Shown: positions 1 through 61,593 of the stretch, piece after piece | Layout: each line of letters starts with the position of its first letter | How positions within the stretch are numbered: position 1 is the first letter of the stretch | From: Pseudomonadota bacterium | GTDB lineage: Bacteria; Desulfobacterota; Desulfobulbia; Desulfobulbales; Desulfocapsaceae | Length of the DNA: 61,593 nt | NCBI GenBank assembly: GCA_018821785.1 | Contig: JAHJLI010000095.1 | Span: 1 to 61,593, forward strand | Direction: 5' to 3' | Position numbers and translations under genes: made by a program | The notes under the pieces: model-generated | Seen by the model: the letters and a program-made list of their open reading frames with translations, nothing else | Databases searched by the model: none | What the model was told of the DNA's origin: nothing

Positions 1-966
1 TCCACCTGCCAAACGTCCTATGGACTCCATCTTCTGCGCCTGATAGAGTTGCTCTTCCAACTCTTTTTGTTTTTTAGCCGCCCGCTTCCGTTCAGTCATA
101 TCCCGGACGATGGTCCACATGCCCTCCTTATCGCCGGCATCGTTGCGTATCAAAAACGTCTTCAGCTCGACCGGAAAGACCTGGCCATCCTTACGGATGA
201 ATTCCTTCTCATACACCTCGGAAAAATCGCGTACCAGCACCTGGCCTGCGATGATATCCCGCTCGAGATCGTGCCATCTCTCAGGAGTAAGATCCCGATT
301 GGTCAGACAGGCGAGCTCCTCAGGGTTATACCCCAGCATGTTACGGAACGAATCATTACTCTCCCTGAACATCCCCTCCATATCGAGATAGGCAAAACCG
401 TCGGTCATGCTTTCGTGCAGCCGCCGATACCGGCCCTCCGAGACCCGCAGGGCCGTTTCGGCCTCACGTAGGGCCTTGGTTTCCTGCTCCAGCCGCAGCA
501 TTTTCTGCTCAAGTTTTCGCACCAGACGTTCGTTATAAAGCTTAAATACCTCCTCATCGCCCGGTGGTTCCAGCACTGCTGCCCCGGTCTTTTCGCCGGA
601 GGCGGCAAGCACTTCGCGAACGACCGCCATGAAGATATCGGGTTCGCATGGCTTGACCAGAAATCTATCGGCGCCGATCTTCATCGCGAAGGCCTCGTCC
701 TGCGCCCCGGTATAGGTGGCTGTATAAAAAATCAAGGGAATGTGTTGCAATCGTGGATCGGTTTTCACTTTCCGGCACAGCTCGAAGCCGTCCATGACCG
801 GCATCAGGATATCACTGATTATCAGATCAAACAGGCTGGTCTGTAAGCTAGCCATGGCCTCGGCACCATTGGCTACAGATTCCACCTCATAACCGTTACC
901 TCTCAGCATGACCTCGACGAGATACCTGTTTTCGTCCTTATCGTCGACACTTAAGATTCGCATCAT
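1..966 (-). CDS. REC-PAS histidine kinase, 3' part outside window
   Basis: Open at the left edge: about 322 codons are visible and the kinase core is cut off. The protein starts with a receiver domain (residues 3-120; phospho-acceptor Asp52 in the ISDILMP motif, conserved Lys105 in LVKP). A coiled linker follows at about 140-165, then a PAS domain ending in the typical IVRDMTERK stretch, and then the beginning of a HisKA region (QKMESIGRLAG) just before the edge. ATG at 966 overlaps the TAA stop of the receiver gene upstream (TAATG), so the two are translationally coupled; a second ATG follows at 963. With no membrane segment in the visible part, it is probably a cytoplasmic kinase acting in a phosphorelay with its two neighbours. 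The order REC before PAS-HK suggests that it receives as well as sends phosphate. Confidence 0.85.
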   Translation of the reverse strand, partial: MMRILSVDDKDENRYLVEVMLRGNGYEVESVANGAEAMASLQTSLFDLIISDILMPVMDGFELCRKVKTDPRLQHIPLIFYTATYTGAQDEAFAMKIGADRFLVKPCEPDIFMAVVREVLAASGEKTGAAVLEPPGDEEVFKLYNERLVRKLEQKMLRLEQETKALREAETALRVSEGRYRRLHESMTDGFAYLDMEGMFRESNDSFRNMLGYNPEELACLTNRDLTPERWHDLERDIIAGQVLVRDFSEVYEKEFIRKDGQVFPVELKTFLIRNDAGDKEGMWTIVRDMTERKRAAKKQKELEEQLYQAQKMESIGRLAGG

Positions 967-1355
967 TAGTCACCGTCGTCCTTCCACCCTTCGGGGAGAT
1001 ACGCAATGATCTCAGCAACAAAGGTGTCCGGATTAATGGGTTTTTCGATATAGCCGGTTGCCCCGGCGGCAAGGATATTCTCCCTGTCCCCGACCATGGC
1101 ATAGGAGGTAACGGCGATGATCGGTACCGCATCAAGCTCGCTATGCCGTTTCAACTCGGCGGCCACCGCGTAGCCATCCATCTCCGGCAGCTGGATATCG
1201 AGGAGAATGGCCAGCGGCCTGCACTGCAGGGCTGTGGCTATGCCGGTCTTGCCATTGTCGGCACCGATAATGGCAAAGCCACTCTTTTCCAGAAGGAATC
1301 GCATCAAATACAGATTCTGTTCGTTATCTTCAATAATCAGAAGCCGGTTGTTCAT
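966..1355 (-). CDS. single-domain response regulator (CheY/DivK type)
   Basis: A 129-residue receiver without output domain. The acidic pocket is near residues 10-11, the phospho-acceptor is Asp53 (LLDIQLPEMDG), Thr83 lies in AVTSYA and Lys105 in IEKP. It starts by a 4-base ATGA overlap with the kinase gene to its right and ends by overlapping the ATG of the kinase to its left, so all three form one operon. Stand-alone receivers of this type, often located next to hybrid kinases, act as phosphotransfer intermediates or bind partner proteins. Here it may carry phosphate from the membrane kinase at 1352-3415 to the REC-PAS kinase, which is inferred from adjacency only. Confidence 0.9.
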   Translation of the reverse strand: MNNRLLIIEDNEQNLYLMRFLLEKSGFAIIGADNGKTGIATALQCRPLAILLDIQLPEMDGYAVAAELKRHSELDAVPIIAVTSYAMVGDRENILAAGATGYIEKPINPDTFVAEIIAYLPEGWKDDGD

Positions 1356-3415
1356 GCACTGTCTCCCGTCTGCCGGGGAAGGCGAACGATAAAGATGCTG
1401 CCTTCGCCCCAGCGGCTTTCTACATCAATGGAACCACCCATCATGTCGAGTATTTTTTTACAGATCGATAGCCCGAGACCGGTACCTTCACGCTTTCGGG
1501 CAAGACCGGTATCCACCTGATGAAAAGGTTGAAACAACCTTTCAATGTCCTCTTCCCGAATTCCGATACCGGTATCGGCAAAAGACAGGACGAACGTGTC
1601 TCCGCCATCTCGGCAAGACAGTCTGACCTGGCCGGCTTCGGTAAATTTTATTGCATTATTGAGGACATTGATGACCACCTGTTCAATCCGACGTTGATCG
1701 GCAATGATCGGCAAGGGATGATCGGGAAGATCTGCAGCAAGACCGACACCTTTTTTCTCGGCAAGGGGCGCCACCAACTTCAGCGACTTTTGCAAAGAGA
1801 CCCGGAGATCAAAAGGACCAGGGGAAAGAGTCAGTTGCCCGGCTTCGATCTTCGAGATGTCGAGGACATCGTTGATCAAGGCCAGGAGATGCCGTGAGCT
1901 GCTCTGAACCATGGTCATCTGCTTCTGCTGCTCAGGATTGAGCGGACCGGTTAACCCCTGCAGCATAATCCCGGTAAAACCGATGATCGAATTGAGCGGA
2001 GTGCGTAACTCGTGCGACATGGTAGCGAGAAAGGCCGATTTTATCTGATCGGCGGCCTGGGCTTTTTCCAGAGCCTGGCGCAGCCTCTCCTCCGCCTCGC
2101 GTTCTTCGGTGATATCCTCAATAATGGCCACCGCTCCCTGCAGCGGTGCGTCTTTATCGAAGGCCCGGCAGCTGATCCTTGCCCAAAAGAGAGTGCCGTC
2201 CTGACGGATCAACTGCTGGGTGCGCCGATGGATCTCGCCTCTCCCCATCTGGGCATAGACCGGGTCACCACCGATGGCATCAGCCTCATCGTCGGGATAC
2301 CAGAGCCGCGTTGGCTTGCCATCCATCTCGCCGGGCCCGTAGCCGAAGATCTCCTCGAATTTCCGGTTGCAGTGCACGGCCGTCCGGTGCCGCATCAGAA
2401 CGATGCCGGTGCTGGCCGTCTCGAAGATGGAGGTCTGTTCCTTGTTGATCTCCGCCAGTTGCGCGGTGCGCTCAACAATTCGCTGTTCCATCTCCTGGTT
2501 GATCCGCCGCAGCTCATCGGTGCGCAGATTGACCTGATATTTGAGGATGAGACTGCCTACCAGGTTGAGAACCAGAAAGGCGAGGAGTGCACCTCCAACC
2601 ATCTTCAGCCATATCGGAATCTTGAAACGGACGTCTTCGGACATCCACCGTTTCAGCGAGGTGTAATAGATCGATCCCCGATCCCTCTTCAACGTGACCA
2701 GATACCTGTCAATGGTCCTCAACATCTCCTCCGAGCCACCCGCGGGGGTGGCAAAGAGGAGCTTTGACGGATTAAAAACAACCGCGGTATCCTCCAGCCG
2801 ATATTTTTTGGCATGGACGAAGCCAAAAAAGCTATTGCTGATGGCGGCATCAGCGTCCCCGATCGTCACCATGGCGAAGGCCCCGGCATAATCTCTGGCA
2901 GCAAGGATTTCGGTCTGCAAATTGAAACTCTCACTGAGTCGAACAAAGGTTTCTTCCTGAACCGAGCCCTTCAGGATGGCTACCTTCTTGCCGTCTAAAT
3001 CGAGGATCGAGCGGATGCCACTGCCTTTTTTTGCATACACCTGCGACCAGGAGGATAACACCGGCTCCTTATGAAAGGCAAAGATCTTGGCCCGCTCGGC
3101 AGTGAAGGCCACATCGGGCATTAAATCGATTTCCCCCCGGGCAAGGCGCGCCAACCCTTCCGCCCAGCTCCCCGGAACATAGCGAAGCCGCCACCCCTCT
3201 TGTTCAGCTATATGTTCTAAAATATCTATAAAGATGCCGGCCGGTTTTCCGTCCTTGGTGGTGAACACCTTCGGTTCGTTTTCATACACCCCGACGGCAA
3301 TTACTCCATGCTCATCGCTTTCGGCAAACGCCGGTCTAACCATGCCTCCGCTATCTATAAGAAACATCGCCAAGCAAATAAAAGCACAGTATATCGCACA
3401 CCCGATTCTCAACAT
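1352..3415 (-). CDS. sensor histidine kinase with periplasmic SBP_bac_3 domain
   Basis: Membrane kinase of about 687 residues. A signal-like hydrophobic start is followed by a periplasmic amino-acid-binding-type (SBP_bac_3) domain at about 30-260, one membrane segment at about 267-290, a coiled linker, a PAS domain at about 325-445, HisKA with His468 in the SHELRTPLN box, and HATPase_c with DTGIGI and GTGLGLSI motifs to the end. The family senses small solutes in the periplasm; the ligand cannot be told. An in-frame ATG at 3475 would add 20 residues, but its GGAG is only one base away. The ATG at 3415 has GGGG at good spacing and begins a better signal sequence, so I prefer it. The stop overlaps the receiver gene by ATGA. 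Confidence 0.85.
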   Translation of the reverse strand: MLRIGCAIYCAFICLAMFLIDSGGMVRPAFAESDEHGVIAVGVYENEPKVFTTKDGKPAGIFIDILEHIAEQEGWRLRYVPGSWAEGLARLARGEIDLMPDVAFTAERAKIFAFHKEPVLSSWSQVYAKKGSGIRSILDLDGKKVAILKGSVQEETFVRLSESFNLQTEILAARDYAGAFAMVTIGDADAAISNSFFGFVHAKKYRLEDTAVVFNPSKLLFATPAGGSEEMLRTIDRYLVTLKRDRGSIYYTSLKRWMSEDVRFKIPIWLKMVGGALLAFLVLNLVGSLILKYQVNLRTDELRRINQEMEQRIVERTAQLAEINKEQTSIFETASTGIVLMRHRTAVHCNRKFEEIFGYGPGEMDGKPTRLWYPDDEADAIGGDPVYAQMGRGEIHRRTQQLIRQDGTLFWARISCRAFDKDAPLQGAVAIIEDITEEREAEERLRQALEKAQAADQIKSAFLATMSHELRTPLNSIIGFTGIMLQGLTGPLNPEQQKQMTMVQSSSRHLLALINDVLDISKIEAGQLTLSPGPFDLRVSLQKSLKLVAPLAEKKGVGLAADLPDHPLPIIADQRRIEQVVINVLNNAIKFTEAGQVRLSCRDGGDTFVLSFADTGIGIREEDIERLFQPFHQVDTGLARKREGTGLGLSICKKILDMMGGSIDVESRWGEGSIFIVRLPRQTGDSA

Positions 3416-3513
3416 ATCGAACCCCGCAGAAATGCAGCCACGCCAAGACGGTAAAAAATATCGGAAGAACAACATGCTCCATCATATCGGCAACGACATG
3501 GTCTGCCTTTCTT

Positions 3514-3543
3514 ATCATCGGTGCAAAGACAATCGACTGTCAA
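3514..3543 (-). promoter_or_regulatory. candidate sigma-70 promoter for the kinase operon
   Basis: On the minus strand TTGACA (3538-3543) is followed after 18 bases by GATGAT (3514-3519). It points toward the kinase start at 3415, about 100 bases downstream. It lies in the 247-base gap to the ABC permease gene, where I see no gene. Sequence match only. Confidence 0.4.
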
Positions 3544-3662
3544 GGAAATTTCATGGGAGTGGCTGATATGCGCGGTGCCCTGGCTTTCTGCGGGTGGCAA
3601 TTCCTGCAACAATCCCCTCTCCGCCTGCCTTTGGCGCCCTGCCCCGGATCCCGGTCAGATCC

Positions 3663-4862
3663 CTACTCCGACCGCAATGCCTCGACCGGATCGAGCCGTG
3701 CCGCCTGACGGGCCGGAATGATCCCGGCGACAATGCCGATGACCATGGAGAGAATTTCGGCAAAAAAAACAAAACTCCAGGGGGTGTGCACCGGGAGAAG
3801 CGGCACCAGGGCATGGATCAGCGAGGCACAAAAAAAACCCGCGGCCAGACCTGCAGCGCCGCCAAGACCGGCAAGAAGCGTCCCTTCAAGAAGGAAAAGC
3901 ATGAGAATCTGCTGGCGCGTGGCACCGACGGCGCGGAGCAGGCCGATCTCAGCGGTACGCTCGCGCACAGCGATGGTCATGATGGTAAAGATACCGACGC
4001 TGCCGACCAAAAGAGAAATCCCGCCCAGAGCCCCGACAGCCACGGTCAGCATCGACAGCACCGAGCCGAGCACATCGAGCATCTGCTGCTGGGTGGTTAC
4101 GGTGAAATCCTCCTGGCCGTGGCGATTGACGAGAATCCGCCGAATCCCGGCAACCACCTCTTCGGCCTGGTAGCCGTCGCGGTACAGGACGTCGATCTCC
4201 ATCAGCCCCTCCCGGTCGAAAAGATCAAGGGCCCTGACCGCCGGGATGTAGACAGTGTCGTCCATGTCAAAGCCGAGGATTTGACCTTTATGTTCCATGA
4301 CCCCTATCACCCGGCCCGGCTGGTTGCCGACCTGAATTCGTTTGCCGATGGGATTCTCCCCGGGAAAGAGCTCGCGGGCAACCATGTCACCAAGGACCAC
4401 AAAGGGCCTGGCCAGACGCGGGTCGTCCGGCGGCAGAAAGCGGCCGCTACCCACCTGCATGCGGAAGGCCCGGTCCATCTCCGGGCCAACACCGTAGAGA
4501 GTAATCCTTCTGGTCCGGCCTTCGGCACTCACCTCGACATTGCCCTGTACCATAGGCACAACCGCTTCGGCCTGGGGCAGGCGGCGCAGGGCCTCGCTGT
4601 CCTCAAGCGTCAACAGCCGTTCCGAGCCGAGAATGCCGAGCGGGGTGCCCATGGTGGTGACCTTGCCGGGATTTATGGCGATCAGGTTGGCGCCGAACTG
4701 GGTGAACTCGGCGACCACAAAGCGCTGCAAACCTTCACCCATAGAGGTAAGAAGTATTACCGCGGCAATACCCACGGCGATGCCCAGACCGGTGAGAAAG
4801 GACTGCAGTGGTTTGGCGCGAATGGAGGTGGTGATAAAATGCAGCTGATCGCTGGATCGCAT
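3663..4862 (-). CDS. ABC transporter permease, MacB/FtsX type (second of pair)
   Basis: 399 residues. The start at 4862 follows a strong GGGGAGG ribosome site; the upstream in-frame extension reads into the preceding gene and lacks a site. An N-terminal membrane helix (about residues 20-40) is followed by a large periplasmic MacB_PCD-like domain, then three C-terminal FtsX helices, the standard four-helix layout. The C-terminal signature RTAEIGLLRAVGATR is typical of MacB/LolC coupling helices. It lies 10 bases after the paralogous permease and probably forms a heterodimer with it, served by the ATPase at 6084. The substrate may be a macrolide-like compound, a peptide or a lipoprotein; the sequence cannot decide. 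Confidence 0.88.
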   Translation of the reverse strand: MRSSDQLHFITTSIRAKPLQSFLTGLGIAVGIAAVILLTSMGEGLQRFVVAEFTQFGANLIAINPGKVTTMGTPLGILGSERLLTLEDSEALRRLPQAEAVVPMVQGNVEVSAEGRTRRITLYGVGPEMDRAFRMQVGSGRFLPPDDPRLARPFVVLGDMVARELFPGENPIGKRIQVGNQPGRVIGVMEHKGQILGFDMDDTVYIPAVRALDLFDREGLMEIDVLYRDGYQAEEVVAGIRRILVNRHGQEDFTVTTQQQMLDVLGSVLSMLTVAVGALGGISLLVGSVGIFTIMTIAVRERTAEIGLLRAVGATRQQILMLFLLEGTLLAGLGGAAGLAAGFFCASLIHALVPLLPVHTPWSFVFFAEILSMVIGIVAGIIPARQAARLDPVEALRSE

Positions 4863-4872
4863 GGCCCCTCCC

Positions 4873-6081
4873 CTAGCGTCCGGCCAGGGCGCGAATGGGA
4901 TCGAGCCGTGCCGCCCTGCCAGCAGGCAAGAGGGAAAAAACCAGGCCGGTGCCGAGAGCGGTGGCCATGGCGGCAACAACCGCCCAGAGCGGCGGAGTGG
5001 TGGTGAGTTCCGGATACACCTGGGCAATACCCCAGGCACCGGCGAAGCCTATGAGCAACCCAAGAATTCCACCAATGACCGAAAGAAGAAGGGCCTCACA
5101 TACCAGCATCGCCATGATCTGCCGGCGGGTCCCGCCCAGGGCCTTGCATAGCCCAATCTCGGCTGTACGCTGAGCCACCGACATGAGCATGACGTTCATG
5201 ATGAGGATCCCGGCGACCACCAGACTGATGGCGGCGATCCCGGCGACCGTCAGGGTCAACGACTTGAGAATCTTGTCAAAAGTGGCCAGGATCGAATCCT
5301 GGGTGATAATCGTCACATCCTCCTCGCCATAATGACGCTTGGCGATGGTCGTTTTAATATGAGTTTTCAAGCGGGCCAGGGACTCCTGGTCCTTGCCCTC
5401 AACCAGGATGCGGAACAGGCCGCTGGTGTTGTAGAGCATCTGGGCAAAGGCCACCGGGACGATCACCAGTTCCTGGGTATCGAATCCAAGTGACCGCCCT
5501 TCCGAATCGAGGATACCGATAACCCGGCAGCGGTAGCCGCCAAGACGAATCAGTTCCCCGAGCGCCGCCTGCCGCCCGAACAGTTCCTGGTAAACCTTCG
5601 ACCCGAGGATGCAGACCGGTCTGGCTATGTCCCAATCCTCGTCAGGAAGGAAGGAGCCCTGCGAAAGTTGTAAGTGATGTATCTGGAGAAAAGATGCTGT
5701 GGAACCGAGCACCGGCACCTGCCGCTCCAGGCCCTGGCGTACCGCACTCAGCTCACCTATATTGAGAGGGGCGACACGTTCCACCAGCTCACTACGCATA
5801 ACCGCCAGGGCATCTTCAAGGGTCAGATCTCGCGGCGTCTCACCGACCAGGGTTGCCGGGGTATTATTGGCGGTTTCCGCCCGACCGGGGATGATGATGA
5901 CCAGATTGGTGCCAAGGGCTGCGAATTTGTCGACAATATACAGCCTCGCCCCGTTGCCTATACCGGTGAGCAGCACCACGGCCGCCACCCCGATGCTCAT
6001 GGCCAGGAGCATGAGGGCGGTACGGACCCGGTTGCTGCCGAGGCTGCCGAGTCCGAAGCGGATGGTGTCGACGGGACGCAT
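4873..6081 (-). CDS. ABC transporter permease, MacB/FtsX type (first of pair)
   Basis: 402 residues with the same plan as its neighbour: one N-terminal helix (about 18-42), a periplasmic MacB_PCD domain, then three helices at about 275-395. The coupling motif RTAEIGLCKALGGTR is close to that of the second permease, so the two arose by duplication. It starts only 2 bases after the stop of the ATPase gene, which implies one transcript. Heterodimeric MacB/LolCE-type exporters usually work with a periplasmic adaptor. None is present in this operon, but an orphan adaptor lies at 25360-26523. Confidence 0.88.
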   Translation of the reverse strand: MRPVDTIRFGLGSLGSNRVRTALMLLAMSIGVAAVVLLTGIGNGARLYIVDKFAALGTNLVIIIPGRAETANNTPATLVGETPRDLTLEDALAVMRSELVERVAPLNIGELSAVRQGLERQVPVLGSTASFLQIHHLQLSQGSFLPDEDWDIARPVCILGSKVYQELFGRQAALGELIRLGGYRCRVIGILDSEGRSLGFDTQELVIVPVAFAQMLYNTSGLFRILVEGKDQESLARLKTHIKTTIAKRHYGEEDVTIITQDSILATFDKILKSLTLTVAGIAAISLVVAGILIMNVMLMSVAQRTAEIGLCKALGGTRRQIMAMLVCEALLLSVIGGILGLLIGFAGAWGIAQVYPELTTTPPLWAVVAAMATALGTGLVFSLLPAGRAARLDPIRALAGR

Positions 6082-6083
6082 GG

Positions 6084-6754
<671 letters not shown>

Positions 6755-6758
<4 letters not shown>

Positions 6759-7189
6759 ATCAATGCCGTTGCTTCTTCGACGCGCAGTTCCAGAACGATC
6801 TTTCCCCAGCCACCGCATTCGAGACCAACATCAAAACAACCAGCTCGCTTAAACCTGATCTGGTTGGGGTCTATCCCCGCAAAAAGCATTTCGTTTGCAG
6901 CAAAAACCATCATCATCGCGGCATTCAGGGAATACCCACATACTTTTTTAGGGCAGCGCTCGGTCAAGAGGTTGCCCAAGGCATCGAAATAGATTCTGTC
7001 GCCGACCTTGTGCTTGCTGTTGCAGCCGTGCGATTCGACCACCTCAAGGATTATCAGCTTATCCATAAAACCAGGGCTTTTGCCAATTACTTCAACATTT
7101 CTCGCATCCCCTTTGAATATCGTCATTTCTTCATTGGTGTAACCCAAATGACGTTGGACAATCTTCAACTTTCGCTCATCTATATGCAT
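6755..7189 (-). CDS. small Cys-containing protein, TIGR04076-like
   Basis: 144 residues from the ATG at 7189, which has a clear AGGAGG nine bases upstream. An N-terminal part of about 45 residues (LGYTNEEM..) precedes a conserved core with HGCNSKHKVGDRIYFD, CPKKVCGYSL and CFDVGLECGGWG. These motifs resemble the TIGR04076 family of short proteins found mainly in anaerobes, with unknown biochemical role. The pattern of paired Cys residues suggests metal binding or redox function, which I infer. The gene is translationally coupled to the ABC ATPase, so it may be an accessory of the exporter or encode what the exporter responds to. Confident as a gene, less so as to family. Confidence 0.7.
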
Positions 7190-7274
7190 TTCGCGAAACC
7201 TCCTGATAGAAAGTTTTTGCTTCTGCCGGAATGTGCTTTTGCAGCCATCATGGGCCTCTGCCAACTCCAGCAAA

Positions 7275-7346
7275 CCCGGTAAACGGGATTGAAATAATCT
7301 CATAAGCACAAATGCCTCAAGGTCTCCAGGAGATACCTTGGCTTAT
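7275..7346. repeat. repeat core (copy E) plus intergenic hairpin
   Basis: CCCGGTAAACGGGAT at 7275-7289 is identical to the small-hairpin core of the repeat at 57352-57366. It is followed by a separate two-part hairpin: ATAAGC (7302-7307) pairs with GCTTAT (7341-7346), and CAAGGT (7318-7323) with ACCTTG (7335-7340). The region lies between the hybrid kinase gene and the TIGR04076-like gene, both leftward, and could end or separate the transcripts. There is no T-run, so it is not a standard terminator. Confidence 0.5.
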
Positions 7347-7359
7347 GCCAGAGATATCC

Positions 7360-9882
7360 TCAACCATTTGTGATTCGAGCAACTACCTTTGACAATTCCT
7401 TGAGGAGATAAGGCTTTACAATTGCAGCACAAAATCCGAATTCGTCATATTTTGAAATAATTGGATCATCTGAATAGCCGCTGGATACGATGATTTTAGC
7501 ATCCGGGTCAAGGCTCAGTATCTCCCGGGCGGCATCTTTCCCCCCCATCCCCCCCGGAATTGTTAAATCCATGAGGACAAGGTCGAACCTTTGCTTGGTT
7601 TCAAGACCATGCCGGTACATTTTTATTGCTTCTTCTCCATGTTCTGCAAGCCCCACCTCATGTCCCAACCGCATCAACATCGTTTTAACAACTTTCCTTA
7701 CCATTTCTTCATCATCCATTACCAGTATCTTTAATTGTGATGATGACGTACGAACACCCTCATCTTCTTGCTTTTCCTCCAGTATCTGATTTGAGGCAGG
7801 AAGGCAAAAAGTAAACGCAGTACCCGCTCCAGGAGTAGATTCTACCGAAACATATCCGTCATGGTTATTGATTATCGAATGGGTGATTGAAAGCCCAAGC
7901 CCGCTCCCTTCCTGTTTTGTAGAAAAATATGGATCAAATATTCTATCAATTACATTGGCGGGAATTCCGATTCCATTATCTTGAATGCATATTTTTACAA
8001 ATTTTCCCTGTTCCAATAAAGTGGGATGGAAATGGTATCCGCCATTGGTTCCCTCGGAGGACGAGAGATTTTCACAGGATACTGTGATAGCTCCACCTTT
8101 AGGCATTGCTTGACTGGCATTGAGCACAACATTCTGAATAACTTGGCCTATTTGTCCCTTATCAATATCTACCAGCCACAAATTGTCGGGGATATCATAG
8201 CGGCAGACAATTTTATCGCCGCGCAGGGCAAAGCCCGCTGCATCTTGAATAACACTTTTAAGGGAGGAGGTCTCTTTCACCGGATTTCCACCTTTGGCGA
8301 AAGTCAATAACTGCAAGGCCAGGTTTTTGGCCCGAATTGAGGCCTTTTCAGCCTCCGAGAGAATTTCTCTTGTGTCATCGCCCAAATCCGAATCAAAGAG
8401 GGCAATATTGATATTTCCTAAAATTGCGGTAAGAATATTATTGAAGTCATGGGCAATGCCACCCGCCAGAATGCCGATGGATTCAAGTTTTTTTATTTTC
8501 AGGAGCTCTTTTTCCGTCTTGATCTCTTGGGTAACATCTCTGAATACCAGAACCACGCCGATAATATTGCCCTCAAGATCAGAGATAGGTGCGCCACTAT
8601 CGGCAATGCTTCTTTCCGTACCATCTTTGGCGATGAGAGCTGTATGATTTGCGAGTCCGATAATCCGGCCGCCGGAGATAACCTTGGCAACAGGATTTTC
8701 ACATTTCTCGCGAGTCTGTTCATTAATGGTATGAAAAATTTCCGTAAGGGGTCTCCCACAGGCCTCACTTTGAATCCAACCTGTCAAGTTCTCAGCAACT
8801 TTGTTGAGCAGCACGACATTACCCTGCACATCTGTGGTGATAACGCCATCACCGATGCTGCGAAGAGTTACTGCCAACCGTTCCTTTTCCTCTGCCAGTT
8901 TGTTTTCAGCCTCTTTGCGTTCGGTAATATCACGGCTGATACCAACCAACCCGCTTACAGTTCCGTCCAACCCTTTGAACGGCGTTTTCACTATATCAAG
9001 AAGCACTCTCTTGCCATCCGGGCCCTTTACCCACTCTTCATGGGTGACAGTCTCTCCTGTGGCAAACACTTCGTCTTCCTTATGCAGGATCAACTCAGCC
9101 GTATCCGAGTCAAAAAAATCGAAGGCGGTTTTCCCTATCATCAGCTCCTCTTGAGTGCCGACAAACGACTCAAAAGATTTGTTGCATCCAAGATAGGCCC
9201 CCGCAGTATCTTTAAAGACAATCAAGTCAGGTATGGAATTGATAACCCCTCTCAGCAGTCCTCGTTCCCTGAATAAGGCTTTGCGGTTTTCCGCGAGTTC
9301 CTTCTCATTGTTTCTGCGAACCTCTTGCCGATTCAACACCATGCCGACAATAAGAGTGAGTACTGGGTAAATGGTGAGAATAGGAGTTGCTACAGACTTA
9401 ATGATCGGCAGAAACATGCCGGCGGGCATGAGAACCATGCAGGAAAGCATTGCCAGTTGTACCAGGACACCGAAAAGATAGAGGTCCTTCCATCCGAGAG
9501 GTTTGTCGTTTTTATCTTTCCAGTACTTCCAGGCGACACCCACAAAGGCGGTCACCACTATGACAACAGTACCGACAATACCTCCAGTGCCACCCTGGTA
9601 GAGACGAAACGATCCGGCAATGATTACTGCAACGAAAGTGGGACGGAATCCGAAAAAAAGTCCACACAGGCTGAGAAGCACCCATCTGGTATCGAAAAAC
9701 ACTCCGGGTTGTAAACTCCATGGGTTCAGCATCACTATGATGCTGAACAGCCCGACCAGGGCACCGGTGAAACAGTCCCTTAAGTTTTTTTGGGCTATCG
9801 AATAGATGCCAAAGGTATCATAAATGACACAAAGAACCAGCATCAGCGCTGCATTGCTCAATAATCCGGAAAAACTGCTCAT
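7360..9882 (-). CDS. hybrid histidine kinase with 5TM-LytS-type receptor, two PAS and REC
   Basis: 840 residues. Five to six membrane helices (about 5-185) have the 5TMR_LYT character, with motifs such as NPWSLQPGVFFDTR and GFRPTFVAVIIAGSFRLYQGG. Two PAS domains follow (about 210-320 and 333-453), then HisKA with His478 in GGIAHDFNN, HATPase_c (DNGIGIP, GSGLGLSI) and a C-terminal receiver with LMDLTIPGG. LytS-type receptors sense cell-envelope or small carboxylate signals; the ligand here is unknown. ATG at 9882 has AAGGGG about five bases upstream. A GTG at 9888 is in frame but sits on that site. It appears to be a single-gene unit. Confidence 0.88.
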   Translation of the reverse strand: MSSFSGLLSNAALMLVLCVIYDTFGIYSIAQKNLRDCFTGALVGLFSIIVMLNPWSLQPGVFFDTRWVLLSLCGLFFGFRPTFVAVIIAGSFRLYQGGTGGIVGTVVIVVTAFVGVAWKYWKDKNDKPLGWKDLYLFGVLVQLAMLSCMVLMPAGMFLPIIKSVATPILTIYPVLTLIVGMVLNRQEVRRNNEKELAENRKALFRERGLLRGVINSIPDLIVFKDTAGAYLGCNKSFESFVGTQEELMIGKTAFDFFDSDTAELILHKEDEVFATGETVTHEEWVKGPDGKRVLLDIVKTPFKGLDGTVSGLVGISRDITERKEAENKLAEEKERLAVTLRSIGDGVITTDVQGNVVLLNKVAENLTGWIQSEACGRPLTEIFHTINEQTREKCENPVAKVISGGRIIGLANHTALIAKDGTERSIADSGAPISDLEGNIIGVVLVFRDVTQEIKTEKELLKIKKLESIGILAGGIAHDFNNILTAILGNINIALFDSDLGDDTREILSEAEKASIRAKNLALQLLTFAKGGNPVKETSSLKSVIQDAAGFALRGDKIVCRYDIPDNLWLVDIDKGQIGQVIQNVVLNASQAMPKGGAITVSCENLSSSEGTNGGYHFHPTLLEQGKFVKICIQDNGIGIPANVIDRIFDPYFSTKQEGSGLGLSITHSIINNHDGYVSVESTPGAGTAFTFCLPASNQILEEKQEDEGVRTSSSQLKILVMDDEEMVRKVVKTMLMRLGHEVGLAEHGEEAIKMYRHGLETKQRFDLVLMDLTIPGGMGGKDAAREILSLDPDAKIIVSSGYSDDPIISKYDEFGFCAAIVKPYLLKELSKVVARITNG

Positions 9883-9993
9883 GCTCACCCCTTAGGAAGG
9901 TTCTTTTTGATTCATCCGGATATAGTGTCATTTTTACAATAAGATTACAATAAACAAAACCGACTTTAAAAACTCGTTAGAAAATGGGCATTG

Positions 9994-11451
9994 TTATTCC
10001 TTTACGACCCCTAACCCAACCTGCCCCTGAATTCGGTCAAGCTCAGCTAGAGCCAGGGCATAACCAACCTCGCTCGCTTTCTCCTGACTGAGCGTCTGGG
10101 AATACGCATCCTGCGCGGTCAACACATCAAAGGTAGTAGCACGACCGACATCAAACTTTGCCTGTTCCGCCTCAAGCCGCTTGTGGGTAGCAAGGGTGGT
10201 TTTTTTGGTTGCCTCCATCGCCTTCTGCGCCAGCTGTACGTCTCGAACCGTCGTCCGGACGCTCTGCTGCACCTGAAGACGCAGAAGCTGTGCACTGTTT
10301 TTAGCCTTGTTATGGGCCGCACCTGCCTGGCGGTACAAGCCTTTGGCACCACTATTCTGCAAAGGCATTGAAAAAGCGAGTCCAGCCTGCCACTGAGTCT
10401 CTGGGGTGTCGACGGCATCACTGAGCGAGTCACCGTAGGTGTCGTTTGTCCCACCCTGGCCCACCAGCCCGACCAAGGCAAGGGCAGGCCTGGTGTTATC
10501 GAGCGCAACCTCTTCCTGGATCTTTGCCGCCTGGATTGCGAGCTCCGCCGCCTTCAGGTCCGGTCTCTTGCTCAGGGCATTGTCCTCAATTACCTTCAGG
10601 TCGGGTGTTACCTGGGTCGTCGGCGGCAGGTCTGCCGGGATAAACGGGATGTTCCAATCGCGGCTGTTGAGGAGCAGCTTCAGTTCATCCTCATAGAGGC
10701 CGATGGCGCGATCGGCTGAGATAAGCCCTTCCTCTCGCCGGGCGATCTCCGATTGGGGTTGATAGATATCGACCGGGGCAAGTTTTCCGGCACGGATTTT
10801 TTCTTCTGTCTCATCAAGGAGCTTTCGAGCAAGTTTTAAAGACAACTCCTTAACCGACTTGTCCTGCCAGGCGTACACCAGATTCCAGTAGGCCCCTTTG
10901 ACCTTGGCCGCCAAATTGGCAGCCTCCGCACTCACTAAAAAGGTTGCGGCGGCGAGATTTTTTTCCGATGCCCGCATCGTCGCGGTCTGCCTATCGGTAC
11001 CAAAACCCTGGAGAAGGGGCTGGCGCAACGCAAGCGTCAAGCCGGAGTTATACACCGGATCGACAAGGGTCGTGGCGGGTGTACTGGCAAACCGACTGTT
11101 TGTCCAGTTCAAGCTGACCTCGGTGCCGGTGGTGTACTTTTTTTGCACACCAACAGACCACTGGGCGGTTTTATCCTCTTCCGAGCCACCGGGGATGAGG
11201 GGCTTCTTCTCCTGGCTTTCGGCCCCACCCTCGCCTTTGGCGATAATATCAAATTCGCCCTCGGCAGCCTCCTTAACCCCTTCCGCTGAGCTGACATCGT
11301 CTTTTTGCAGCTGCAGTCCGATATTGTTGGCCAGGGCCAGCTTTACAGCCTGTGCCAATGAAAGCTTGACACCATTGGCCGGTTCGACCCCAGCGCTGCA
11401 AAACACAGGCAAAAGAAAGATGCCGATTAAACAATATAAACAGATACGCAT
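9994..11451 (-). CDS. TolC-family outer membrane efflux protein
   Basis: 485 residues with an N-terminal signal peptide (about residues 1-20, cleavage near CSAG) and two repeated OEP domains rich in long helices, as in TolC/OprM. It is the last gene of the tetR-adaptor-RND operon and starts 2 bases after the RND stop. It should form the trimeric outer membrane channel of the tripartite pump. The length matches the family. Confidence 0.92.
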   Translation of the reverse strand: MRICLYCLIGIFLLPVFCSAGVEPANGVKLSLAQAVKLALANNIGLQLQKDDVSSAEGVKEAAEGEFDIIAKGEGGAESQEKKPLIPGGSEEDKTAQWSVGVQKKYTTGTEVSLNWTNSRFASTPATTLVDPVYNSGLTLALRQPLLQGFGTDRQTATMRASEKNLAAATFLVSAEAANLAAKVKGAYWNLVYAWQDKSVKELSLKLARKLLDETEEKIRAGKLAPVDIYQPQSEIARREEGLISADRAIGLYEDELKLLLNSRDWNIPFIPADLPPTTQVTPDLKVIEDNALSKRPDLKAAELAIQAAKIQEEVALDNTRPALALVGLVGQGGTNDTYGDSLSDAVDTPETQWQAGLAFSMPLQNSGAKGLYRQAGAAHNKAKNSAQLLRLQVQQSVRTTVRDVQLAQKAMEATKKTTLATHKRLEAEQAKFDVGRATTFDVLTAQDAYSQTLSQEKASEVGYALALAELDRIQGQVGLGVVKE

Positions 11452-11453
11452 TA

Positions 11454-14400
11454 TTAATCCTCTTTAGGTCGTTGTTCACCGGCCAGCAGGGCGTAGGGCC
11501 GCCAGTAAAGAGCCTTGATACGCTCTACAGTCTGTTGCCGAACTTCAATAAACCTGGCAACCATATAATACAGCGTCGGCACCACGATAAGGGTGAGAAA
11601 TGTGGCGATAAAAAGGCCGAATATCACTACGTTGGCCATCGACTTCCACCACATGCTCGATTCGCTGACCCAGGCCATGGACCAGGTATGGAAATCGTAG
11701 GAGACGCCGGTTACCATGGGAATCAAACCGAGGACAGTGGTAATCGCGGTGAGCAGCACCGGGCGCAGGCGAGTGGCGCCTGCCGCGACCACCGCTTCGG
11801 TCAGGGAATGGCCTCTCTCCCGCAGCTTATTGGTGTAGTCGAGAAGGACGATGGCGTTGTTGACCACCACCCCGGCTAAAGAAATCACCCCGACACCGGT
11901 CATAATAATCCCGAATGGCGACCTGAACATGGTCATGCCGAGAAAGGCCCCCCCCAGAGAGAGGATGACCGAAGTCATGATGATAAAGGGCTGGCTCACC
12001 GAATTGAACATCGCCACCAAAGTCAGGAAAATCAGGAGCAGAGCGACCAGAAAGGCCTTGCTGAGAAAGTCTTCAGATTCCTTCTGTTCATCCTGTTCAC
12101 CGGTGAATTTCATGTTGTAACCCGACGGCAGGGCAACTTTATCCATGAACTTTGCCGCCTCTTGCCTGACCACTGGGCCGGTTGTCTTTGTCTCCTCGAT
12201 ATTGGCTTTTACTGTCACAACCCGCTGGCTATTGATGCGGTTGATGTCACCAATCGAGCCGGCAAAGGTGATCTGGGCCACGGTCGACAGCGGCACCGTC
12301 TGGCCGGAAGGGGTCGGCAGCAGCAGCTCGTGAAGGATATCGACCACCCGTCGGTCCGCTTCTTTCAGTTGCAGGGTGATGTCGTAATCATCGTTGCCCT
12401 GCCGGAAGGATGAAACGTTCAAGCCGTTGTAGGCGCTTTTAAGAGCAAAGCCTATCATGTCGGTAGTCAGCCCGAAGAGAGCCGCCTTTTGTCGGTCGAC
12501 AATTACCTGCACAGAGGGAATGCCTTCGACGAAATCGTCACGCACATCTTCGACAAAGGGGATCTGATTGAGGACATCCTTGACCTCTTTGGCAATTTTA
12601 CCAAGGACCTCGAAGTTCGGACCGGAAATTTCCAGGTTGATCGGGGCACCGGTCGGCGGCCCCTCCTGTTCCTTGGCGATGGTGATCTTGCCGCCGGGGA
12701 TATCCCGGACCCGTTCACGGATGGTGTTAACGGTTAGGTGCGACGATTCGCTGCGTTCTTCAAGCTCAAGAAAGCGAACCCCGACATGGCTCGGCGTATT
12801 AGAGCTAAAGGCCGAGCCGCCGGCGGCACTAGCGACAGCCTGTATGTAGACGTCCTTGACGTTTTTCAGATCACTTGGGCCGAAGTATTTTTCCCCTTTC
12901 GGTTTGCTGTACTCTTTTGGAGCTAGGGCCTCACGCGAAGTGAGCTTCTGCTCACCTTCTTGCCCCGTGCCCGCACCGTGCCCGGCTATCGCCAGTTCAA
13001 CGCGCTGAATGATGCGGTCGATATAGTCAAGATCAGCCCCCTCCGGGGTATCGATATTGACATAGAAGCCCTTCGGGTCGATTTCCGGGAAAAATTCAAT
13101 CGGTTTTTCCAGACCAATCACCAGCAACCAGGCTTCAAACATGAGGACCAGTCCGGTAAAACTGAGGGCGACGACGGTCAAGGGTTTTTTCAGGGCGCCG
13201 GCAAGGGTCCTGCTATACAGGGTCAACCAGAAGCCCTTTATCGCTGCCGGTTTATCAATGGCAGCCGAGATCTCTTCAATGGTCATGCCGGTGTGCTCCG
13301 GCTGACCCTTAATTTTCATGAAGATCGAGGCCATAGCCGGATTGATAACAAGCGCCACAAAAAGGCTGGCGGTCAGGGTGACTATCAGGGTGAGCGGCAG
13401 AAAGCGCATGAATTCGCCCATGATTCCCGGCCAAAAAAGCATCGGGAAAAAGGCCGCCAGGGTGGTGACGGTCGAGCCAATGACCGGCCAGGCCACCTCC
13501 GAGGTTGCCCGCTTGGCGGCGTCAAAGCGGCTCGCCCCCTGCTGCATGAAGCGATAGGTGTTCTCGATGATGACGATGGCATTGTCGACCAGCATGCCGA
13601 GCGCCAGCGTCAAACTGAAGAGAACGACCATGTTCAGAGTAATCCCCATGGCATACAGAATAATAAAGGCAATGAGCATGGAGAAAGGTATGGCGAGGCT
13701 CACCAGAATGGCGTTACGGATGCCCATAGACAGGAAGATGACCAGCAGCACCAGCACCAAACCGGAGAGGATGTTGTTCTCAAGATCGGCGATCATGACC
13801 TCAATATCCCGCGATTTGTCCAAAACCTTGGTGATCTTTGTGCCGCCCGGCCACTTCAACTGTTCCCGGTCGAGGATTTTGTCGACCTCCTTACTGATGG
13901 CGACAATATTCTCGCCGGTCCTTTTCTTGATCGACAGATTCACCGAATCCTGGCCATTCAGCCGGGAGATGCTGCTCTCCTCTTTGAAGCCGTCTATGAC
14001 CTGAGCGACATCCTTCAGGTACACCGGTTGCCCTTTATGGGTACCGATGACAAGGCCGTAAATCTCCTCCGGGGTTTTAAATTCGCCTGGTACCCGCAGC
14101 TGAAAACGGCCCTGACCAAGACGTATTGCACCACCCGAGGTATTGTGATTTTCACTTTTGACGGCGTTCTGCAGGCTGTTAATAGTCAAGCCATAATAAG
14201 AAAGCTTTTCCGGGATGACTTCGATACGGATCTCCCGCTCCAGCCCGCCATTGATCTCCACCTCCATAACCCCGGTGATGGCCTCAATCTCGTCCTTGAG
14301 ATCATCGGCAATTTCCTTCAGACATGACAGGCCACAGGTTCCGGACAGAGAAAAGACGATGATCGGCATCTGCGACAGGTTGACCTCAAACACCGAGGGG

Positions 14401-14777
14401 TCATCCTCAAGGTCGTTCGGCAGGTCTCCTTTAGCCTCATCGACCTTGTCTTTTACATCCTGCAGGGCCTTGTCGATATCAGTGCCGGTGACGAATTCGA
14501 CGTTGATCATCGACTTACCTTCGGAGCTGATCGACGAAATTTTTTTCAGACCCTCCAACCCTTTCAGCTTTTTCTCTATCTCGACGGTCACCGCCGTTTC
14601 CATGTCGGTGGGGGAGACGCCTTTGTACTCGGTAGAAATGAAAACATTGGGGATGGTGATATCCGGTTCACTCTCACGCGGCAGTGCCTGGTAACAGTAG
14701 ACTCCGAAGATTATGAGCAAAACCGCCAGGACAAAGACGGTAGTGCTGTTTTTAACTGCAGTATCCGAGACGATCAT
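11454..14777 (-). CDS. RND efflux pump inner membrane subunit (AcrB/HAE1-like)
   Basis: 1107 residues, slightly longer than AcrB (about 1049). The first helix is at about 10-30, the first periplasmic loop follows, helices 2-6 lie at about 335-490, then come the second periplasmic loop and C-terminal helices. The proton-relay helix reads GMLVDNAIVIIEN: the second Asp of the classical Asp-Asp pair is Asn, as in many 'LVDNAIV' members. The first loop carries a Cys pair (SGTCGLSCLK). An extra segment in the second loop (about 600-650, rich in Lys and Glu) accounts for the extra length. The start overlaps the adaptor stop by ATGA. Drug or solvent export is inferred from the family and the TetR control. 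Confidence 0.93.
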   Translation of the reverse strand: MIVSDTAVKNSTTVFVLAVLLIIFGVYCYQALPRESEPDITIPNVFISTEYKGVSPTDMETAVTVEIEKKLKGLEGLKKISSISSEGKSMINVEFVTGTDIDKALQDVKDKVDEAKGDLPNDLEDDPSVFEVNLSQMPIIVFSLSGTCGLSCLKEIADDLKDEIEAITGVMEVEINGGLEREIRIEVIPEKLSYYGLTINSLQNAVKSENHNTSGGAIRLGQGRFQLRVPGEFKTPEEIYGLVIGTHKGQPVYLKDVAQVIDGFKEESSISRLNGQDSVNLSIKKRTGENIVAISKEVDKILDREQLKWPGGTKITKVLDKSRDIEVMIADLENNILSGLVLVLLVIFLSMGIRNAILVSLAIPFSMLIAFIILYAMGITLNMVVLFSLTLALGMLVDNAIVIIENTYRFMQQGASRFDAAKRATSEVAWPVIGSTVTTLAAFFPMLFWPGIMGEFMRFLPLTLIVTLTASLFVALVINPAMASIFMKIKGQPEHTGMTIEEISAAIDKPAAIKGFWLTLYSRTLAGALKKPLTVVALSFTGLVLMFEAWLLVIGLEKPIEFFPEIDPKGFYVNIDTPEGADLDYIDRIIQRVELAIAGHGAGTGQEGEQKLTSREALAPKEYSKPKGEKYFGPSDLKNVKDVYIQAVASAAGGSAFSSNTPSHVGVRFLELEERSESSHLTVNTIRERVRDIPGGKITIAKEQEGPPTGAPINLEISGPNFEVLGKIAKEVKDVLNQIPFVEDVRDDFVEGIPSVQVIVDRQKAALFGLTTDMIGFALKSAYNGLNVSSFRQGNDDYDITLQLKEADRRVVDILHELLLPTPSGQTVPLSTVAQITFAGSIGDINRINSQRVVTVKANIEETKTTGPVVRQEAAKFMDKVALPSGYNMKFTGEQDEQKESEDFLSKAFLVALLLIFLTLVAMFNSVSQPFIIMTSVILSLGGAFLGMTMFRSPFGIIMTGVGVISLAGVVVNNAIVLLDYTNKLRERGHSLTEAVVAAGATRLRPVLLTAITTVLGLIPMVTGVSYDFHTWSMAWVSESSMWWKSMANVVIFGLFIATFLTLIVVPTLYYMVARFIEVRQQTVERIKALYWRPYALLAGEQRPKED

Positions 14778-15925
14778 AATGTCAGTTCCTTCATATCAGC
14801 AGCGGCCTTGACCACCTTGACCTTCTGCTGGTCCTCAACGTCGCGATGGCCTTCAACCAACAGCTTTTCGCCGCCCTGCAGCCCGGCAACAACCTCAACC
14901 GCCCACTTTTCCATGATGCCGAGACGAACATTCTTCTTCTGCACAACCCCATCCTCTTCAACGTAGACATACTGTTCGTTGTTTCGCGAAATAACGCTGT
15001 AGAAAGGAACTACGATGGCGTCCGGCACCGTCTTTTTCACAATATCGGCACGGAAAAACATCCCCGGAAGGATCTCGCCGGAGCTGTTGTCGATGGCCAG
15101 TTCGAGACGGAACAAGCGAGCCTCGGTATCGGGTGAAGAAGAGAGATAATGGACTTTGCCGGAAATGACCCGATCGCCCAAGGCCTGAACGCTGATATTG
15201 ATGCTGTCAATTCCGCGCACAGCCGTAACATCCGATTCGGGGATACCGACAACCGCCTTCACGCGGTCGATCTCAAGGATCTCGGCAATAGGATCACCAA
15301 CCGCCAGCTGCAGGCCAACCTTGGCGTCAAGTTTTCGCACCACACCCTTCATTGGTGCGAGCACCAGGCAGCGGGAAAATTGCAGCTGGGCGTTCTCATA
15401 GTCGGCCCGGGCGGTCTCCATCCGGGTTTTGTTGGTATCGAGCTCGGCGGTTGGGATCACCCCCTTGGCGTAGATAGCCTTGTCCCGCAGGTATTCAGCC
15501 TTGGCAAGTTCGTAGGCGGACTTCGCCCGGTCGACGGCAATTCGATAGTCTTCGTTATCTATACGGGCAAGAACATCACCTTTTTTCACCTTCTGCCCCT
15601 CCCTGACCAGGATTTCTGCAATCGTCCCATTCAGCTTCGAGAGGAGCGACAGGGTAGTCCAGGGCTCGATATTGCCGGGCAGGTTAATTCGGTCATGAAT
15701 TGTCCCGGGCTGCAGGGTGAGTGTCACCGCATTAATCGGCGGACGCTCCTGCTTAAGACCGTCGGCCTTGACCGCGGCGATCAGTTCACTCTTGTTCTTG
15801 ATCGCTCCGGCAAGAATAAAAACCAGAGCAATGAGGGCGAGAAGCAAGAATCGCGGCACATTGTTCCAGACGAAGTAGACGACTTTTGCCCGCACGGTAC
15901 GCGGGGTAGCATGCTCATTATTCAT
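14774..15925 (-). CDS. RND efflux periplasmic adaptor (MFP)
   Basis: 383 residues. One N-terminal anchor helix (about 22-42) is followed by a biotinyl-lipoyl half, alpha-hairpin (about 130-180), second lipoyl half with LVLAPMKGVVRKLDAKVG, beta-barrel and membrane-proximal domain. This is the AcrA/MexA layout. It overlaps the tetR stop by 8 bases and the RND start by 4, so the order tetR, adaptor, pump and TolC is one translationally coupled operon. Confidence 0.92.
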   Translation of the reverse strand: MNNEHATPRTVRAKVVYFVWNNVPRFLLLALIALVFILAGAIKNKSELIAAVKADGLKQERPPINAVTLTLQPGTIHDRINLPGNIEPWTTLSLLSKLNGTIAEILVREGQKVKKGDVLARIDNEDYRIAVDRAKSAYELAKAEYLRDKAIYAKGVIPTAELDTNKTRMETARADYENAQLQFSRCLVLAPMKGVVRKLDAKVGLQLAVGDPIAEILEIDRVKAVVGIPESDVTAVRGIDSINISVQALGDRVISGKVHYLSSSPDTEARLFRLELAIDNSSGEILPGMFFRADIVKKTVPDAIVVPFYSVISRNNEQYVYVEEDGVVQKKNVRLGIMEKWAVEVVAGLQGGEKLLVEGHRDVEDQQKVKVVKAAADMKELTL

Positions 15926-16556
15926 GACTGGTCCCTGTAGAAGGAGTTTGATCAGGTCTTGGTTGCAACCCTTCCAAGGCCTGGCGGAATAACATCTCGA
16001 GGGCCGGTTCGGCCTCTTCGGTCCCTATCCTGCCACTCAACCAGGCGGAGACCAGCAAGAGATACAAACCATAAAAATGTCCTGTTATGTGAAGAAGTTC
16101 CATATCATTTCGCAGCTCCCCCCTTTCCTGCGCTTTTTCAAAAAGAGGAAAAAGCAATTTGAAATAGTTGTCTTCGTTTGCCAGGTGTCGGTCGAGATCG
16201 ACATCCCGGGGAAAAGCGGTCTGCTGCATAAACAGTCGGGCAAATTCACGGTTTTCAGTGATCTGTCGGAATTCGCTCATATAAATGCTGACCATCTGCT
16301 GCAGAATGGGTATTTCCTTGTCGGCATTGGTGGTCAGTTCCTCATGCAGACACTCCAGCTCATCCTCGCAAAAGGCATGGAGAATGTCACTCTTGGTCTG
16401 GAAATAGCCATAGATTGTCCCCTTGCCAATGCCTGCCGCTCTGGCCAACTCCTCGATACTGGTCTTTTCAAAACCTTTCTCGCCGAAAAGGACCATTGCC
16501 GCCTGCATGATCGCTTTGCGGGTTTGCTTTTTTTTAGTTTCTCTTACACCTGTCAT
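15918..16556 (-). CDS. TetR-family repressor of the efflux operon
   Basis: 212 residues. The N-terminal TetR helix-turn-helix lies at about 12-58 (RKAIMQAAMVLFGEKGFEKTSIEELARAAGIGKGTIYGYF), and a C-terminal ligand-binding part is variable as usual. It is the first gene of the operon it is expected to repress, and two copies of a palindromic operator flank its promoter. The inducer is unknown. Autoregulation and induction by a pump substrate are inferred from layout. Confidence 0.92.
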   Translation of the reverse strand: MTGVRETKKKQTRKAIMQAAMVLFGEKGFEKTSIEELARAAGIGKGTIYGYFQTKSDILHAFCEDELECLHEELTTNADKEIPILQQMVSIYMSEFRQITENREFARLFMQQTAFPRDVDLDRHLANEDNYFKLLFPLFEKAQERGELRNDMELLHITGHFYGLYLLLVSAWLSGRIGTEEAEPALEMLFRQALEGLQPRPDQTPSTGTSHE

Positions 16557-16579
16557 GATGATATCCTTTGATTAAAATG

Positions 16580-16593
16580 TTGACTGCGGTCGG
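16580..16593. promoter_or_regulatory. TetR operator, proximal copy
   Basis: TTGACTGCGGTCGG matches 11 of 14 positions of the perfect palindrome at 16632-16645. It lies directly downstream of the -10 box, where a bound repressor would block transcription of the efflux operon. The two copies are 52 bases apart, close to five helical turns. Confidence 0.65.
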
Positions 16594-16594
16594 A

Positions 16595-16622
16595 ATTATA
16601 ATCTTGCGCAAGAATTCGTCAA
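16595..16622 (-). promoter_or_regulatory. sigma-70 promoter of the tetR-RND operon
   Basis: Minus-strand TTGACG (16617-16622), 16-base spacer, TATAAT (16595-16600). The -10 box is perfect. The spacer holds a 12-bp palindrome, TCTTGCGCAAGA (16602-16613), which may be a third protein site. The promoter is bracketed by the two operators. Confidence 0.7.
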
Positions 16623-16631
16623 GAAGAAATA

Positions 16632-16645
16632 TTGACTGCAGTCAA
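16632..16645. promoter_or_regulatory. TetR operator, distal perfect copy
   Basis: TTGACTGCAGTCAA is a perfect 14-bp palindrome just upstream of the -35 box of the efflux promoter. Size, symmetry and position fit a TetR-family operator. The imperfect second copy at 16580-16593 supports a true binding site rather than chance. Confidence 0.75.
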
Positions 16646-16735
16646 CTTTTCCAATGTTCGAAACTCAGGACGTCGGCGAAGAAAGCATAATTTTCCTGTG
16701 AATCCTGCAAGATAATCAAGACGGAGTGCCCCGGT

Positions 16736-17662
16736 TCATGCCCCGTTATAATAATCCACCGCCGCCAGACTGCGGCGTATTCCCTTTTGATAGACAACCC
16801 GTGAATATCCCATGATAACAATCAATCCTTCTCGACTGCCAAAGCGAATCCCCTGCTGCTCCCGGAACCGGCGGGCAGCCCTGCCGTTCTGAATAAGAGG
16901 ATGCATACCGCCGAGCATACAGGTTCCAAGTCCAAGGGATTCGGCTGCCAGCATGGCATAGGTTGCTGCGACAATCGGATCGGCCGGGTCGCAGAGGGGA
17001 CTGCCGTAAAAGTAGAGAGCCACCGGCGCATCGTAGGTGACCAGGTCCTCACCGCGTGCCATAGCTCCAGTATAGGACAAGACCAGGGGACGAACGAAAT
17101 CTCGAAAAAGGGCGTCGTTAGCCTTGCCCCAGAAAGGCCTCATCAGCGCCAGAAACCACCCCGACACCAGCCACTTGAGACCTTCTAAGTAGACACAGAA
17201 ATCCCGAGAAAATTTCCGTACTTTTTCCGGGCTGTCAAATACCAGCACATGAACATCCGAAGGTGGCAAGCCCATAGGTGCGGTACGCACCGCCTCCAGA
17301 ACCTTGTCGATCAGTTCCGGTTCGACGGCCTTATCCTTGAATTCGCGGATCGAACGACGGCGCTGCAGGAGCTTCTTGAGTGACCGGTAGTCGGCAGCAT
17401 CGCCTCGCATCGGCAGGTCCGTGAGATCCTCCGCCGACAGGCAACGACCAGAGACGGAGATTGCTTCCTGCGGGCAAATGGCCATACAGTGACCGCAACC
17501 GATACACCCGAAAATGGAAGTCGTGGTCGCCTGCGCCCGGCCGTCGACAATGCCGATGCTGAAGTCCTTGCAAACCTGCTCGCAAAGGCCACAACCGTTG
17601 CACAATTCAGGTGAAATGTGCAACTTGGCGGCCTCATGGGTCCGGGAAGTTGGAATGGCCAT
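16736..17662 (-). CDS. ferredoxin-nitroreductase fusion protein
   Basis: 308 residues. The N-terminal 2[4Fe-4S] ferredoxin domain has Cys21, 24, 27, 31 and Cys53, 56, 59, 63 (CNGCGLCEQVCKD and CIGCGHCMAICP). From about 105 a nitroreductase-fold FMN domain starts at RRSIREFKDK and runs to the end, with the usual GMLGG-like region read here as GTCMLGG. Such fusions are common in anaerobes and pass electrons from the clusters to FMN. The physiological substrate is usually unknown. The ribosome site AGGAGAAAGAGAG precedes the ATG. It is the second leftward gene after the AraC regulator, 183 bases away, and is probably expressed separately. Confidence 0.9.
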   Translation of the reverse strand: MAIPTSRTHEAAKLHISPELCNGCGLCEQVCKDFSIGIVDGRAQATTTSIFGCIGCGHCMAICPQEAISVSGRCLSAEDLTDLPMRGDAADYRSLKKLLQRRRSIREFKDKAVEPELIDKVLEAVRTAPMGLPPSDVHVLVFDSPEKVRKFSRDFCVYLEGLKWLVSGWFLALMRPFWGKANDALFRDFVRPLVLSYTGAMARGEDLVTYDAPVALYFYGSPLCDPADPIVAATYAMLAAESLGLGTCMLGGMHPLIQNGRAARRFREQQGIRFGSREGLIVIMGYSRVVYQKGIRRSLAAVDYYNGA

Positions 17663-17845
17663 CTCTCTTTCTCCTGTTCTTTACAGTTCCTTTCTTATCA
17701 TTTCATCACCAGTATACCGGGTACACCATTTCCCATGCTGTCGACTTTTTGTAACAATTTGTAAAAAAATGTACATGGGCAGCCAATGGAGCGCAGCAGT
17801 ACCGGAAACGATGCGGGGGAAGTCGCTTGAACTGAAAATCAAAGG

Positions 17846-18790
17846 CTATTTTTTTCTCAATGGGATGCAAATATCAATTATCCACTTGCCTTCCGGATGT
17901 TCTTCGGCAGTGTTATGATACAGCTCGTAACTGGGACGGTCGTCGCATTCATAGCCACTGTTAACAAGCCAGACAAAGGCATCTTCCCAGGCCTGATGGA
18001 AACCGTCATCTCTCAGTTCAAACCGGCAAACGGCATGCGGACCGCCACTTATGGTCTGCATGCCGATCTGTCCTCGGGTTGCGGTGTTTTTCGCCACACC
18101 AACACAGGCATCGACCCGGCATTTTTCCGGCGCAGTCACCTCTGGATTGTCCCAGTAGATTGCCAACAATACCCCTGAAGCCAGGTGACCCTCCGGGCCA
18201 GCCCATTGCATCAACTCGGCAAAGGCCTGTTCGCAGGTTTCTTTGCCATAGGGACCCATCTTGCGGACATAGGCAACATAGTATTCGGGCATTTCTCGTA
18301 CTTCGGCATGCATAGTCAATCCTCCCTGGTTTGCAGAATTCTTGGAATCAATAAAGACAGGATCAAGAATATACCCGGAACGAAGTGATGCAGCGTTTTC
18401 TCCCTTGCTGACAATGTGGCAATTCTTGCTTTTCCTGTAAGCCGAAGGAGTCAACCCGAAATACTGACGAAAGGCTTTGGCAAAATTCTGAGAACTTGAG
18501 AAACCGCAATCAAGAGCAATATCGGTAATAAGGCCGTGCCTGTCTAAAAGCAGTTTGTTCGCTGCCATTTCAAGGCGGAGCCTGCGGGTGAACTCGGCCA
18601 CAGTTTCGCCGACGACCGTCTTGAATATCCGGTGAAAGTGAAACATAGAAAAGGCAGCACTTTTGGCAATCTCTTCGAGTGTCATTTCCCTGCCGAGATT
18701 GTCGCAGATGAAATTCATAGCAAGACAGATACGCCGGCGATACTCCATAGCGGTGGAGTGCGGCACCTTTTCGGTTTGATTGGTGCTCAT
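17846..18790 (-). CDS. AraC-family regulator with GyrI-like effector domain
   Basis: 314 residues from the ATG at 18790, which has GAGGAAC just upstream. The frame continues open to 19210, but that part runs through the intergenic repeat and has no plausible start. The AraC double helix-turn-helix is at about 22-120 (FHFHRIFKTVVGETVAEF, DIALDCGFSSSQNFAKAFRQ). The C-terminal GyrI/SOUL-type small-molecule-binding domain (about 155-313) ends in WIIDICIPLRKK, the usual family ending. Members of this class (Rob/MarA-GyrI, BmrR-like) sense hydrophobic drugs. The target may be the nitroreductase or the efflux operon next to it, which is inference. Confidence 0.88.
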   Translation of the reverse strand: MSTNQTEKVPHSTAMEYRRRICLAMNFICDNLGREMTLEEIAKSAAFSMFHFHRIFKTVVGETVAEFTRRLRLEMAANKLLLDRHGLITDIALDCGFSSSQNFAKAFRQYFGLTPSAYRKSKNCHIVSKGENAASLRSGYILDPVFIDSKNSANQGGLTMHAEVREMPEYYVAYVRKMGPYGKETCEQAFAELMQWAGPEGHLASGVLLAIYWDNPEVTAPEKCRVDACVGVAKNTATRGQIGMQTISGGPHAVCRFELRDDGFHQAWEDAFVWLVNSGYECDDRPSYELYHNTAEEHPEGKWIIDICIPLRKK

Positions 18791-19149
18791 TGTTCCTCGT
18801 TTCCCAAGATAGCTGTGGCATGGAAGGTTGAAAGTCACAGGACAGACTATATCCTGCAACGCAGCCGAGATAAAGGATTTCCAGTGGTTTTTGCCAAATT
18901 CTAAGAATGCACAGATGATTAATATTAAGTAAATATCAAAAATATATTTGACATATATTTCATTGTGTGTAACTACTTTCTTCAACGTAACACTGGCAGC
19001 CGGAATCCCTGGAACATGCAAATACTCCGTGCTTCTTTTGCTAACACCGACAAACCGGATACGTACCTTCATGAAATTCATCCTTAAAAACAAGAAATGA
19101 ATTTCTAAGGTTCTAATCGGACATCTTGCCACCTTTACCCCCCGATGCC
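18791..19149. promoter_or_regulatory. araC/gntR divergent intergenic region with inverted repeat and possible promoter
   Basis: A 359-base AT-rich gap. AAATATAT (18940-18947) and ATATATTT (18953-18960) form a perfect 8-bp inverted repeat around a 5-base centre. A TTGACA (18948-18953) overlaps it and could be a rightward -35 for gntR, but the -10 box is poor. Copy B of the dispersed repeat fills 19047-19113. No gene is seen. Confidence 0.35.
19047..19113 (+). repeat. dispersed hairpin repeat, copy B
   Basis: CCGACAAACCGGAT forms the small-hairpin part. The long hairpin pairs GTACCTT (19063-19069) with AAGGTTC (one mismatch) and GAAATTCAT (19073-19081) with ATGAATTTC (19097-19105). Order, spacing and sequence match copy A (57351-57422). 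It lies just upstream of the gntR start at 19150. Confidence 0.75.
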
Positions 19150-19845
19150 ATGAAAAATACCCGGACCAAACCCACCAAAGAGACTCGACAGCCCTTGGGG
19201 GTAGCGGCATATGAACAGATCTGCCGCAAGATTATCACCCTTGTCTACAAGCCCGGGGCAATTCTCGATGAAAAACAATTAATGGCTGATCTGGAGTTTG
19301 GCCGGACACCGATCCGCGAAGCGATTCTGCGCCTGGCCGGCGAGGGGTGGATCGAAACCCAGCCGAATCGCGGCGCCATGGTGCCACCGATTACCATCCA
19401 GGGGACCAAGGCGGTTTTCGAGGCAATGAAGATTCTCGAACTGGGCGTTGCAAACCTTGCCGTCAACCAGAATATCGACGAGCAACTGACGGCCATGCGC
19501 TCGGCAGGAGAACAAGTCAAGGAATCCATTGAAAATGGCGACATACTCCGCCTGGTCGATGCCAACCACGTCTTTCACCTGGCCTATGCCGATTGCGCTA
19601 AAAACGAATTTCTCACTCGCGCCTGCCTCGAGGTTCGTAATCAGGCCAAACGGTTGGCCTACCTTTCCTATGCCAACGATATCGGCATGAACCGCTCGCT
19701 ACAGGGACACTATGAGGCAGTTGTCAATGAACATGAGGCAATGATCACCTGTCTCTTTGATAAAAATGAGGTCCGTTTAAAAGAAATCATTCTCCAGCAT
19801 ATCAATGCATTCCAGAGCAGGATTCTCGCCTATATGAGTTCTTGA
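19150..19845 (+). CDS. GntR-family regulator, FCD subfamily
   Basis: 231 residues. The winged helix is at about 18-80 (ILDEKQLMADLEFGRTPIREAILRLAGEGWIE) and the FCD effector-binding domain at about 95-215. FCD regulators commonly control carboxylate or amino-acid uptake genes and bind the substrate as inducer. It is divergent from the AraC gene and followed after 58 bases by dctP, so it most likely controls the TRAP/pxp operon. The ATG at 19150 lacks a good ribosome site. A TTG at 19126 is in frame with AAGG farther upstream, so the start is uncertain. Confidence 0.88.
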   Translation: MKNTRTKPTKETRQPLGVAAYEQICRKIITLVYKPGAILDEKQLMADLEFGRTPIREAILRLAGEGWIETQPNRGAMVPPITIQGTKAVFEAMKILELGVANLAVNQNIDEQLTAMRSAGEQVKESIENGDILRLVDANHVFHLAYADCAKNEFLTRACLEVRNQAKRLAYLSYANDIGMNRSLQGHYEAVVNEHEAMITCLFDKNEVRLKEIILQHINAFQSRILAYMSS

Positions 19846-19858
19846 TTCCTCACATGTA

Positions 19859-19875
19859 TTGATACTTACGATCAA
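19859..19875. promoter_or_regulatory. candidate GntR operator upstream of dctP
   Basis: Inverted repeat TTGAT (19859-19863) and ATCAA (19871-19875) with a 7-base centre, about 30 bases before the dctP start. Place and symmetry would suit the FCD regulator encoded just upstream. No other copy was found to support it. Confidence 0.35.
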
Positions 19876-19903
19876 CCCACCACCAAAAAAGGAACGGAAC
19901 ACC

Positions 19904-20896
19904 ATGAAAAAACTCACACATCTGGCATTAGCACTGGCACTGGGCATCGGCGTTACATCAGGCAGCGCCCAGGCGAAAACGGCATGGACCGCCAACTCGG
20001 TGTGGCCGCCGAACAACCACCAAACCTTGGCCCTCGATGAATTCGCTGCCAAGGTCAAACAACAGACCGGTAGTGAGCTGGAAATAACAGTCTCCAGCGG
20101 TGGCGCACTCGGCTATAAAGGACCGGAACTCCTGAAAGTAGTTCGTGACGGGATGGTGCAGGTCTCCGACATGCTGATCAGCGGTGTGGCCGGCGAGGAT
20201 AAAATCTTCCAGATAGTCACCCTGCCGTTTCTGGCCCTCAATTTTGAAGAATCAAAGCTGCTGAATGACACCGCACGCCCCTATTTTGATAAAGCGGCGG
20301 CGAAATGGGGCCAGAAGATCCTCTATATTTCCCCGTGGCCAGGCGCCGGGCTCTGGACAAAACGCCAGATCACCTCGGTGGAAGAAATGAAAGGCTTGAA
20401 AACCCGGACCTACGACAAAAACGGTGCCCTCGTCGTTGAAGCAACCGGCGGTACTCCTTATGCCCTGGCCTTCAGTGAGGTCTATTCTTCTTTGGCAACA
20501 GGGGTTATCGACTCGGTTATCACCTCCACGCCTACCGCCGTCGATGCTAAATTCTGGGAGGTGCTCAAGTATTACCAGCCGATGAATATCACCATCGCCA
20601 CCAACATGGTCAACGTCAACTTGAAGGCCTTTGAGAAACTCGATAAAAAATCCCAGGACGCCCTGGTACAGGCCGGCAAGGAAATGGAAGAGGCGATGTG
20701 GAAAAAGGTCGTAGCCCTTGACCAGGAAAAAGAAAGTTTGTGCAAGAAAAACGGTATGGAAACGGTTACCCCTTCGGCAGATTTCATGAAGGCACTGAGT
20801 GTCATTACCGAAAAAATTCGTACCGACTGGCTGCAGGATGCCTCTCCCGAGGCCAAGGCGCTGTATGAAGAATTCATGAAAAAGGTCAAACGCTGA
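19904..20896 (+). CDS. dctP: TRAP transporter substrate-binding protein
   Basis: 330 residues with a signal peptide (cleavage after Ala24, SAQA|KT). It has the DctP fold with the conserved Arg in GLKTRTY (Arg168 of the precursor), which binds the carboxylate of the ligand, and the VYSSLATGVIDSV motif. AAGGAACGG precedes the ATG. It acts in the periplasm and delivers substrate to DctQM encoded next. Because pxpABC follow, pyroglutamate (5-oxoproline) is the likely ligand; this is inferred from context, not from the binding site. Confidence 0.9.
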   Translation: MKKLTHLALALALGIGVTSGSAQAKTAWTANSVWPPNNHQTLALDEFAAKVKQQTGSELEITVSSGGALGYKGPELLKVVRDGMVQVSDMLISGVAGEDKIFQIVTLPFLALNFEESKLLNDTARPYFDKAAAKWGQKILYISPWPGAGLWTKRQITSVEEMKGLKTRTYDKNGALVVEATGGTPYALAFSEVYSSLATGVIDSVITSTPTAVDAKFWEVLKYYQPMNITIATNMVNVNLKAFEKLDKKSQDALVQAGKEMEEAMWKKVVALDQEKESLCKKNGMETVTPSADFMKALSVITEKIRTDWLQDASPEAKALYEEFMKKVKR

Positions 20897-20926
20897 TTGC
20901 CGGAAACCTGGTAATTTGCTGCCTCT

Positions 20927-20956
20927 CGCCGTTCGTCTTTTCCATGACGAACGGCG
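20927..20956 (+). promoter_or_regulatory. intercistronic stem-loop between dctP and dctQ
   Basis: CGCCGTTCGTC (20927-20937) and GACGAACGGCG (20946-20956) form a perfect 11-bp stem with an 8-base loop, in the 81-base gap after dctP. No T-run follows. Stem-loops after a binding-protein gene often protect the upstream message, which would give more DctP than permease. Confidence 0.75.
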
Positions 20957-20977
20957 GTCATAGCACCGGAGGAATCC

Positions 20978-21514
20978 ATGAAGCGACTGATTCGAATCAT
21001 TGATGGTATATCCGCAGTCGTCGGCGGCCTTGCAGGGGTCATGCTGTGTATTGGTCTGGTTCTCACCTGCGGCGAGATTCTTCTTCGCACCGCTTTTGAC
21101 CGCACCCTTTTTATTACCGATGAGTATTCCGGCTACCTGATGTGCGGCCTGACATTTTGTGCCCTCGGCTACACCCTGAAAGAAAAGGGCCATATCCGCA
21201 TGACTATTATTCACGGTATCGTCAAGGACCGGAAACGCGACTACCTGGACACAATCTGCTATGCGGTCGGCTGCATTTTCTCGGCCTTCATCACCTTCCA
21301 TACCGGCCAGTTGTTCTTGGACTCGGTGGCCACCGGCTCGCAATCGATGCAGATATCAGCCACCTATCTGGCAATACCGCAGTTTTTCATGCCGTTTGGC
21401 GCTCTCATCATCACCCTGCAGTTTTTCAGCGAATTTTTGAAAAGCATCCTCGTTCTCAAAGGGGATACTTCAGGACTGGTACTTCGTGAAGAGATTCAAG
21501 ATCTGGGAAGATAA
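20978..21514 (+). CDS. dctQ: TRAP transporter small permease
   Basis: 178 residues with four membrane helices (about 15-38, 50-70, 90-110, 130-152), the DctQ layout. GGAGGAATCC precedes the ATG. With DctM, encoded 18 bases downstream, it forms the membrane part of the sodium-driven TRAP importer. Confidence 0.9.
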   Translation: MKRLIRIIDGISAVVGGLAGVMLCIGLVLTCGEILLRTAFDRTLFITDEYSGYLMCGLTFCALGYTLKEKGHIRMTIIHGIVKDRKRDYLDTICYAVGCIFSAFITFHTGQLFLDSVATGSQSMQISATYLAIPQFFMPFGALIITLQFFSEFLKSILVLKGDTSGLVLREEIQDLGR

Positions 21515-21532
21515 CACCGAAGGAGTCATCTA

Positions 21533-22834
21533 GTGGAACTTGCAAGCATTTCCCTCACCCTTTGCGCCTTGCTGGTGGTTTTCATGGGCGGCACCATCTG
21601 GGTCGGCATTTCTCTTTTTCTTGTAGGCCTCGGTGGCTTTTTCATCTTTACCGACCTGCCTTTCGGTTCCATTCTCGCCACCACCGGCTGGAACAATACC
21701 AGCGGTTCGGCGATGATGGCCCTGCCAATGTTCGTGTGGATGGGTGAAATCCTGTTCCGCAGCCGGATCTCTGAGAACCTCTTTAAAGGTTTGACCCCGT
21801 GGATGGACCGCATCCCAGGCAGACTGTTGCACGTCAACATCCTCGCCTGTACTTTTTTTGCGGCGGTCAGCGGCTCCTCTGCCGCAACCACCGCCACAGT
21901 CGGGAAAATTACCGTTCCCGAACTTGCAAAACGCGGCTATGACAAAAGCCTTACCGTCGGCTCCCTGGCCGGTGCCGGAACCCTCGGCTTTCTCATTCCC
22001 CCGAGCATGATGATGCTGGTCTACGGCATTATCGGCGATGTCAGTATCGGCAAATTGTTTATTGCCGGGATAATCCCAGGCTTTCTGCTGGCGGGAATTT
22101 TCAGCAGCTATATCATGGTGCGCTGCCTGGTCACCCCCGGCAAGGCCCCGGCCGGTGCCGAGCGACACACCTGGCTGCAGCGACTGCAGGCCATTCCTGA
22201 AATCCTCCCCGTTCTCATTCTTATTCTCCTGGTACTGGGAAGCCTGTATGCCGGATGGGCCACGCCGACCGAGGCCGGGGCAGTGGGTGTCATCGGCTCC
22301 ATGGTCTTCGCCTTCATGACCAACAGTATGGATTTTCAGGTATTTCGCGCAAGTCTTATGGGTTCAATAAAGACCACCGCCATGATCATGCTCATCGTCC
22401 TCGGTGCATCCTATCTCTCGGTGGTTGTCGGCTATCTCGGCATTACCCGCAAGTTGACTCTTTTTGTAACAGAAATGGGCCTGTCGCCGTTCATGCTCAT
22501 CCTTATCCTCAGCGCCCTGTATATCATTCTCGGCTGTCTGGTGGACGGCTTTTCCATGATCGTCATGACCACCCCCATCGTTCTGCCGATGATCACCGCC
22601 GCTGGCTTTGACACGGTTTGGTTTGGCATTTATCTTATCTTGATGATTGAACTTGCCCAGATCACCCCGCCGGTCGGCTTCAATCTTTTTGTCATCAGTT
22701 CCCTCAATAACGATGATGTCCTGGTGATAGCCCGCGATGCCATGCCATTTTTTCTCCTGATGGCCTTGATGACCGCGACAATAACTGTTTTCCCCAAGAT
22801 TGTGCTGTTTTTACCGAACCTTATGAAAGGATGA
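21533..22834 (+). CDS. dctM: TRAP transporter large permease
   Basis: 433 residues, about 12 helices, the transport subunit of the TRAP importer. It has characteristic DctM stretches such as AVSGSSAATTATVGKI, FLIPPSMMMLVYGI and ITPPVGFNLFV. GTG start with GAAGGAG at good spacing. The frame is complete and the length is normal. Confidence 0.92.
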   Translation: MELASISLTLCALLVVFMGGTIWVGISLFLVGLGGFFIFTDLPFGSILATTGWNNTSGSAMMALPMFVWMGEILFRSRISENLFKGLTPWMDRIPGRLLHVNILACTFFAAVSGSSAATTATVGKITVPELAKRGYDKSLTVGSLAGAGTLGFLIPPSMMMLVYGIIGDVSIGKLFIAGIIPGFLLAGIFSSYIMVRCLVTPGKAPAGAERHTWLQRLQAIPEILPVLILILLVLGSLYAGWATPTEAGAVGVIGSMVFAFMTNSMDFQVFRASLMGSIKTTAMIMLIVLGASYLSVVVGYLGITRKLTLFVTEMGLSPFMLILILSALYIILGCLVDGFSMIVMTTPIVLPMITAAGFDTVWFGIYLILMIELAQITPPVGFNLFVISSLNNDDVLVIARDAMPFFLLMALMTATITVFPKIVLFLPNLMKG

Positions 22835-22845
22835 AGTTTTTTCGA

Positions 22846-22880
22846 CCCGGGTAAACGGGATACATTCCTTGACGAAAAAT
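22846..22880 (+). repeat. dispersed hairpin repeat, half copy D overlapping pxpA start
   Basis: CCCGGGTAAACGGGATA followed by CATTCCTTGACGAAAAAT matches the first half of copy A (small hairpin, then CCTTCACGAAATT). The second arm is missing: the match runs into the ATG of pxpA at 22879. The hairpin lies where the ribosome would bind, and no better ribosome site is visible. Confidence 0.6.
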
Positions 22881-23670
22881 GAGCTACCCAATGAAAATCG
22901 ATCTTAATTGCGATATGGGAGAAAGTTTTGGCGCCTACACCCTCGGCATGGACAGCGCGATCATCGCCTCCGTCTCTTCCGCCAACATTGCCTGCGGTTT
23001 CCATGCCGGTGACCCGCAGGTAATGCGCCAGACCGTCGAACTGGCCCTGAAGCATGGCGTGGGAATCGGCGCCCATCCGGGATTCCCCGATCTTCTTGGT
23101 TTCGGCAGGCGCAACATGGACTGCGGCAGCGAAGAAATCGAGGCCTATCTTATCTACCAGATCGGCGCGCTGCAGGCTTTCTGCACGGCACATGGAACCC
23201 GACTCAGCCATGTCAAACCCCATGGCGCCCTCTATAACATGGCTGTCGGCAACGATGGCCTGATTCGTTCAATCGCCAGGGCCATCGCCCAAGTCGACTC
23301 CAACCTCTTTATGGTCGCCCTGGCCGGACCACATGCCGACCACACCGCCGAAATAGCAGAAGCGGAAGGGATAATCACCCTGTTCGAAGCCTTTCCGGAT
23401 CGAGCCTACACACCCGAAGGAACCCTGGTTTCCAGGCGTTTGCCCGGGGCGGTTATCCATGATCCCGAAGAAGCCGCGGCTCGGGCGGTGCGCATGGCGG
23501 TCGAGGGGGTAGTGGTCGCCGTCGATGGCACAGGGGTTCCGCTCAAGGTACATACCCTGTGTGTGCATGGCGATAACCCGAATGGCGTGGCTCTTGCCGC
23601 GACCATTCGCAGTCGCCTGGAAGCGGCCGAGGTTGCCGTCATCCCAATGGCAGAGTCACTCCTTAGGTAA
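22879..23670 (+). CDS. pxpA: 5-oxoprolinase subunit A (LamB/YcsF family)
   Basis: 263 residues with the family start KIDLNCDMGESFG, then IACGFHAGDP, HPGFPDLLGFGRR and HVKPHGALYN, all diagnostic of PxpA. With PxpB and PxpC it hydrolyses 5-oxoproline to glutamate at the cost of ATP, in the cytoplasm. The start could be the ATG at 22879 or the one at 22891, which fits most family members better. Neither has a strong ribosome site. It follows dctM by 44 bases. Confidence 0.9.
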   Translation: MSYPMKIDLNCDMGESFGAYTLGMDSAIIASVSSANIACGFHAGDPQVMRQTVELALKHGVGIGAHPGFPDLLGFGRRNMDCGSEEIEAYLIYQIGALQAFCTAHGTRLSHVKPHGALYNMAVGNDGLIRSIARAIAQVDSNLFMVALAGPHADHTAEIAEAEGIITLFEAFPDRAYTPEGTLVSRRLPGAVIHDPEEAAARAVRMAVEGVVVAVDGTGVPLKVHTLCVHGDNPNGVALAATIRSRLEAAEVAVIPMAESLLR

Positions 23671-24374
23671 TGGACATGGCGGCGATGAACACCGAATTTC
23701 GCATATGCGGCGATCGCTCTCTTCTGGCGGTGTACGGAAGGGGAGTCGACCTGGAGGTAAACGAAAAGGTGCGGCGGATGACAGCCCTTCTCACCGGCCA
23801 TCCGCACCACGGTATTGAGGCGGTGATTGGGTCCTACTGTACCCTCGCCGTCCACTACAACCCGATGCAAATCGGTTTCCAGGAACTGGCCGACCTGCTC
23901 CTTAATCTTGAAAGCAGCCTCGGCAAGGCGGCTGTTCCAGAAGCTCGAACCATTGACATCCCGGTATGCTACGGCGGCGAATTCGGCCCGGACATTGACT
24001 TTGTCGCCGAACATAACGCAATGAGCGCAGACGAGGTCATCGCCCGGCACAGCGCCGCAGACTATCGCATCTATGCCATTGGTTTTGCCCCCGGATTCTG
24101 TTACCTGGGTGGCCTCGACCCGAGGCTGCACGCACCGCGCCTCGACACCCCCCGCCTTAAGGTAGTAGCCGGTTCAGTCGGCATTGCCGGCAGCCAGACC
24201 GGTGTCTATCCCCTGGCCAGTCCCGGCGGCTGGCGCTTGATCGGCCGCACGCCGCTTCGCCTTTTTGCCCCGGAACGAAAACGGCCCCTGCTGTATGAAC
24301 CCGGAGACAGCATCCGATTCCGACCGGTGTCGGAGGATGAATTTCACCACCTCCACCACTTGGATGGCCTATGA
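23670..24374 (+). CDS. pxpB: 5-oxoprolinase subunit B (KipI-like)
   Basis: 234 residues. The carboxyltransferase-like domain has the motifs IPVCYGGEFGPD, YAIGFAPGFCYLGG and GSVGIAGSQTGVYPLASPGGWRLIG. The ATG overlaps the pxpA TAA stop by one base (TAATG). The subunit pairs with PxpC to form the ATP-dependent ring-opening part of 5-oxoprolinase. Confidence 0.92.
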   Translation: MDMAAMNTEFRICGDRSLLAVYGRGVDLEVNEKVRRMTALLTGHPHHGIEAVIGSYCTLAVHYNPMQIGFQELADLLLNLESSLGKAAVPEARTIDIPVCYGGEFGPDIDFVAEHNAMSADEVIARHSAADYRIYAIGFAPGFCYLGGLDPRLHAPRLDTPRLKVVAGSVGIAGSQTGVYPLASPGGWRLIGRTPLRLFAPERKRPLLYEPGDSIRFRPVSEDEFHHLHHLDGL

Positions 24375-25312
24375 TCACTGCCCTTCGCATCATTTCTCCA
24401 GGGCCATGCACAACCGTCCAGGATCTTGGGCGGTTTGGCGCCTATCACATGGGCGTCCCTGCCTCCGGGATGCTCGATGACTATGCCGGACAAGTCGCCA
24501 ATTGGCTGGTAGGCAACCCGGCAAATTGCGCAACCCTGGAAATGTCGATGATCGGCGCCCGCATGGAAATCCTCACTGAGGCCGACATTGCCGTCACCGG
24601 CGCAGCCATGAAGCCGCAGCATAACGGCCGGCCCTGTCGTCAATGGACCTCGATCCGTGTGCAGCCGGGCGATATCCTAGAAATTGGTGCATCCGATAAT
24701 GGCTGCAGGGCCTATCTGGCAATTACCGGTGGGATAGAGGTGCCACAGGTTTTGGGCAGTCGCTCCACCTATCTGGGTGGCTTGCTGGGTGGCATGAACG
24801 GGCGTATGCTTGCCGCAGGAGACATTCTGGGGCGTGGAGCAGGGACGCTTCTTCGAATTCCAAGGAACCTGCCGTGGTTTCCTCTCTACCCTGAAAACAT
24901 CATCGTTCGGGCAATCGCCGGACCACATGAAGGCTTTTTCCAGGACCATTTATCCCAGTTTTTCAGCGCCCCCTTCGAGGTGACCGCCCAGTGCAATCGC
25001 ATGGGTATACGACTTGCCGGACCGACAATCGACCGCGATGCGGGTGCACCCGAGAGCATACTCTCCGAACCGATAATCCCTGGAAGTGTGCAGGTTCCAG
25101 CCGGTGGCCAGCCCATTGTCCTGTTAAAAGAACAAACCATCGGCGGCTACACCAGTATCGCCACAGTGGTCTCGACAGATATCTGGCGAATGGGCCAGGC
25201 ATTACCAGGCGACAGGGTTCACTTTGTGCAGATCAGCCTTCTGGAAGCACAGGGTCTTTACCTTGAGTGGGTGGGTTTTCTGGCGGCGACCAAGGCCCTT
25301 CTTGCGAACTAA
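24371..25312 (+). CDS. pxpC: 5-oxoprolinase subunit C (KipA-like)
   Basis: 313 residues beginning with the family pattern PGPCTTVQDLGRFGAYHMGVP and containing NRMGIRLAGP and GGQPIVLLKEQTIGGY. It overlaps pxpB by ATGA, so A, B and C are coupled. It is the last gene of the predicted GntR-TRAP-pxp unit. The convergent adaptor gene ends 47 bases further on, and no clear terminator is visible between them. Confidence 0.92.
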   Translation: MITALRIISPGPCTTVQDLGRFGAYHMGVPASGMLDDYAGQVANWLVGNPANCATLEMSMIGARMEILTEADIAVTGAAMKPQHNGRPCRQWTSIRVQPGDILEIGASDNGCRAYLAITGGIEVPQVLGSRSTYLGGLLGGMNGRMLAAGDILGRGAGTLLRIPRNLPWFPLYPENIIVRAIAGPHEGFFQDHLSQFFSAPFEVTAQCNRMGIRLAGPTIDRDAGAPESILSEPIIPGSVQVPAGGQPIVLLKEQTIGGYTSIATVVSTDIWRMGQALPGDRVHFVQISLLEAQGLYLEWVGFLAATKALLAN

Positions 25313-25359
25313 CCCGTTGTCAGGCGGCAGAGCCGCAGGGAATCCATTGGCAAGGATGG

Positions 25360-26523
25360 TTATTTTTTTATTTTACCCTGCTCTTCTGCATCGATCACAA
25401 CTGCCACCCCCTCCCCCAGGCCCTGGCGATCGATGGTGGTCACCACTTTCTCACCGGCTGCGACACCCTCGCGAATCTCGGTAAACTGCCAGTTGCCAAG
25501 GCCGCTGGTCGTCTTCCGGTATTGCAGGCGATTACTCTTTGGATCGACGACATAGATATGACCGTCCTTTTGCAGGGATTCGGTGGCAATCCGCACAACC
25601 TGGGGCCGCCCTTCAACGATTATCTCGACATCGGCGCTGTAGCCCACCAAGAGTGTAACATCCTTATCGATTTCCGTAAAATCGACCTCGATCTCAACAG
25701 TCCTGGCTTGTTTTGCCTGCTCAAGGACATAGGGGGAAACGGACCTCGTCTGTCCTTTGAAGACTTTTTTGGGAAAGGCATCGAGAGTAATGCGGGCTTC
25801 CATGCCCGGACGGATCTGGGCCGCATCGATTTCATCGATCGGAGCAGCGATATACAGCGACTCCATATTGATCAGATCGACCACCGGCAGTGTTGCAATC
25901 CCCGGCGGTGAAGGGGTGATGAATTCACCAATTTCACCGTTGACCTCGGCGATAATTCCGGCAAAGGGCGCGGTGATAACCGTTCGTTCGACCATCGCCC
26001 TCGCCGCCTTTATCCTTGCAACACTCACCTCGCGTTGCGCCTGTGCGGCCCGGCAGGCCGCCCTTTTCGAAGCGGCGGTAGCGATGGCCTCGTCATAACT
26101 TGACTCCGAGGTCGAACGGTTTTTGCGCAGTTCTGTCAACCTCTCGCCCTGCCGCTCGGTGTAATCAGCCATGAGACAGGCCTCATGAGCGGTAGCCTCG
26201 GCGACCTTCGCCTGTTTTTCGGCAAGGTCCAGTTCCGCCTCAAGGTCCTTGTTCCACAAAGCGAGCAGGATCTGTCCGGCCTGTACCTCGTCCCCTTTAT
26301 GGATATTCAGGGTAGCAATCCTCCCGCCAATCGCCGGAGCAAGCCTTGCCCGCCGTCTCGCCTTGACCGATCCGGCCCTGGTGTTGGTCACCGTCGCCTC
26401 GACCACACCGACCTCGGCATCTTTCACCGAGACATGTATTGGTTTTTCCCGATACAGATATCGGTAAGCGAAAAAACCACCGACCAACAGCAGGGGAATG
26501 ATCAATAAAAATGTGCGCTTCAC
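25360..26523 (-). CDS. orphan periplasmic adaptor (HlyD/MacA-like)
   Basis: 387 residues. An N-terminal helix (about 4-22) is followed by a lipoyl half, a long alpha-hairpin (about 85-165), second lipoyl half with TVITAPFAGIIAEVNGEIGE, and beta-barrel domains. GTG start with TAGGAG upstream. No RND, ABC or outer membrane gene lies next to it. The pxp genes converge from the left and a sensor kinase lies to the right. It may serve the MacB-type exporter at 3663-6758, which lacks an adaptor, or be what is left of an exporter operon. The partner is inference. Confidence 0.85.
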   Translation of the reverse strand: MKRTFLLIIPLLLVGGFFAYRYLYREKPIHVSVKDAEVGVVEATVTNTRAGSVKARRRARLAPAIGGRIATLNIHKGDEVQAGQILLALWNKDLEAELDLAEKQAKVAEATAHEACLMADYTERQGERLTELRKNRSTSESSYDEAIATAASKRAACRAAQAQREVSVARIKAARAMVERTVITAPFAGIIAEVNGEIGEFITPSPPGIATLPVVDLINMESLYIAAPIDEIDAAQIRPGMEARITLDAFPKKVFKGQTRSVSPYVLEQAKQARTVEIEVDFTEIDKDVTLLVGYSADVEIIVEGRPQVVRIATESLQKDGHIYVVDPKSNRLQYRKTTSGLGNWQFTEIREGVAAGEKVVTTIDRQGLGEGVAVVIDAEEQGKIKK

Positions 26524-27002
26524 GTTATCTCCTAAGCCCGATATACGGATTTATTCTGCAATACCCGAAGAGGTGCTTTTAGCAACAGATCCAGATGTCT
26601 TTCTTGTTCTCCACAACTCTCAGTTATAGGCCAATCTGCAGAATCCATCAACACTTTCATACCGCAGTGCAATTTGACGCCGTGAAATGGTTGCCTGTCC
26701 CACCTTACCCTTCGAAACCATTGCCAAATACCATTTGACCATTGCAATGCAAGAATAGGGCAGGAATTACGAGGAAGGAAAAATAATTACCATGCGAGCC
26801 TCATTATCGTATGGGCATTCAGGTGCAAGGGCTCAATGAAGACGGCGCGGGCCGCGAGACCGAGCTCCCCGCTGACTCGGTGCTGGGCCGACCCGGTTGT
26901 TGTTATGCAGCACGGCCGCATCATCGAGGCAGGATCTTTCCATGGAAAGCGCGATCGGTGTTCCCGGGAAGAACTCATCGCCTTGGTCTCCCGACTCCTT
27001 CA
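26524..27002. other. gene-poor region with possible ABC ATPase remnant
   Basis: 479 bases without a convincing gene. In the plus frame at about 26890-26950 the translation reads DPVVVMQHGRIIEAGSF, which resembles the segment after the switch His of ABC importer ATPases (ADRVVVM..GRIVE.G). Nothing upstream in that frame continues the ATPase. It may be the end of a decayed gene or a chance match. Confidence 0.3.
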
Positions 27003-29642
27003 TCATGTAATTTCTCTCTTCCCCAACAGCACCTCACTCACCTTGGCCGCCAGGTCCACTTTTGAAAAGGGTTTTTGAATGAAATTCACCCCCTCTTCCA
27101 GGACGCCCTGCCGGGCGATAACGTCTGCGGTATAGCCGGACATGAAGAGGCACCTGAGGCCTGGATGCAGAGAGAGGAACCTGCCCGCCAGATCCCGCCC
27201 GTTCATCTCCGGCATGATGACATCGGTGATAAGCAGATCGAAGTGCCTGCCAGGCTCCGAGGCCAACCTGACAGCCTCCTCGGGGCTGCTCACGGCGACA
27301 ACGGCATAGCCGAGACTCGTCAGTATCCTGCCTGTGAGCTTCAGGACCGAGGCTTCATCTTCGACCAGAAGGATGGTCTCGCCCCGGCCGCGCCGGAGTA
27401 TTTCTTCTTTTTGTTTCACCGGATCGGTGACATCTTCACTTAGCCGCGGGATATAGATTCTGAAGGTCGTCCCCCTACCCAGCTCGCTGTAAACGTTGAT
27501 AAAGCCGTTGTTCTGCTTGACGATGCCATAGACCGTGGCCAGTCCAAGACCGGTGCCCTGTCCCATCTCCTTGGTGGTGAAGAAGGGGTCAAATATCCTG
27601 CTGACTGTATCACTGTCCATGCCCTTGCCGTCATCACTTATGACTAGAACCACAAAATCGCCGGGGATACAGCCGGAGTGTTCAGAACACGAGGCCTCAT
27701 CAAATGTTTTTTTCTCTGTTTCGATGGTGACCCTGCCAACCCCGCCGATGGCGTCCCGGGCATTGACACAGATATTGGCCAGGATCTGATCCAATTGCGA
27801 AGGGTCCATGAAAACCGGCCAGACCGGGGAGGGATGCCAGATCAGATCGATGTCCTCGCCGATAAGCCTTCTCAGCATCTTGAGCATCTCCTCGAGGCTC
27901 TCGTTCAGACCAAGGACCCTGGGGACAATGGTCTGTTTCCTGGCAAAACCCAGAAGCTGCCGGATGATACTTGCTGAACGTTTACCGGCAGCAACGATTT
28001 CCCGGGCATATTCATACAGAGGATCATCCGCCGGGGTTTTTTCAAGAATAATATTGCCATACCCGAGAATAACGCTCAGCATATTGTTGAAATCATGAGC
28101 CACCCCGCCCGCCAATTGGCCAATGGATTCAATCTTCCGTGCCTGTTGCAACTGCTCACTCAGTATCTGATGTTCCTTCTCTACCCGCTTACGATCGGTG
28201 ATGTCGCGGTTACTCCCCCTCCTGCCAGCATAGTTTCCTTCTGCATCGTAAACCGGAGTGCAATTATGCTCTACCCAGACCTCTTCGCCGCTCTTAGTGA
28301 CAATGGGATATTCCAGTAATAAATCAGCAGTATTTTCTTTGCTTTCATTAAAAAAATGCCGGCGAACCATTTCAGCATATTCGGGTTTGACCATTTTGAA
28401 CACCAGTTCAGGATCGGATACAATCTCTTCCGAGGCATAACCGGTAATCCGCTTACAGGAGGGCGATGAGTAGATGAATGTTCCGTCCTGGTCTACCCAA
28501 TATTCCCAGTCATGGGCAAAGTCGGCGACGGTTTTGAAGCGTTGATCACTCTCCTCCAGCTCCTTCCTGCTCAATGCCAGGGATGCAGCCATGTCATGAA
28601 AGGCAGTGGTCAGCATTCCGAGTTCGCCTGCATGAGCTGGTTGTTCACTGCGAGCTTCAAACTCCCCTTTGCCAAATTTTTGTGCCAAAACAACAAGTTG
28701 TTGTATTGGCCGGATTAATGTTTTTCTGCCAATCACCCAGGAAATGAAAAGAGATATCACCGAAACCAGAAAAAGGAGCAGCACATTCCTGATCATGGCC
28801 GTGTTGGCCGGCGCAAGGACATGGCTTTCGGGAACGCCGGCCCACACATAGAGATAGGGGGAATCTTCATGAGGAAGATGAATTTTAACGTAGGCCAATA
28901 CCCTGCGCAGACCATCCGACCCCGTACTGAAGAAGAGTCCTTCCTCCCCGCCTTTACTGGCGATGTTCCAGGTGGTTTCCTGAATCGGTTTACCAAGGGG
29001 ATTGGTCTTTTCCTGGGCCGGATAGTAAAAAAGCCGGACCCCCTTGGAGTCGGTTATGGCTACAAAAGATCTCTCAGGGAGTTGCGAATCGTCATAGAAG
29101 TTGGAAAACACATCCAGCTTGATGGTGGTGGCCAAAACGGCCTTGGGCATGCCTTCTTTGTCGGAGACCGGATAGGCAAAGGCAAATGCCGGATTCGCCG
29201 TCCCGACCCGTGTTACGATGTATTCCCCGGCTGCAAAATCATTTTTCTCCAGGGCCTCCTTTATATGTTTACGATCCGCAAGGTTGGTCGCGACAAAAGG
29301 TTTCCCTGAGGCGATGACGTCCCCCTTGAGGTCGACCAAAACGAGATTGCTGTAGTCGGGATTCTTCTCCAACACCTCCCCGAGAACAGCAGAGCATGCA
29401 TTGGGTTCCATGACTTGCATTGTCGGGGTTTGGGACAGAGTGGAGAGAATCTGCTGCGTAGATCGGGTAATCGCCTTCTGCGCTTCAGCAATGGAGCGGG
29501 TCAATAACAAAACATCCGATCTGGCCATACCGATGAGATGCCGTCTCTGCTCTATACCTGTATATACAAGAATGGCAAGACAGGGCGCGACTGTAAGAAG
29601 TATGAGCAGAGCCAGTTTGTTTCGTATGGAATGCACGTTCAA
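27003..29642 (-). CDS. hybrid histidine kinase: Cache, HAMP, PAS, HK, REC
   Basis: 879 residues. Membrane helix at about 10-29, periplasmic double-Cache-like sensor (35-280), second helix (284-305), HAMP (306-360), PAS (365-483), HisKA with His516 in GGVAHDFNN, HATPase_c (DDGKGMD, GTGLGLATVYGI) and a C-terminal receiver with LLITDVIMPEMNG. Cache domains bind small organic molecules outside the membrane; the ligand is unknown. The reading frame opens with TTG at 29642. A GTG at 29636 is equally possible and neither has a good ribosome site. Monocistronic as far as I can see. Confidence 0.88.
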   Translation of the reverse strand: MNVHSIRNKLALLILLTVAPCLAILVYTGIEQRRHLIGMARSDVLLLTRSIAEAQKAITRSTQQILSTLSQTPTMQVMEPNACSAVLGEVLEKNPDYSNLVLVDLKGDVIASGKPFVATNLADRKHIKEALEKNDFAAGEYIVTRVGTANPAFAFAYPVSDKEGMPKAVLATTIKLDVFSNFYDDSQLPERSFVAITDSKGVRLFYYPAQEKTNPLGKPIQETTWNIASKGGEEGLFFSTGSDGLRRVLAYVKIHLPHEDSPYLYVWAGVPESHVLAPANTAMIRNVLLLFLVSVISLFISWVIGRKTLIRPIQQLVVLAQKFGKGEFEARSEQPAHAGELGMLTTAFHDMAASLALSRKELEESDQRFKTVADFAHDWEYWVDQDGTFIYSSPSCKRITGYASEEIVSDPELVFKMVKPEYAEMVRRHFFNESKENTADLLLEYPIVTKSGEEVWVEHNCTPVYDAEGNYAGRRGSNRDITDRKRVEKEHQILSEQLQQARKIESIGQLAGGVAHDFNNMLSVILGYGNIILEKTPADDPLYEYAREIVAAGKRSASIIRQLLGFARKQTIVPRVLGLNESLEEMLKMLRRLIGEDIDLIWHPSPVWPVFMDPSQLDQILANICVNARDAIGGVGRVTIETEKKTFDEASCSEHSGCIPGDFVVLVISDDGKGMDSDTVSRIFDPFFTTKEMGQGTGLGLATVYGIVKQNNGFINVYSELGRGTTFRIYIPRLSEDVTDPVKQKEEILRRGRGETILLVEDEASVLKLTGRILTSLGYAVVAVSSPEEAVRLASEPGRHFDLLITDVIMPEMNGRDLAGRFLSLHPGLRCLFMSGYTADVIARQGVLEEGVNFIQKPFSKVDLAAKVSEVLLGKREIT

Positions 29643-29838
29643 AAATTTCTCGATTTTTTATATCCCTGACTGCTTTTCAGATGACTCTGGAACCTGCCGA
29701 CCACCTGATTTTATATGAACTTCTTGGCGGAGCACAGGCCCACCCATGCTGGTTCGTCCAGCTCTGTAATTCCGGTTATAAGGTGAAGGATATCAAAGTT
29801 TGAAGCAATTTGGAAAGCAAATCACAAAGTTTAACGGA

Positions 29839-31164
29839 TCAGGACTTCTCGACGAATGCAGAGTAGAGAGCGCGCACCGCCCTTTCATAATCGATTGCGG
29901 CCACGCCGATGATGATATTCATCTCCGACGCCCCCTGGTTGATAACCCGAACATTGACTTTGGCTTTTTTTAAGGCTTCGAAGATTTTTGCGGCAATGCC
30001 CACCGTCCGCACCATGCCCTCACCAACCACGGCGACCAGGGCCAGATTTTTTTCGATAAAGAGGCTGTCCGGTTGAAGTTGACGACGAATATCATCAAGG
30101 ATCACCTCATCCAGACCCTGCAACTGGGCATTCTCAACAATTACACTGATCGAGTCAATACTCGATGGGCATTGCTCAAAGCTGACTCCATGTTCACGGA
30201 AAATGCCAAGCAGACGATGGGCAAACCCCACCTCCTTGTTCATCAAGGATTTTTCCAGACAAATCATGGAAAAATCACTCCGCCCGGCAATGCCGGCGAT
30301 CTCGGTTGTGACAATGGTGCTGTCACTGAGCTTCCCGGTAATTAGGGTCCCAGGATCACCCGGGCGATTAGTGTTTTTTATGCGAATTGGGATTGCCGCC
30401 TCGCGGACCGGCAAAATAGCCTCGTCGTGAAAGACCGAAGCCCCCATATAGGCCATTTCTCGAATCTCACGGAAGGAAATTTCAGCTATGGTCTGGGGGT
30501 CTTTGACGATGCGCGGATCGGCCATGAGGATGCCCGAGGTGTCGGTCCAGTTTTCGTAGAGTATGGCTCCGGCAGCGCGTGCGGCAATGGCCCCGGAGAT
30601 GTCCGAGCCACCGCGTGAAAAGGTTTTGACCTGGCCGGAGCGATCGCGACCGTAGAACCCGGCCATGACATAGAATCCGTCCCTTTGACGAAACCTCTCT
30701 CCCAAGGTCCGGTAGCTGTCCTGGTCGATGGTACCGTTGGCGCGGATGATTATATCTTCGGCGGGATCAACAAATTCGCCTCCCAGAAATTCAGCAATAA
30801 GCCTGGCGGAAAAATATTCGCCCCGAGAGGCAGCATAATCGCGGGTAACGCCGACTGTCAGCTCCGCCCGAAAATCATCAATTTCGCCCAACACCCTGTC
30901 ACTCAACCTCAGGTCGCAGATAATCTCGGCAAAGCGGCTGCGGATTAGAGCAAAGGGCTCGTCGATGGCAGTTGCAAGAGTCGCCATGTCCTGACAGAGA
31001 TACAACAGATCGGTAAGCTTGGGGTCCCCGGCATGCCGCTTGCCCGGTGCCGAGACAACGACAATGCGGCGCCGCGGATCGGCCTCGACAATGGCCTTCA
31101 CCTTTTTAATCTGGGTGCCGTCGGCGACACTGGAACCGCCAAACTTGACTGCAATCCTCTCCAC
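29839..31164 (-). CDS. aspartate kinase
   Basis: 441 residues from a GTG at 31164. It starts with the family signature VKFGGSSVADG and continues with FSRGGSDISGAIAA, the substrate-binding region, and two C-terminal ACT domains (about 300-440; VGEGMVRTVGIAAKIFEAL). It makes aspartyl phosphate, the first step to lysine, methionine and threonine. Monofunctional, of the longer ThrA/LysC-like class. An in-frame TTG at 31209 lies inside the CBS gene. The GTG follows the CBS stop by one base and gives the usual family start. Confidence 0.93.
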   Translation of the reverse strand: MERIAVKFGGSSVADGTQIKKVKAIVEADPRRRIVVVSAPGKRHAGDPKLTDLLYLCQDMATLATAIDEPFALIRSRFAEIICDLRLSDRVLGEIDDFRAELTVGVTRDYAASRGEYFSARLIAEFLGGEFVDPAEDIIIRANGTIDQDSYRTLGERFRQRDGFYVMAGFYGRDRSGQVKTFSRGGSDISGAIAARAAGAILYENWTDTSGILMADPRIVKDPQTIAEISFREIREMAYMGASVFHDEAILPVREAAIPIRIKNTNRPGDPGTLITGKLSDSTIVTTEIAGIAGRSDFSMICLEKSLMNKEVGFAHRLLGIFREHGVSFEQCPSSIDSISVIVENAQLQGLDEVILDDIRRQLQPDSLFIEKNLALVAVVGEGMVRTVGIAAKIFEALKKAKVNVRVINQGASEMNIIIGVAAIDYERAVRALYSAFVEKS

Positions 31165-31165
31165 T

Positions 31166-31585
31166 TTAGATGAGAGCGGCAAGCTTGACCAGTTCAAGGC
31201 TTGAGACAATCCCTACCGGACTGCCTTTTTCACCGGTCACCAACAAATGATTCACTCCCGCCTCGTACATCACCTTGATCGCCGAAATCACATCCTCGTC
31301 CTCATCGAGCTGAATACAGGCATTTTTCGACGATTTGCCGGTATTGAATTCGCACTTGGTCATAAATGTCGAGATCTTGGTCTCTTTCCTATCATAATCA
31401 TTAGCCAGACCATTCAATACATCCCAGACTGATACAATACCTATCAGCTCGGCACCGACCTTGACGGCCAGTACCGAAACATTGGTTTCGGCCATGAGCT
31501 GGATTGCCATATCAAGACTGTCATCAATGTCTATTACCGGGAATTTCCTTTTGATTGCCTGTTTAACTTTGAGAGACTCCGCCAT
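31166..31585 (-). CDS. two-CBS-domain protein
   Basis: 139 residues made of two CBS motifs (about 10-65 and 75-135), the adenosine-binding Bateman module without any catalytic part. The stop lies one base before the aspartate kinase start, so the two are cotranscribed. CBS pairs sense AMP, ATP or S-adenosylmethionine; a regulatory link to aspartate-family amino acid synthesis is plausible but unproven. Confidence 0.88.
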   Translation of the reverse strand: MAESLKVKQAIKRKFPVIDIDDSLDMAIQLMAETNVSVLAVKVGAELIGIVSVWDVLNGLANDYDRKETKISTFMTKCEFNTGKSSKNACIQLDEDEDVISAIKVMYEAGVNHLLVTGEKGSPVGIVSSLELVKLAALI

Positions 31586-31705
31586 ATAACCCTCCTCTTC
31601 GGTGAAGATTCAGTTGCATTTTTGACAACCATGTAAAGAATCACGTTTGTCGGGATCTGGGGTACTCTTCCTTTCTTAATCCTATCTTCTTTTTACCGGT
31701 TAATC

Positions 31706-31737
31706 AAATCCATTTCACTACTCCAAGAAATGGATTT
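31706..31737 (-). terminator. intergenic hairpin downstream of GAF kinase
   Basis: AAATCCATTTC (31706-31716) and GAAATGGATTT (31727-31737) are perfect 11-bp arms around a 10-base loop. It lies between the GAF kinase stop (31813) and the CBS start (31585), both leftward. AT-rich and without a following T-run, so it may act as an RNA end or a protein site rather than a standard terminator. Confidence 0.4.
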
Positions 31738-31812
31738 AAGAAGCCATCCACCTTGACAGGAAAAAACTGGGATGCAGCACGCAACGGAAAAAAATAGGCC
31801 TATGGATCCTTT

Positions 31813-33942
31813 CTAGCGGGCAAGTTCTTCATATACGGCAATACAGAGTTGTTCTAAAGAATAGGGCTTTTTGACAAATCGACCAACCCCGAGAGTAAGA
31901 CAGGCTCGCACATCTTCCCCTTCGGAATATCCGCTGATAATAATGGCCTTCTGCTGCGGCCTGACCTTGAGTATTTCCTCATATGTCCGACGCCCGTTCC
32001 AACCCGGCTCCATCAACATATCAAGGACTACCAGATCAACGCATTTTCTTTTAATAAAAGCCACGGCTTCTTCGCCGGAAGGAGCCTGGTAAGTTTTATA
32101 GCCTTGCATAGAAAGGAGAGTGCCGGCGACATCACGCAGTTGCGCTTCGTCATCAACTACGAGAATGGATTGCCCGGAGCCTCGTAAGCTCTGGGGATCA
32201 TTGTCACTACTGGAAGAGTTGATGGTTTTGCCGGTTGCCGGAAACAGCAGGGTGAAAGTCGTGCCATCTTTGTCGCTTGCCACCATAACCTTGCCCTGAT
32301 GATCCTCCATGGTGCTCCACACCACCGTAAGCCCCAGGCCGGTGCCGCTGGTGCCCATCACCTTGCGCGTGTAAAAAGGTTCAAAAATGTGATTGATATC
32401 CTTGTCGGCGATTCCCGGGCCTGTATCTCCTACAATCAGCGCCACCCATTCGGTTCCTGGATTGTCTTTATTTTGTTCGCTGAGATGAGTGGTTGAAGGC
32501 TGATTTGCGGTGGCAATGGCGACCGTTCCTTTTCCTGCCACTGCCTCGATCGCGTTGGCAAATAAATTCATCAGACACCTGCGGACATGTACCGCTGAGC
32601 AAGAGATATTCGGGCGAATCGAAGAGAGTTGGACATCAACCTTTAACCCCGGATAACGTGATCTCAGCATCCGGCAATCATGTGACGACAGATAATCATC
32701 AACCAAGGTGTTAAGGCTGTGGGTTTCCCGGACACTGGCTGCACTCCTGGCCAAGGTGAGAAGATCATCGACAACCATGGCAATCCTTTTGCCCGACTCC
32801 TGAACAGCTTTGATCGGCCGCACCAGCTCGTGGTCTTTGTCAAGCTTCATCAACATGAGCTCCGGATAGTTAATGATCCCTGAGAGCATGTTGTTGAGAT
32901 CATGCGCCACTCCACCGGCAAGCAACCCGACAGCCTCCATTCTCTTTGATCTGTTTAGTTGTTCCTGTAATTTCTGTTTTTCTTCATTTGCTGCCTTGAA
33001 GTTTGAGATATCCTCGGAGACACCCTCCAATAATTTGTTATAATTATCTATTTTTGCTGAAAATCGAAGCCAAGCCTCTGTCCCGTCTTGTCGCAAAAAA
33101 CCGGCCTCAAAGTTTTTTATCTCACCTTCCCGCTCAACCATTTCCTCCATTTTTTGCAAAGCTAGTTGATCGAAACAAGCCTTTTTCAGGGAATAGTGGC
33201 CGACACACTCATGCCGCGCAACAAACCCCAACATCCTTGCCATTGCGTCGTTGCAGTCCTCAACAATGCCGTTAACCGGGTTCACACGAAAAAGCCCAAC
33301 GGGGGCATTAAGAAAAATATTCCGGTACGTTTCTTCGCTTCTTTTCAATTCCTCGAGGGATCGTTTTCGATCAATGGCGATAGCCGTCTGCTGGGAGATT
33401 GCCATGAGAAGCCGAAGATCGGTTTCATCATAGACATCGGCGTCGATGTAATTTTGTACGGCCATGACGCCAATGACTTCCTCTCGAATGAGCAGTGGAA
33501 CTCCCATCCAGATCAATGGCACCGGCCCCCAAATACCTTGACGGGCGGCACGTTCATGTAGTTCAGCGGTATGCAGTAAAACCGGTTTTTTCAGCGCGGC
33601 AACCAGGCCGGTAAGCGATGTGTCGGTTTCAAAATCAGTGAGCGGAGTGAAATCATCATCGACTGTATCCACATGATACGGGAAATAGAGAGTCCGCTTA
33701 TGCCGGTCGACAATTGCTATAAAAAAGTTGGTGACGTCTATGATGGTGCCGAGAATTTGATGGATGGTCCGGTACAGCTCATCAAGATCCTGGGTTGAAT
33801 TGACCGCATCGGAGATAGCATAGAGAACCCGATTAATTTCCTCGGCATGGCTGGGTAGCGGCTGGCTGCTCTCCCCAATTTCTTTTCCGGAAACCGGTAA
33901 TTCGTTTTTATGCAAACGATACTTTCTGTCCCTTTCTACCAT
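31813..33942 (-). CDS. hybrid histidine kinase: GAF, PAS, HK, REC
   Basis: 709 residues, no membrane helix, so cytoplasmic. GAF domain at about 38-195, PAS at 203-320, HisKA with His347 in GGVAHDLNN, HATPase_c (GDTGPGI, GTGLGLTVVW) and a C-terminal receiver with LVVLDMLMEPGWNG. GAF domains bind nucleotides, haem or small ligands. ATG at 33942 is preferred to an in-frame TTG at 33948. Its 5' end abuts the dioxygenase remnant on the other strand. Confidence 0.87.
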   Translation of the reverse strand: MVERDRKYRLHKNELPVSGKEIGESSQPLPSHAEEINRVLYAISDAVNSTQDLDELYRTIHQILGTIIDVTNFFIAIVDRHKRTLYFPYHVDTVDDDFTPLTDFETDTSLTGLVAALKKPVLLHTAELHERAARQGIWGPVPLIWMGVPLLIREEVIGVMAVQNYIDADVYDETDLRLLMAISQQTAIAIDRKRSLEELKRSEETYRNIFLNAPVGLFRVNPVNGIVEDCNDAMARMLGFVARHECVGHYSLKKACFDQLALQKMEEMVEREGEIKNFEAGFLRQDGTEAWLRFSAKIDNYNKLLEGVSEDISNFKAANEEKQKLQEQLNRSKRMEAVGLLAGGVAHDLNNMLSGIINYPELMLMKLDKDHELVRPIKAVQESGKRIAMVVDDLLTLARSAASVRETHSLNTLVDDYLSSHDCRMLRSRYPGLKVDVQLSSIRPNISCSAVHVRRCLMNLFANAIEAVAGKGTVAIATANQPSTTHLSEQNKDNPGTEWVALIVGDTGPGIADKDINHIFEPFYTRKVMGTSGTGLGLTVVWSTMEDHQGKVMVASDKDGTTFTLLFPATGKTINSSSSDNDPQSLRGSGQSILVVDDEAQLRDVAGTLLSMQGYKTYQAPSGEEAVAFIKRKCVDLVVLDMLMEPGWNGRRTYEEILKVRPQQKAIIISGYSEGEDVRACLTLGVGRFVKKPYSLEQLCIAVYEELAR

Positions 33943-33977
33943 GGGCAAGATGCCAAGAAGATTTTTTTACCGCTTAA

Positions 33978-34253
33978 ATGTGCCTCCGAAAAACGTGTAC
34001 AATCATTATACACCAAAACAATGAAGCATTCGAGCAATGGCTGAGAGATACTTTTAGGGGAGAAGCCTTAACCGAAGACGAACGCCAAAGGCAGTTGCTG
34101 CACTGGGACCAGGCTCCGGCCGCACGATACTGCCACCCGAGGGAAGAGCATCTCCTCCCTCTGCATGTCTGCTATGGTATTGCCGCAAGAGCTGCAGCAA
34201 GGATTTATTCGATGGAGCTTATGGGGAAAACGGTCAGCGCCTATATCTGGTAG
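33978..34253 (+). pseudogene. 3' remnant of a class III extradiol dioxygenase (LigB/DODA-like)
   Basis: About 80 codons read FEQWLRDTFRGEAL, then HPREEHLLPLHVCYG and end GKTVSAYIW. HPREEHLLPL is the hallmark of the C-terminal part of DODA/LigB dioxygenases, including a metal-region His. A full protein has about 260 residues; the N-terminal two thirds are absent, and the coding similarity stops about 45 bases from the kinase start on the opposite strand. The first dozen codons do not resemble the family. It is a truncated gene left by a deletion or rearrangement and probably has no function. Confidence 0.7.
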
Positions 34254-34321
34254 GACACCCTCCGCATCCGTAAGCAGGATGGTGGTCGGACTGCTTTGGC
34301 CTGAGAGTGCACAACTTCGCC

Positions 34322-35191
34322 TCAAAACTTGCCTTTTTCCTCCAACCAGCGTTTGGCATTGCCTTGTCCCAAAGCCGCCGCTTTTCTAATATCATCCAGA
34401 CCCTTTCTCTTTTCGCCAAGGCGAATGAGAGCACGACCTCGACGAAAATAGGCGTCTTTCATGTCAGGACTCAGAGCAATTACCTGATTGAAGTCGGTAA
34501 CGGCTTCGGTGTACTGCTCAAGCGAGAGATATGCCCGACCGCGATGATAATAGAAGTTGTAATTTGGATTCAGTTTGATGGCCTCGGTGAAAGCCTCAAT
34601 TCCAGGCTGAAAATTGTTCTGCCGCACCAAAGCAAGGCCCTTCTCAGACAAATCCCAAGCCGAAACGAGTTTGTTTGACTTTTCATAATCTCGATTGACA
34701 TCAATGAGATTTTTTTGCATTCCGGCCATTTCTACCTTAAGCTCTTCAATGCGTTCGAGTGTCTTTTCATTGACATTGCCCACATTTGCCAGATCATCCC
34801 GATGCTGCTGATTCTTGCGGAGATCGTCAATGGCACGGGTCACGGCTTCTGGATCAGCTTCAATTTTCGCGGTCAGTTGATAGGTTTTTCCATCCCAATT
34901 CTCAGCAATAATTTCAGTTTTGACGATTCCTGCGGTAAGGGAGATGATCTCATCCCGGGAAAGCTGAAAGTCTTTTACCTCCGATCTTGACTCAATGTAG
35001 GTGCCTATTTTTTCTAAAAGCAGGCGTTTGACCTCCAGCAAAGAAATAGCCCGACAACTCAATTTGCTGTCTGCTTCGCCCGCGTCGTACACATAACTTT
35101 CCTCAAACAGCTTGGCGGACACCGTACTTGCAGAAATGGAGAAAAGTATCGATAATGCTGCAAATATAGAGATTTTTATCGCTCTGCGCAT
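34322..35191 (-). CDS. exported TPR protein
   Basis: 289 residues from the ATG at 35191, which has GGAGG eight bases upstream; the longer frame lacks a site. Signal peptide (about 1-26, cleavage near VSA|K). An N-terminal domain (about 27-125, YIESRSEVKDFQLSRDEI and WDGKTYQLTAKIEADPE) is of a kind seen in exported deltaproteobacterial proteins. A short coiled coil (140-175) is followed by three TPR repeats (about 180-285). It lies 145 bases after the pilin gene, on the same strand. A role in pilus assembly is possible but only positional. Confidence 0.8.
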   Translation of the reverse strand: MRRAIKISIFAALSILFSISASTVSAKLFEESYVYDAGEADSKLSCRAISLLEVKRLLLEKIGTYIESRSEVKDFQLSRDEIISLTAGIVKTEIIAENWDGKTYQLTAKIEADPEAVTRAIDDLRKNQQHRDDLANVGNVNEKTLERIEELKVEMAGMQKNLIDVNRDYEKSNKLVSAWDLSEKGLALVRQNNFQPGIEAFTEAIKLNPNYNFYYHRGRAYLSLEQYTEAVTDFNQVIALSPDMKDAYFRRGRALIRLGEKRKGLDDIRKAAALGQGNAKRWLEEKGKF

Positions 35192-35336
35192 GAGTCGCCT
35201 CCAAAGACATCTTTTCCAAGGGATATACGGAGGATCCGTCGAAAAACACCGAACGTGTTGACACTGATCCTGCGGGAAGATACTGCCCGTAGATTGACTT
35301 CTTTGGTTGTTAACAGGCTCAGACGGGATCGAACCA

Positions 35337-35918
35337 TCAATAATAAAATGCCGTGCTGGCAATAACAGTCCCAGCAGTATAGGCGGCGCTGGCCCGGATC
35401 ACTCCGGTGTTGAAGACCCCGTCATCTAAAGCGCTGTCGAAGGCCTGAGCAACATCGGCCGGCAGATTGTAATAACGGATATCGTTACCGGTCTTGCCCT
35501 GAACAGTCTCGTAATAGATGATTACGTTTGTGCTGTAGGGAGAAGTGATATACTGATTGGTCCCGTTATAGGTCCCGGTAATTAAACCTGCACAGGCAAG
35601 GTGCTCCGCCGCGGCCCAATATTCACCAATCTGCCCGTTGCCGTTGCCATTTACAAGGTTTGCCGCCTGGCAGCCGCCACTCGCCATCGGCAAATTAGTT
35701 TGCGCTCGCGGATCATCACCAGGGAGAGCCTTATACCTGTCCTGGTAAGCATAAACGGCAGCCGCAAGACCATTCGCATGATTGACCAGACTCTTGATCT
35801 TGGCGTTGGCGATGAGTTGCTGCCCTTTCAGTACACCTCCTAAAAGCAGACCGATGATAACCAGCACGATGGCGATTTCCACCAGGGTGAAACCCTTTTC
35901 ATTATTGACTCGTTTCAT
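35337..35918 (-). CDS. type IV pilin-like protein (possible major subunit)
   Basis: 193 residues. Class III/prepilin leader MKRVNNEKG, cleaved before FTLVEI by a prepilin peptidase (not encoded here), followed by a hydrophobic helix with conserved Glu5 of the mature form. The rest is a globular domain with a Cys pair (GGCQAAN, HLACAG) that may form a disulfide. It has its own promoter and an AAGGAGG ribosome site, which suggests stronger expression than its neighbours and a major-subunit role. That is inference. Confidence 0.85.
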   Translation of the reverse strand: MKRVNNEKGFTLVEIAIVLVIIGLLLGGVLKGQQLIANAKIKSLVNHANGLAAAVYAYQDRYKALPGDDPRAQTNLPMASGGCQAANLVNGNGNGQIGEYWAAAEHLACAGLITGTYNGTNQYITSPYSTNVIIYYETVQGKTGNDIRYYNLPADVAQAFDSALDDGVFNTGVIRASAAYTAGTVIASTAFYY

Positions 35919-35953
35919 TCAGTCCTCCTTGAAGATATAGAATTGCCGCTTTG

Positions 35954-36019
35954 AAATGTCTTGCATGACATTTTTACAAACCGTTTTCTTATCATATCGC
36001 TTCCAAATGGCGGATACAA
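35954..36019 (-). promoter_or_regulatory. promoter and leader hairpin of the pilin gene
   Basis: Minus-strand TTGTAT (36014-36019), 17-base spacer, TATGAT (35991-35996). In the leader AAATGTC (35954-35960) and GACATTT (35967-35973) form a 7-bp hairpin with a 6-base loop, between promoter and ribosome site. The hairpin may stabilise the pilin mRNA. Confidence 0.5.
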
Positions 36020-36075
36020 GGAAACGGACTGTTATTTTTTTCTCGAGGCTTATTTACTTTGTGATATGGCTTAAC

Positions 36076-36294
36076 TCAAGGCACCGCCCATGCGAGCATG
36101 GCAAATATTAGACCGGCGAGCAACAGGCCGATGCCGAGAAAGCCGCGGGGAATTGCCGCACCCATTGAGGTTTCGGGCAGGATGGCCAGAGCAACGTAGG
36201 CGCAACCGATGAAAAACAAGGCAAGGATGAGGAAAATTCGGCGCCGGATAATACGGCGATGGGCGATTTGTTCAAAGGTGGGATCGGGTCTCAT
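36076..36294 (-). CDS. small two-helix membrane protein in the pilus operon
   Basis: 72 residues: a charged start with RRIIRRR, then two hydrophobic helices (about 18-38 and 46-70). Its ATG overlaps the TGA of the preceding prepilin gene (ATGA), which supports it as a real gene. I do not recognise a family. It could be a small assembly or anchoring factor of the pilus. Confidence 0.6.
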   Translation of the reverse strand: MRPDPTFEQIAHRRIIRRRIFLILALFFIGCAYVALAILPETSMGAAIPRGFLGIGLLLAGLIFAMLAWAVP

Positions 36295-37025
36295 GGCAGT
36301 TTACCAGCAGCAATCATTTTGGTGTAAAGGATATGGGGCGAGAGCCAGGTGATCAGATCGTCGAAGTTAGCCTGGTGATAGGTGGTCGAAACAAAATCCC
36401 GGTTATTGGCAATACGGTATACGACACCTGACGGCCCGCCACCGACAGTTGCTTCGCCGGCATTGGCAACCTCGCCAGCCGAAGTGAAAGCTGCCCAGTT
36501 CTTGCCGATGGACACAACAACCACCGGCAGGGTGGCGGAGACAATGTTGCTGCAGGCCGCCTCGCGACAAACCCTCAGATCGGGAGCAAGAACAGTCATC
36601 GTTGTTGCCTGCATGCCACCGGCACCGGCTTTGGTAAAGGCGCTGGCATTGGCGGTTGTTACCGAATACCGGTAAGGGGCGTTCCAAGGATCAAGCAACA
36701 GACCATCGGCGTTGACTGCCCCACTCAGTCCCAGGGTAGCTGACGGGACGAAACCGTGTTGGCGGCTGCATACCCCGCCGCCAACCGGCAGTTCGGCGCC
36801 GTTACTGGCCGGGGTGGCTGGACATGGCAGACGGCCGTTGGCCTGGGCGTAGCCGTACAGAGCGTCGATAATCCCGTCCATCTGGGCCTTGGCATCGCTG
36901 CGTCTGGTGTTCTCAGTGGTCTGGCTGAGCGACATCATCAGTCCGCCAAGCAGCAAAGCGACGATAACCATGACCATGGCCATCTCCACTAGGGTGAAAC
37001 CGGAGGTATTGCCATAGCTCTTCAT
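36291..37025 (-). CDS. prepilin-like protein with Cys-rich globular domain
   Basis: 244 residues from the ATG at 37025. Leader MKSYGNTSG precedes FTLVEMAMVMVIVALLLGG, then a domain with LPCPATPASNG, GGVCSRQHGFVP and WNAPYRYSV. The CPATPA region recurs in the next gene (MCPDTDAPAF), so both minor subunits may share a fold. Possible disulfides: four Cys in the mature protein. Likely a minor pilin of the MshO/MshC kind; the exact counterpart is unclear. Confidence 0.8.
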   Translation of the reverse strand: MKSYGNTSGFTLVEMAMVMVIVALLLGGLMMSLSQTTENTRRSDAKAQMDGIIDALYGYAQANGRLPCPATPASNGAELPVGGGVCSRQHGFVPSATLGLSGAVNADGLLLDPWNAPYRYSVTTANASAFTKAGAGGMQATTMTVLAPDLRVCREAACSNIVSATLPVVVVSIGKNWAAFTSAGEVANAGEATVGGGPSGVVYRIANNRDFVSTTYHQANFDDLITWLSPHILYTKMIAAGKLP

Positions 37026-37039
37026 ATTTCGTGCCCTCC

Positions 37040-38026
37040 TCAGCAATGGGTCTGGCTTCGGCCGATGGTGGCGCTGCCAAAAGTGAGCGTATAGGTGATC
37101 CCGCAGCCGGCGAAGGCCAGGGTTACGCTGTTGCCGGACAGCGGGGTGTAAGTGGTGACAGTCGCCTGAAGCCACTGGTTGGCGGCCAGCCACGGCGGCG
37201 CGGCTGCAAAGGCCCCGGCAAAGGCCGCCTGGTCAGCTGGATAGGCACCGCCCGCCACATGATAGGCATCGAGGTGCTTCTTCATCTCCTCCACCACCCT
37301 TGCGGTCATCGGCAGCAGCAATTCGGAGCGCTTCACCGCCAGCACCCGGTCGTTGAAATTTTGTGGATTCGCCGGCCAACCGGTAACAAAGGCCGGGCCG
37401 AGGGCATTTCCCGCCTCCAGATAGGCGGCGGGACTGGTGCCAGGCCTGTTTTGTCCGCCGAAGGGCGGACCGGGGGCGATGATCACCGCGACAATATCGC
37501 CCTGGCCGTCAAGGCTTAAAGTGCCTGGGGTGGCACTGTTAAAGATATTGCTCAGCCCGCCTGCCGGATTGGCAAGCGCTCTGTCGGCCACCGCATACCA
37601 AAACTGCCGATCAACACCCGAACCATGATCGGAGAGCGGAAAGGGTTTTCCCGACGGCAGGGTAACATAATGCGGCAGACGGCCAATGGCGTTCGGACCA
37701 CAGGGCGAATTGGCCACCCCGTAGGGTGCAAGAGGGATTCCGGTGGCGTCGAAGGCCGGAGCATCGGTGTCTGGACACATCAGGTGCCCAACCCCAGCCC
37801 CGGCCGGGTAGTTGTCGGCATACATGACCGCAAAGGCAATAACCGAATCTTTAACCTTAGCAAGCGCCTCAGAGGTAGCTGCAGCCTCTTGCTCCTTGAG
37901 ATTGCCGCCGCCCAGTCCACGGAGAATCACCGTCATGGCAGCCACAAACAGCAGCAACATCATGATCAGTAGGGCCGCCCCTCTATGGCACCCAAAGATC
38001 GGCGAACGGCATGGTGATTTTTTCAT
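37040..38026 (-). CDS. PilX/MshP-like pilus protein
   Basis: 328 residues. The start MKKSPCRSPIFGCHRGAALL has the short Gly-Ala-Ala-Leu-type N-terminus of PilX/MshP proteins: a positively charged leader, Arg-Gly, then a helix with no FTLIE. A large domain follows with LMCPDTDAPAFD, GRLPHYVTLPSGKPF and FWYAVADRAL. It probably belongs to the tip or minor subunit set. It lies 14 bases upstream of the next prepilin gene. Confidence 0.75.
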   Translation of the reverse strand: MKKSPCRSPIFGCHRGAALLIMMLLLFVAAMTVILRGLGGGNLKEQEAAATSEALAKVKDSVIAFAVMYADNYPAGAGVGHLMCPDTDAPAFDATGIPLAPYGVANSPCGPNAIGRLPHYVTLPSGKPFPLSDHGSGVDRQFWYAVADRALANPAGGLSNIFNSATPGTLSLDGQGDIVAVIIAPGPPFGGQNRPGTSPAAYLEAGNALGPAFVTGWPANPQNFNDRVLAVKRSELLLPMTARVVEEMKKHLDAYHVAGGAYPADQAAFAGAFAAAPPWLAANQWLQATVTTYTPLSGNSVTLAFAGCGITYTLTFGSATIGRSQTHC

Positions 38027-38051
38027 TTTGCCATCTCCCCTTTTTCCATCC

Positions 38052-38618
38052 CTATGGTTTTATCGACCCTTCCTCGGCAGGTCCAGCGGAGGAGGCCGGC
38101 TCGGCCACACCGGCAGCCTTCGTGCCGGCAGAGGCATCCACTGGAGCAGGTTCATAGGCTTCCCGTATCCGGCCATTGTTCAGATCAAGGGTCTGACCGG
38201 GACGAAGAGGATACCTCATTCCGTTTTCCGGGACTTGGAGGAGAACTTGTCCTGCAGTGTAGGGTTTTTCCACCTCCACATTAACCTGGAGACCGGTGGC
38301 GGGGTACCGTTGGCCATTCAGCCAAAGGGCCTGCACCTTGTCCTTCCGAGTTACCGTCCCGCCCAAAGTGATGAGCCGGGGTCGGTTTTTCGTATCATCC
38401 ACCTTGTCGGTCGGCGCAACGTCAAATGGGGTTTGCCGAACGGAGGCCTCGCGAAGTATTTCCAGAACGGTCCTTTCTTCAGGTGTGTAGAAAAACCGAT
38501 CCAGCACCTCTTCCCCTGCGTTTGCCGACAGCGCCAGGCCGTGCGACATGGCCAGGACAAGGATACCCCCGACCACCTTTCTTCGCAACTGCCACCCACC
38601 CCATCTTATCCTCGCCAT
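38052..38618 (-). CDS. MshK-like pilus assembly protein
   Basis: 188 residues with a signal peptide (about 1-35, ANA|GE). The central part (about 80-150) has ITLGGTVTRKDKVQALWLNG and LRPGQTLDLNNGRIREAY, the pattern of MshK, a periplasmic protein of MSHA biogenesis. A Pro/Ala-rich tail follows. Position right after the MshJ-like gene agrees with the msh order I-J-K. Confidence 0.65.
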   Translation of the reverse strand: MARIRWGGWQLRRKVVGGILVLAMSHGLALSANAGEEVLDRFFYTPEERTVLEILREASVRQTPFDVAPTDKVDDTKNRPRLITLGGTVTRKDKVQALWLNGQRYPATGLQVNVEVEKPYTAGQVLLQVPENGMRYPLRPGQTLDLNNGRIREAYEPAPVDASAGTKAAGVAEPASSAGPAEEGSIKP

Positions 38619-38662
38619 AACCAGCCTCCCTGTCTATCCGCCCACTGTTCACCACCCATCCG

Positions 38663-39334
38663 TTACATGGGGGGAGGTGGCTCCGGCTGTTCACCTCCGA
38701 CGTCCGTGGTCTTGCTTACCGTCAACCATAAAATCTTGCATGAGCTGCTCAGATTCTGGCGTAATACAGGACGTGCATTCTCTTTATCGCTGCCTAAGCG
38801 TTTTATCGAACAGTCTTCAGCCACAAAAAGCCCCAGCTTCATAGCATTCAACCCGTCAAACAAACGAAAAAGGTCCTCCTCATGCAAGAGAGAGATGCTG
38901 ACGAGAATCCGGCTGACCCGCACCTCCATCCCCTCACCGGGGATCCCAGGGCTGCCGTCCCGTCCCAGAGGGAGTATGGCCTGCTGTTCGACATCGAGCT
39001 GCAGCGGATAGAGGAGCTGGCGGGCACGGACCCGGTCGACGGTTTCCACCAGTTCCAGCCGATCCTCCTCGCCGACAACCCGATCTTCCAGCAGTTGCTG
39101 GTAGCGGTCGCAATAATCGCGAACGATCCTGGCCTCCTCCTCAATCTGGTGCACCGAGGAAATGGCCTGTGTCCGCTCCGCCCGGGCTGCCTTGAGCTCA
39201 CGTTCATTGCCCCCCCTGTACTGGTGAGCGGCACCATACCAGACCGCGCTGACCAGAAGGGCGACGGCCAGCCACAATACTGGCCATTTCAACAGGAGCA
39301 TATCCTCTTGATGCGGGGAGAATTTCATCTTCAT
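38663..39334 (-). CDS. MshJ/PilO-like membrane protein
   Basis: 223 residues: one membrane helix (about 17-35), a coiled coil (about 45-105) and a small periplasmic domain. This is the PilO/MshJ layout of the alignment complex. The ATG overlaps the MshI-like stop by ATGA. Sequence conservation is low; the call rests on layout and gene order. Confidence 0.65.
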   Translation of the reverse strand: MKMKFSPHQEDMLLLKWPVLWLAVALLVSAVWYGAAHQYRGGNERELKAARAERTQAISSVHQIEEEARIVRDYCDRYQQLLEDRVVGEEDRLELVETVDRVRARQLLYPLQLDVEQQAILPLGRDGSPGIPGEGMEVRVSRILVSISLLHEEDLFRLFDGLNAMKLGLFVAEDCSIKRLGSDKENARPVLRQNLSSSCKILWLTVSKTTDVGGEQPEPPPPM

Positions 39335-40944
39335 CGCTGCCGCTGGTATTCGAGTTTCAGTGAAAACTCGGCCAAGATGTCGCCGTCGTCCAGTTTGGCC
39401 TTGACGGTAGTATTGGGTTTGGTGTCCGTCGGCATGGCAAGGGGCGTGACCTTCATGCCGGGCATCTTCTCCAGGGCGGCGATGAGGGCGCCGACACTCT
39501 GCTGGGCATTGCCATATCCGCCACTTGGTGAGACCACGCCGCTAACCACGGTGACCGCCACCGCCTTGCCGGCGAGGAGGTCCGGCAGAATGGCTGGAAC
39601 CGGAACTTGTCCTAACTCCACTCCGGCGGCTTCAGGCAGTCTTTCGGCATTTGCATTCGTACCGTCCACGAACCCGGTTTCGGTGTACAGTTGCCAATCA
39701 AACTGCTGAAGGTATATATCCGGACACGATGCCAAGGCCCGACTTACCATGATCATCATTGACTTAGGTAAGATCTCCTGCACCTGAATCCGTTCGGCCG
39801 ATTCCACCACCGCCCGCATATCCGCCGCCGGGATCGGGGTTTCCGGAAAAGTCCGCTGCAGTTCCCCGTACTGACCCTGAAATCGCAGTGTCTCCTGTAA
39901 CAGCTGTTGCCGCTCTGTGCCCATGGTGAAGCCCTCATGCAAAAGAAGTCCTCCAGCCGGCATGGCAGCCAGCACCATGAGAGAGGTGCCGACAATCAAT
40001 CCCTGGCGGATTTGCCGCAGCCGGTGATAACGGGTAACTCGCGACGGCGCGTAGGCGTTAAACAGTTTCCCTGCCCGCAGAGCCTGGCAGATTGAGAGAT
40101 ACACGGAGCCATGATCACCAATAACCTCCGGATCGATACCCAGTTCGGCACCAACCATCCCGGTCTCATGGACATGAAACTGGAGCATCGGTGAGGCCAC
40201 CAGCCCCTTGCCGAGTTCCCCGGCCATCCCGTCCGCTGCGCAGACATGGACTTCCAAGGGCTTGTCGTGGGGAAGGAGCTTCTGTCTCTCCAGATACTGC
40301 CGGGTATGACGGCACTCGGCCAGCAGCCTTTCGGCCAGGCTCTCCGACTCGAAAATTGAAAGGAGCCTGCTGAACTTTACCTTCTTTTTTTGCAGATACG
40401 TCTGGCGCAGGCCGATCCGCTCCTCCAGATTGACCAGGAGCAGATGCGGCAAAGTGCCAAGTTGCATGAATTCGCAGAAGAGTTCCATGAGCAGCGGCAC
40501 CGAGACAATGCCTTTGATCCTGACTTTTTTCTGTAAAAGATAGTCGATCCAGGGGTCAAGCTGCTCGGTATTGGTCAGTGCGCTGAGCAACACCCGATCG
40601 TCCCGCCTGCCACCCTCTTCCCGGTCCTGGATCCTTATCGAGCGATATTCGGTGTTGCGAAAGTGTTGGAGGAGCTTGCGTTCCAGCAGCATTTTTTGAT
40701 CTTTTCCGCGAACATGGGCAACGGATTCAACCCGGAAATCCTCTTCACTCAGGTCGACGACAAAATAGACAGGAATGTCGGATGAGTCACTCATATACCG
40801 ATCAAAGCCGGCAAGGCCCATTTCATCGACGGAAAACTCTTTTTCCTCGGTGAGGTGTTCCTTGCCGCCGGAGAAGACATGCAACGTCCGTGAGGTAAAA
40901 AGAAGAATACGAACTGTATTTTTTTTAGTGTTCTGAAACAGCAT
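39331..40944 (-). CDS. MshI-like protein (PilM-like and PilN-like parts fused)
   Basis: 537 residues. The N-terminal cytoplasmic part (about 1-300) has an actin-like fold in layout, with VYFVVDLSEEDFRVESVAHV, LLERKLLQHFRNTEYRS and RRDDRVLLSALTNTE. A membrane helix (about 312-335) is followed by a periplasmic coiled coil and PilN-like domain. In other type IV systems PilM and PilN are separate; here they form one chain, as in MshI/GspL. It should connect the ATPase side to the MshJ-like protein. Confidence 0.7.
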   Translation of the reverse strand: MLFQNTKKNTVRILLFTSRTLHVFSGGKEHLTEEKEFSVDEMGLAGFDRYMSDSSDIPVYFVVDLSEEDFRVESVAHVRGKDQKMLLERKLLQHFRNTEYRSIRIQDREEGGRRDDRVLLSALTNTEQLDPWIDYLLQKKVRIKGIVSVPLLMELFCEFMQLGTLPHLLLVNLEERIGLRQTYLQKKKVKFSRLLSIFESESLAERLLAECRHTRQYLERQKLLPHDKPLEVHVCAADGMAGELGKGLVASPMLQFHVHETGMVGAELGIDPEVIGDHGSVYLSICQALRAGKLFNAYAPSRVTRYHRLRQIRQGLIVGTSLMVLAAMPAGGLLLHEGFTMGTERQQLLQETLRFQGQYGELQRTFPETPIPAADMRAVVESAERIQVQEILPKSMMIMVSRALASCPDIYLQQFDWQLYTETGFVDGTNANAERLPEAAGVELGQVPVPAILPDLLAGKAVAVTVVSGVVSPSGGYGNAQQSVGALIAALEKMPGMKVTPLAMPTDTKPNTTVKAKLDDGDILAEFSLKLEYQRQR

Positions 40945-41027
40945 ATCGCAGGTCGCCTCTCTTTACAGGACCATCATATATCACAAGGCCATAAGTTTCG
41001 TACGAGCAGGCAAGCTGCTCAACTCAG

Positions 41028-42233
41028 TTATATCTTGATTTTACTGATTGTATCATAAATGGGACCGAGCACCGAAAGCATTACCCATCCGAGAATGGAT
41101 CCAAGAACCACAGTCATAATCGGCTCTATCATCGCTTGGGCCTTGGCAATGGCATCCTGGATGTCCCGATCATAAAAATAGCTGACATTGAGCAGCGCGC
41201 GGTCGAGAGCCCCTGTGGTTTCGCCGACCTGCAGCATCCTCACCACCAGGGGCGGAAACAAGCCGCTGTTTTCAAAAGCGGCGGCAATGCCACCTCCCGA
41301 CTGGATACTTTCCTCCACATCCTGCAACGCTTCGACTATCTGAAGATTGCCGACAATCCCTTCAGCAATCTTCAAACTGTGCAGAATCGGGATCCCTGAT
41401 GCATACATCATCGAGAAAAAATTGGCAAAGCGCGACAACAGGATCTTCTTCAATACCGGGCCAATCAACCAAACCCTCAGCTTCCAACCATCAAGGTGAT
41501 ACCGTACCTTGGTACTGGTTGCGGCCAACAGCTTTATCCCGAAGAACAGGCAGGTTGGCAGAAACAGGATCAAATACCAATAATCGACGGTGAAATTTGA
41601 TACTGCAATCAGGGCCCTGGTGTGGAACGGCAAATTACCACCCATTCCCTTAATAAATTCGACCAGTTGCGGCACCAGATAAATCATCAGGAAAAAGGTG
41701 ACAGCAAAAACCACCGTGCCGACAAAGGCCGGAAACATCAGCAATTTCTTGGTGGTGGCGGCCAGTTCGTCCTGCCACTTGATGGTCCTGTTCAGGGAGG
41801 CAAAAACTTTTGCCAGCTCTCCGGTCACCTCGCCGGCAATAATCAGATTGACGAAAAGGACATCGAACACCGCCGGATGCTCGGCCATAGCAGCAGAAAG
41901 GGCCTTGCCGCCCTCCACCTCGCTGATCAGATTGGCGATCACTTCCTGAAAACGGGGATGCTCCAAGCTGTCGCGTAAATCGGCCAACCCTTCCAACAGC
42001 GGCACTCCGGCATCGAGCAACTGCTCCATATGAAAGCAGAAGTTGATGAGATCGATGCGATGCACTTTGCGGATGCCGAACATCGGCTTTTTCGGATTGC
42101 GGATATGGCAGTTGATAAGATCAAGCCCCATCCGCGACAAACGTTGCTCCAGGTCGGCAATATTGGAGGCATCCAGATTACCGGTCCTGACTTTCCCCTT
42201 GCCGGAGACTGCTTTGTATTCGAAGAGGGCCAT
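41028..42233 (-). CDS. mshG: type IV pilus/T2SS inner membrane platform protein (MshG/PilC/GspF family)
   Basis: 401 residues from MALFEYKAVSGKGK at 42233; an upstream extension overlaps the ATPase gene. Two T2SSF domains (about 65-190 and 270-395) with three membrane helices and motifs such as FCFHMEQLLDAGVPLLEGL and LLQVGETTGALD-type sequence, read here as RMLQVGETTGALDRAL. It is the membrane platform on which the ATPase acts. It follows the ATPase gene by 19 bases. Confidence 0.88.
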   Translation of the reverse strand: MALFEYKAVSGKGKVRTGNLDASNIADLEQRLSRMGLDLINCHIRNPKKPMFGIRKVHRIDLINFCFHMEQLLDAGVPLLEGLADLRDSLEHPRFQEVIANLISEVEGGKALSAAMAEHPAVFDVLFVNLIIAGEVTGELAKVFASLNRTIKWQDELAATTKKLLMFPAFVGTVVFAVTFFLMIYLVPQLVEFIKGMGGNLPFHTRALIAVSNFTVDYWYLILFLPTCLFFGIKLLAATSTKVRYHLDGWKLRVWLIGPVLKKILLSRFANFFSMMYASGIPILHSLKIAEGIVGNLQIVEALQDVEESIQSGGGIAAAFENSGLFPPLVVRMLQVGETTGALDRALLNVSYFYDRDIQDAIAKAQAMIEPIMTVVLGSILGWVMLSVLGPIYDTISKIKI

Positions 42234-42252
42234 GGTGTCGAAGGATGTGAAG

Positions 42253-43962
42253 TTAGCTTGACAAACGATCGGTAAGGTCAACCACCCTACTGATCTCATC
42301 CAGGCTGGTAGTGCCATCCAATACCCGGCGACAGGCATCATCCGCCAAAGGCCTGAAACCATTGTCCTTGGCCATGTTCAATAATTCACGGGTGCTGATC
42401 CGCCGGGCGATCGCTTCTTCCATTTCGGCGTTGATCTTCAGCAATTCCATTACCGTCATCCGCCCTTTATAGCCCCGTTGCTCGCACTCCTTGCAGCCAA
42501 CCGCCTGGTGGATGGTGACCTCCCCCTCGTCGGGACCAAGCCCAAGCAACTTGCGCTCCAATTCTCCGGCCGGCTGGGAACTCTTGCACGTCGGACAGAG
42601 TCTGCGGACCAGGCGCTGGGCGACAATGCCGATTATATTGCCGGCAATAATATCCGGCAGCACCCCTATATCCAGCAGCCGGGGAATGGCTCCGACCGCC
42701 GAATTGGTATGCAGGGTGGAGAACACCTGATGCCCGGTCATCGCCGCGCGAAAAGCCATCTCTGCCGTTTCATGGTCACGGATCTCGCCAACCAGGATCA
42801 CGTCCGGGTCCTGCCGCATCATCGAGCGGATGCCGTCGGCAAACCCCATCTTGGCGTTTTCATTGATCGACGATTGACGAATCAGAGGCATGGGGTATTC
42901 CACCGGATCCTCCATGGTCATGATATTGATCGCCTCGGTGTTCACATGGCTAAGCACCGAATATAGGGTGGTGGTCTTGCCGCTGCCGGTGGGGCCGGTT
43001 ACCAGGATAATCCCTTCAGGCCGGGCCAACATCAGTTTTAATTGATGCAGGTTGTCGTCGGTCAAACCGAGTTTATCCAGGGCAACAATGCCCTTCTGCC
43101 GATCGAGGATGCGCAGGACGATGTTCTCACCGTGGATTGTCGGTTGGGCTGCGACCCGGAAGTCGATCTGCCTGCCGACCAGCGACAGTGAGATACGTCC
43201 ATCCTGCGGTGCCCTCGATTCGGCAATATTCATGGTACTGATAACTTTCAAGCGGACCACCATGGCAGGCCAGTAGTTCTTGTGCAGGCTGCGTACCTGG
43301 CGGAGCACCCCGTCGATGCGGTAGCGGATACGTAAGAACCCCGACTCCGGCTCGAAATGGATATCGGAAGCCCCGCGTTGCACTGCGTCGGCGAGAAGGG
43401 CGTCGATCAGACGAACCATCGGATGGCTGTACTCGTTGTTACCAAGTTGCAAACTCTGATAATCGATTTCACCGGTCTCAATCTCCCGTAGAATGCCGTC
43501 GATGGACAGTTCGAAGCCATAGAACTGTTCGATAGCTCGGGTGATTTCAGCCTCGCCGCCGAGCACCGCCGTTACCTGAAAAAGACCACGGTGCACTGCC
43601 CTGACCTGGTCCATGGCCACCACGTTAAAGGTGTCCGACATAGCAAGAGTCAGTATGTTGCTGACACGATCATAGGACAGCGGCAGAATATTATGGCGGC
43701 GAGCCAAATCCTGCGGCACCAGCTTGAGGGTCTCGGCGTCGATGACCGTGTTTGAAAGATCAACGCTGCCCTGCCCAATGTTCTCACTCAGGACATCGCG
43801 GATTATGGCATCGGTGACAAAGCCCAGCTCGATAAGGGTCTTGCCGAGTGGCTTATTGGTCAGTTTCTGCTCCTGCAGAGCAATGCGCAACTGGTCCTCG
43901 GAAACAAAGCCCTGCTCGACCAGGACAACACCCAGTGGTTTTTTTGTACCCTTGGCGGTCAT
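42253..43962 (-). CDS. mshE: pilus extension ATPase (MshE/PilB/GspE family)
   Basis: 569 residues. The N-terminal MshEN-type domain has two motifs (residues 9-32 and 38-61), but both begin PLG where the c-di-GMP motif has RLG. Walker A is GPTGSGKTT (323-331), followed by the Asp box, Walker B (VILVGEIRD) and His box. Four Cys of the zinc site lie in CPTC and CKEC. It drives pilus extension in the cytoplasm. It overlaps the TPR gene stop by ATGA. No PilT-type retraction ATPase is present in the window. Confidence 0.92.
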   Translation of the reverse strand: MTAKGTKKPLGVVLVEQGFVSEDQLRIALQEQKLTNKPLGKTLIELGFVTDAIIRDVLSENIGQGSVDLSNTVIDAETLKLVPQDLARRHNILPLSYDRVSNILTLAMSDTFNVVAMDQVRAVHRGLFQVTAVLGGEAEITRAIEQFYGFELSIDGILREIETGEIDYQSLQLGNNEYSHPMVRLIDALLADAVQRGASDIHFEPESGFLRIRYRIDGVLRQVRSLHKNYWPAMVVRLKVISTMNIAESRAPQDGRISLSLVGRQIDFRVAAQPTIHGENIVLRILDRQKGIVALDKLGLTDDNLHQLKLMLARPEGIILVTGPTGSGKTTTLYSVLSHVNTEAINIMTMEDPVEYPMPLIRQSSINENAKMGFADGIRSMMRQDPDVILVGEIRDHETAEMAFRAAMTGHQVFSTLHTNSAVGAIPRLLDIGVLPDIIAGNIIGIVAQRLVRRLCPTCKSSQPAGELERKLLGLGPDEGEVTIHQAVGCKECEQRGYKGRMTVMELLKINAEMEEAIARRISTRELLNMAKDNGFRPLADDACRRVLDGTTSLDEISRVVDLTDRLSS

Positions 43963-45608
43963 TTTCCCACCCCCGGATCAATGATCTCCATCCGTCCTTT
44001 GAGACCCTCTCGGTCGAAGCCGGCCGGGCGTGATTCAGCCAGGCTTATGGCTTCCCGGTAGTATCTGATGGCCGAAGAGAGCTGTCCCATATGTTCAAGG
44101 CTCACTGCCAGGTTAAAGCAATAGTCCGGCGACGGTGCGCCGCTCTTTGCCGCCGCCTGTACGGCGTTGAAATAGGCTTGCTGCGCCTCGCTCCAGCGTT
44201 GCCCGGCGGCATAGAGATTGCCGAGGAGAAAAAGGGGTGGAGCAAGGTCCGGGTGGACCTCAAGGATGAGCTTCAGCTCGCTTTCCAACCGCACAGGATC
44301 CCCCCCCGCCATAACTGACAGGAGACCCGCTTTGGCAAGGGGATCCGAGGGATCCCTCGTCAATAGGCGAAGATAGAGATCCCTGGCCAAATCGGAATCC
44401 TGACCACGCACCGCCAGGGCGGCAAGGCCAAGCAGAGCGCCACGGTGATCCGGCTCGGCTTTCAAGATCTGTTGATAGCGACTCCGAGATTGTTGGTATT
44501 GCCCCATCTCAAACGCCCCGTTCGCAGCAGTAAGCAACGCGTCATTTTGCGGAGTGGCGGAACGTTTGGTGATGGTGATCGACTGCGGTGCAATAGCCTC
44601 CAGGCCCGAAACGGCAAGAGGTGCAGGCTCAAAACGCTCTCCCCCGGACAGGTCCACGCCGACCAAGGGAGCGGACGCAGCGACAACCGTTGCAGGTCTT
44701 GCCACCTCAGGCAACAAGGTCCCAGGCCGTCCGCTCGCAGCAGGGGTGGCTGACAAGACGCCTGGACTACTGGAAGGCTGGGCATCGTCTCCCCTTTCCT
44801 GAGAATCCTGTCTTCCCAAATTAACAGGAACCGCCACCGGCTGGAGTCCCTCGACATTCACCTGTTTCGGTTGCGGTTCGATCGGCTCGACAGGAGGCGG
44901 AGGAACGTTGACAGCTTGAACAGGTTGAAAAGGCATCGGCACATTCTGAGCGGACATATACAGATAGACCGCCGCCCCGAGTATGCCAGTCACCAGCAAT
45001 AAACCATAACAGAACACCCGCAGCCGGAAAGACCGACGCTTGTGTCGGGATTTTGCAAGAAACACTGTTTGGGCAGCCTGCCGAGAAGCACCTGTCGACC
45101 CACTGGGGGACTTATGTCCGGCAATGGCTACAGGCGGCGAAACCTCGGCCGGTGAAATAATCGTAGCAGACGGGACAACCGTACTCTCCATCACCAGCTT
45201 TTCAGCTGACGGAACAGCAGTGCTCTCCATTACCGGCCTTTCAATAGACGGAGCATCGGTGCTTTCCATTACCTGCCTTTCCTCCGGCTGTGGCAAAGAG
45301 ATGACGGGTTCTTGAACCGGTGTGATATCCCCTTCATTTTCGGAGACCTCCCAACCTTCTAGCACAACCCGTGGCTCCTCTAAAGGCGCTGTCTCCTCTA
45401 TGTGCGTCTCGATTGTCAAAGGCTCATTCGCGAAAAGACTCGCTGAAGGAGGCTCGGCCGTTTCTTTTCCGGACGCTGCAGACGGTGTTGCGGTGCCCGG
45501 CACATCTGTGGTCCCCACATGAACTCCGGGCTCCGGCGGACGGCCACCCTCAGCCGCCTGCTTTTTCACCTGCTCAGCCTTGCGCAAGGCTTCCATCAAA
45601 AGGCTCAT
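43959..45608 (-). CDS. MshN-like TPR protein with tandem repeat linker
   Basis: 549 residues from MSLLMEALRKAEQ (45608), which overlaps the secretin stop by ATGA. A short cytoplasmic start is followed by a Pro/Ser/Thr-rich linker with three 13-residue repeats (VMEST..PS), one membrane helix (about 200-222), a second low-complexity linker and C-terminal TPR repeats (about 365-540). The layout matches MshN, a single-span protein of MSHA assembly. The linker between cytoplasm and membrane is unusually long. Confidence 0.75.
   Translation of the reverse strand: MSLLMEALRKAEQVKKQAAEGGRPPEPGVHVGTTDVPGTATPSAASGKETAEPPSASLFANEPLTIETHIEETAPLEEPRVVLEGWEVSENEGDITPVQEPVISLPQPEERQVMESTDAPSIERPVMESTAVPSAEKLVMESTVVPSATIISPAEVSPPVAIAGHKSPSGSTGASRQAAQTVFLAKSRHKRRSFRLRVFCYGLLLVTGILGAAVYLYMSAQNVPMPFQPVQAVNVPPPPVEPIEPQPKQVNVEGLQPVAVPVNLGRQDSQERGDDAQPSSSPGVLSATPAASGRPGTLLPEVARPATVVAASAPLVGVDLSGGERFEPAPLAVSGLEAIAPQSITITKRSATPQNDALLTAANGAFEMGQYQQSRSRYQQILKAEPDHRGALLGLAALAVRGQDSDLARDLYLRLLTRDPSDPLAKAGLLSVMAGGDPVRLESELKLILEVHPDLAPPLFLLGNLYAAGQRWSEAQQAYFNAVQAAAKSGAPSPDYCFNLAVSLEHMGQLSSAIRYYREAISLAESRPAGFDREGLKGRMEIIDPGVGK
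45156..45272 (-). repeat. three tandem 39-bp coding repeats
   Basis: Units at 45234-45272, 45195-45233 and 45156-45194 encode VMESTDAPSIERP, VMESTAVPSAEKL and VMESTVVPSATII. The first five residues are identical in all three. In-frame units allow change of linker length by slippage or recombination without breaking the gene. Confidence 0.8.
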
Positions 45609-47314
45609 TCCGGCTCCCCGTTGAATAAGCGCCAAGTCGATTCCGAGACAGAAGGAACGGGCTGAGTAGTGGGAAGGTGATCACGAAACTGCTTCAAGTC
45701 GGCATCGAGACTTGCCTGACGGATCACCGCCGGACGAAGGAAGATTACCAGTTCGGTTTTATTGGCGGTGTCGTCCCGATAACTGAAAAGGTTGCCGACA
45801 AGCGGCAGGTGCGACAAGCCGGGGAGGCCGGCGGTGCTCTTGTCCAGGCTGTCCTGCATCAGCCCGCCGAGCACACCGATTTGGCCACTGTTCATTTTCA
45901 GGATAGATTCCACTTCCCGTACTTGCACTTCCGGTACCCGGTTGGTGATATTGTTTTCCGCCAAAGCCGGGTTGGGATCATTGACATAGCCTATGATCCG
46001 GGAAATGGTCGGCCGAATATTGAGAGTGACCTGTTCACTTTCGCTGATCTGGGGGGTCACGGCCATAACAAAGCCGACGGGCACCGTATGCACGGTGCTG
46101 GTATAGGTGGGCGGAGTGGCGGGTGCGGTGGCGGTGGCCGCAGTACCCGCTGTCACCTCGATGGTGAAATACACCTTGTTGTCCACTACTTTGAGCATTG
46201 CAGTCTGGTTATTCAACACCATGACCTTCGGACTGGACAGAACTTTAAGGTCGCCGAATTGTTCAAGAAGCTTGATGGTTGCAGTCAATGCATCCGGACC
46301 GGTGCTATGATCGATGGTCATCGTGCTCAAAGGCGCAGACGCCAAATTGATACCGGTCAGACTTTGGACAAAACTGTAACTGCCGCTGTCGCGGCCAAGC
46401 GTGGCCCAATCGATTCCAGCCTGATATTGGTTTTTCAACCGCACCTCAACTACGGTTGCTTCGATCAGCACCTGCTGCAGAACCCGCAGGTGCATCAGAT
46501 CGAGGAACCGACGAACTTCCTCATGTTGGCGAACAGTTCCACGCACCAGGATCAAGCCGCTTTCGGGGTTACTGATGATGACATTGGAAGCCCCTGGGCC
46601 GGCAACCGCAGAGGTGGCGCCTCCGGCTGCCGGCGCCTCGCCACTGCTCGGACTTGCACCGCCTCCGTTGTCGCCAAGGATACTCCGCAGGTTGGCAACC
46701 AGAGTGGCCCAGAACATATTGTTGGATTCCTGGCTCAACCGGGTAGTGGAATTATTGTCGCCCCCACCCGTACCGCTACCTCCGCCACTCCCCGAAGAAC
46801 CTGTGGTAGAAATGGAAGTGGCAACATTTACCTCACCCGCCGATTTTCGGGCAATATTAACATAATCAATGCGATAAGTCCGGAGAATCGGAGCATCCGG
46901 CTCGACGATCAGGTTCGGTGGGACAAGGTTCCAGCGGATGTCCACTTGTCTTGCGATGCGGGTCAATATCTGCGGCAGGGTCTGATCGATGGCATTCAAG
47001 GTCACATTACCGCTTATGTCGGGGTGGACATCGATATTCAAAGAGGCGTCTCGGGCCAGGGCAAACAACAAATCCTTGGCCGGGACATCGTGGACCACCA
47101 CGGAATACACATCGTGTTTCGCTTCCGGGGCAAGAGGGGCAAGAAGCGATGGGGTCCGAACCACCTCCGGAATCGGTGACTGCGCGGGCGGCGGGCCAGG
47201 GGTGATGTGCCTGCCTGGGGTCGGCCGTTCCGGCAAGCTGGCCGAACATCCGGCAAGAAAGCAGGTGAGTGCGGCGATGAGGCCACAAATATACGCTGTC
47301 TTTTTCAGGGTCAT
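45605..47314 (-). CDS. mshL: MshL-type secretin lipoprotein
   Basis: 569 residues from the ATG at 47314 (GGAG upstream). Lipobox LTCFLAGC gives a lipoprotein Cys near residue 23. A secretin/TonB short N-terminal domain (about 65-145) follows, then an N0/N1-like part interrupted by a Ser/Gly-rich loop (SGSGGGSGTGGGDNN), and the C-terminal secretin domain (about 290-540) with VPVGFVMAVTPQI and GLMQDSLDKSTAGLPGLSHLP. It forms the outer membrane pore for the pilus. Confidence 0.92.
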   Translation of the reverse strand: MTLKKTAYICGLIAALTCFLAGCSASLPERPTPGRHITPGPPPAQSPIPEVVRTPSLLAPLAPEAKHDVYSVVVHDVPAKDLLFALARDASLNIDVHPDISGNVTLNAIDQTLPQILTRIARQVDIRWNLVPPNLIVEPDAPILRTYRIDYVNIARKSAGEVNVATSISTTGSSGSGGGSGTGGGDNNSTTRLSQESNNMFWATLVANLRSILGDNGGGASPSSGEAPAAGGATSAVAGPGASNVIISNPESGLILVRGTVRQHEEVRRFLDLMHLRVLQQVLIEATVVEVRLKNQYQAGIDWATLGRDSGSYSFVQSLTGINLASAPLSTMTIDHSTGPDALTATIKLLEQFGDLKVLSSPKVMVLNNQTAMLKVVDNKVYFTIEVTAGTAATATAPATPPTYTSTVHTVPVGFVMAVTPQISESEQVTLNIRPTISRIIGYVNDPNPALAENNITNRVPEVQVREVESILKMNSGQIGVLGGLMQDSLDKSTAGLPGLSHLPLVGNLFSYRDDTANKTELVIFLRPAVIRQASLDADLKQFRDHLPTTQPVPSVSESTWRLFNGEPE

Positions 47315-47399
47315 TCGTTTCTCCGGCAAAAAGTACCTTGGCTCTTCTTATAAAAGAAGATCGAAGAGATCACTAAAAATATCAAAAAGATGTGACTTT

Positions 47400-49019
47400 T
47401 TATTTGGCCTCCTGACGATTAATGAGGAGCACCTCACTCAAACTGCGTACAAAGGGCTGATACTGACGCAACTCCTTGGGCAAATCACCCACGGCCAGAC
47501 GGGCCGTTGTCACCCCCTCAAACTCGTCGTAGAGCACGACCCACATATCATTTTTTCCGTGCTGCTCCCGGCAGATATATATCTTTTCTAATGAGGACGG
47601 CGAAGAAATCTGCCGGAGAAATTTCTCCAAATAGGCTCCACCACCGGCATCGGTAGCAAGCAATTGAATCGTATACTTATCGGGATGCACCCCTTGCAGC
47701 CAGAGTGTGGCCGCCCGCCGGCGTTGCTCCAGTAGGCTTGCCCCGGATGCCACGACCAATGTATGCTGCGTCGTTGAGGCCAACTTGTCTTTCTCTCCCT
47801 CATTTTGCTGTTGGCCCTCGGGACGCAACAGGGCAGTTTTATGAGAAAGATGTTGAGACAAAGGAGGAAATGGCTGAAGAGTACTCGATATAGGATCGAT
47901 GGATACCTTTTCTGAAACAATTTCTTGCTGCTTTTCGTCGGCCGGACTTGGCCTCTGCACCACCTGTTCTGCCCGTAAATTCCCTGGGCCGGACTCGTCT
48001 CTCTCCCTGTCGACCGCCTGGCCGGAGCTCGCAACCGGGATACTGTCGTTGAATAAGGCCTTGGGAGTCAAGAGTGAATGAACAACACTTGAAGCATCGA
48101 AACGATGCCATGTGAAAACGGTGGCAACAGCCAAAACCAAGAGAAATAGACCAACGCACACCACATAGGCCGGTCTGATTCGAGATTTACTGAATTCGCA
48201 ATCGCCGATCGCCGCCATAACATGCCGAGGACCGACCCCTGCCGGAGAAGACCCGGAAAGCGATACGGTGGGAGCGGCATAGGCGGCAAGCAGCGCCTTG
48301 TCGGCGAGAATATTGACGCGACGGATGAGGCCGCAGGAAGCCCGGGCAATCATCCGTTCGGCCTTTGGAAGAAACAGACCGGACTTGGAACACCCCGCAG
48401 CCTGAAGGCGAAACCGGATATACTCGGCAACATCGAGATATCCGAGCGGTGCCAGATGAAAACTGTGGGTGATCCGTTCCTTGAGTTGACGGATGTCGCG
48501 TTTCCTCAAGTTATTATCAAGCTCCGGCTGACCGAAGAGGACAATTTGCAGCAATTTGTGCCGATGGGTCTCCAGATTGCTGAGCAGCCTGATTTCCTCG
48601 AGCGTCTCTGTAGGCATGCCCTGGGCTTCTTCGACAAATACCACAACACTCCGGCCAGCGCCGTGCTGCGCGAGGAGATAATTCTGCAAATGCTGCATTA
48701 CCAGCAGCCGCTCAGTTGTCGAGGTGACAGGAAGCTTCAGTTCAAAGGCAATGGCATAGATGATATCGGCAGGAGACAGCCTTGGATTAGCGAGATAAAC
48801 TATTTCCACCGATTCGGGCAACCGCTCCTCCAGAATACGGCAGAGCATGGTTTTGCCGCTGCCCACCTCGCCGACCACCTTGATGATGCCCTCACCGGAG
48901 GTGATGGCATAGATCAAAGCGTCGAGAATCTCGCCCCGCCCACCGCCCGAACAGAACATTGATGGATCGGGGGTGATCAGGAAGGGATGGCGTTGCAAAC
49001 CAAAATATTCAAGGTACAT
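47400..49019 (-). CDS. mshM: MshM/ExeA-like AAA ATPase with SPOR-like C-terminus
   Basis: 539 residues. MYLEYFGLQRHPFLITPDP is the ExeA/MshM start. Walker A GEVGSGKT is at 50-57 and Walker B VVVFVEEAQGM near 130. A membrane helix lies at about 288-310. The periplasmic part has a long disordered linker, then a C-terminal domain (about 455-535) with YTIQLLATDAGGGAYLEKFL, which fits SPOR, a peptidoglycan-binding fold. ExeA-type proteins open the cell wall for secretin assembly. First gene of the pilus locus; 174 bases separate it from the flavin reductase gene, and GAGGATTTATCCTC (49039-49052) is a palindrome in its leader. Confidence 0.85.
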   Translation of the reverse strand: MYLEYFGLQRHPFLITPDPSMFCSGGGRGEILDALIYAITSGEGIIKVVGEVGSGKTMLCRILEERLPESVEIVYLANPRLSPADIIYAIAFELKLPVTSTTERLLVMQHLQNYLLAQHGAGRSVVVFVEEAQGMPTETLEEIRLLSNLETHRHKLLQIVLFGQPELDNNLRKRDIRQLKERITHSFHLAPLGYLDVAEYIRFRLQAAGCSKSGLFLPKAERMIARASCGLIRRVNILADKALLAAYAAPTVSLSGSSPAGVGPRHVMAAIGDCEFSKSRIRPAYVVCVGLFLLVLAVATVFTWHRFDASSVVHSLLTPKALFNDSIPVASSGQAVDRERDESGPGNLRAEQVVQRPSPADEKQQEIVSEKVSIDPISSTLQPFPPLSQHLSHKTALLRPEGQQQNEGEKDKLASTTQHTLVVASGASLLEQRRRAATLWLQGVHPDKYTIQLLATDAGGGAYLEKFLRQISSPSSLEKIYICREQHGKNDMWVVLYDEFEGVTTARLAVGDLPKELRQYQPFVRSLSEVLLINRQEAK

Positions 49020-49193
49020 AGCAATCCCAACCAATAATGAGGATTTATCCTCCCACGGACAATATGCAACGAAAAACGCGAAAAAACCAATAATAATCAA
49101 AGGCTATCTTTTTCTTCGCAATTTTACAAGGTTTTTTAGTGGACGAGGTATTTGCCCAATGAAAATAAAAAGTGCTGCGGTTAACCCTAGGAC

Positions 49194-49817
49194 TCAGCTT
49201 TTTTGCGCTTTTCCACCCTGGTTGTGTTTTGCCTGCCTGGCCTGCCGAACACTCCGGCGGGCAACGGAATGGCCGAATGTCCCGAGCGGTTGGCGGCCAA
49301 GAGAGAAGTATTCACCGTGGCAGTAGGCAAGAAGTCCTGCCTCTCCCAACCGGATTCTGCCTTCTTTGTCAATAAGCGCGGTATCAACTTTGTTGCGAAC
49401 TATTTCCGCTACAAACAAATCGTGCGATCCCAGCTCGGTAAGGCTGTACACGCGACACTCCAAGGCCACCGGACTGATTTTCAGGGAAGGGACGGCAACA
49501 TCGACACCAGCCTCCAACTCCAAACCGAAATGTTTGATCTTATCGATCTTGCGCCCTGAACGGCAGCCGCAGAAATCGGTCATTTTCAGCATCTTCCTGG
49601 TCGTCAAGTTAATGACAAATTCGCCGGTCGCCCGGATATTCTCGTAGGACAATCGTTCCTTGCGCACGGCAATGGTCACCATCGGTGGATGTGAGCAGGC
49701 CACACCGGTCCAGCCGACCGTGAAGACGTTCGGCTGGCCGTCCTGGTTTATCGTCGTCACCAGCACCGCCGGCACGGGTCCGAAAAGAATCGATCCCTTA
49801 AAAAGCTCTTTCGTCAC
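49194..49817 (-). CDS. flavin reductase-like FMN-binding protein
   Basis: 207 residues. FMN-binding split-barrel domain (about 5-160) with VFTVGWTGVACSHPPMVTIAVR and ENIRATGEFVINL, typical of the flavin reductase (FlaRed) family of anaerobes, which can pass electrons to rubredoxins or act as flavoredoxin. The GTG start overlaps the RNase H stop (GTGA). The C-terminal tail after residue 180 is basic and unlike the family. The electron partner is not evident. Confidence 0.87.
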   Translation of the reverse strand: MTKELFKGSILFGPVPAVLVTTINQDGQPNVFTVGWTGVACSHPPMVTIAVRKERLSYENIRATGEFVINLTTRKMLKMTDFCGCRSGRKIDKIKHFGLELEAGVDVAVPSLKISPVALECRVYSLTELGSHDLFVAEIVRNKVDTALIDKEGRIRLGEAGLLAYCHGEYFSLGRQPLGTFGHSVARRSVRQARQAKHNQGGKAQKS

Positions 49818-50530
49818 ACTCCATCCCCCTTCATGCCAGCCCCACCCTGATAGCCGTCATCGACAGGCAGATCAGGCTGCCTGGCCGCCGATACAGCGAG
49901 CTTGTCGCACCGCTCATTCCCCTCATTACCTACATGGCCCTTCAGCCAATGAAAACGGACATCGAGTGCCTCAGCCAGGAGCAGCAGCCGCTGCCAGAGA
50001 TCGACGTTCACGACCACCCCGCCGTCGGCCTTACACCAGCCGTTGTTCCTCCATTTCCGGGCCCAGCCCTTGGTTATGCCGTTCACCAGATAGCTGGAGT
50101 CGGAATAAAGATCAATCGGAGCTCCACACCCCCGCAGCTTCTCGAGGGCGACGAGAGCCGCAGTCATCTCCATACGGTTGTTGGTGGTCAGTCGATACCC
50201 GCCACTCATCTCCAACCGCTCCTCCGGCCCCTCTTGAATAACAACGCCATAGCCGCCCGGCCCGGGATTATTGATACACCCGCCGTCGGTGAAGACGATA
50301 ATGGCTCCGGGCCGGGGCTCCGGCAGGACCTGCACCGGTGCGTTATTGTTTTGGCAATGCTCTTTTTTCGCATAAACCGGATTCTCGAGCCAGGCCCCAG
50401 CCTCTTCTTCGCTGGGAAAACTCTTATATTTGGCACCGGCAAAGCCTTTGACCTGCGCTTCGGCGGAAGGCCAGTCGGTAAAGATGCCGGATCGACGACC
50501 AAGGGCCACCGCATAAAACTTTTTTTTCAC
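49814..50530 (-). CDS. rnhA: ribonuclease HI with viroplasmin N-domain
   Basis: 238 residues. N-terminal viroplasmin/caulimovirus domain (about 2-45, KKKFYAVALGRRSGIFTDW), which binds RNA-DNA hybrids, then a Gln/Asn-containing linker and RNase H (about 75-215). The DEDD residues appear in FTDGGCINNPGPGG, NNRMEMTAA, DSSYLVNG and NERCDKLA. It removes RNA from RNA-DNA hybrids. GTG at 50530 is chosen because the domain starts there; an upstream TTG at 50569 abuts the regulator stop. Confidence 0.9.
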   Translation of the reverse strand: MKKKFYAVALGRRSGIFTDWPSAEAQVKGFAGAKYKSFPSEEEAGAWLENPVYAKKEHCQNNNAPVQVLPEPRPGAIIVFTDGGCINNPGPGGYGVVIQEGPEERLEMSGGYRLTTNNRMEMTAALVALEKLRGCGAPIDLYSDSSYLVNGITKGWARKWRNNGWCKADGGVVVNVDLWQRLLLLAEALDVRFHWLKGHVGNEGNERCDKLAVSAARQPDLPVDDGYQGGAGMKGDGV

Positions 50531-50565
50531 TCTTTTTCCCGATGTTGATTGGAAGGACCGGAGAT

Positions 50566-51489
50566 TCAACTCCTGTGGTAGTAAACAATGCCGGTCACCT
50601 GATTGCCCCGAACATTAAAAATGAGCTCATCAAAGCTCATCATGTTGGCCATGGCAATTCCTCGGCCATGATTGTGAGTGGCCCTGGAAGGATCGACGTG
50701 CAGGTACTGCTCCCAGCTAAAACCCTCCCCTTCATCATGAATCCTCAGCGAACAGCTTTCGTCCGTTTTTTCCAGTAAAACGGTGACCACCCGGTCTCGG
50801 TACAGAGGATCAGTCAGTCGTTTATCGACCTCTTCTTTCCATCTGTTTGTCTGCACAAGCTCGCTTTTCAACTCATAGCTGATCGCCAGATTGCCGTGCT
50901 CAACGGCATTGAGGAAAAGTTCCGATATCCCGGGGAGAGCCAGATCGGGATTGGGGAAAAACTGGGCAAGAAAAGTGGCCAGCTTATCCCCTTCCTCGGT
51001 GGTTTTAAAGAAGCACTTCATCGACTGCACCAGGGCAAGGCTTTCCTGGCGCTGCAAGTTCTCATGCTCGTTCTGCCGATATTTGCGAAGCTTTTGCCGC
51101 GCTGACGCGACGATCGACAGTAAAGTCTCGGAGTTCAGCGGCTTGACCAGATAATAGAAAACTCCGGCCTCAATGCCCTCTTTAATCTCCTGCGGTCGCC
51201 CGGCCGCAGTTTGCATGATAATCGGGATGGCCCGCAGTTTATCGTCAGCCCTGATCTTCTCACAGACTTCGAGGCCGTCCATCTCCGGCATGAGCCGATC
51301 AAGGAGAATGATGTCGATGCTATCAACATTGGCGGCAAGCACCGCCAGGGCATCCCGGCCATTGACCGCAGTCAGAACCCGGTAGTCCCCTCTTTCCAGC
51401 ATAAGCTGAATAAGGCGGAGTGCAGCCGGATTATCATCCACGGCCAGGATAGTGGTTTTTTCGGTCGGCAGAATCGTTTTCAAACTCAC
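50566..51489 (-). CDS. receiver fused to RsbW-type HATPase domain
   Basis: 307 residues. Receiver at 12-130 with Asp64 (ILLDRLMPEMDG), helical linker (135-170), then an HATPase_c domain (about 180-305) of the anti-sigma/RsbW class: ELFLNAVEHGN, DEGEGFSW and GRGIAMANMM, with no HisKA. Such a protein can be a phosphorylation-controlled serine kinase in a partner switch, but no STAS anti-anti-sigma factor or PP2C phosphatase is nearby. GTG start. It is followed by rnhA and the flavin reductase gene on the same strand. Confidence 0.85.
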   Translation of the reverse strand: MSLKTILPTEKTTILAVDDNPAALRLIQLMLERGDYRVLTAVNGRDALAVLAANVDSIDIILLDRLMPEMDGLEVCEKIRADDKLRAIPIIMQTAAGRPQEIKEGIEAGVFYYLVKPLNSETLLSIVASARQKLRKYRQNEHENLQRQESLALVQSMKCFFKTTEEGDKLATFLAQFFPNPDLALPGISELFLNAVEHGNLAISYELKSELVQTNRWKEEVDKRLTDPLYRDRVVTVLLEKTDESCSLRIHDEGEGFSWEQYLHVDPSRATHNHGRGIAMANMMSFDELIFNVRGNQVTGIVYYHRS

Positions 51490-51520
51490 TCTGTCACCCT
51501 TTTCGCGTCAACCTGTTGTT

Positions 51521-51568
51521 TAAAAAAAAGAGGCCGGACCACCCTCATTTTGGGTAACCCGGCCTCTC
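51521..51568 (-). terminator. rho-independent terminator after yajC
   Basis: On the minus strand AGAGGCCGG (51559-51567) pairs with CCGGCCTCT (51529-51537) and is followed by eight T (A-run 51522-51529). The inner loop also contains ACCC/GGGT. It ends the tgt-yajC transcript before the REC-HATPase gene. Confidence 0.85.
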
Positions 51569-51611
51569 TTGTTTCATCCGCTACCTGCAGAAATTAACAC
51601 TTCTTGATACC

Positions 51612-51980
51612 TCAGCCTCCGGCGCTTTTGGTCTCGCTCTTGGCCGGCACGGCACCTTCTTTCGTCAGTGAACCGGCGATGCCATCACGCGATACTTTAA
51701 CAATCACATCCTTGGCGATCTCCAGTGAGATGACGTTGTCGGCGATGCCGGAGATTACCCCGTGCAACCCACCTTTGGTGACAACCCTGCTGCCTTTTTT
51801 CAAATCGTTGAGAAAGGCTTGATGGAGTTTGGCCTGTTTCTGCTGTGGCCTGATGAGCAAAAAATAGAAAACTACAAAAATAAGGACCAGTGGAAGAAAT
51901 TGAGCCATACCTCCCATACTTCCAGCCAATCCCCCACCCATACCGCCAGCCGAATCGGCTGCAAAAGCAATTCCTGACAT
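51612..51980 (-). CDS. yajC: Sec translocase accessory subunit YajC
   Basis: 122 residues from the ATG at 51980 with GGAGG seven bases upstream. A Gly-rich N-terminus is followed by one membrane helix (about 26-46, FLPLVLIFVVFYFLLIRPQQKQ), whose end is the YajC hallmark, then a basic beta-rich cytoplasmic part with GSRVVTKGGLHG. YajC joins SecDF to SecYEG. secD and secF, usually next to it, are absent, and a strong terminator follows the gene. Confidence 0.93.
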   Translation of the reverse strand: MSGIAFAADSAGGMGGGLAGSMGGMAQFLPLVLIFVVFYFLLIRPQQKQAKLHQAFLNDLKKGSRVVTKGGLHGVISGIADNVISLEIAKDVIVKVSRDGIAGSLTKEGAVPAKSETKSAGG

Positions 51981-52024
51981 AAAAAATCCTCCAAAAATGT
52001 AACTGACATTGGTGAAAACGATAA

Positions 52025-52094
52025 CCCCGACAAACGGGATAGTTATCTTCACAAAATTCATTCTAAAAACCAGAAAAGAATGTCCCAGGATACT
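52025..52094 (+). repeat. dispersed hairpin repeat, copy C
   Basis: CCCCGACAAACGGGATA gives the small hairpin (CCCG 52026-52029, CGGG 52035-52038). The following part (GTTATCTTCACAAAATTCATT.., AAGAATG.., AGGATACT) is a diverged long hairpin in the same order as copy A. It sits in the 134-base gap between tgt and yajC, in the opposite sense to their transcription. Confidence 0.7.
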
Positions 52095-52114
52095 AAAAAC
52101 TTGGTGCAAAGTAA

Positions 52115-53242
<1,128 letters not shown>

Positions 53243-55291
53243 TCAATGCATGGATTTATAAATTTCTGCCAATTGCCGCAGTACCTCTGCGACATGGAAA
53301 GGTTTACTGATATATCCGTCCATCCCGGCCCTGAGAAGGCGCTCTCTGTCGCTGTCCATCGCATGGGCGGTCAAGGCGATGACCGGGGTATGTCTGCCGA
53401 CAAGCCTTTCAAGCAGCTTTGCCAACAGATCCTCATCTATGCCGACCCCTTCAGGGCTCAATCCCTTCTCACATTGACGGACAATGGTTACCGTCTGCTC
53501 GCCATCAAGCACCGGCATCTGTACATCAAGCAGCACGGCATCATACTCCTTGGTTGCAAGAAGATGCAAAGCAGCAAGACCGGTTTCGGCCTCGTCGACC
53601 AGATGATTGACCGATTGAAGAATCAACCGCACCAGATCCCTGTTGGGGGTAATATCATCGACAACCAAAATATGCAATGGGGGAAGATCCGAACCGTGCG
53701 ATTCGTCGATCGTTTCGCCAGGGAAAGTGATGTCTTCTCCCAAAGCGAACCGGGCGGTGAAGGTGAACGTTGAACCCATTCCAGGGCTGCTATCAACCCG
53801 AATCGCGCCGTCCATCATCTCCACCAGTTTCTTTGAGATGGCGAGACCGAGACCGCTACCGCCGTGATTCTTGGTCATCTTGTTGTTGACCTGACTGAAG
53901 CTTGCAAAAAGACGGTCGCGAAATTCCTCCGGAATACCCATGCCGGTATCGGCGACGGTAAACTCCAGCAGGGCGTCTTGGGCGGTTTTCTCCCTCAAAC
54001 GACACCCGATATTCACGGAACCTTCGGTGGTGAATTTTATGCTGTTGCCGATCAGGTTAAAAAGAATCTGCCGCAACCGCAGATCGTCCCCCAGATACAC
54101 AGCGGCTTCACACTCTTCACTGCTGTCGACGGCAAGTGTAATCCCCTTTTCCTTTGCCCCCGGCTGCAGCAGACCGATTACTTCATTAAAAACCCTTTCC
54201 ACCTTAAAGGGCCGCTTTACCAGCTCCAGCTTGCCGGCCTCTATCTTTGACAGGTCAAGAATATCATTGATCAAGGTAAGGAGCAATTCTGACGAACTCT
54301 GCACCGTCTCAAGACAATAGCGCTGTTCAGAGGTCAACGCTCCGGTCAATGCAAGCTCGGTCATGCCGAAAATGGCATTCATCGGGGTACGGATCTCATG
54401 ACTCATATTGGCAAGAAATTCACTCTTAAAGGTGTTGGCGACCTCCGCCTCCTGCTTGGCCTTTACCAAGTCCCTCTCCGCTAATCTTCTGTCGGTGATA
54501 TCGAGAACATATTCAATCATATGAATCAGTTTTCCATCCTCATCGAAGATCGGATAGCTGTGAATTTCCACGAATCTGCAATTGCCTGCCACATCACGGT
54601 GCACGTGTTCAAGTACTGCCGGTTTGCCGGTTTTTTTGATTTCGGAAAGCGGGCAGGGATGATCCAGGCCACCGCAGGGCAGATCGCAGCCATGGGTCAG
54701 CTGATGGCAGGTAAACACCGATCTTCCGGCAAACCCGCTGGCTTTATTGTAAAGAATTACTTCATAATTCTCTGCATCAACCACATAAAACGGATGCGAG
54801 AGGGCATCCAGGGCATTTTCCAGAAACTGACTCTGCTTGGCGTATTTGTTTATCGATTTTTCCAACTTACAGTTGGCCTCTGATAATTCTGCGGTACGGC
54901 CTTCAACGATTTTCTCGAGGTTTTCATTGACTTCATGAAGCTGGGCGATGGTATCTCGTGAAAGATCAATGGTCCCATAAACAAAAAGTGAACCTGCAAA
55001 AAAGACAATGGCTGTAAGCAGTTCAAGGGGAAAGGGAAAATCGCTGAACCGTATTCCGACAAAACCCAAATAACATATAAAGAAAAACCCAATGAGAAAG
55101 GTGAGAATCCGCCATCTTAGGGCAAAACGCGGCGGAACCCTGCCTAGAACATCCAACGAGACAACAATGGAGACGAAGAGGAACACCGCACCGAGGAGCA
55201 CGAGGCAGATGGTAACCGTTTTTAATGGAAAAAAAGAAAAAAGAGTGAACATAAATGAGCGTATTGCATTTTTCGTTAAGGATATGCCCAT
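53243..55291 (-). CDS. hybrid histidine kinase with Cys-rich PAS domain and REC
   Basis: 682 residues. Three to four N-terminal membrane helices (about 12-110), coiled coil (110-155), PAS (158-268) carrying Cys195, 202, 206, 213 and 238 in the CHQLTHGC..PC..HPCPL motif, HisKA with His298 (SHEIRTPMN), HATPase_c (DTGMGIP, GSGLGLAI) and a C-terminal receiver with Asp589 and Lys663. The Cys set may hold a metal or act as a redox switch. The ATG at 55291 has no strong ribosome site. An inverted repeat GCCCAT/ATGGGC (55286-55301) overlaps the start. tgt follows within 9 bases. Confidence 0.88.
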   Translation of the reverse strand: MGISLTKNAIRSFMFTLFSFFPLKTVTICLVLLGAVFLFVSIVVSLDVLGRVPPRFALRWRILTFLIGFFFICYLGFVGIRFSDFPFPLELLTAIVFFAGSLFVYGTIDLSRDTIAQLHEVNENLEKIVEGRTAELSEANCKLEKSINKYAKQSQFLENALDALSHPFYVVDAENYEVILYNKASGFAGRSVFTCHQLTHGCDLPCGGLDHPCPLSEIKKTGKPAVLEHVHRDVAGNCRFVEIHSYPIFDEDGKLIHMIEYVLDITDRRLAERDLVKAKQEAEVANTFKSEFLANMSHEIRTPMNAIFGMTELALTGALTSEQRYCLETVQSSSELLLTLINDILDLSKIEAGKLELVKRPFKVERVFNEVIGLLQPGAKEKGITLAVDSSEECEAAVYLGDDLRLRQILFNLIGNSIKFTTEGSVNIGCRLREKTAQDALLEFTVADTGMGIPEEFRDRLFASFSQVNNKMTKNHGGSGLGLAISKKLVEMMDGAIRVDSSPGMGSTFTFTARFALGEDITFPGETIDESHGSDLPPLHILVVDDITPNRDLVRLILQSVNHLVDEAETGLAALHLLATKEYDAVLLDVQMPVLDGEQTVTIVRQCEKGLSPEGVGIDEDLLAKLLERLVGRHTPVIALTAHAMDSDRERLLRAGMDGYISKPFHVAEVLRQLAEIYKSMH

Positions 55292-55475
55292 TCATATGGG
55301 CGGTGCTGTCAATAAAAGGTGGCGACCCTCTGGCAGTGCTGTTCTTTTTGGTATATCATTACGGTATAATGGATTCCAGGAAAAAAGATCAGGGTGATGT
55401 TGTGAAAAATATTGGCGTAATGGCCATACAGGCAGGCGGCACTTGCTTCCACTCTCAACCCGAGACTGAATACAG

Positions 55476-56843
55476 ATGAAAACAGTTGTCATCATAGAAA
55501 ATGAAGCGGTAGAGCTGGAAGCCATGGTCAGCCTCTTCGAGCAGTGGCAGAAAGAGATCAATATCCTCACGGCAAAGGAGGAAAAGGCAGCAATCAGCAT
55601 CATGTCCCAGCACCATGTCGATCTGGTCGTCTGTGATCTGGCCCTGCCGAAAATTGATACCCTGGAAGGGTTTTCCCTGCTCACCCATACCTTTCCCTAT
55701 GTGCCTTGCATCGCCCTGTCAACAGACCAGGGGCCTTCATCTGCGGAAGCAATCAGAAGGGGCGCCAGCCACTGTCTGGAAAAGCCTATCGTTGCAGCGG
55801 AACTCCTGCAACACGCAGCTGACCTTCTAGATAACGATACCAGCGGCACGGTCAAGGGCATCCCCATTCACAGTTTTCTGCAGATGCTCGAAAGCGAGGA
55901 AAAGACCTGCACCCTCCAGGTAAATCACGAGAAAGACACCGGGCTTCTCTATATTAGCAACGGTCTGCTGGTAGATGCTGAAACCAAAAACTTTGTCGGT
56001 GAGAAAGCAGCACACTTCATTCTCTCTTGGCAGGAAACCTTGGTGCAACTCCGATATTTCAACGGACAGCGAAAAAGGCAGATCAACAAGCCGCTTCTCT
56101 CTATTATCATGGAGGCCTTTCGCCTGCGCAGTGAAAAAGAAAAGGAGCAAAAAGATGCCACCCCCGCCAAGGATCATCAATTGCCTTTGAAACACCTCTC
56201 CACACTGGGCAAGCGCATCCCTTTAGAAATTGGCTCACGAGTCAAACTTGAGTTTCCGCACCTCGACACCCGCTTTGAAAGCACCATGGTCGGTATGTTG
56301 CAAGATCATTACCTCATCCTCACCAACCCTCAACCCCTTGCCGACATGGACGAGAAGGTAGGCCTCGAACAACGGGTCATCATTAAATACGTGCATAAGG
56401 GACGGGTTTGGATGTTTAAGGCCCAGTTACTGAAAACCGTCGAAGCACCATACCAGCTGCTCTTTTTTGAATATCCCGCGGTTATCCACTTTCATGAGCT
56501 GCGCCAGACAAAAAGAAGCTCAATTTTTATTCCATGCACATTTCATGTTGCAGAAGAACCTGAGCTCTATGGAACCCTTATCGATCTGAGCACGACCGGT
56601 GCTCTTTGCCTGATCAAGCATAAGGCTGCCCTTCCCCAGCCCCAGATCGACATCACAGGCGGCGTCTCCCTCCGCTGCCTGATGCCTGGAATAAAGGAAG
56701 AGCAAAGACTTAGTGGAATTGTCAGAAACCTGGCCATTGACACCAATGAGACCAGGATCGGCATTGAGTTTAAAAACCTCCAGTCGCACCTGGCCGAGAC
56801 CATCGGCAATTTCCTCTACACGGTCGAAGGATTTATCGAATAG
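55476..56843 (+). CDS. response regulator with PATAN (DUF4388)-like and PilZ domains
   Basis: 455 residues. Receiver at 1-118 (Asp54 in VCDLALPK, Lys103 in LEKP); a DUF4388/PATAN-like domain at 126-225 (IPIHSFLQMLESEEKTCTLQV, GLLYISNGLLVDAET); a YcgR-N-like domain at about 250-340; PilZ from 343 with RQTKR (343-347) and DLSTTG (370-375), which matches the RxxxR and D/NxSxxG c-di-GMP motifs. It should join a phosphorylation input with c-di-GMP binding, probably to control motility or pili. It is divergent from the Cys-PAS kinase, which may be its partner. Confidence 0.88.
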   Translation: MKTVVIIENEAVELEAMVSLFEQWQKEINILTAKEEKAAISIMSQHHVDLVVCDLALPKIDTLEGFSLLTHTFPYVPCIALSTDQGPSSAEAIRRGASHCLEKPIVAAELLQHAADLLDNDTSGTVKGIPIHSFLQMLESEEKTCTLQVNHEKDTGLLYISNGLLVDAETKNFVGEKAAHFILSWQETLVQLRYFNGQRKRQINKPLLSIIMEAFRLRSEKEKEQKDATPAKDHQLPLKHLSTLGKRIPLEIGSRVKLEFPHLDTRFESTMVGMLQDHYLILTNPQPLADMDEKVGLEQRVIIKYVHKGRVWMFKAQLLKTVEAPYQLLFFEYPAVIHFHELRQTKRSSIFIPCTFHVAEEPELYGTLIDLSTTGALCLIKHKAALPQPQIDITGGVSLRCLMPGIKEEQRLSGIVRNLAIDTNETRIGIEFKNLQSHLAETIGNFLYTVEGFIE

Positions 56844-56890
56844 GAGCCGTCAATAAATAACTGCTGCCATTTGTTATAATTAAAGATATT

Positions 56891-57274
56891 ATGAATTTCT
56901 CTCAACTCCTTTTGAAGGGTACATTGATCATAGCGATCCTCTTGTTTGTTTCACCTATTCCAGCAAAAGAAAACAGTGCCCGAGTTACCCAGGAAGTCGA
57001 AAAACTCATCGACTTTATCAAAGTTTCAGACTGTAAATTCAACAGAAATGGAAGTTGGTTTGAAGCAATTGAAGGCGCAGAACACATCAACACTAAATAT
57101 CAGTATGTGCAAAAAAAAGGTTTGGTAAAGACTGCGGAAGACTTTATAAAATATGCGGCGACCAAGAGCAGCATTTCTGGTGAGGCATATATTGTCCAAT
57201 GTGGAAATGATGCCCCCCAAAAAAGTGCAGAGTGGTTAACTACGGCTCTTGCTCAAATACGTGCTATTAAATAA
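56891..57274 (+). CDS. exported DUF5329-family protein
   Basis: 127 residues with a signal peptide (about 1-26, IPA|KE). The mature part has VEKLIDFIKVSDCKFNRNGSW.., a Cys pair (SDCKF and VQCG), FIKYAATKSSISGEAY and a C-terminal AEWL helix, which fit DUF5329, a family of unknown function. It stands alone between the PilZ regulator and the AOR gene. Function unknown. Confidence 0.75.
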   Translation: MNFSQLLLKGTLIIAILLFVSPIPAKENSARVTQEVEKLIDFIKVSDCKFNRNGSWFEAIEGAEHINTKYQYVQKKGLVKTAEDFIKYAATKSSISGEAYIVQCGNDAPQKSAEWLTTALAQIRAIK

Positions 57275-57350
57275 ACCGGTTAAGAACTCATTAAAAGGGT
57301 CTTGCTATCGTCCGCGACGGACTTGCTGCCATTGGCGCCTAAGCGACAAT

Positions 57351-57424
57351 CCCCGGTAAACGGGATAAGTACCTTCACGAAATTCGTTTATGAAAGAATA
57401 GGAAACGAATTTCTAAGGTACTAA
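57351..57424 (+). repeat. dispersed hairpin repeat, copy A (best copy)
   Basis: Small hairpin CCCG (57352-57355)/CGGG (57361-57364). Long hairpin: AGTACCTT (57368-57375) with AAGGTACT (57415-57422), and GAAATTCGTTT (57379-57389) with AAACGAATTTC (57403-57413), loop of 13 bases. All 19 pairs are perfect. It ends 13 bases before the AOR start codon at 57437 and would lie in its mRNA leader. Confidence 0.85.
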
Positions 57425-57436
57425 AAAGGAGAACCG

Positions 57437-59221
57437 ATGTTCGGATTTTATAATCGCATTCTGACAATTGATCTCAGTGGTCGCAGCTTTGTCATCGAAA
57501 CCATCGAGGATGAAGTCTTGGCCCAGTCGTTCGGTGGCAAGGGTTTGGCCACCCGGTTGCTTCTTGAACGTAATCCGGTAGGTGTCGATGCCCTGGCCCC
57601 TGAGAATCACCTCATCTTTGCCACCGGCCCCTTTTGCGGCGGAAGGCTGTGGGGCGGTAGCCGGTATGGGGTGTTCACCAAGTCGCCGCTGACCGGCTTT
57701 TATGGCGAATCTTATTCAGGCGGCAAGGTGCCCGAGGCCATCGACGCCACCGGTTTCGATGCCATTCTCCTGCACGGCAAATCGGTGGTACCGACGGTGC
57801 TGTCCATTCATCCCGACGGTGTTGTTTTCCACGACGCGAGGGAGCTGTGGGGGATGGAGACCTTTGCCGCTGAAGAGGCGGCGATTGCGCAATTTGCCCA
57901 CCAGCAGGAAGGGTTTAAGAAGCGCGGCGCGGTAGTCATTGGTCCCGCCGGGGAGAAGCTTGTTCGTTATGCGATTATTGCCAATGATAAATGGCGGTGC
58001 GCCGGAAGGACCGGGGTAGGGACGGTGATGGGAGCGAAACTGGTCAAGGCTGTCGTCTTCCAGGGGGATCGGAAACGAACCTACGCCGACCCCGAAGGAG
58101 TTGCCGAATATGCCCGGAATTTTTCTTCGACCAACATGGAACACCCCGGAGTCAAGGCCTATAAGAAAATGGGCACGACCATGATGGTTACCCTCATGAA
58201 TAATGTTGGGGCCTTCCCCGCCAGGTATTGGAACCAGGGTTCATGCGACCATGCGGAGGAGATCAGCGGCGAGCGCTATCACGCGGAACACGAGGTCAAG
58301 CCCCATGCCTGCGCCAAATGTTTTATGGCCTGCGGCCGCATGGCCAGGTTGCTAAAAGGGAGGCACAAAGATCTCAAGCTCGAAGGTCCGGAATACGAGA
58401 CCATCTACTCCTTTGGTGGCCTTTGCATGATCACCGAGATGGAGGAGATTGCCTACCTCAACGACCTCTGCGACCGCCTCGGCATGGATACCATCACCGC
58501 CGGTAACCTCTGCGCTCTGCTGATGGAGGCAAAGAGCAAGGGCCGGGTCGAGTACCCGATGCAGTACGGCGATGCCGACCAGGTTGTGGCGCTGATCGAA
58601 AAGATTGCCGCGCGTGAGGATATCGGTGACGTTCTGGCCGATGGCATTATCGCCGCCTCTGAGCAGTGGGGACTCAGCGATCTGGCCATTCATGTCAAGG
58701 GCCTGGAGCCGGCGGGGTATGATCCGAGGGTATTAAAAGGGATGGGGCTTACTTTCGGCACCTCGCCCCGCGGTGCCTGCCATCTGCGGACCACCTTCTA
58801 TAAGCCGGAACTGTCGGGGATGATCCCCGCCGACCAGATAGAGGACAAGGCGGCGATGCTCATTGATTTTGAGAATCGCCTGAATATCTTTGACACTCTC
58901 ATCCTTTGCCGGTTTTACCGGGATCTGTATTCCTGGGCCGAGCTTACAAAGGCCATTTCTCTTGCCACCGGCCTTGCAGCGACACGGGAGGACCTGGAGA
59001 CCATTGCCAGCCGGATAGTCGACAGCACCCGGCAGTTCAATATCCGCGAAGGCCTGCAGCCGGAGGACGACCGTCTGCCGCCAAGACTGCACAAGGAAAA
59101 GCTTCTGGACGGCAGGACGCTTACCGCCGCCGAGATGGAACAGCTGCTGGGCGATTATTATCGTCTCCGCGGCTGGGACAAGCGGGGGATGCTGTCGGAG
59201 GGCGCCAGCACCTTGGATTGA
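57437..59221 (+). CDS. aldehyde:ferredoxin oxidoreductase family protein
   Basis: 594 residues, full length. The N-terminal pterin-binding domain begins GFYNRILTIDLSGRS and includes FGGKGLATRLL. The [4Fe-4S] cluster ligands are Cys292, Cys295, Cys299 and Cys491. These enzymes hold tungsten (or molybdenum) bis-pyranopterin and oxidise aldehydes to acids with ferredoxin; the exact substrate cannot be told. AAGGAGAACCG precedes the ATG. No MoaD- or ThiS-like partner lies next to it, unlike in many AOR loci. Confidence 0.93.
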   Translation: MFGFYNRILTIDLSGRSFVIETIEDEVLAQSFGGKGLATRLLLERNPVGVDALAPENHLIFATGPFCGGRLWGGSRYGVFTKSPLTGFYGESYSGGKVPEAIDATGFDAILLHGKSVVPTVLSIHPDGVVFHDARELWGMETFAAEEAAIAQFAHQQEGFKKRGAVVIGPAGEKLVRYAIIANDKWRCAGRTGVGTVMGAKLVKAVVFQGDRKRTYADPEGVAEYARNFSSTNMEHPGVKAYKKMGTTMMVTLMNNVGAFPARYWNQGSCDHAEEISGERYHAEHEVKPHACAKCFMACGRMARLLKGRHKDLKLEGPEYETIYSFGGLCMITEMEEIAYLNDLCDRLGMDTITAGNLCALLMEAKSKGRVEYPMQYGDADQVVALIEKIAAREDIGDVLADGIIAASEQWGLSDLAIHVKGLEPAGYDPRVLKGMGLTFGTSPRGACHLRTTFYKPELSGMIPADQIEDKAAMLIDFENRLNIFDTLILCRFYRDLYSWAELTKAISLATGLAATREDLETIASRIVDSTRQFNIREGLQPEDDRLPPRLHKEKLLDGRTLTAAEMEQLLGDYYRLRGWDKRGMLSEGASTLD

Positions 59222-59267
59222 TCTTTATTGGTGATCATATGTTCCCCCCCTCCCCAGTGTTCGACAA

Positions 59268-60083
59268 TTACAGTATCGCTCGCACAGTTTTTAAAAACAG
59301 CTCGTCCAATAGCTGGTCTGCAGCCGCAATTTCTTTTGCGGAGGAAAACCCGGAGTCTAGCTCACTGAAAATCTTTTCGTAGGAGGATTGCCTAATATCC
59401 AGTAGCTTGCGCACGACCCCCAGCCTTGGATAGAGTCCGTTTTCAAAGAAAAAATTGCAGGGCCCGGGGGAATTTTTCCGGCGATAAGGCCATTTGCACT
59501 TGAGTTCGGCAAATTCTCTGAAAGCCTCTGTTGACACTCTATTCTGTGTGTAATCACTCACCGCGATGGGTCGTCCAAGACGGAATTCCACTTCCTTGAA
59601 ATAAGCGGTCACCAAGGCATGCTCCGTCACAATCAGTCCGAAGACATACCAATTATCAATGGTCTGCAGAAGAATCGACTTGTAAACTGCAGGCAGCTTC
59701 TTGGTGGCGGGACAAAAATAGATGCGGCATGCTTGCTCACCGTACCAGCTCAGAGATCGATAGTCTACGCCGTTGTTACCTGGTATGGCCGGGTGGAGGA
59801 GACAACCGACGTGGCTTTTCTCATCACCTATGAGCCCCAGAAAAGGACAGTGATGAAATCCGGGAAACGGCCGCGATAGCCTGTGTGGTCCCTTATTTCT
59901 TCTTTTAAATTCAAAGATCCCCTCTTCAGTTCTGGGGACCGATGCAAAAGTCTCGGTCCGCTTTGCCAACAGAACCTCAAGAATTTCCCGTGAGAGATTA
60001 GGCAAATTATACAAACCGCAACAGGCCCCGCAGGATACTGTTGCACTCACCTGGCACAGGTAGATATTGTCGGCATCATCCAT
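59268..60083 (-). CDS. Cys-cluster (YkgJ-like, zinc/iron-chelating) protein
   Basis: 271 residues from the ATG at 60083. Eight or so conserved-looking Cys: SCGACCGLYNLP, HHCPFLG, VGCLLHP, ACRIYFCP, a pattern of YkgJ-type metal-chelating domains. The C-terminal half is helical and of unknown kind. Convergent with the AOR gene, with 46 bases between stops. The start is uncertain: a GTG at 60113 with AGGTG upstream would add ten residues. Function unknown; perhaps metal-site or protein modification. Confidence 0.75.
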   Translation of the reverse strand: MDDADNIYLCQVSATVSCGACCGLYNLPNLSREILEVLLAKRTETFASVPRTEEGIFEFKRRNKGPHRLSRPFPGFHHCPFLGLIGDEKSHVGCLLHPAIPGNNGVDYRSLSWYGEQACRIYFCPATKKLPAVYKSILLQTIDNWYVFGLIVTEHALVTAYFKEVEFRLGRPIAVSDYTQNRVSTEAFREFAELKCKWPYRRKNSPGPCNFFFENGLYPRLGVVRKLLDIRQSSYEKIFSELDSGFSSAKEIAAADQLLDELFLKTVRAIL

Positions 60084-60356
60084 GCAGATATCACTATAAC
60101 GAGCCTGATTCACGCAAACACCTGAATTTTCCCAATGGTGTAATAGAGTGGGTAGCAAAATCCTGACGTTAATCCGGAGAGAATGGCGACCAATCCAAGC
60201 GATCAAAGAAACAATCGACTATAAACGTGGAGCTAATGCACTTTATAACGCGAGATGATTTGAACAAAATGGAAAAGAAGTCAAATATGACCCCAAAGGT
60301 TAAAAACCGCTCAGATGACAGGTTCAGGATCTCACCCCATCTTTCACCACTTTCAG
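60084..60356. other. 273-base gap without gene
   Basis: Between the stop of the APH-type kinase and the start of the Cys-cluster gene, both leftward. No frame with family resemblance, repeat or clear terminator was seen. It probably holds the promoter of the Cys-cluster gene. Confidence 0.4.
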
Positions 60357-61445
60357 TCAGCAACCTGAAGAGAAGGCCAGCAGGCGAATTTCTTCCTCTC
60401 GTTTGATAATATCCTCGACCAGGCGAAACTGGCGTGCCGCCCTGAACAGATTCTCACCGTCTTGCCGCACCTTGAAATAGCTGTTGCCGCGCAGATGATC
60501 GGTGAAAAAGCGTAACCCGAGTTCAAAGGTTATGGCCATGACTGCGTCAAAAATAAAAGCCCGCTGCCCGGCGGACAGCAATTGCTGCGAAGGTAGACTG
60601 AAATAGCCCGCAAGGAGCGCCCGGCAGATCTCCATATCAAAGAAGACCTCAAGGCCATCCTTGCCGCCGCTCTCCCCTGTCCGGTTACAGCAGGAACGCA
60701 GGCAATCCCCCAGGTCGTAATGGACAATGCCCGCCCCCACCGTATCAAGATCGAGCATGCCATCGGCCAGACCCTGGTCGTCGAAGAGAAAATTATCGAT
60801 CTTCGGATCGCCGTGAATTATCTGTATGGTCAGGAGTCCTGCATGTTTCGCTTCTTCGAGAACAGTCGCCTGTTTCCTGCCCCGGTCAATGGCTTCAAGA
60901 CAATACCGGCAGGCGGAACCGGCGGCCATCTCAGTCTTTACCTGCAGTCGATCAAACTCCTGCAGATACTTGGGCAGATTATGAAATCCGGGCAGTGGAT
61001 CTTCAAGATATTGCTCATCGAGATCGGCCACAAGGACATGAAAGCAGGCCAGGGTCCGCCCTATCTGAAAGGCCTGTTCGAGGCTTGTCAGGGATTCGCA
61101 GCTGATGTGATCTAGATAGGTCTGAGCGCGCCAATATTCACCCTGATAATCACAAAAATGGTGTTCGCCGCTAAGCGTTAACACCGGCCGGGCGGTGCGA
61201 AAGGGTTTGTCGGTCTGCAACGGCCGTCCACTCAGATGCCGGGTGACTTTTGCAAAATTATCGATCACCCGGAGGGGCTGGGGGAAGACCTGGCGGTTGA
61301 TGCGCTGCAGGACAAACGATGACCCGGCCGACTCAACCAGAAAGGTGTCATTGATATTGCCGCGACCTAGCCGCGACAGCTGGCAGGTGGCACCGTCCGA
61401 ATAAAATGCTGCCGCCGCCTGGCGCAAATCAACTGTGGTTATCAT
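60357..61445 (-). CDS. APH-type small-molecule phosphotransferase
   Basis: 362 residues from the ATG at 61445. ATP-binding start LGRGNINDTFLVESAGSSFVLQRIN, catalytic loop IIHGDPKIDNFLFD and metal-binding LDLDTVGAG show the aminoglycoside phosphotransferase/choline kinase fold. Close in layout to N-acetylhexosamine kinases. The start lies 17 bases inside the glucokinase 3' end, so the two are coupled; a sugar or amino-sugar substrate is likely from this context. A start at 61478 is also open. Confidence 0.87.
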   Translation of the reverse strand: MITTVDLRQAAAAFYSDGATCQLSRLGRGNINDTFLVESAGSSFVLQRINRQVFPQPLRVIDNFAKVTRHLSGRPLQTDKPFRTARPVLTLSGEHHFCDYQGEYWRAQTYLDHISCESLTSLEQAFQIGRTLACFHVLVADLDEQYLEDPLPGFHNLPKYLQEFDRLQVKTEMAAGSACRYCLEAIDRGRKQATVLEEAKHAGLLTIQIIHGDPKIDNFLFDDQGLADGMLDLDTVGAGIVHYDLGDCLRSCCNRTGESGGKDGLEVFFDMEICRALLAGYFSLPSQQLLSAGQRAFIFDAVMAITFELGLRFFTDHLRGNSYFKVRQDGENLFRAARQFRLVEDIIKREEEIRLLAFSSGC

Positions 61446-61593
61446 GCGCGGTACAATCCGCGAACTCAGCCCGACCATAATGGGCTGCGCCTATGAGGGC
61501 CGCATCTGACTTGAGGATCATCTGCACCGGGATGGTTCCCATGAAATCCGCCATGAGCCCCTTGGCACAAAAGCCCCGAAGAAAGCCTGTAAA
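61429..61593 (-). CDS. glk: glucokinase, 3' end only
   Basis: Open at the right edge: 54 codons and a TGA. The translation reads FLRGFCAKGLMADFMGTIPV, then QMILKSDAALIGAAHYGRAE, which matches the C-terminus of the Glk family (KGR...IPV.LIL....GLLGAA). It phosphorylates glucose with ATP. It overlaps the following kinase gene by 17 bases. The call rests on this short end only. Confidence 0.7.
   Translation of the reverse strand, partial: FTGFLRGFCAKGLMADFMGTIPVQMILKSDAALIGAAHYGRAEFADCTAHDNHS

What the first reader, a model, noticed from the sequence alone, without database searches (positions are those of the whole stretch)
57351..57424. Dispersed two-hairpin repeat of about 75 bp in several intergenic regions
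Copies at 57351-57424, 19047-19113 and 52025-52094 share a small CCCG/CGGG hairpin (loop GTAAA or ACAAA), GGATA, then a long hairpin with arms near AGTACCTT..GAAATTC and GAATTTC..AAGGTACT. A half copy is at 22846-22880 and the 15-base core alone at 7275-7289. Copies differ in sequence but keep pairing (GAAATTCGTTT/AAACGAATTTC in A, GAAATTCAT/ATGAATTTC in B), so structure seems to be kept. No gene explains it. It may be a non-autonomous mobile element, a REP-like family or a structured RNA.
Basis: seen in the sequence. Interest (0 to 1): 0.75.

Follow-up and report, generated by a model that had tools for sequence, protein, structure and literature searches.

The report
Mobile hairpin repeat in sulfate-reducer genomes
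A short DNA piece that folds into hairpins sits between genes in well over a hundred places in this bacterium, appears to have jumped recently, and belongs to a family whose way of moving does not match the known palindromic repeats.

Summary
The window copies belong to a family with 150 model matches in the same 5.47-Mb genome (scoring stopped at 150) and matches in 28 of 57 related genomes, apparently Desulfobulbales. A unit is: target YTAA, small hairpin, ATA, long bulged hairpin, CTAA. 144 of 150 copies lie outside predicted genes. Empty sites in sister genomes show that whole units insert. The right CTAA belongs to the element; no target duplication is seen. It behaves like REP/BIME or IS200/IS605-derived repeats, but the GTAG foot is absent (0 of 150) and 1 of 36 Y1 transposase loci examined has a copy nearby. 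Sister G005 has 85 matches and no Y1_Tnp hit. In the window's genome covariation is not clearly above chance; in G005 it is very strong, almost without G-T pairs, and units form arrays with locus-specific arms. Best explanation: a non-autonomous, CTAA-targeting, hairpin-dependent mobile DNA element; enzyme unknown. New variant of a known kind.

The parts
57347..57350 (+). left target tetranucleotide, here CAAT (family preference YTAA)
   Evidence: family statistics
57351..57424 (+). full copy A; ends in the element's own CTAA (57421-57424); 12 bases lie between it and the ATG (57437) of an aldehyde:ferredoxin oxidoreductase gene
   Evidence: (97.8 bits)
57352..57364 (+). copy A hairpin 1 (CCCG-GTAAA-CGGG)
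57368..57422 (+). copy A hairpin 2: base stem AGTACCTT/AAGGTACT (57368-57375 with 57415-57422), CAC/T bulge, upper stem 57379-57389 with 57403-57413
19045..19116 (+). full copy B, after CTAA (19041-19044), ends in CTAA; upstream of a GntR/FCD regulator gene
   Evidence: (69.6 bits)
52025..52096 (+). full, partly decayed copy C, after ATAA, between tgt and yajC; empty in sister G004
   Evidence: (59.5 bits)
22846..22880 (+). possible 5' half copy (hairpin 1 and start of hairpin 2) before a LamB/YcsF family gene
   Evidence: only 19.4 bits, E 0.6
7275..7289 (+). hairpin-1 motif alone (CCCGGTAAACGGGAT), possible remnant
   Evidence: no model match

Best explanation
It is a non-autonomous mobile DNA element of about 72-75 bp (longer forms about 100-150 bp) with no coding capacity. 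SHOWN: at the sites compared it is inserted as one unit 3' of a YTAA-like tetranucleotide; its own right end is CTAA; no target duplication is seen; it lies in either orientation, nearly always between genes. INFERRED: it moves while single-stranded or extruded. Hairpin 2 is the recognition structure (base stem, NNN/T bulge, A-rich terminal loop), and the CTAA shared by target and right end is the cutting and joining site, as the end tetranucleotides are in IS200/IS605. Because the element carries CTAA (TTAG on the other strand), insertion at a C-TAA or T-TAG stop codon recreates the stop, which would explain the excess at gene ends. In G005 the unit has grown into local tandem arrays whose last hairpin is kept complementary. 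The enzyme acts in trans and was not found; it is probably not a linked RAYT.
For: 150 model matches in the own genome; 28 of 57 genomes and 16 of 36 genera. Empty sites: tgt/yajC site reads ATAA|AAACTT in G004; the C41 copy (L125_778) is empty in G001 as AACTAA|ATATCC and in G004 and G006 at CTAG|ATTTCC (47). Of nine own copies compared, six gave paired flanks in relatives and none of the six had a model match at the same position. No duplication: of the 80 best copies 34 lack TAA on the left; 21 of these have TAA on the right and 1 has right equal to left; with left TAA it is 30 of 46. 144 of 150 copies outside predicted ORFs in regions 80% coding. Stop-codon ends 14 and 14 of 150 against 4.0% and 3.7% of eligible CTAA sites, p 0.003 and 0.001; 15 of 40 in G005. 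Tandem units join at CTAA in L073 and L079. Modular longer forms.
Against: No transposase linked: 1 of 36 Y1_Tnp loci examined (36 of 265 matches) has a copy within 1.5 kb, and another ORF lies between. G005: 85 matches, 0 PF01797 hits at E<=0.001. No orientation bias against GC skew, 79 v 70, p 0.51, though IS200/IS605 elements use the lagging strand. No guide tetranucleotide recognised. At the tgt/yajC site G001 carries a differently sequenced element at the same position (50.3 bits), and G006 and G014 weaker ones (19.5 and 19.3 bits; seen by eye), which simple insertion does not explain. G003 has a copy in the other orientation in the same gap as the C41 copy.
Confidence: 0.62

Rival explanations
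1. A REP/BIME family proper: moved by a RAYT (TnpA-REP, Y1 HUH) encoded in the genome.
For: High copy number, extragenic, hairpins, mosaic and tandem arrangements, no duplication; the own genome has 6 Y1_Tnp matches and 50 of 57 genomes have at least one (24, 27).
Against: No GTAG, GTGG or CGTC at the hairpin feet on either strand in 150 own copies (146 for two of the four feet; 100). Two RAYT-like genes of the own genome have other ends: GGGTCAGAGTAAATTTA (30) and GGGACAGATTTA (read by eye, 48). Copies do not cluster at the 36 Y1 loci examined. G005 has 85 matches without a PF01797 hit.
Confidence: 0.15
2. A structured RNA (cis-regulatory leader, terminator or small RNA) kept by selection at many genes.
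For: Strong two-sided changes in G005. In 19 of 80 own copies with a same-strand gene downstream the start codon comes 12-22 positions after the element. In longer forms hairpin A is followed by a T run.
Against: Sense and antisense about equal (43 and 40; 12 and 12 in G005). Only 2 of 826 paired cells in G005 are G-U (90). Covariation not clearly above chance in the own genome. No Rfam family reaches its threshold on an element. No terminator-like call at window copy A (97).
Confidence: 0.12
3. A MITE of a DDE transposon (for example IS630-type, TA duplication).
For: One G034 copy (L285) runs from the left half straight into a reading frame that I took, from recall and without a family search, for an IS630-type transposase start, at a contig end (55, 57).
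Against: The two ends are not terminal inverted repeats of each other. Left TA is absent in 28 of the 80 best copies while most of these keep CTAA on the right. The L285 junction CCT-TA also fits an insertion sequence that landed in an existing copy.
Confidence: 0.08

Closest known systems
REP / BIME repeats with RAYT (TnpA-REP)
   Same: Many extragenic hairpin copies, sequences that differ between species, mosaic and tandem groups, proposed mobility of ssDNA hairpins (passages of PMC3733652, PMC8266576, PMC6006769); local homogenisation and a tendency to gene ends are recalled
   Different: No GTAG, GTGG or CGTC foot, two unlike hairpins per unit, CTAA target and end, no linked RAYT found
IS200/IS605 derivatives (PATE name recalled)
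   Same: Hairpins near both ends, a tetranucleotide at the right end and one flanking the left end, no target duplication
   Different: No TnpA gene found with these ends among the loci examined; no lagging-strand bias in 149 copies
Integron attC sites (recalled)
   Same: Conserved ends with variable but complementary stems, often at a stop codon
   Different: Dispersed rather than in a cassette array; attC boxes not recognised by eye; no integrase search made
MITEs and bcr-type repeats (bcr recalled)
   Same: Short, non-coding, dispersed, mobile
   Different: The true ends are not inverted repeats and no duplication is seen

Membership tests
REP (RAYT-associated) | GTAG or GTGG tetranucleotide 0-2 nt 5' of the hairpin foot | tested here: not met
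   0 of 150 (two feet) and 0 of 146 (two feet), both strands, own-genome copies
REP (RAYT-associated) | RAYT gene flanked by the repeats | tested here: not met
   copy within 1.5 kb at 1 of 36 Y1_Tnp loci (all 6 of the own genome and 30 from relatives, of 265 matches in all), and there not flanking; the other 229 were not examined
REP (RAYT-associated) | High copy number, extragenic, palindromic | tested here: met
IS200/IS605 derivative | No target duplication; insertion 3' of a preferred tetranucleotide | tested here: met
   on the left YTAA is a preference only, CTAA in 47 of 150
IS200/IS605 derivative | Ends shared with an element that encodes TnpA | tested here: not met
   ends of the Y1 loci examined differ (19 read by eye)
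IS200/IS605 derivative | Lagging-strand orientation bias | tested here: not met
   79 v 70, p 0.51, with regional GC skew as proxy
DDE MITE | Terminal inverted repeats and target duplication | tested here: not met
Known Rfam RNA | Score at or above a family's gathering threshold | tested here: not met
   only 6S RNA and a tRNA, which are neighbouring genes, pass; other hits on elements are far below threshold
Integron attC | IntI-type integrase and R/L core boxes | not tested
   no genome search was left; boxes compared by eye from recall only

The most novel reading that the evidence does not exclude
A hairpin element family that moves and multiplies without RAYT or any Y1 transposase: an unknown recombinase acts on single-stranded hairpins at CTAA, preferring stop codons, and a DNA-level process keeps the two arms complementary. 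In G005 the internal units of an array share its locus-specific 5' arm while only the last unit closes the long hairpin, which would point to a new templated way of growing and correcting palindromes.
Probability: 0.2. Interest if true: 0.85.

Novelty: new variant of a known kind. Interest (0 to 1): 0.6.

Why it matters
If right, it adds a palindromic-repeat family, seen so far almost only in MAGs labelled Desulfobulbales or close to it, that seems to spread without the enzyme thought to drive REPs. G005 offers a natural experiment for telling DNA-level palindrome correction from RNA selection, and the CTAA/stop-codon habit explains how a genome can tolerate well over a hundred insertions.

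Tried and rejected
RAYT/IS200 as linked mobiliser: the Y1_Tnp loci examined have other ends. Larger element with a gene between the two ends: no such pair in the own-genome stretches held (1.61 Mb counted with overlaps) and ordinary genes between the neighbouring copies that were scanned (9 genes). IS630 (L285): judged an insertion into a copy, not proven. Plasmid and phage collections and IMG/VR: no match to the consensus or pattern used. Tandem duplication carrying the left flank as origin of the internal 18-nt arms in G005: considered; the flank was not found and equal arm length (15 of 22) speaks against it; left open. Terminator role: not called at window copy A. attC: by eye from recall only.

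Rows dropped and biases: L011 (broken right end) was left out of A1, so 29 of 30 loci plus two window copies. G005 units were picked by a pattern that fixes the start of the 5' arm, a CTAA-type end and, for terminal units, TTTCTAA; decayed copies are therefore not among the 40, several pairs of the 98.9% are fixed by the pattern (not columns 19-30 with 41-52), and 50 G005 loci were held. One search used stricter filters. The ORFs are from my own simple gene caller. The CTAA expectation includes CTAA of the elements. A facing stop at the right end could also arise by truncation of a gene; that would give the -3 and -11 frames equally, and 14 v 5 and 15 v 2 were seen.

Full report
CHECK. Copy A is exactly 57351-57424; copies B and C extend to 19045-19116 and 52025-52096. 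Copy A folds as described, with no shuffle of 200 as stable. A blastn search of the own genome (G000, 5,470,697 bases, 315 contigs) found 40 places covering at least 64 of 72 bases. A covariance model R1 from 31 copies matched all 150 candidates that were scored of 2928, E 1.9e-17 to 0.007. Scoring stopped at 150, so more may exist; the weakest few are doubtful. The left-hairpin motif alone occurs 152 times with at most 2 mismatches against 1 for the reversed control.

ANATOMY. Own-genome consensus: YTAA | CCCCGGTAAACGGG ATA AGTACCTT CAC GAAATTCGTTT ATAAAAAACAAG AAACGAATTTC T AAGGTACT AA. Hairpin 1 is small. Hairpin 2 has a base stem, an unequal CAC/T bulge and an upper stem. In other genomes hairpin 1 can differ completely and still pair (CCCCC/GGGGG, CCCAGC/GCTGG), and the base stem can change on both sides (AGTGCCTT/AAGGCACT, AGAACCTT/AAGGTTCT). 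The own genome also has longer forms with hairpin A, a T-rich spacer, hairpin B and sometimes hairpin C before hairpin 2, for example C296:25747 and C170:29978. By eye about a dozen of the 22 own-genome places that fitted a loose pattern are clear. Short forms look like forms that kept one of these hairpins (inference).

DISTRIBUTION. 28 of 57 genomes (own included) and 16 of 36 genera had a match at E <= 0.01; those genomes are the window's own, its genus, family and order. A strict pattern scan of 84,980 species genomes gave 45 stretches. 42 carry Desulfobulbaceae, Desulfocapsaceae, Desulforhopalus, Desulfobacterales or delta-proteobacterial labels; three carry other labels (Proteobacteria, Fibrobacterota, Chloroflexi), perhaps misbinned. 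Several of these contigs have the same length as contigs of the unnamed relatives (for example 46,453 bases), from which I take the order to be Desulfobulbales. The pattern came from this subfamily, so the range is a lower bound. No match in plasmids, phages or the IMG/VR pattern scan.

MOBILITY. At the tgt/yajC site the own sequence reads ATAA[element]AAACTT and G004 reads ATAA|AAACTT. A copy on C41 (L125_778) is empty in G001 (AACTAA|ATATCC) and at CTAG|ATTTCC in G004 and G006. Of nine own copies put through, three gave no paired flanks and six did (one of them with a poor, distant pair); none of the six has a model match at the same position in the relatives. G003 has a copy in the same intergenic gap as the C41 copy, at another position and in the other orientation. 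Against a simple story: at the tgt/yajC site G001 carries an element of different sequence at the same position (50.3 bits), and G006 and G014 carry weaker candidates seen by eye (19.5 and 19.3 bits, E about 0.3).

ENDS. Over 150 copies the left four bases are CTAA 47 times and otherwise degenerate; the right four are CTAA 77 times (positions counted from the ends of the model match, so indels can shift them). In the 80 best copies 34 lack TAA on the left; of these 21 have TAA on the right and 1 has the same letters on both sides; with TAA on the left it is 30 of 46. So the right CTAA is part of the element and there is no duplication.

CONTEXT. 144 of 150 copies do not overlap a predicted ORF, in regions that are 80% coding. 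Between genes of one direction 43 are sense and 40 antisense. 14 of 150 begin directly at a TAA stop and 14 of 150 supply a TAG stop to a facing gene, against 4.0% and 3.7% of eligible CTAA sites (p 0.003 and 0.001); 5 more of the copies outside ORFs end a facing gene in another frame. In G005 15 of 40 supply the facing TAG stop and 2 the other frame (p 5e-12 against the G000 expectation). In 19 of 80 own copies with a same-strand gene downstream, its start codon comes 12-22 positions after the element, as at copy A before the aldehyde:ferredoxin oxidoreductase gene. GC skew shows no orientation bias, 79 v 70.

COVARIATION. In the own genome it is not clearly above chance: 3 pairs with two-sided change (40 of 500 shuffles as high), paired cells 46 of 500, covariation score 9 of 500, while slid controls give 2-5 two-sided cells against 3. 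In G005 the picture reverses. 40 complete hairpins picked by pattern pair in 98.9% of cells; 12 of 22 pairs change on both sides (1 of 500 shuffles as high), in 83 cells against 14.2 in shuffles (0 of 500), and slid controls give 8-13 cells. Only 2 cells are G-U. The hairpins hold 28 distinct decamers in 40 copies. The near absence of wobble pairs fits pairing at DNA level (inference).

ARRAYS IN G005. 15 of 39 loci with a complete terminal unit also have internal units. 17 of 22 internal units have the same decamer as the terminal unit of their locus, yet their 3' arm differs (5-12 of 18 letters equal), with equal length in 15 of 22. Hairpin units of about 27 nt repeat in front in L396 and L410 (read by eye). 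Local homogenisation is the simplest reading; why the 3' arm differs at equal length is unexplained.

MOBILISER. Y1_Tnp (PF01797) matches occur in 50 of 57 genomes, 6 in the own genome, none in G005 at E <= 0.001. Of 265 matches in all, 36 loci were examined; 1 has a copy within 1.5 kb. Two RAYT-like genes of the own genome have other ends. Nine genes between close pairs of copies that were scanned are ordinary. The enzyme is unknown.

REP TEST. No GTAG, GTGG or CGTC stands at the feet of either hairpin on either strand in the 150 own-genome copies.

LITERATURE. Four searches (listings only) showed no paper on such a repeat in Desulfobulbales; only open-licence PMC text was searched. REP features were taken from passages of PMC3733652, PMC8266576 and PMC6006769, not from whole papers.

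VERDICT. A non-autonomous mobile hairpin element that works like REP or IS200/IS605-derived repeats but meets neither membership test in full; a new variant, with an unexplained and interesting array form in a sister genome.

Noticed in passing
L395, L396, L397, L399, L400, L424 (G005): Tandem arrays whose internal units share the locus-specific 5' arm but have another 3' arm of equal or nearly equal length; only the last unit closes hairpin 2.
   Followed up: partly
window 52025-52096; L138, L137, L148: G001, and less surely G006 and G014, have elements of different sequence at the same tgt/yajC position.
   Followed up: partly
L285:1-151 (G034 contig end): A left half copy runs directly into what looks by eye like a promoter and the start of an IS630-like reading frame (name from recall).
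   Followed up: partly
L130, L132 (own genome): RAYT-like genes with their own ends GGGTCAGAGTAAATTTA and GGGACAGATTTA.
   Followed up: no
L376:7799-7972: 6S RNA gene (69.7 bits) next to a long-form copy at L376:8005-8139.
   Followed up: no
alignment A3 columns 7-8 with 61-62 (G005): A two-base mismatch in the base stem of the 40 complete G005 hairpins (partly fixed by the pick pattern); on the other strand it reads as tandem G-A.
   Followed up: no
L113:12904-13276: A stretch 94% identical to G006 between two copies, probably an insertion sequence fragment.
   Followed up: no
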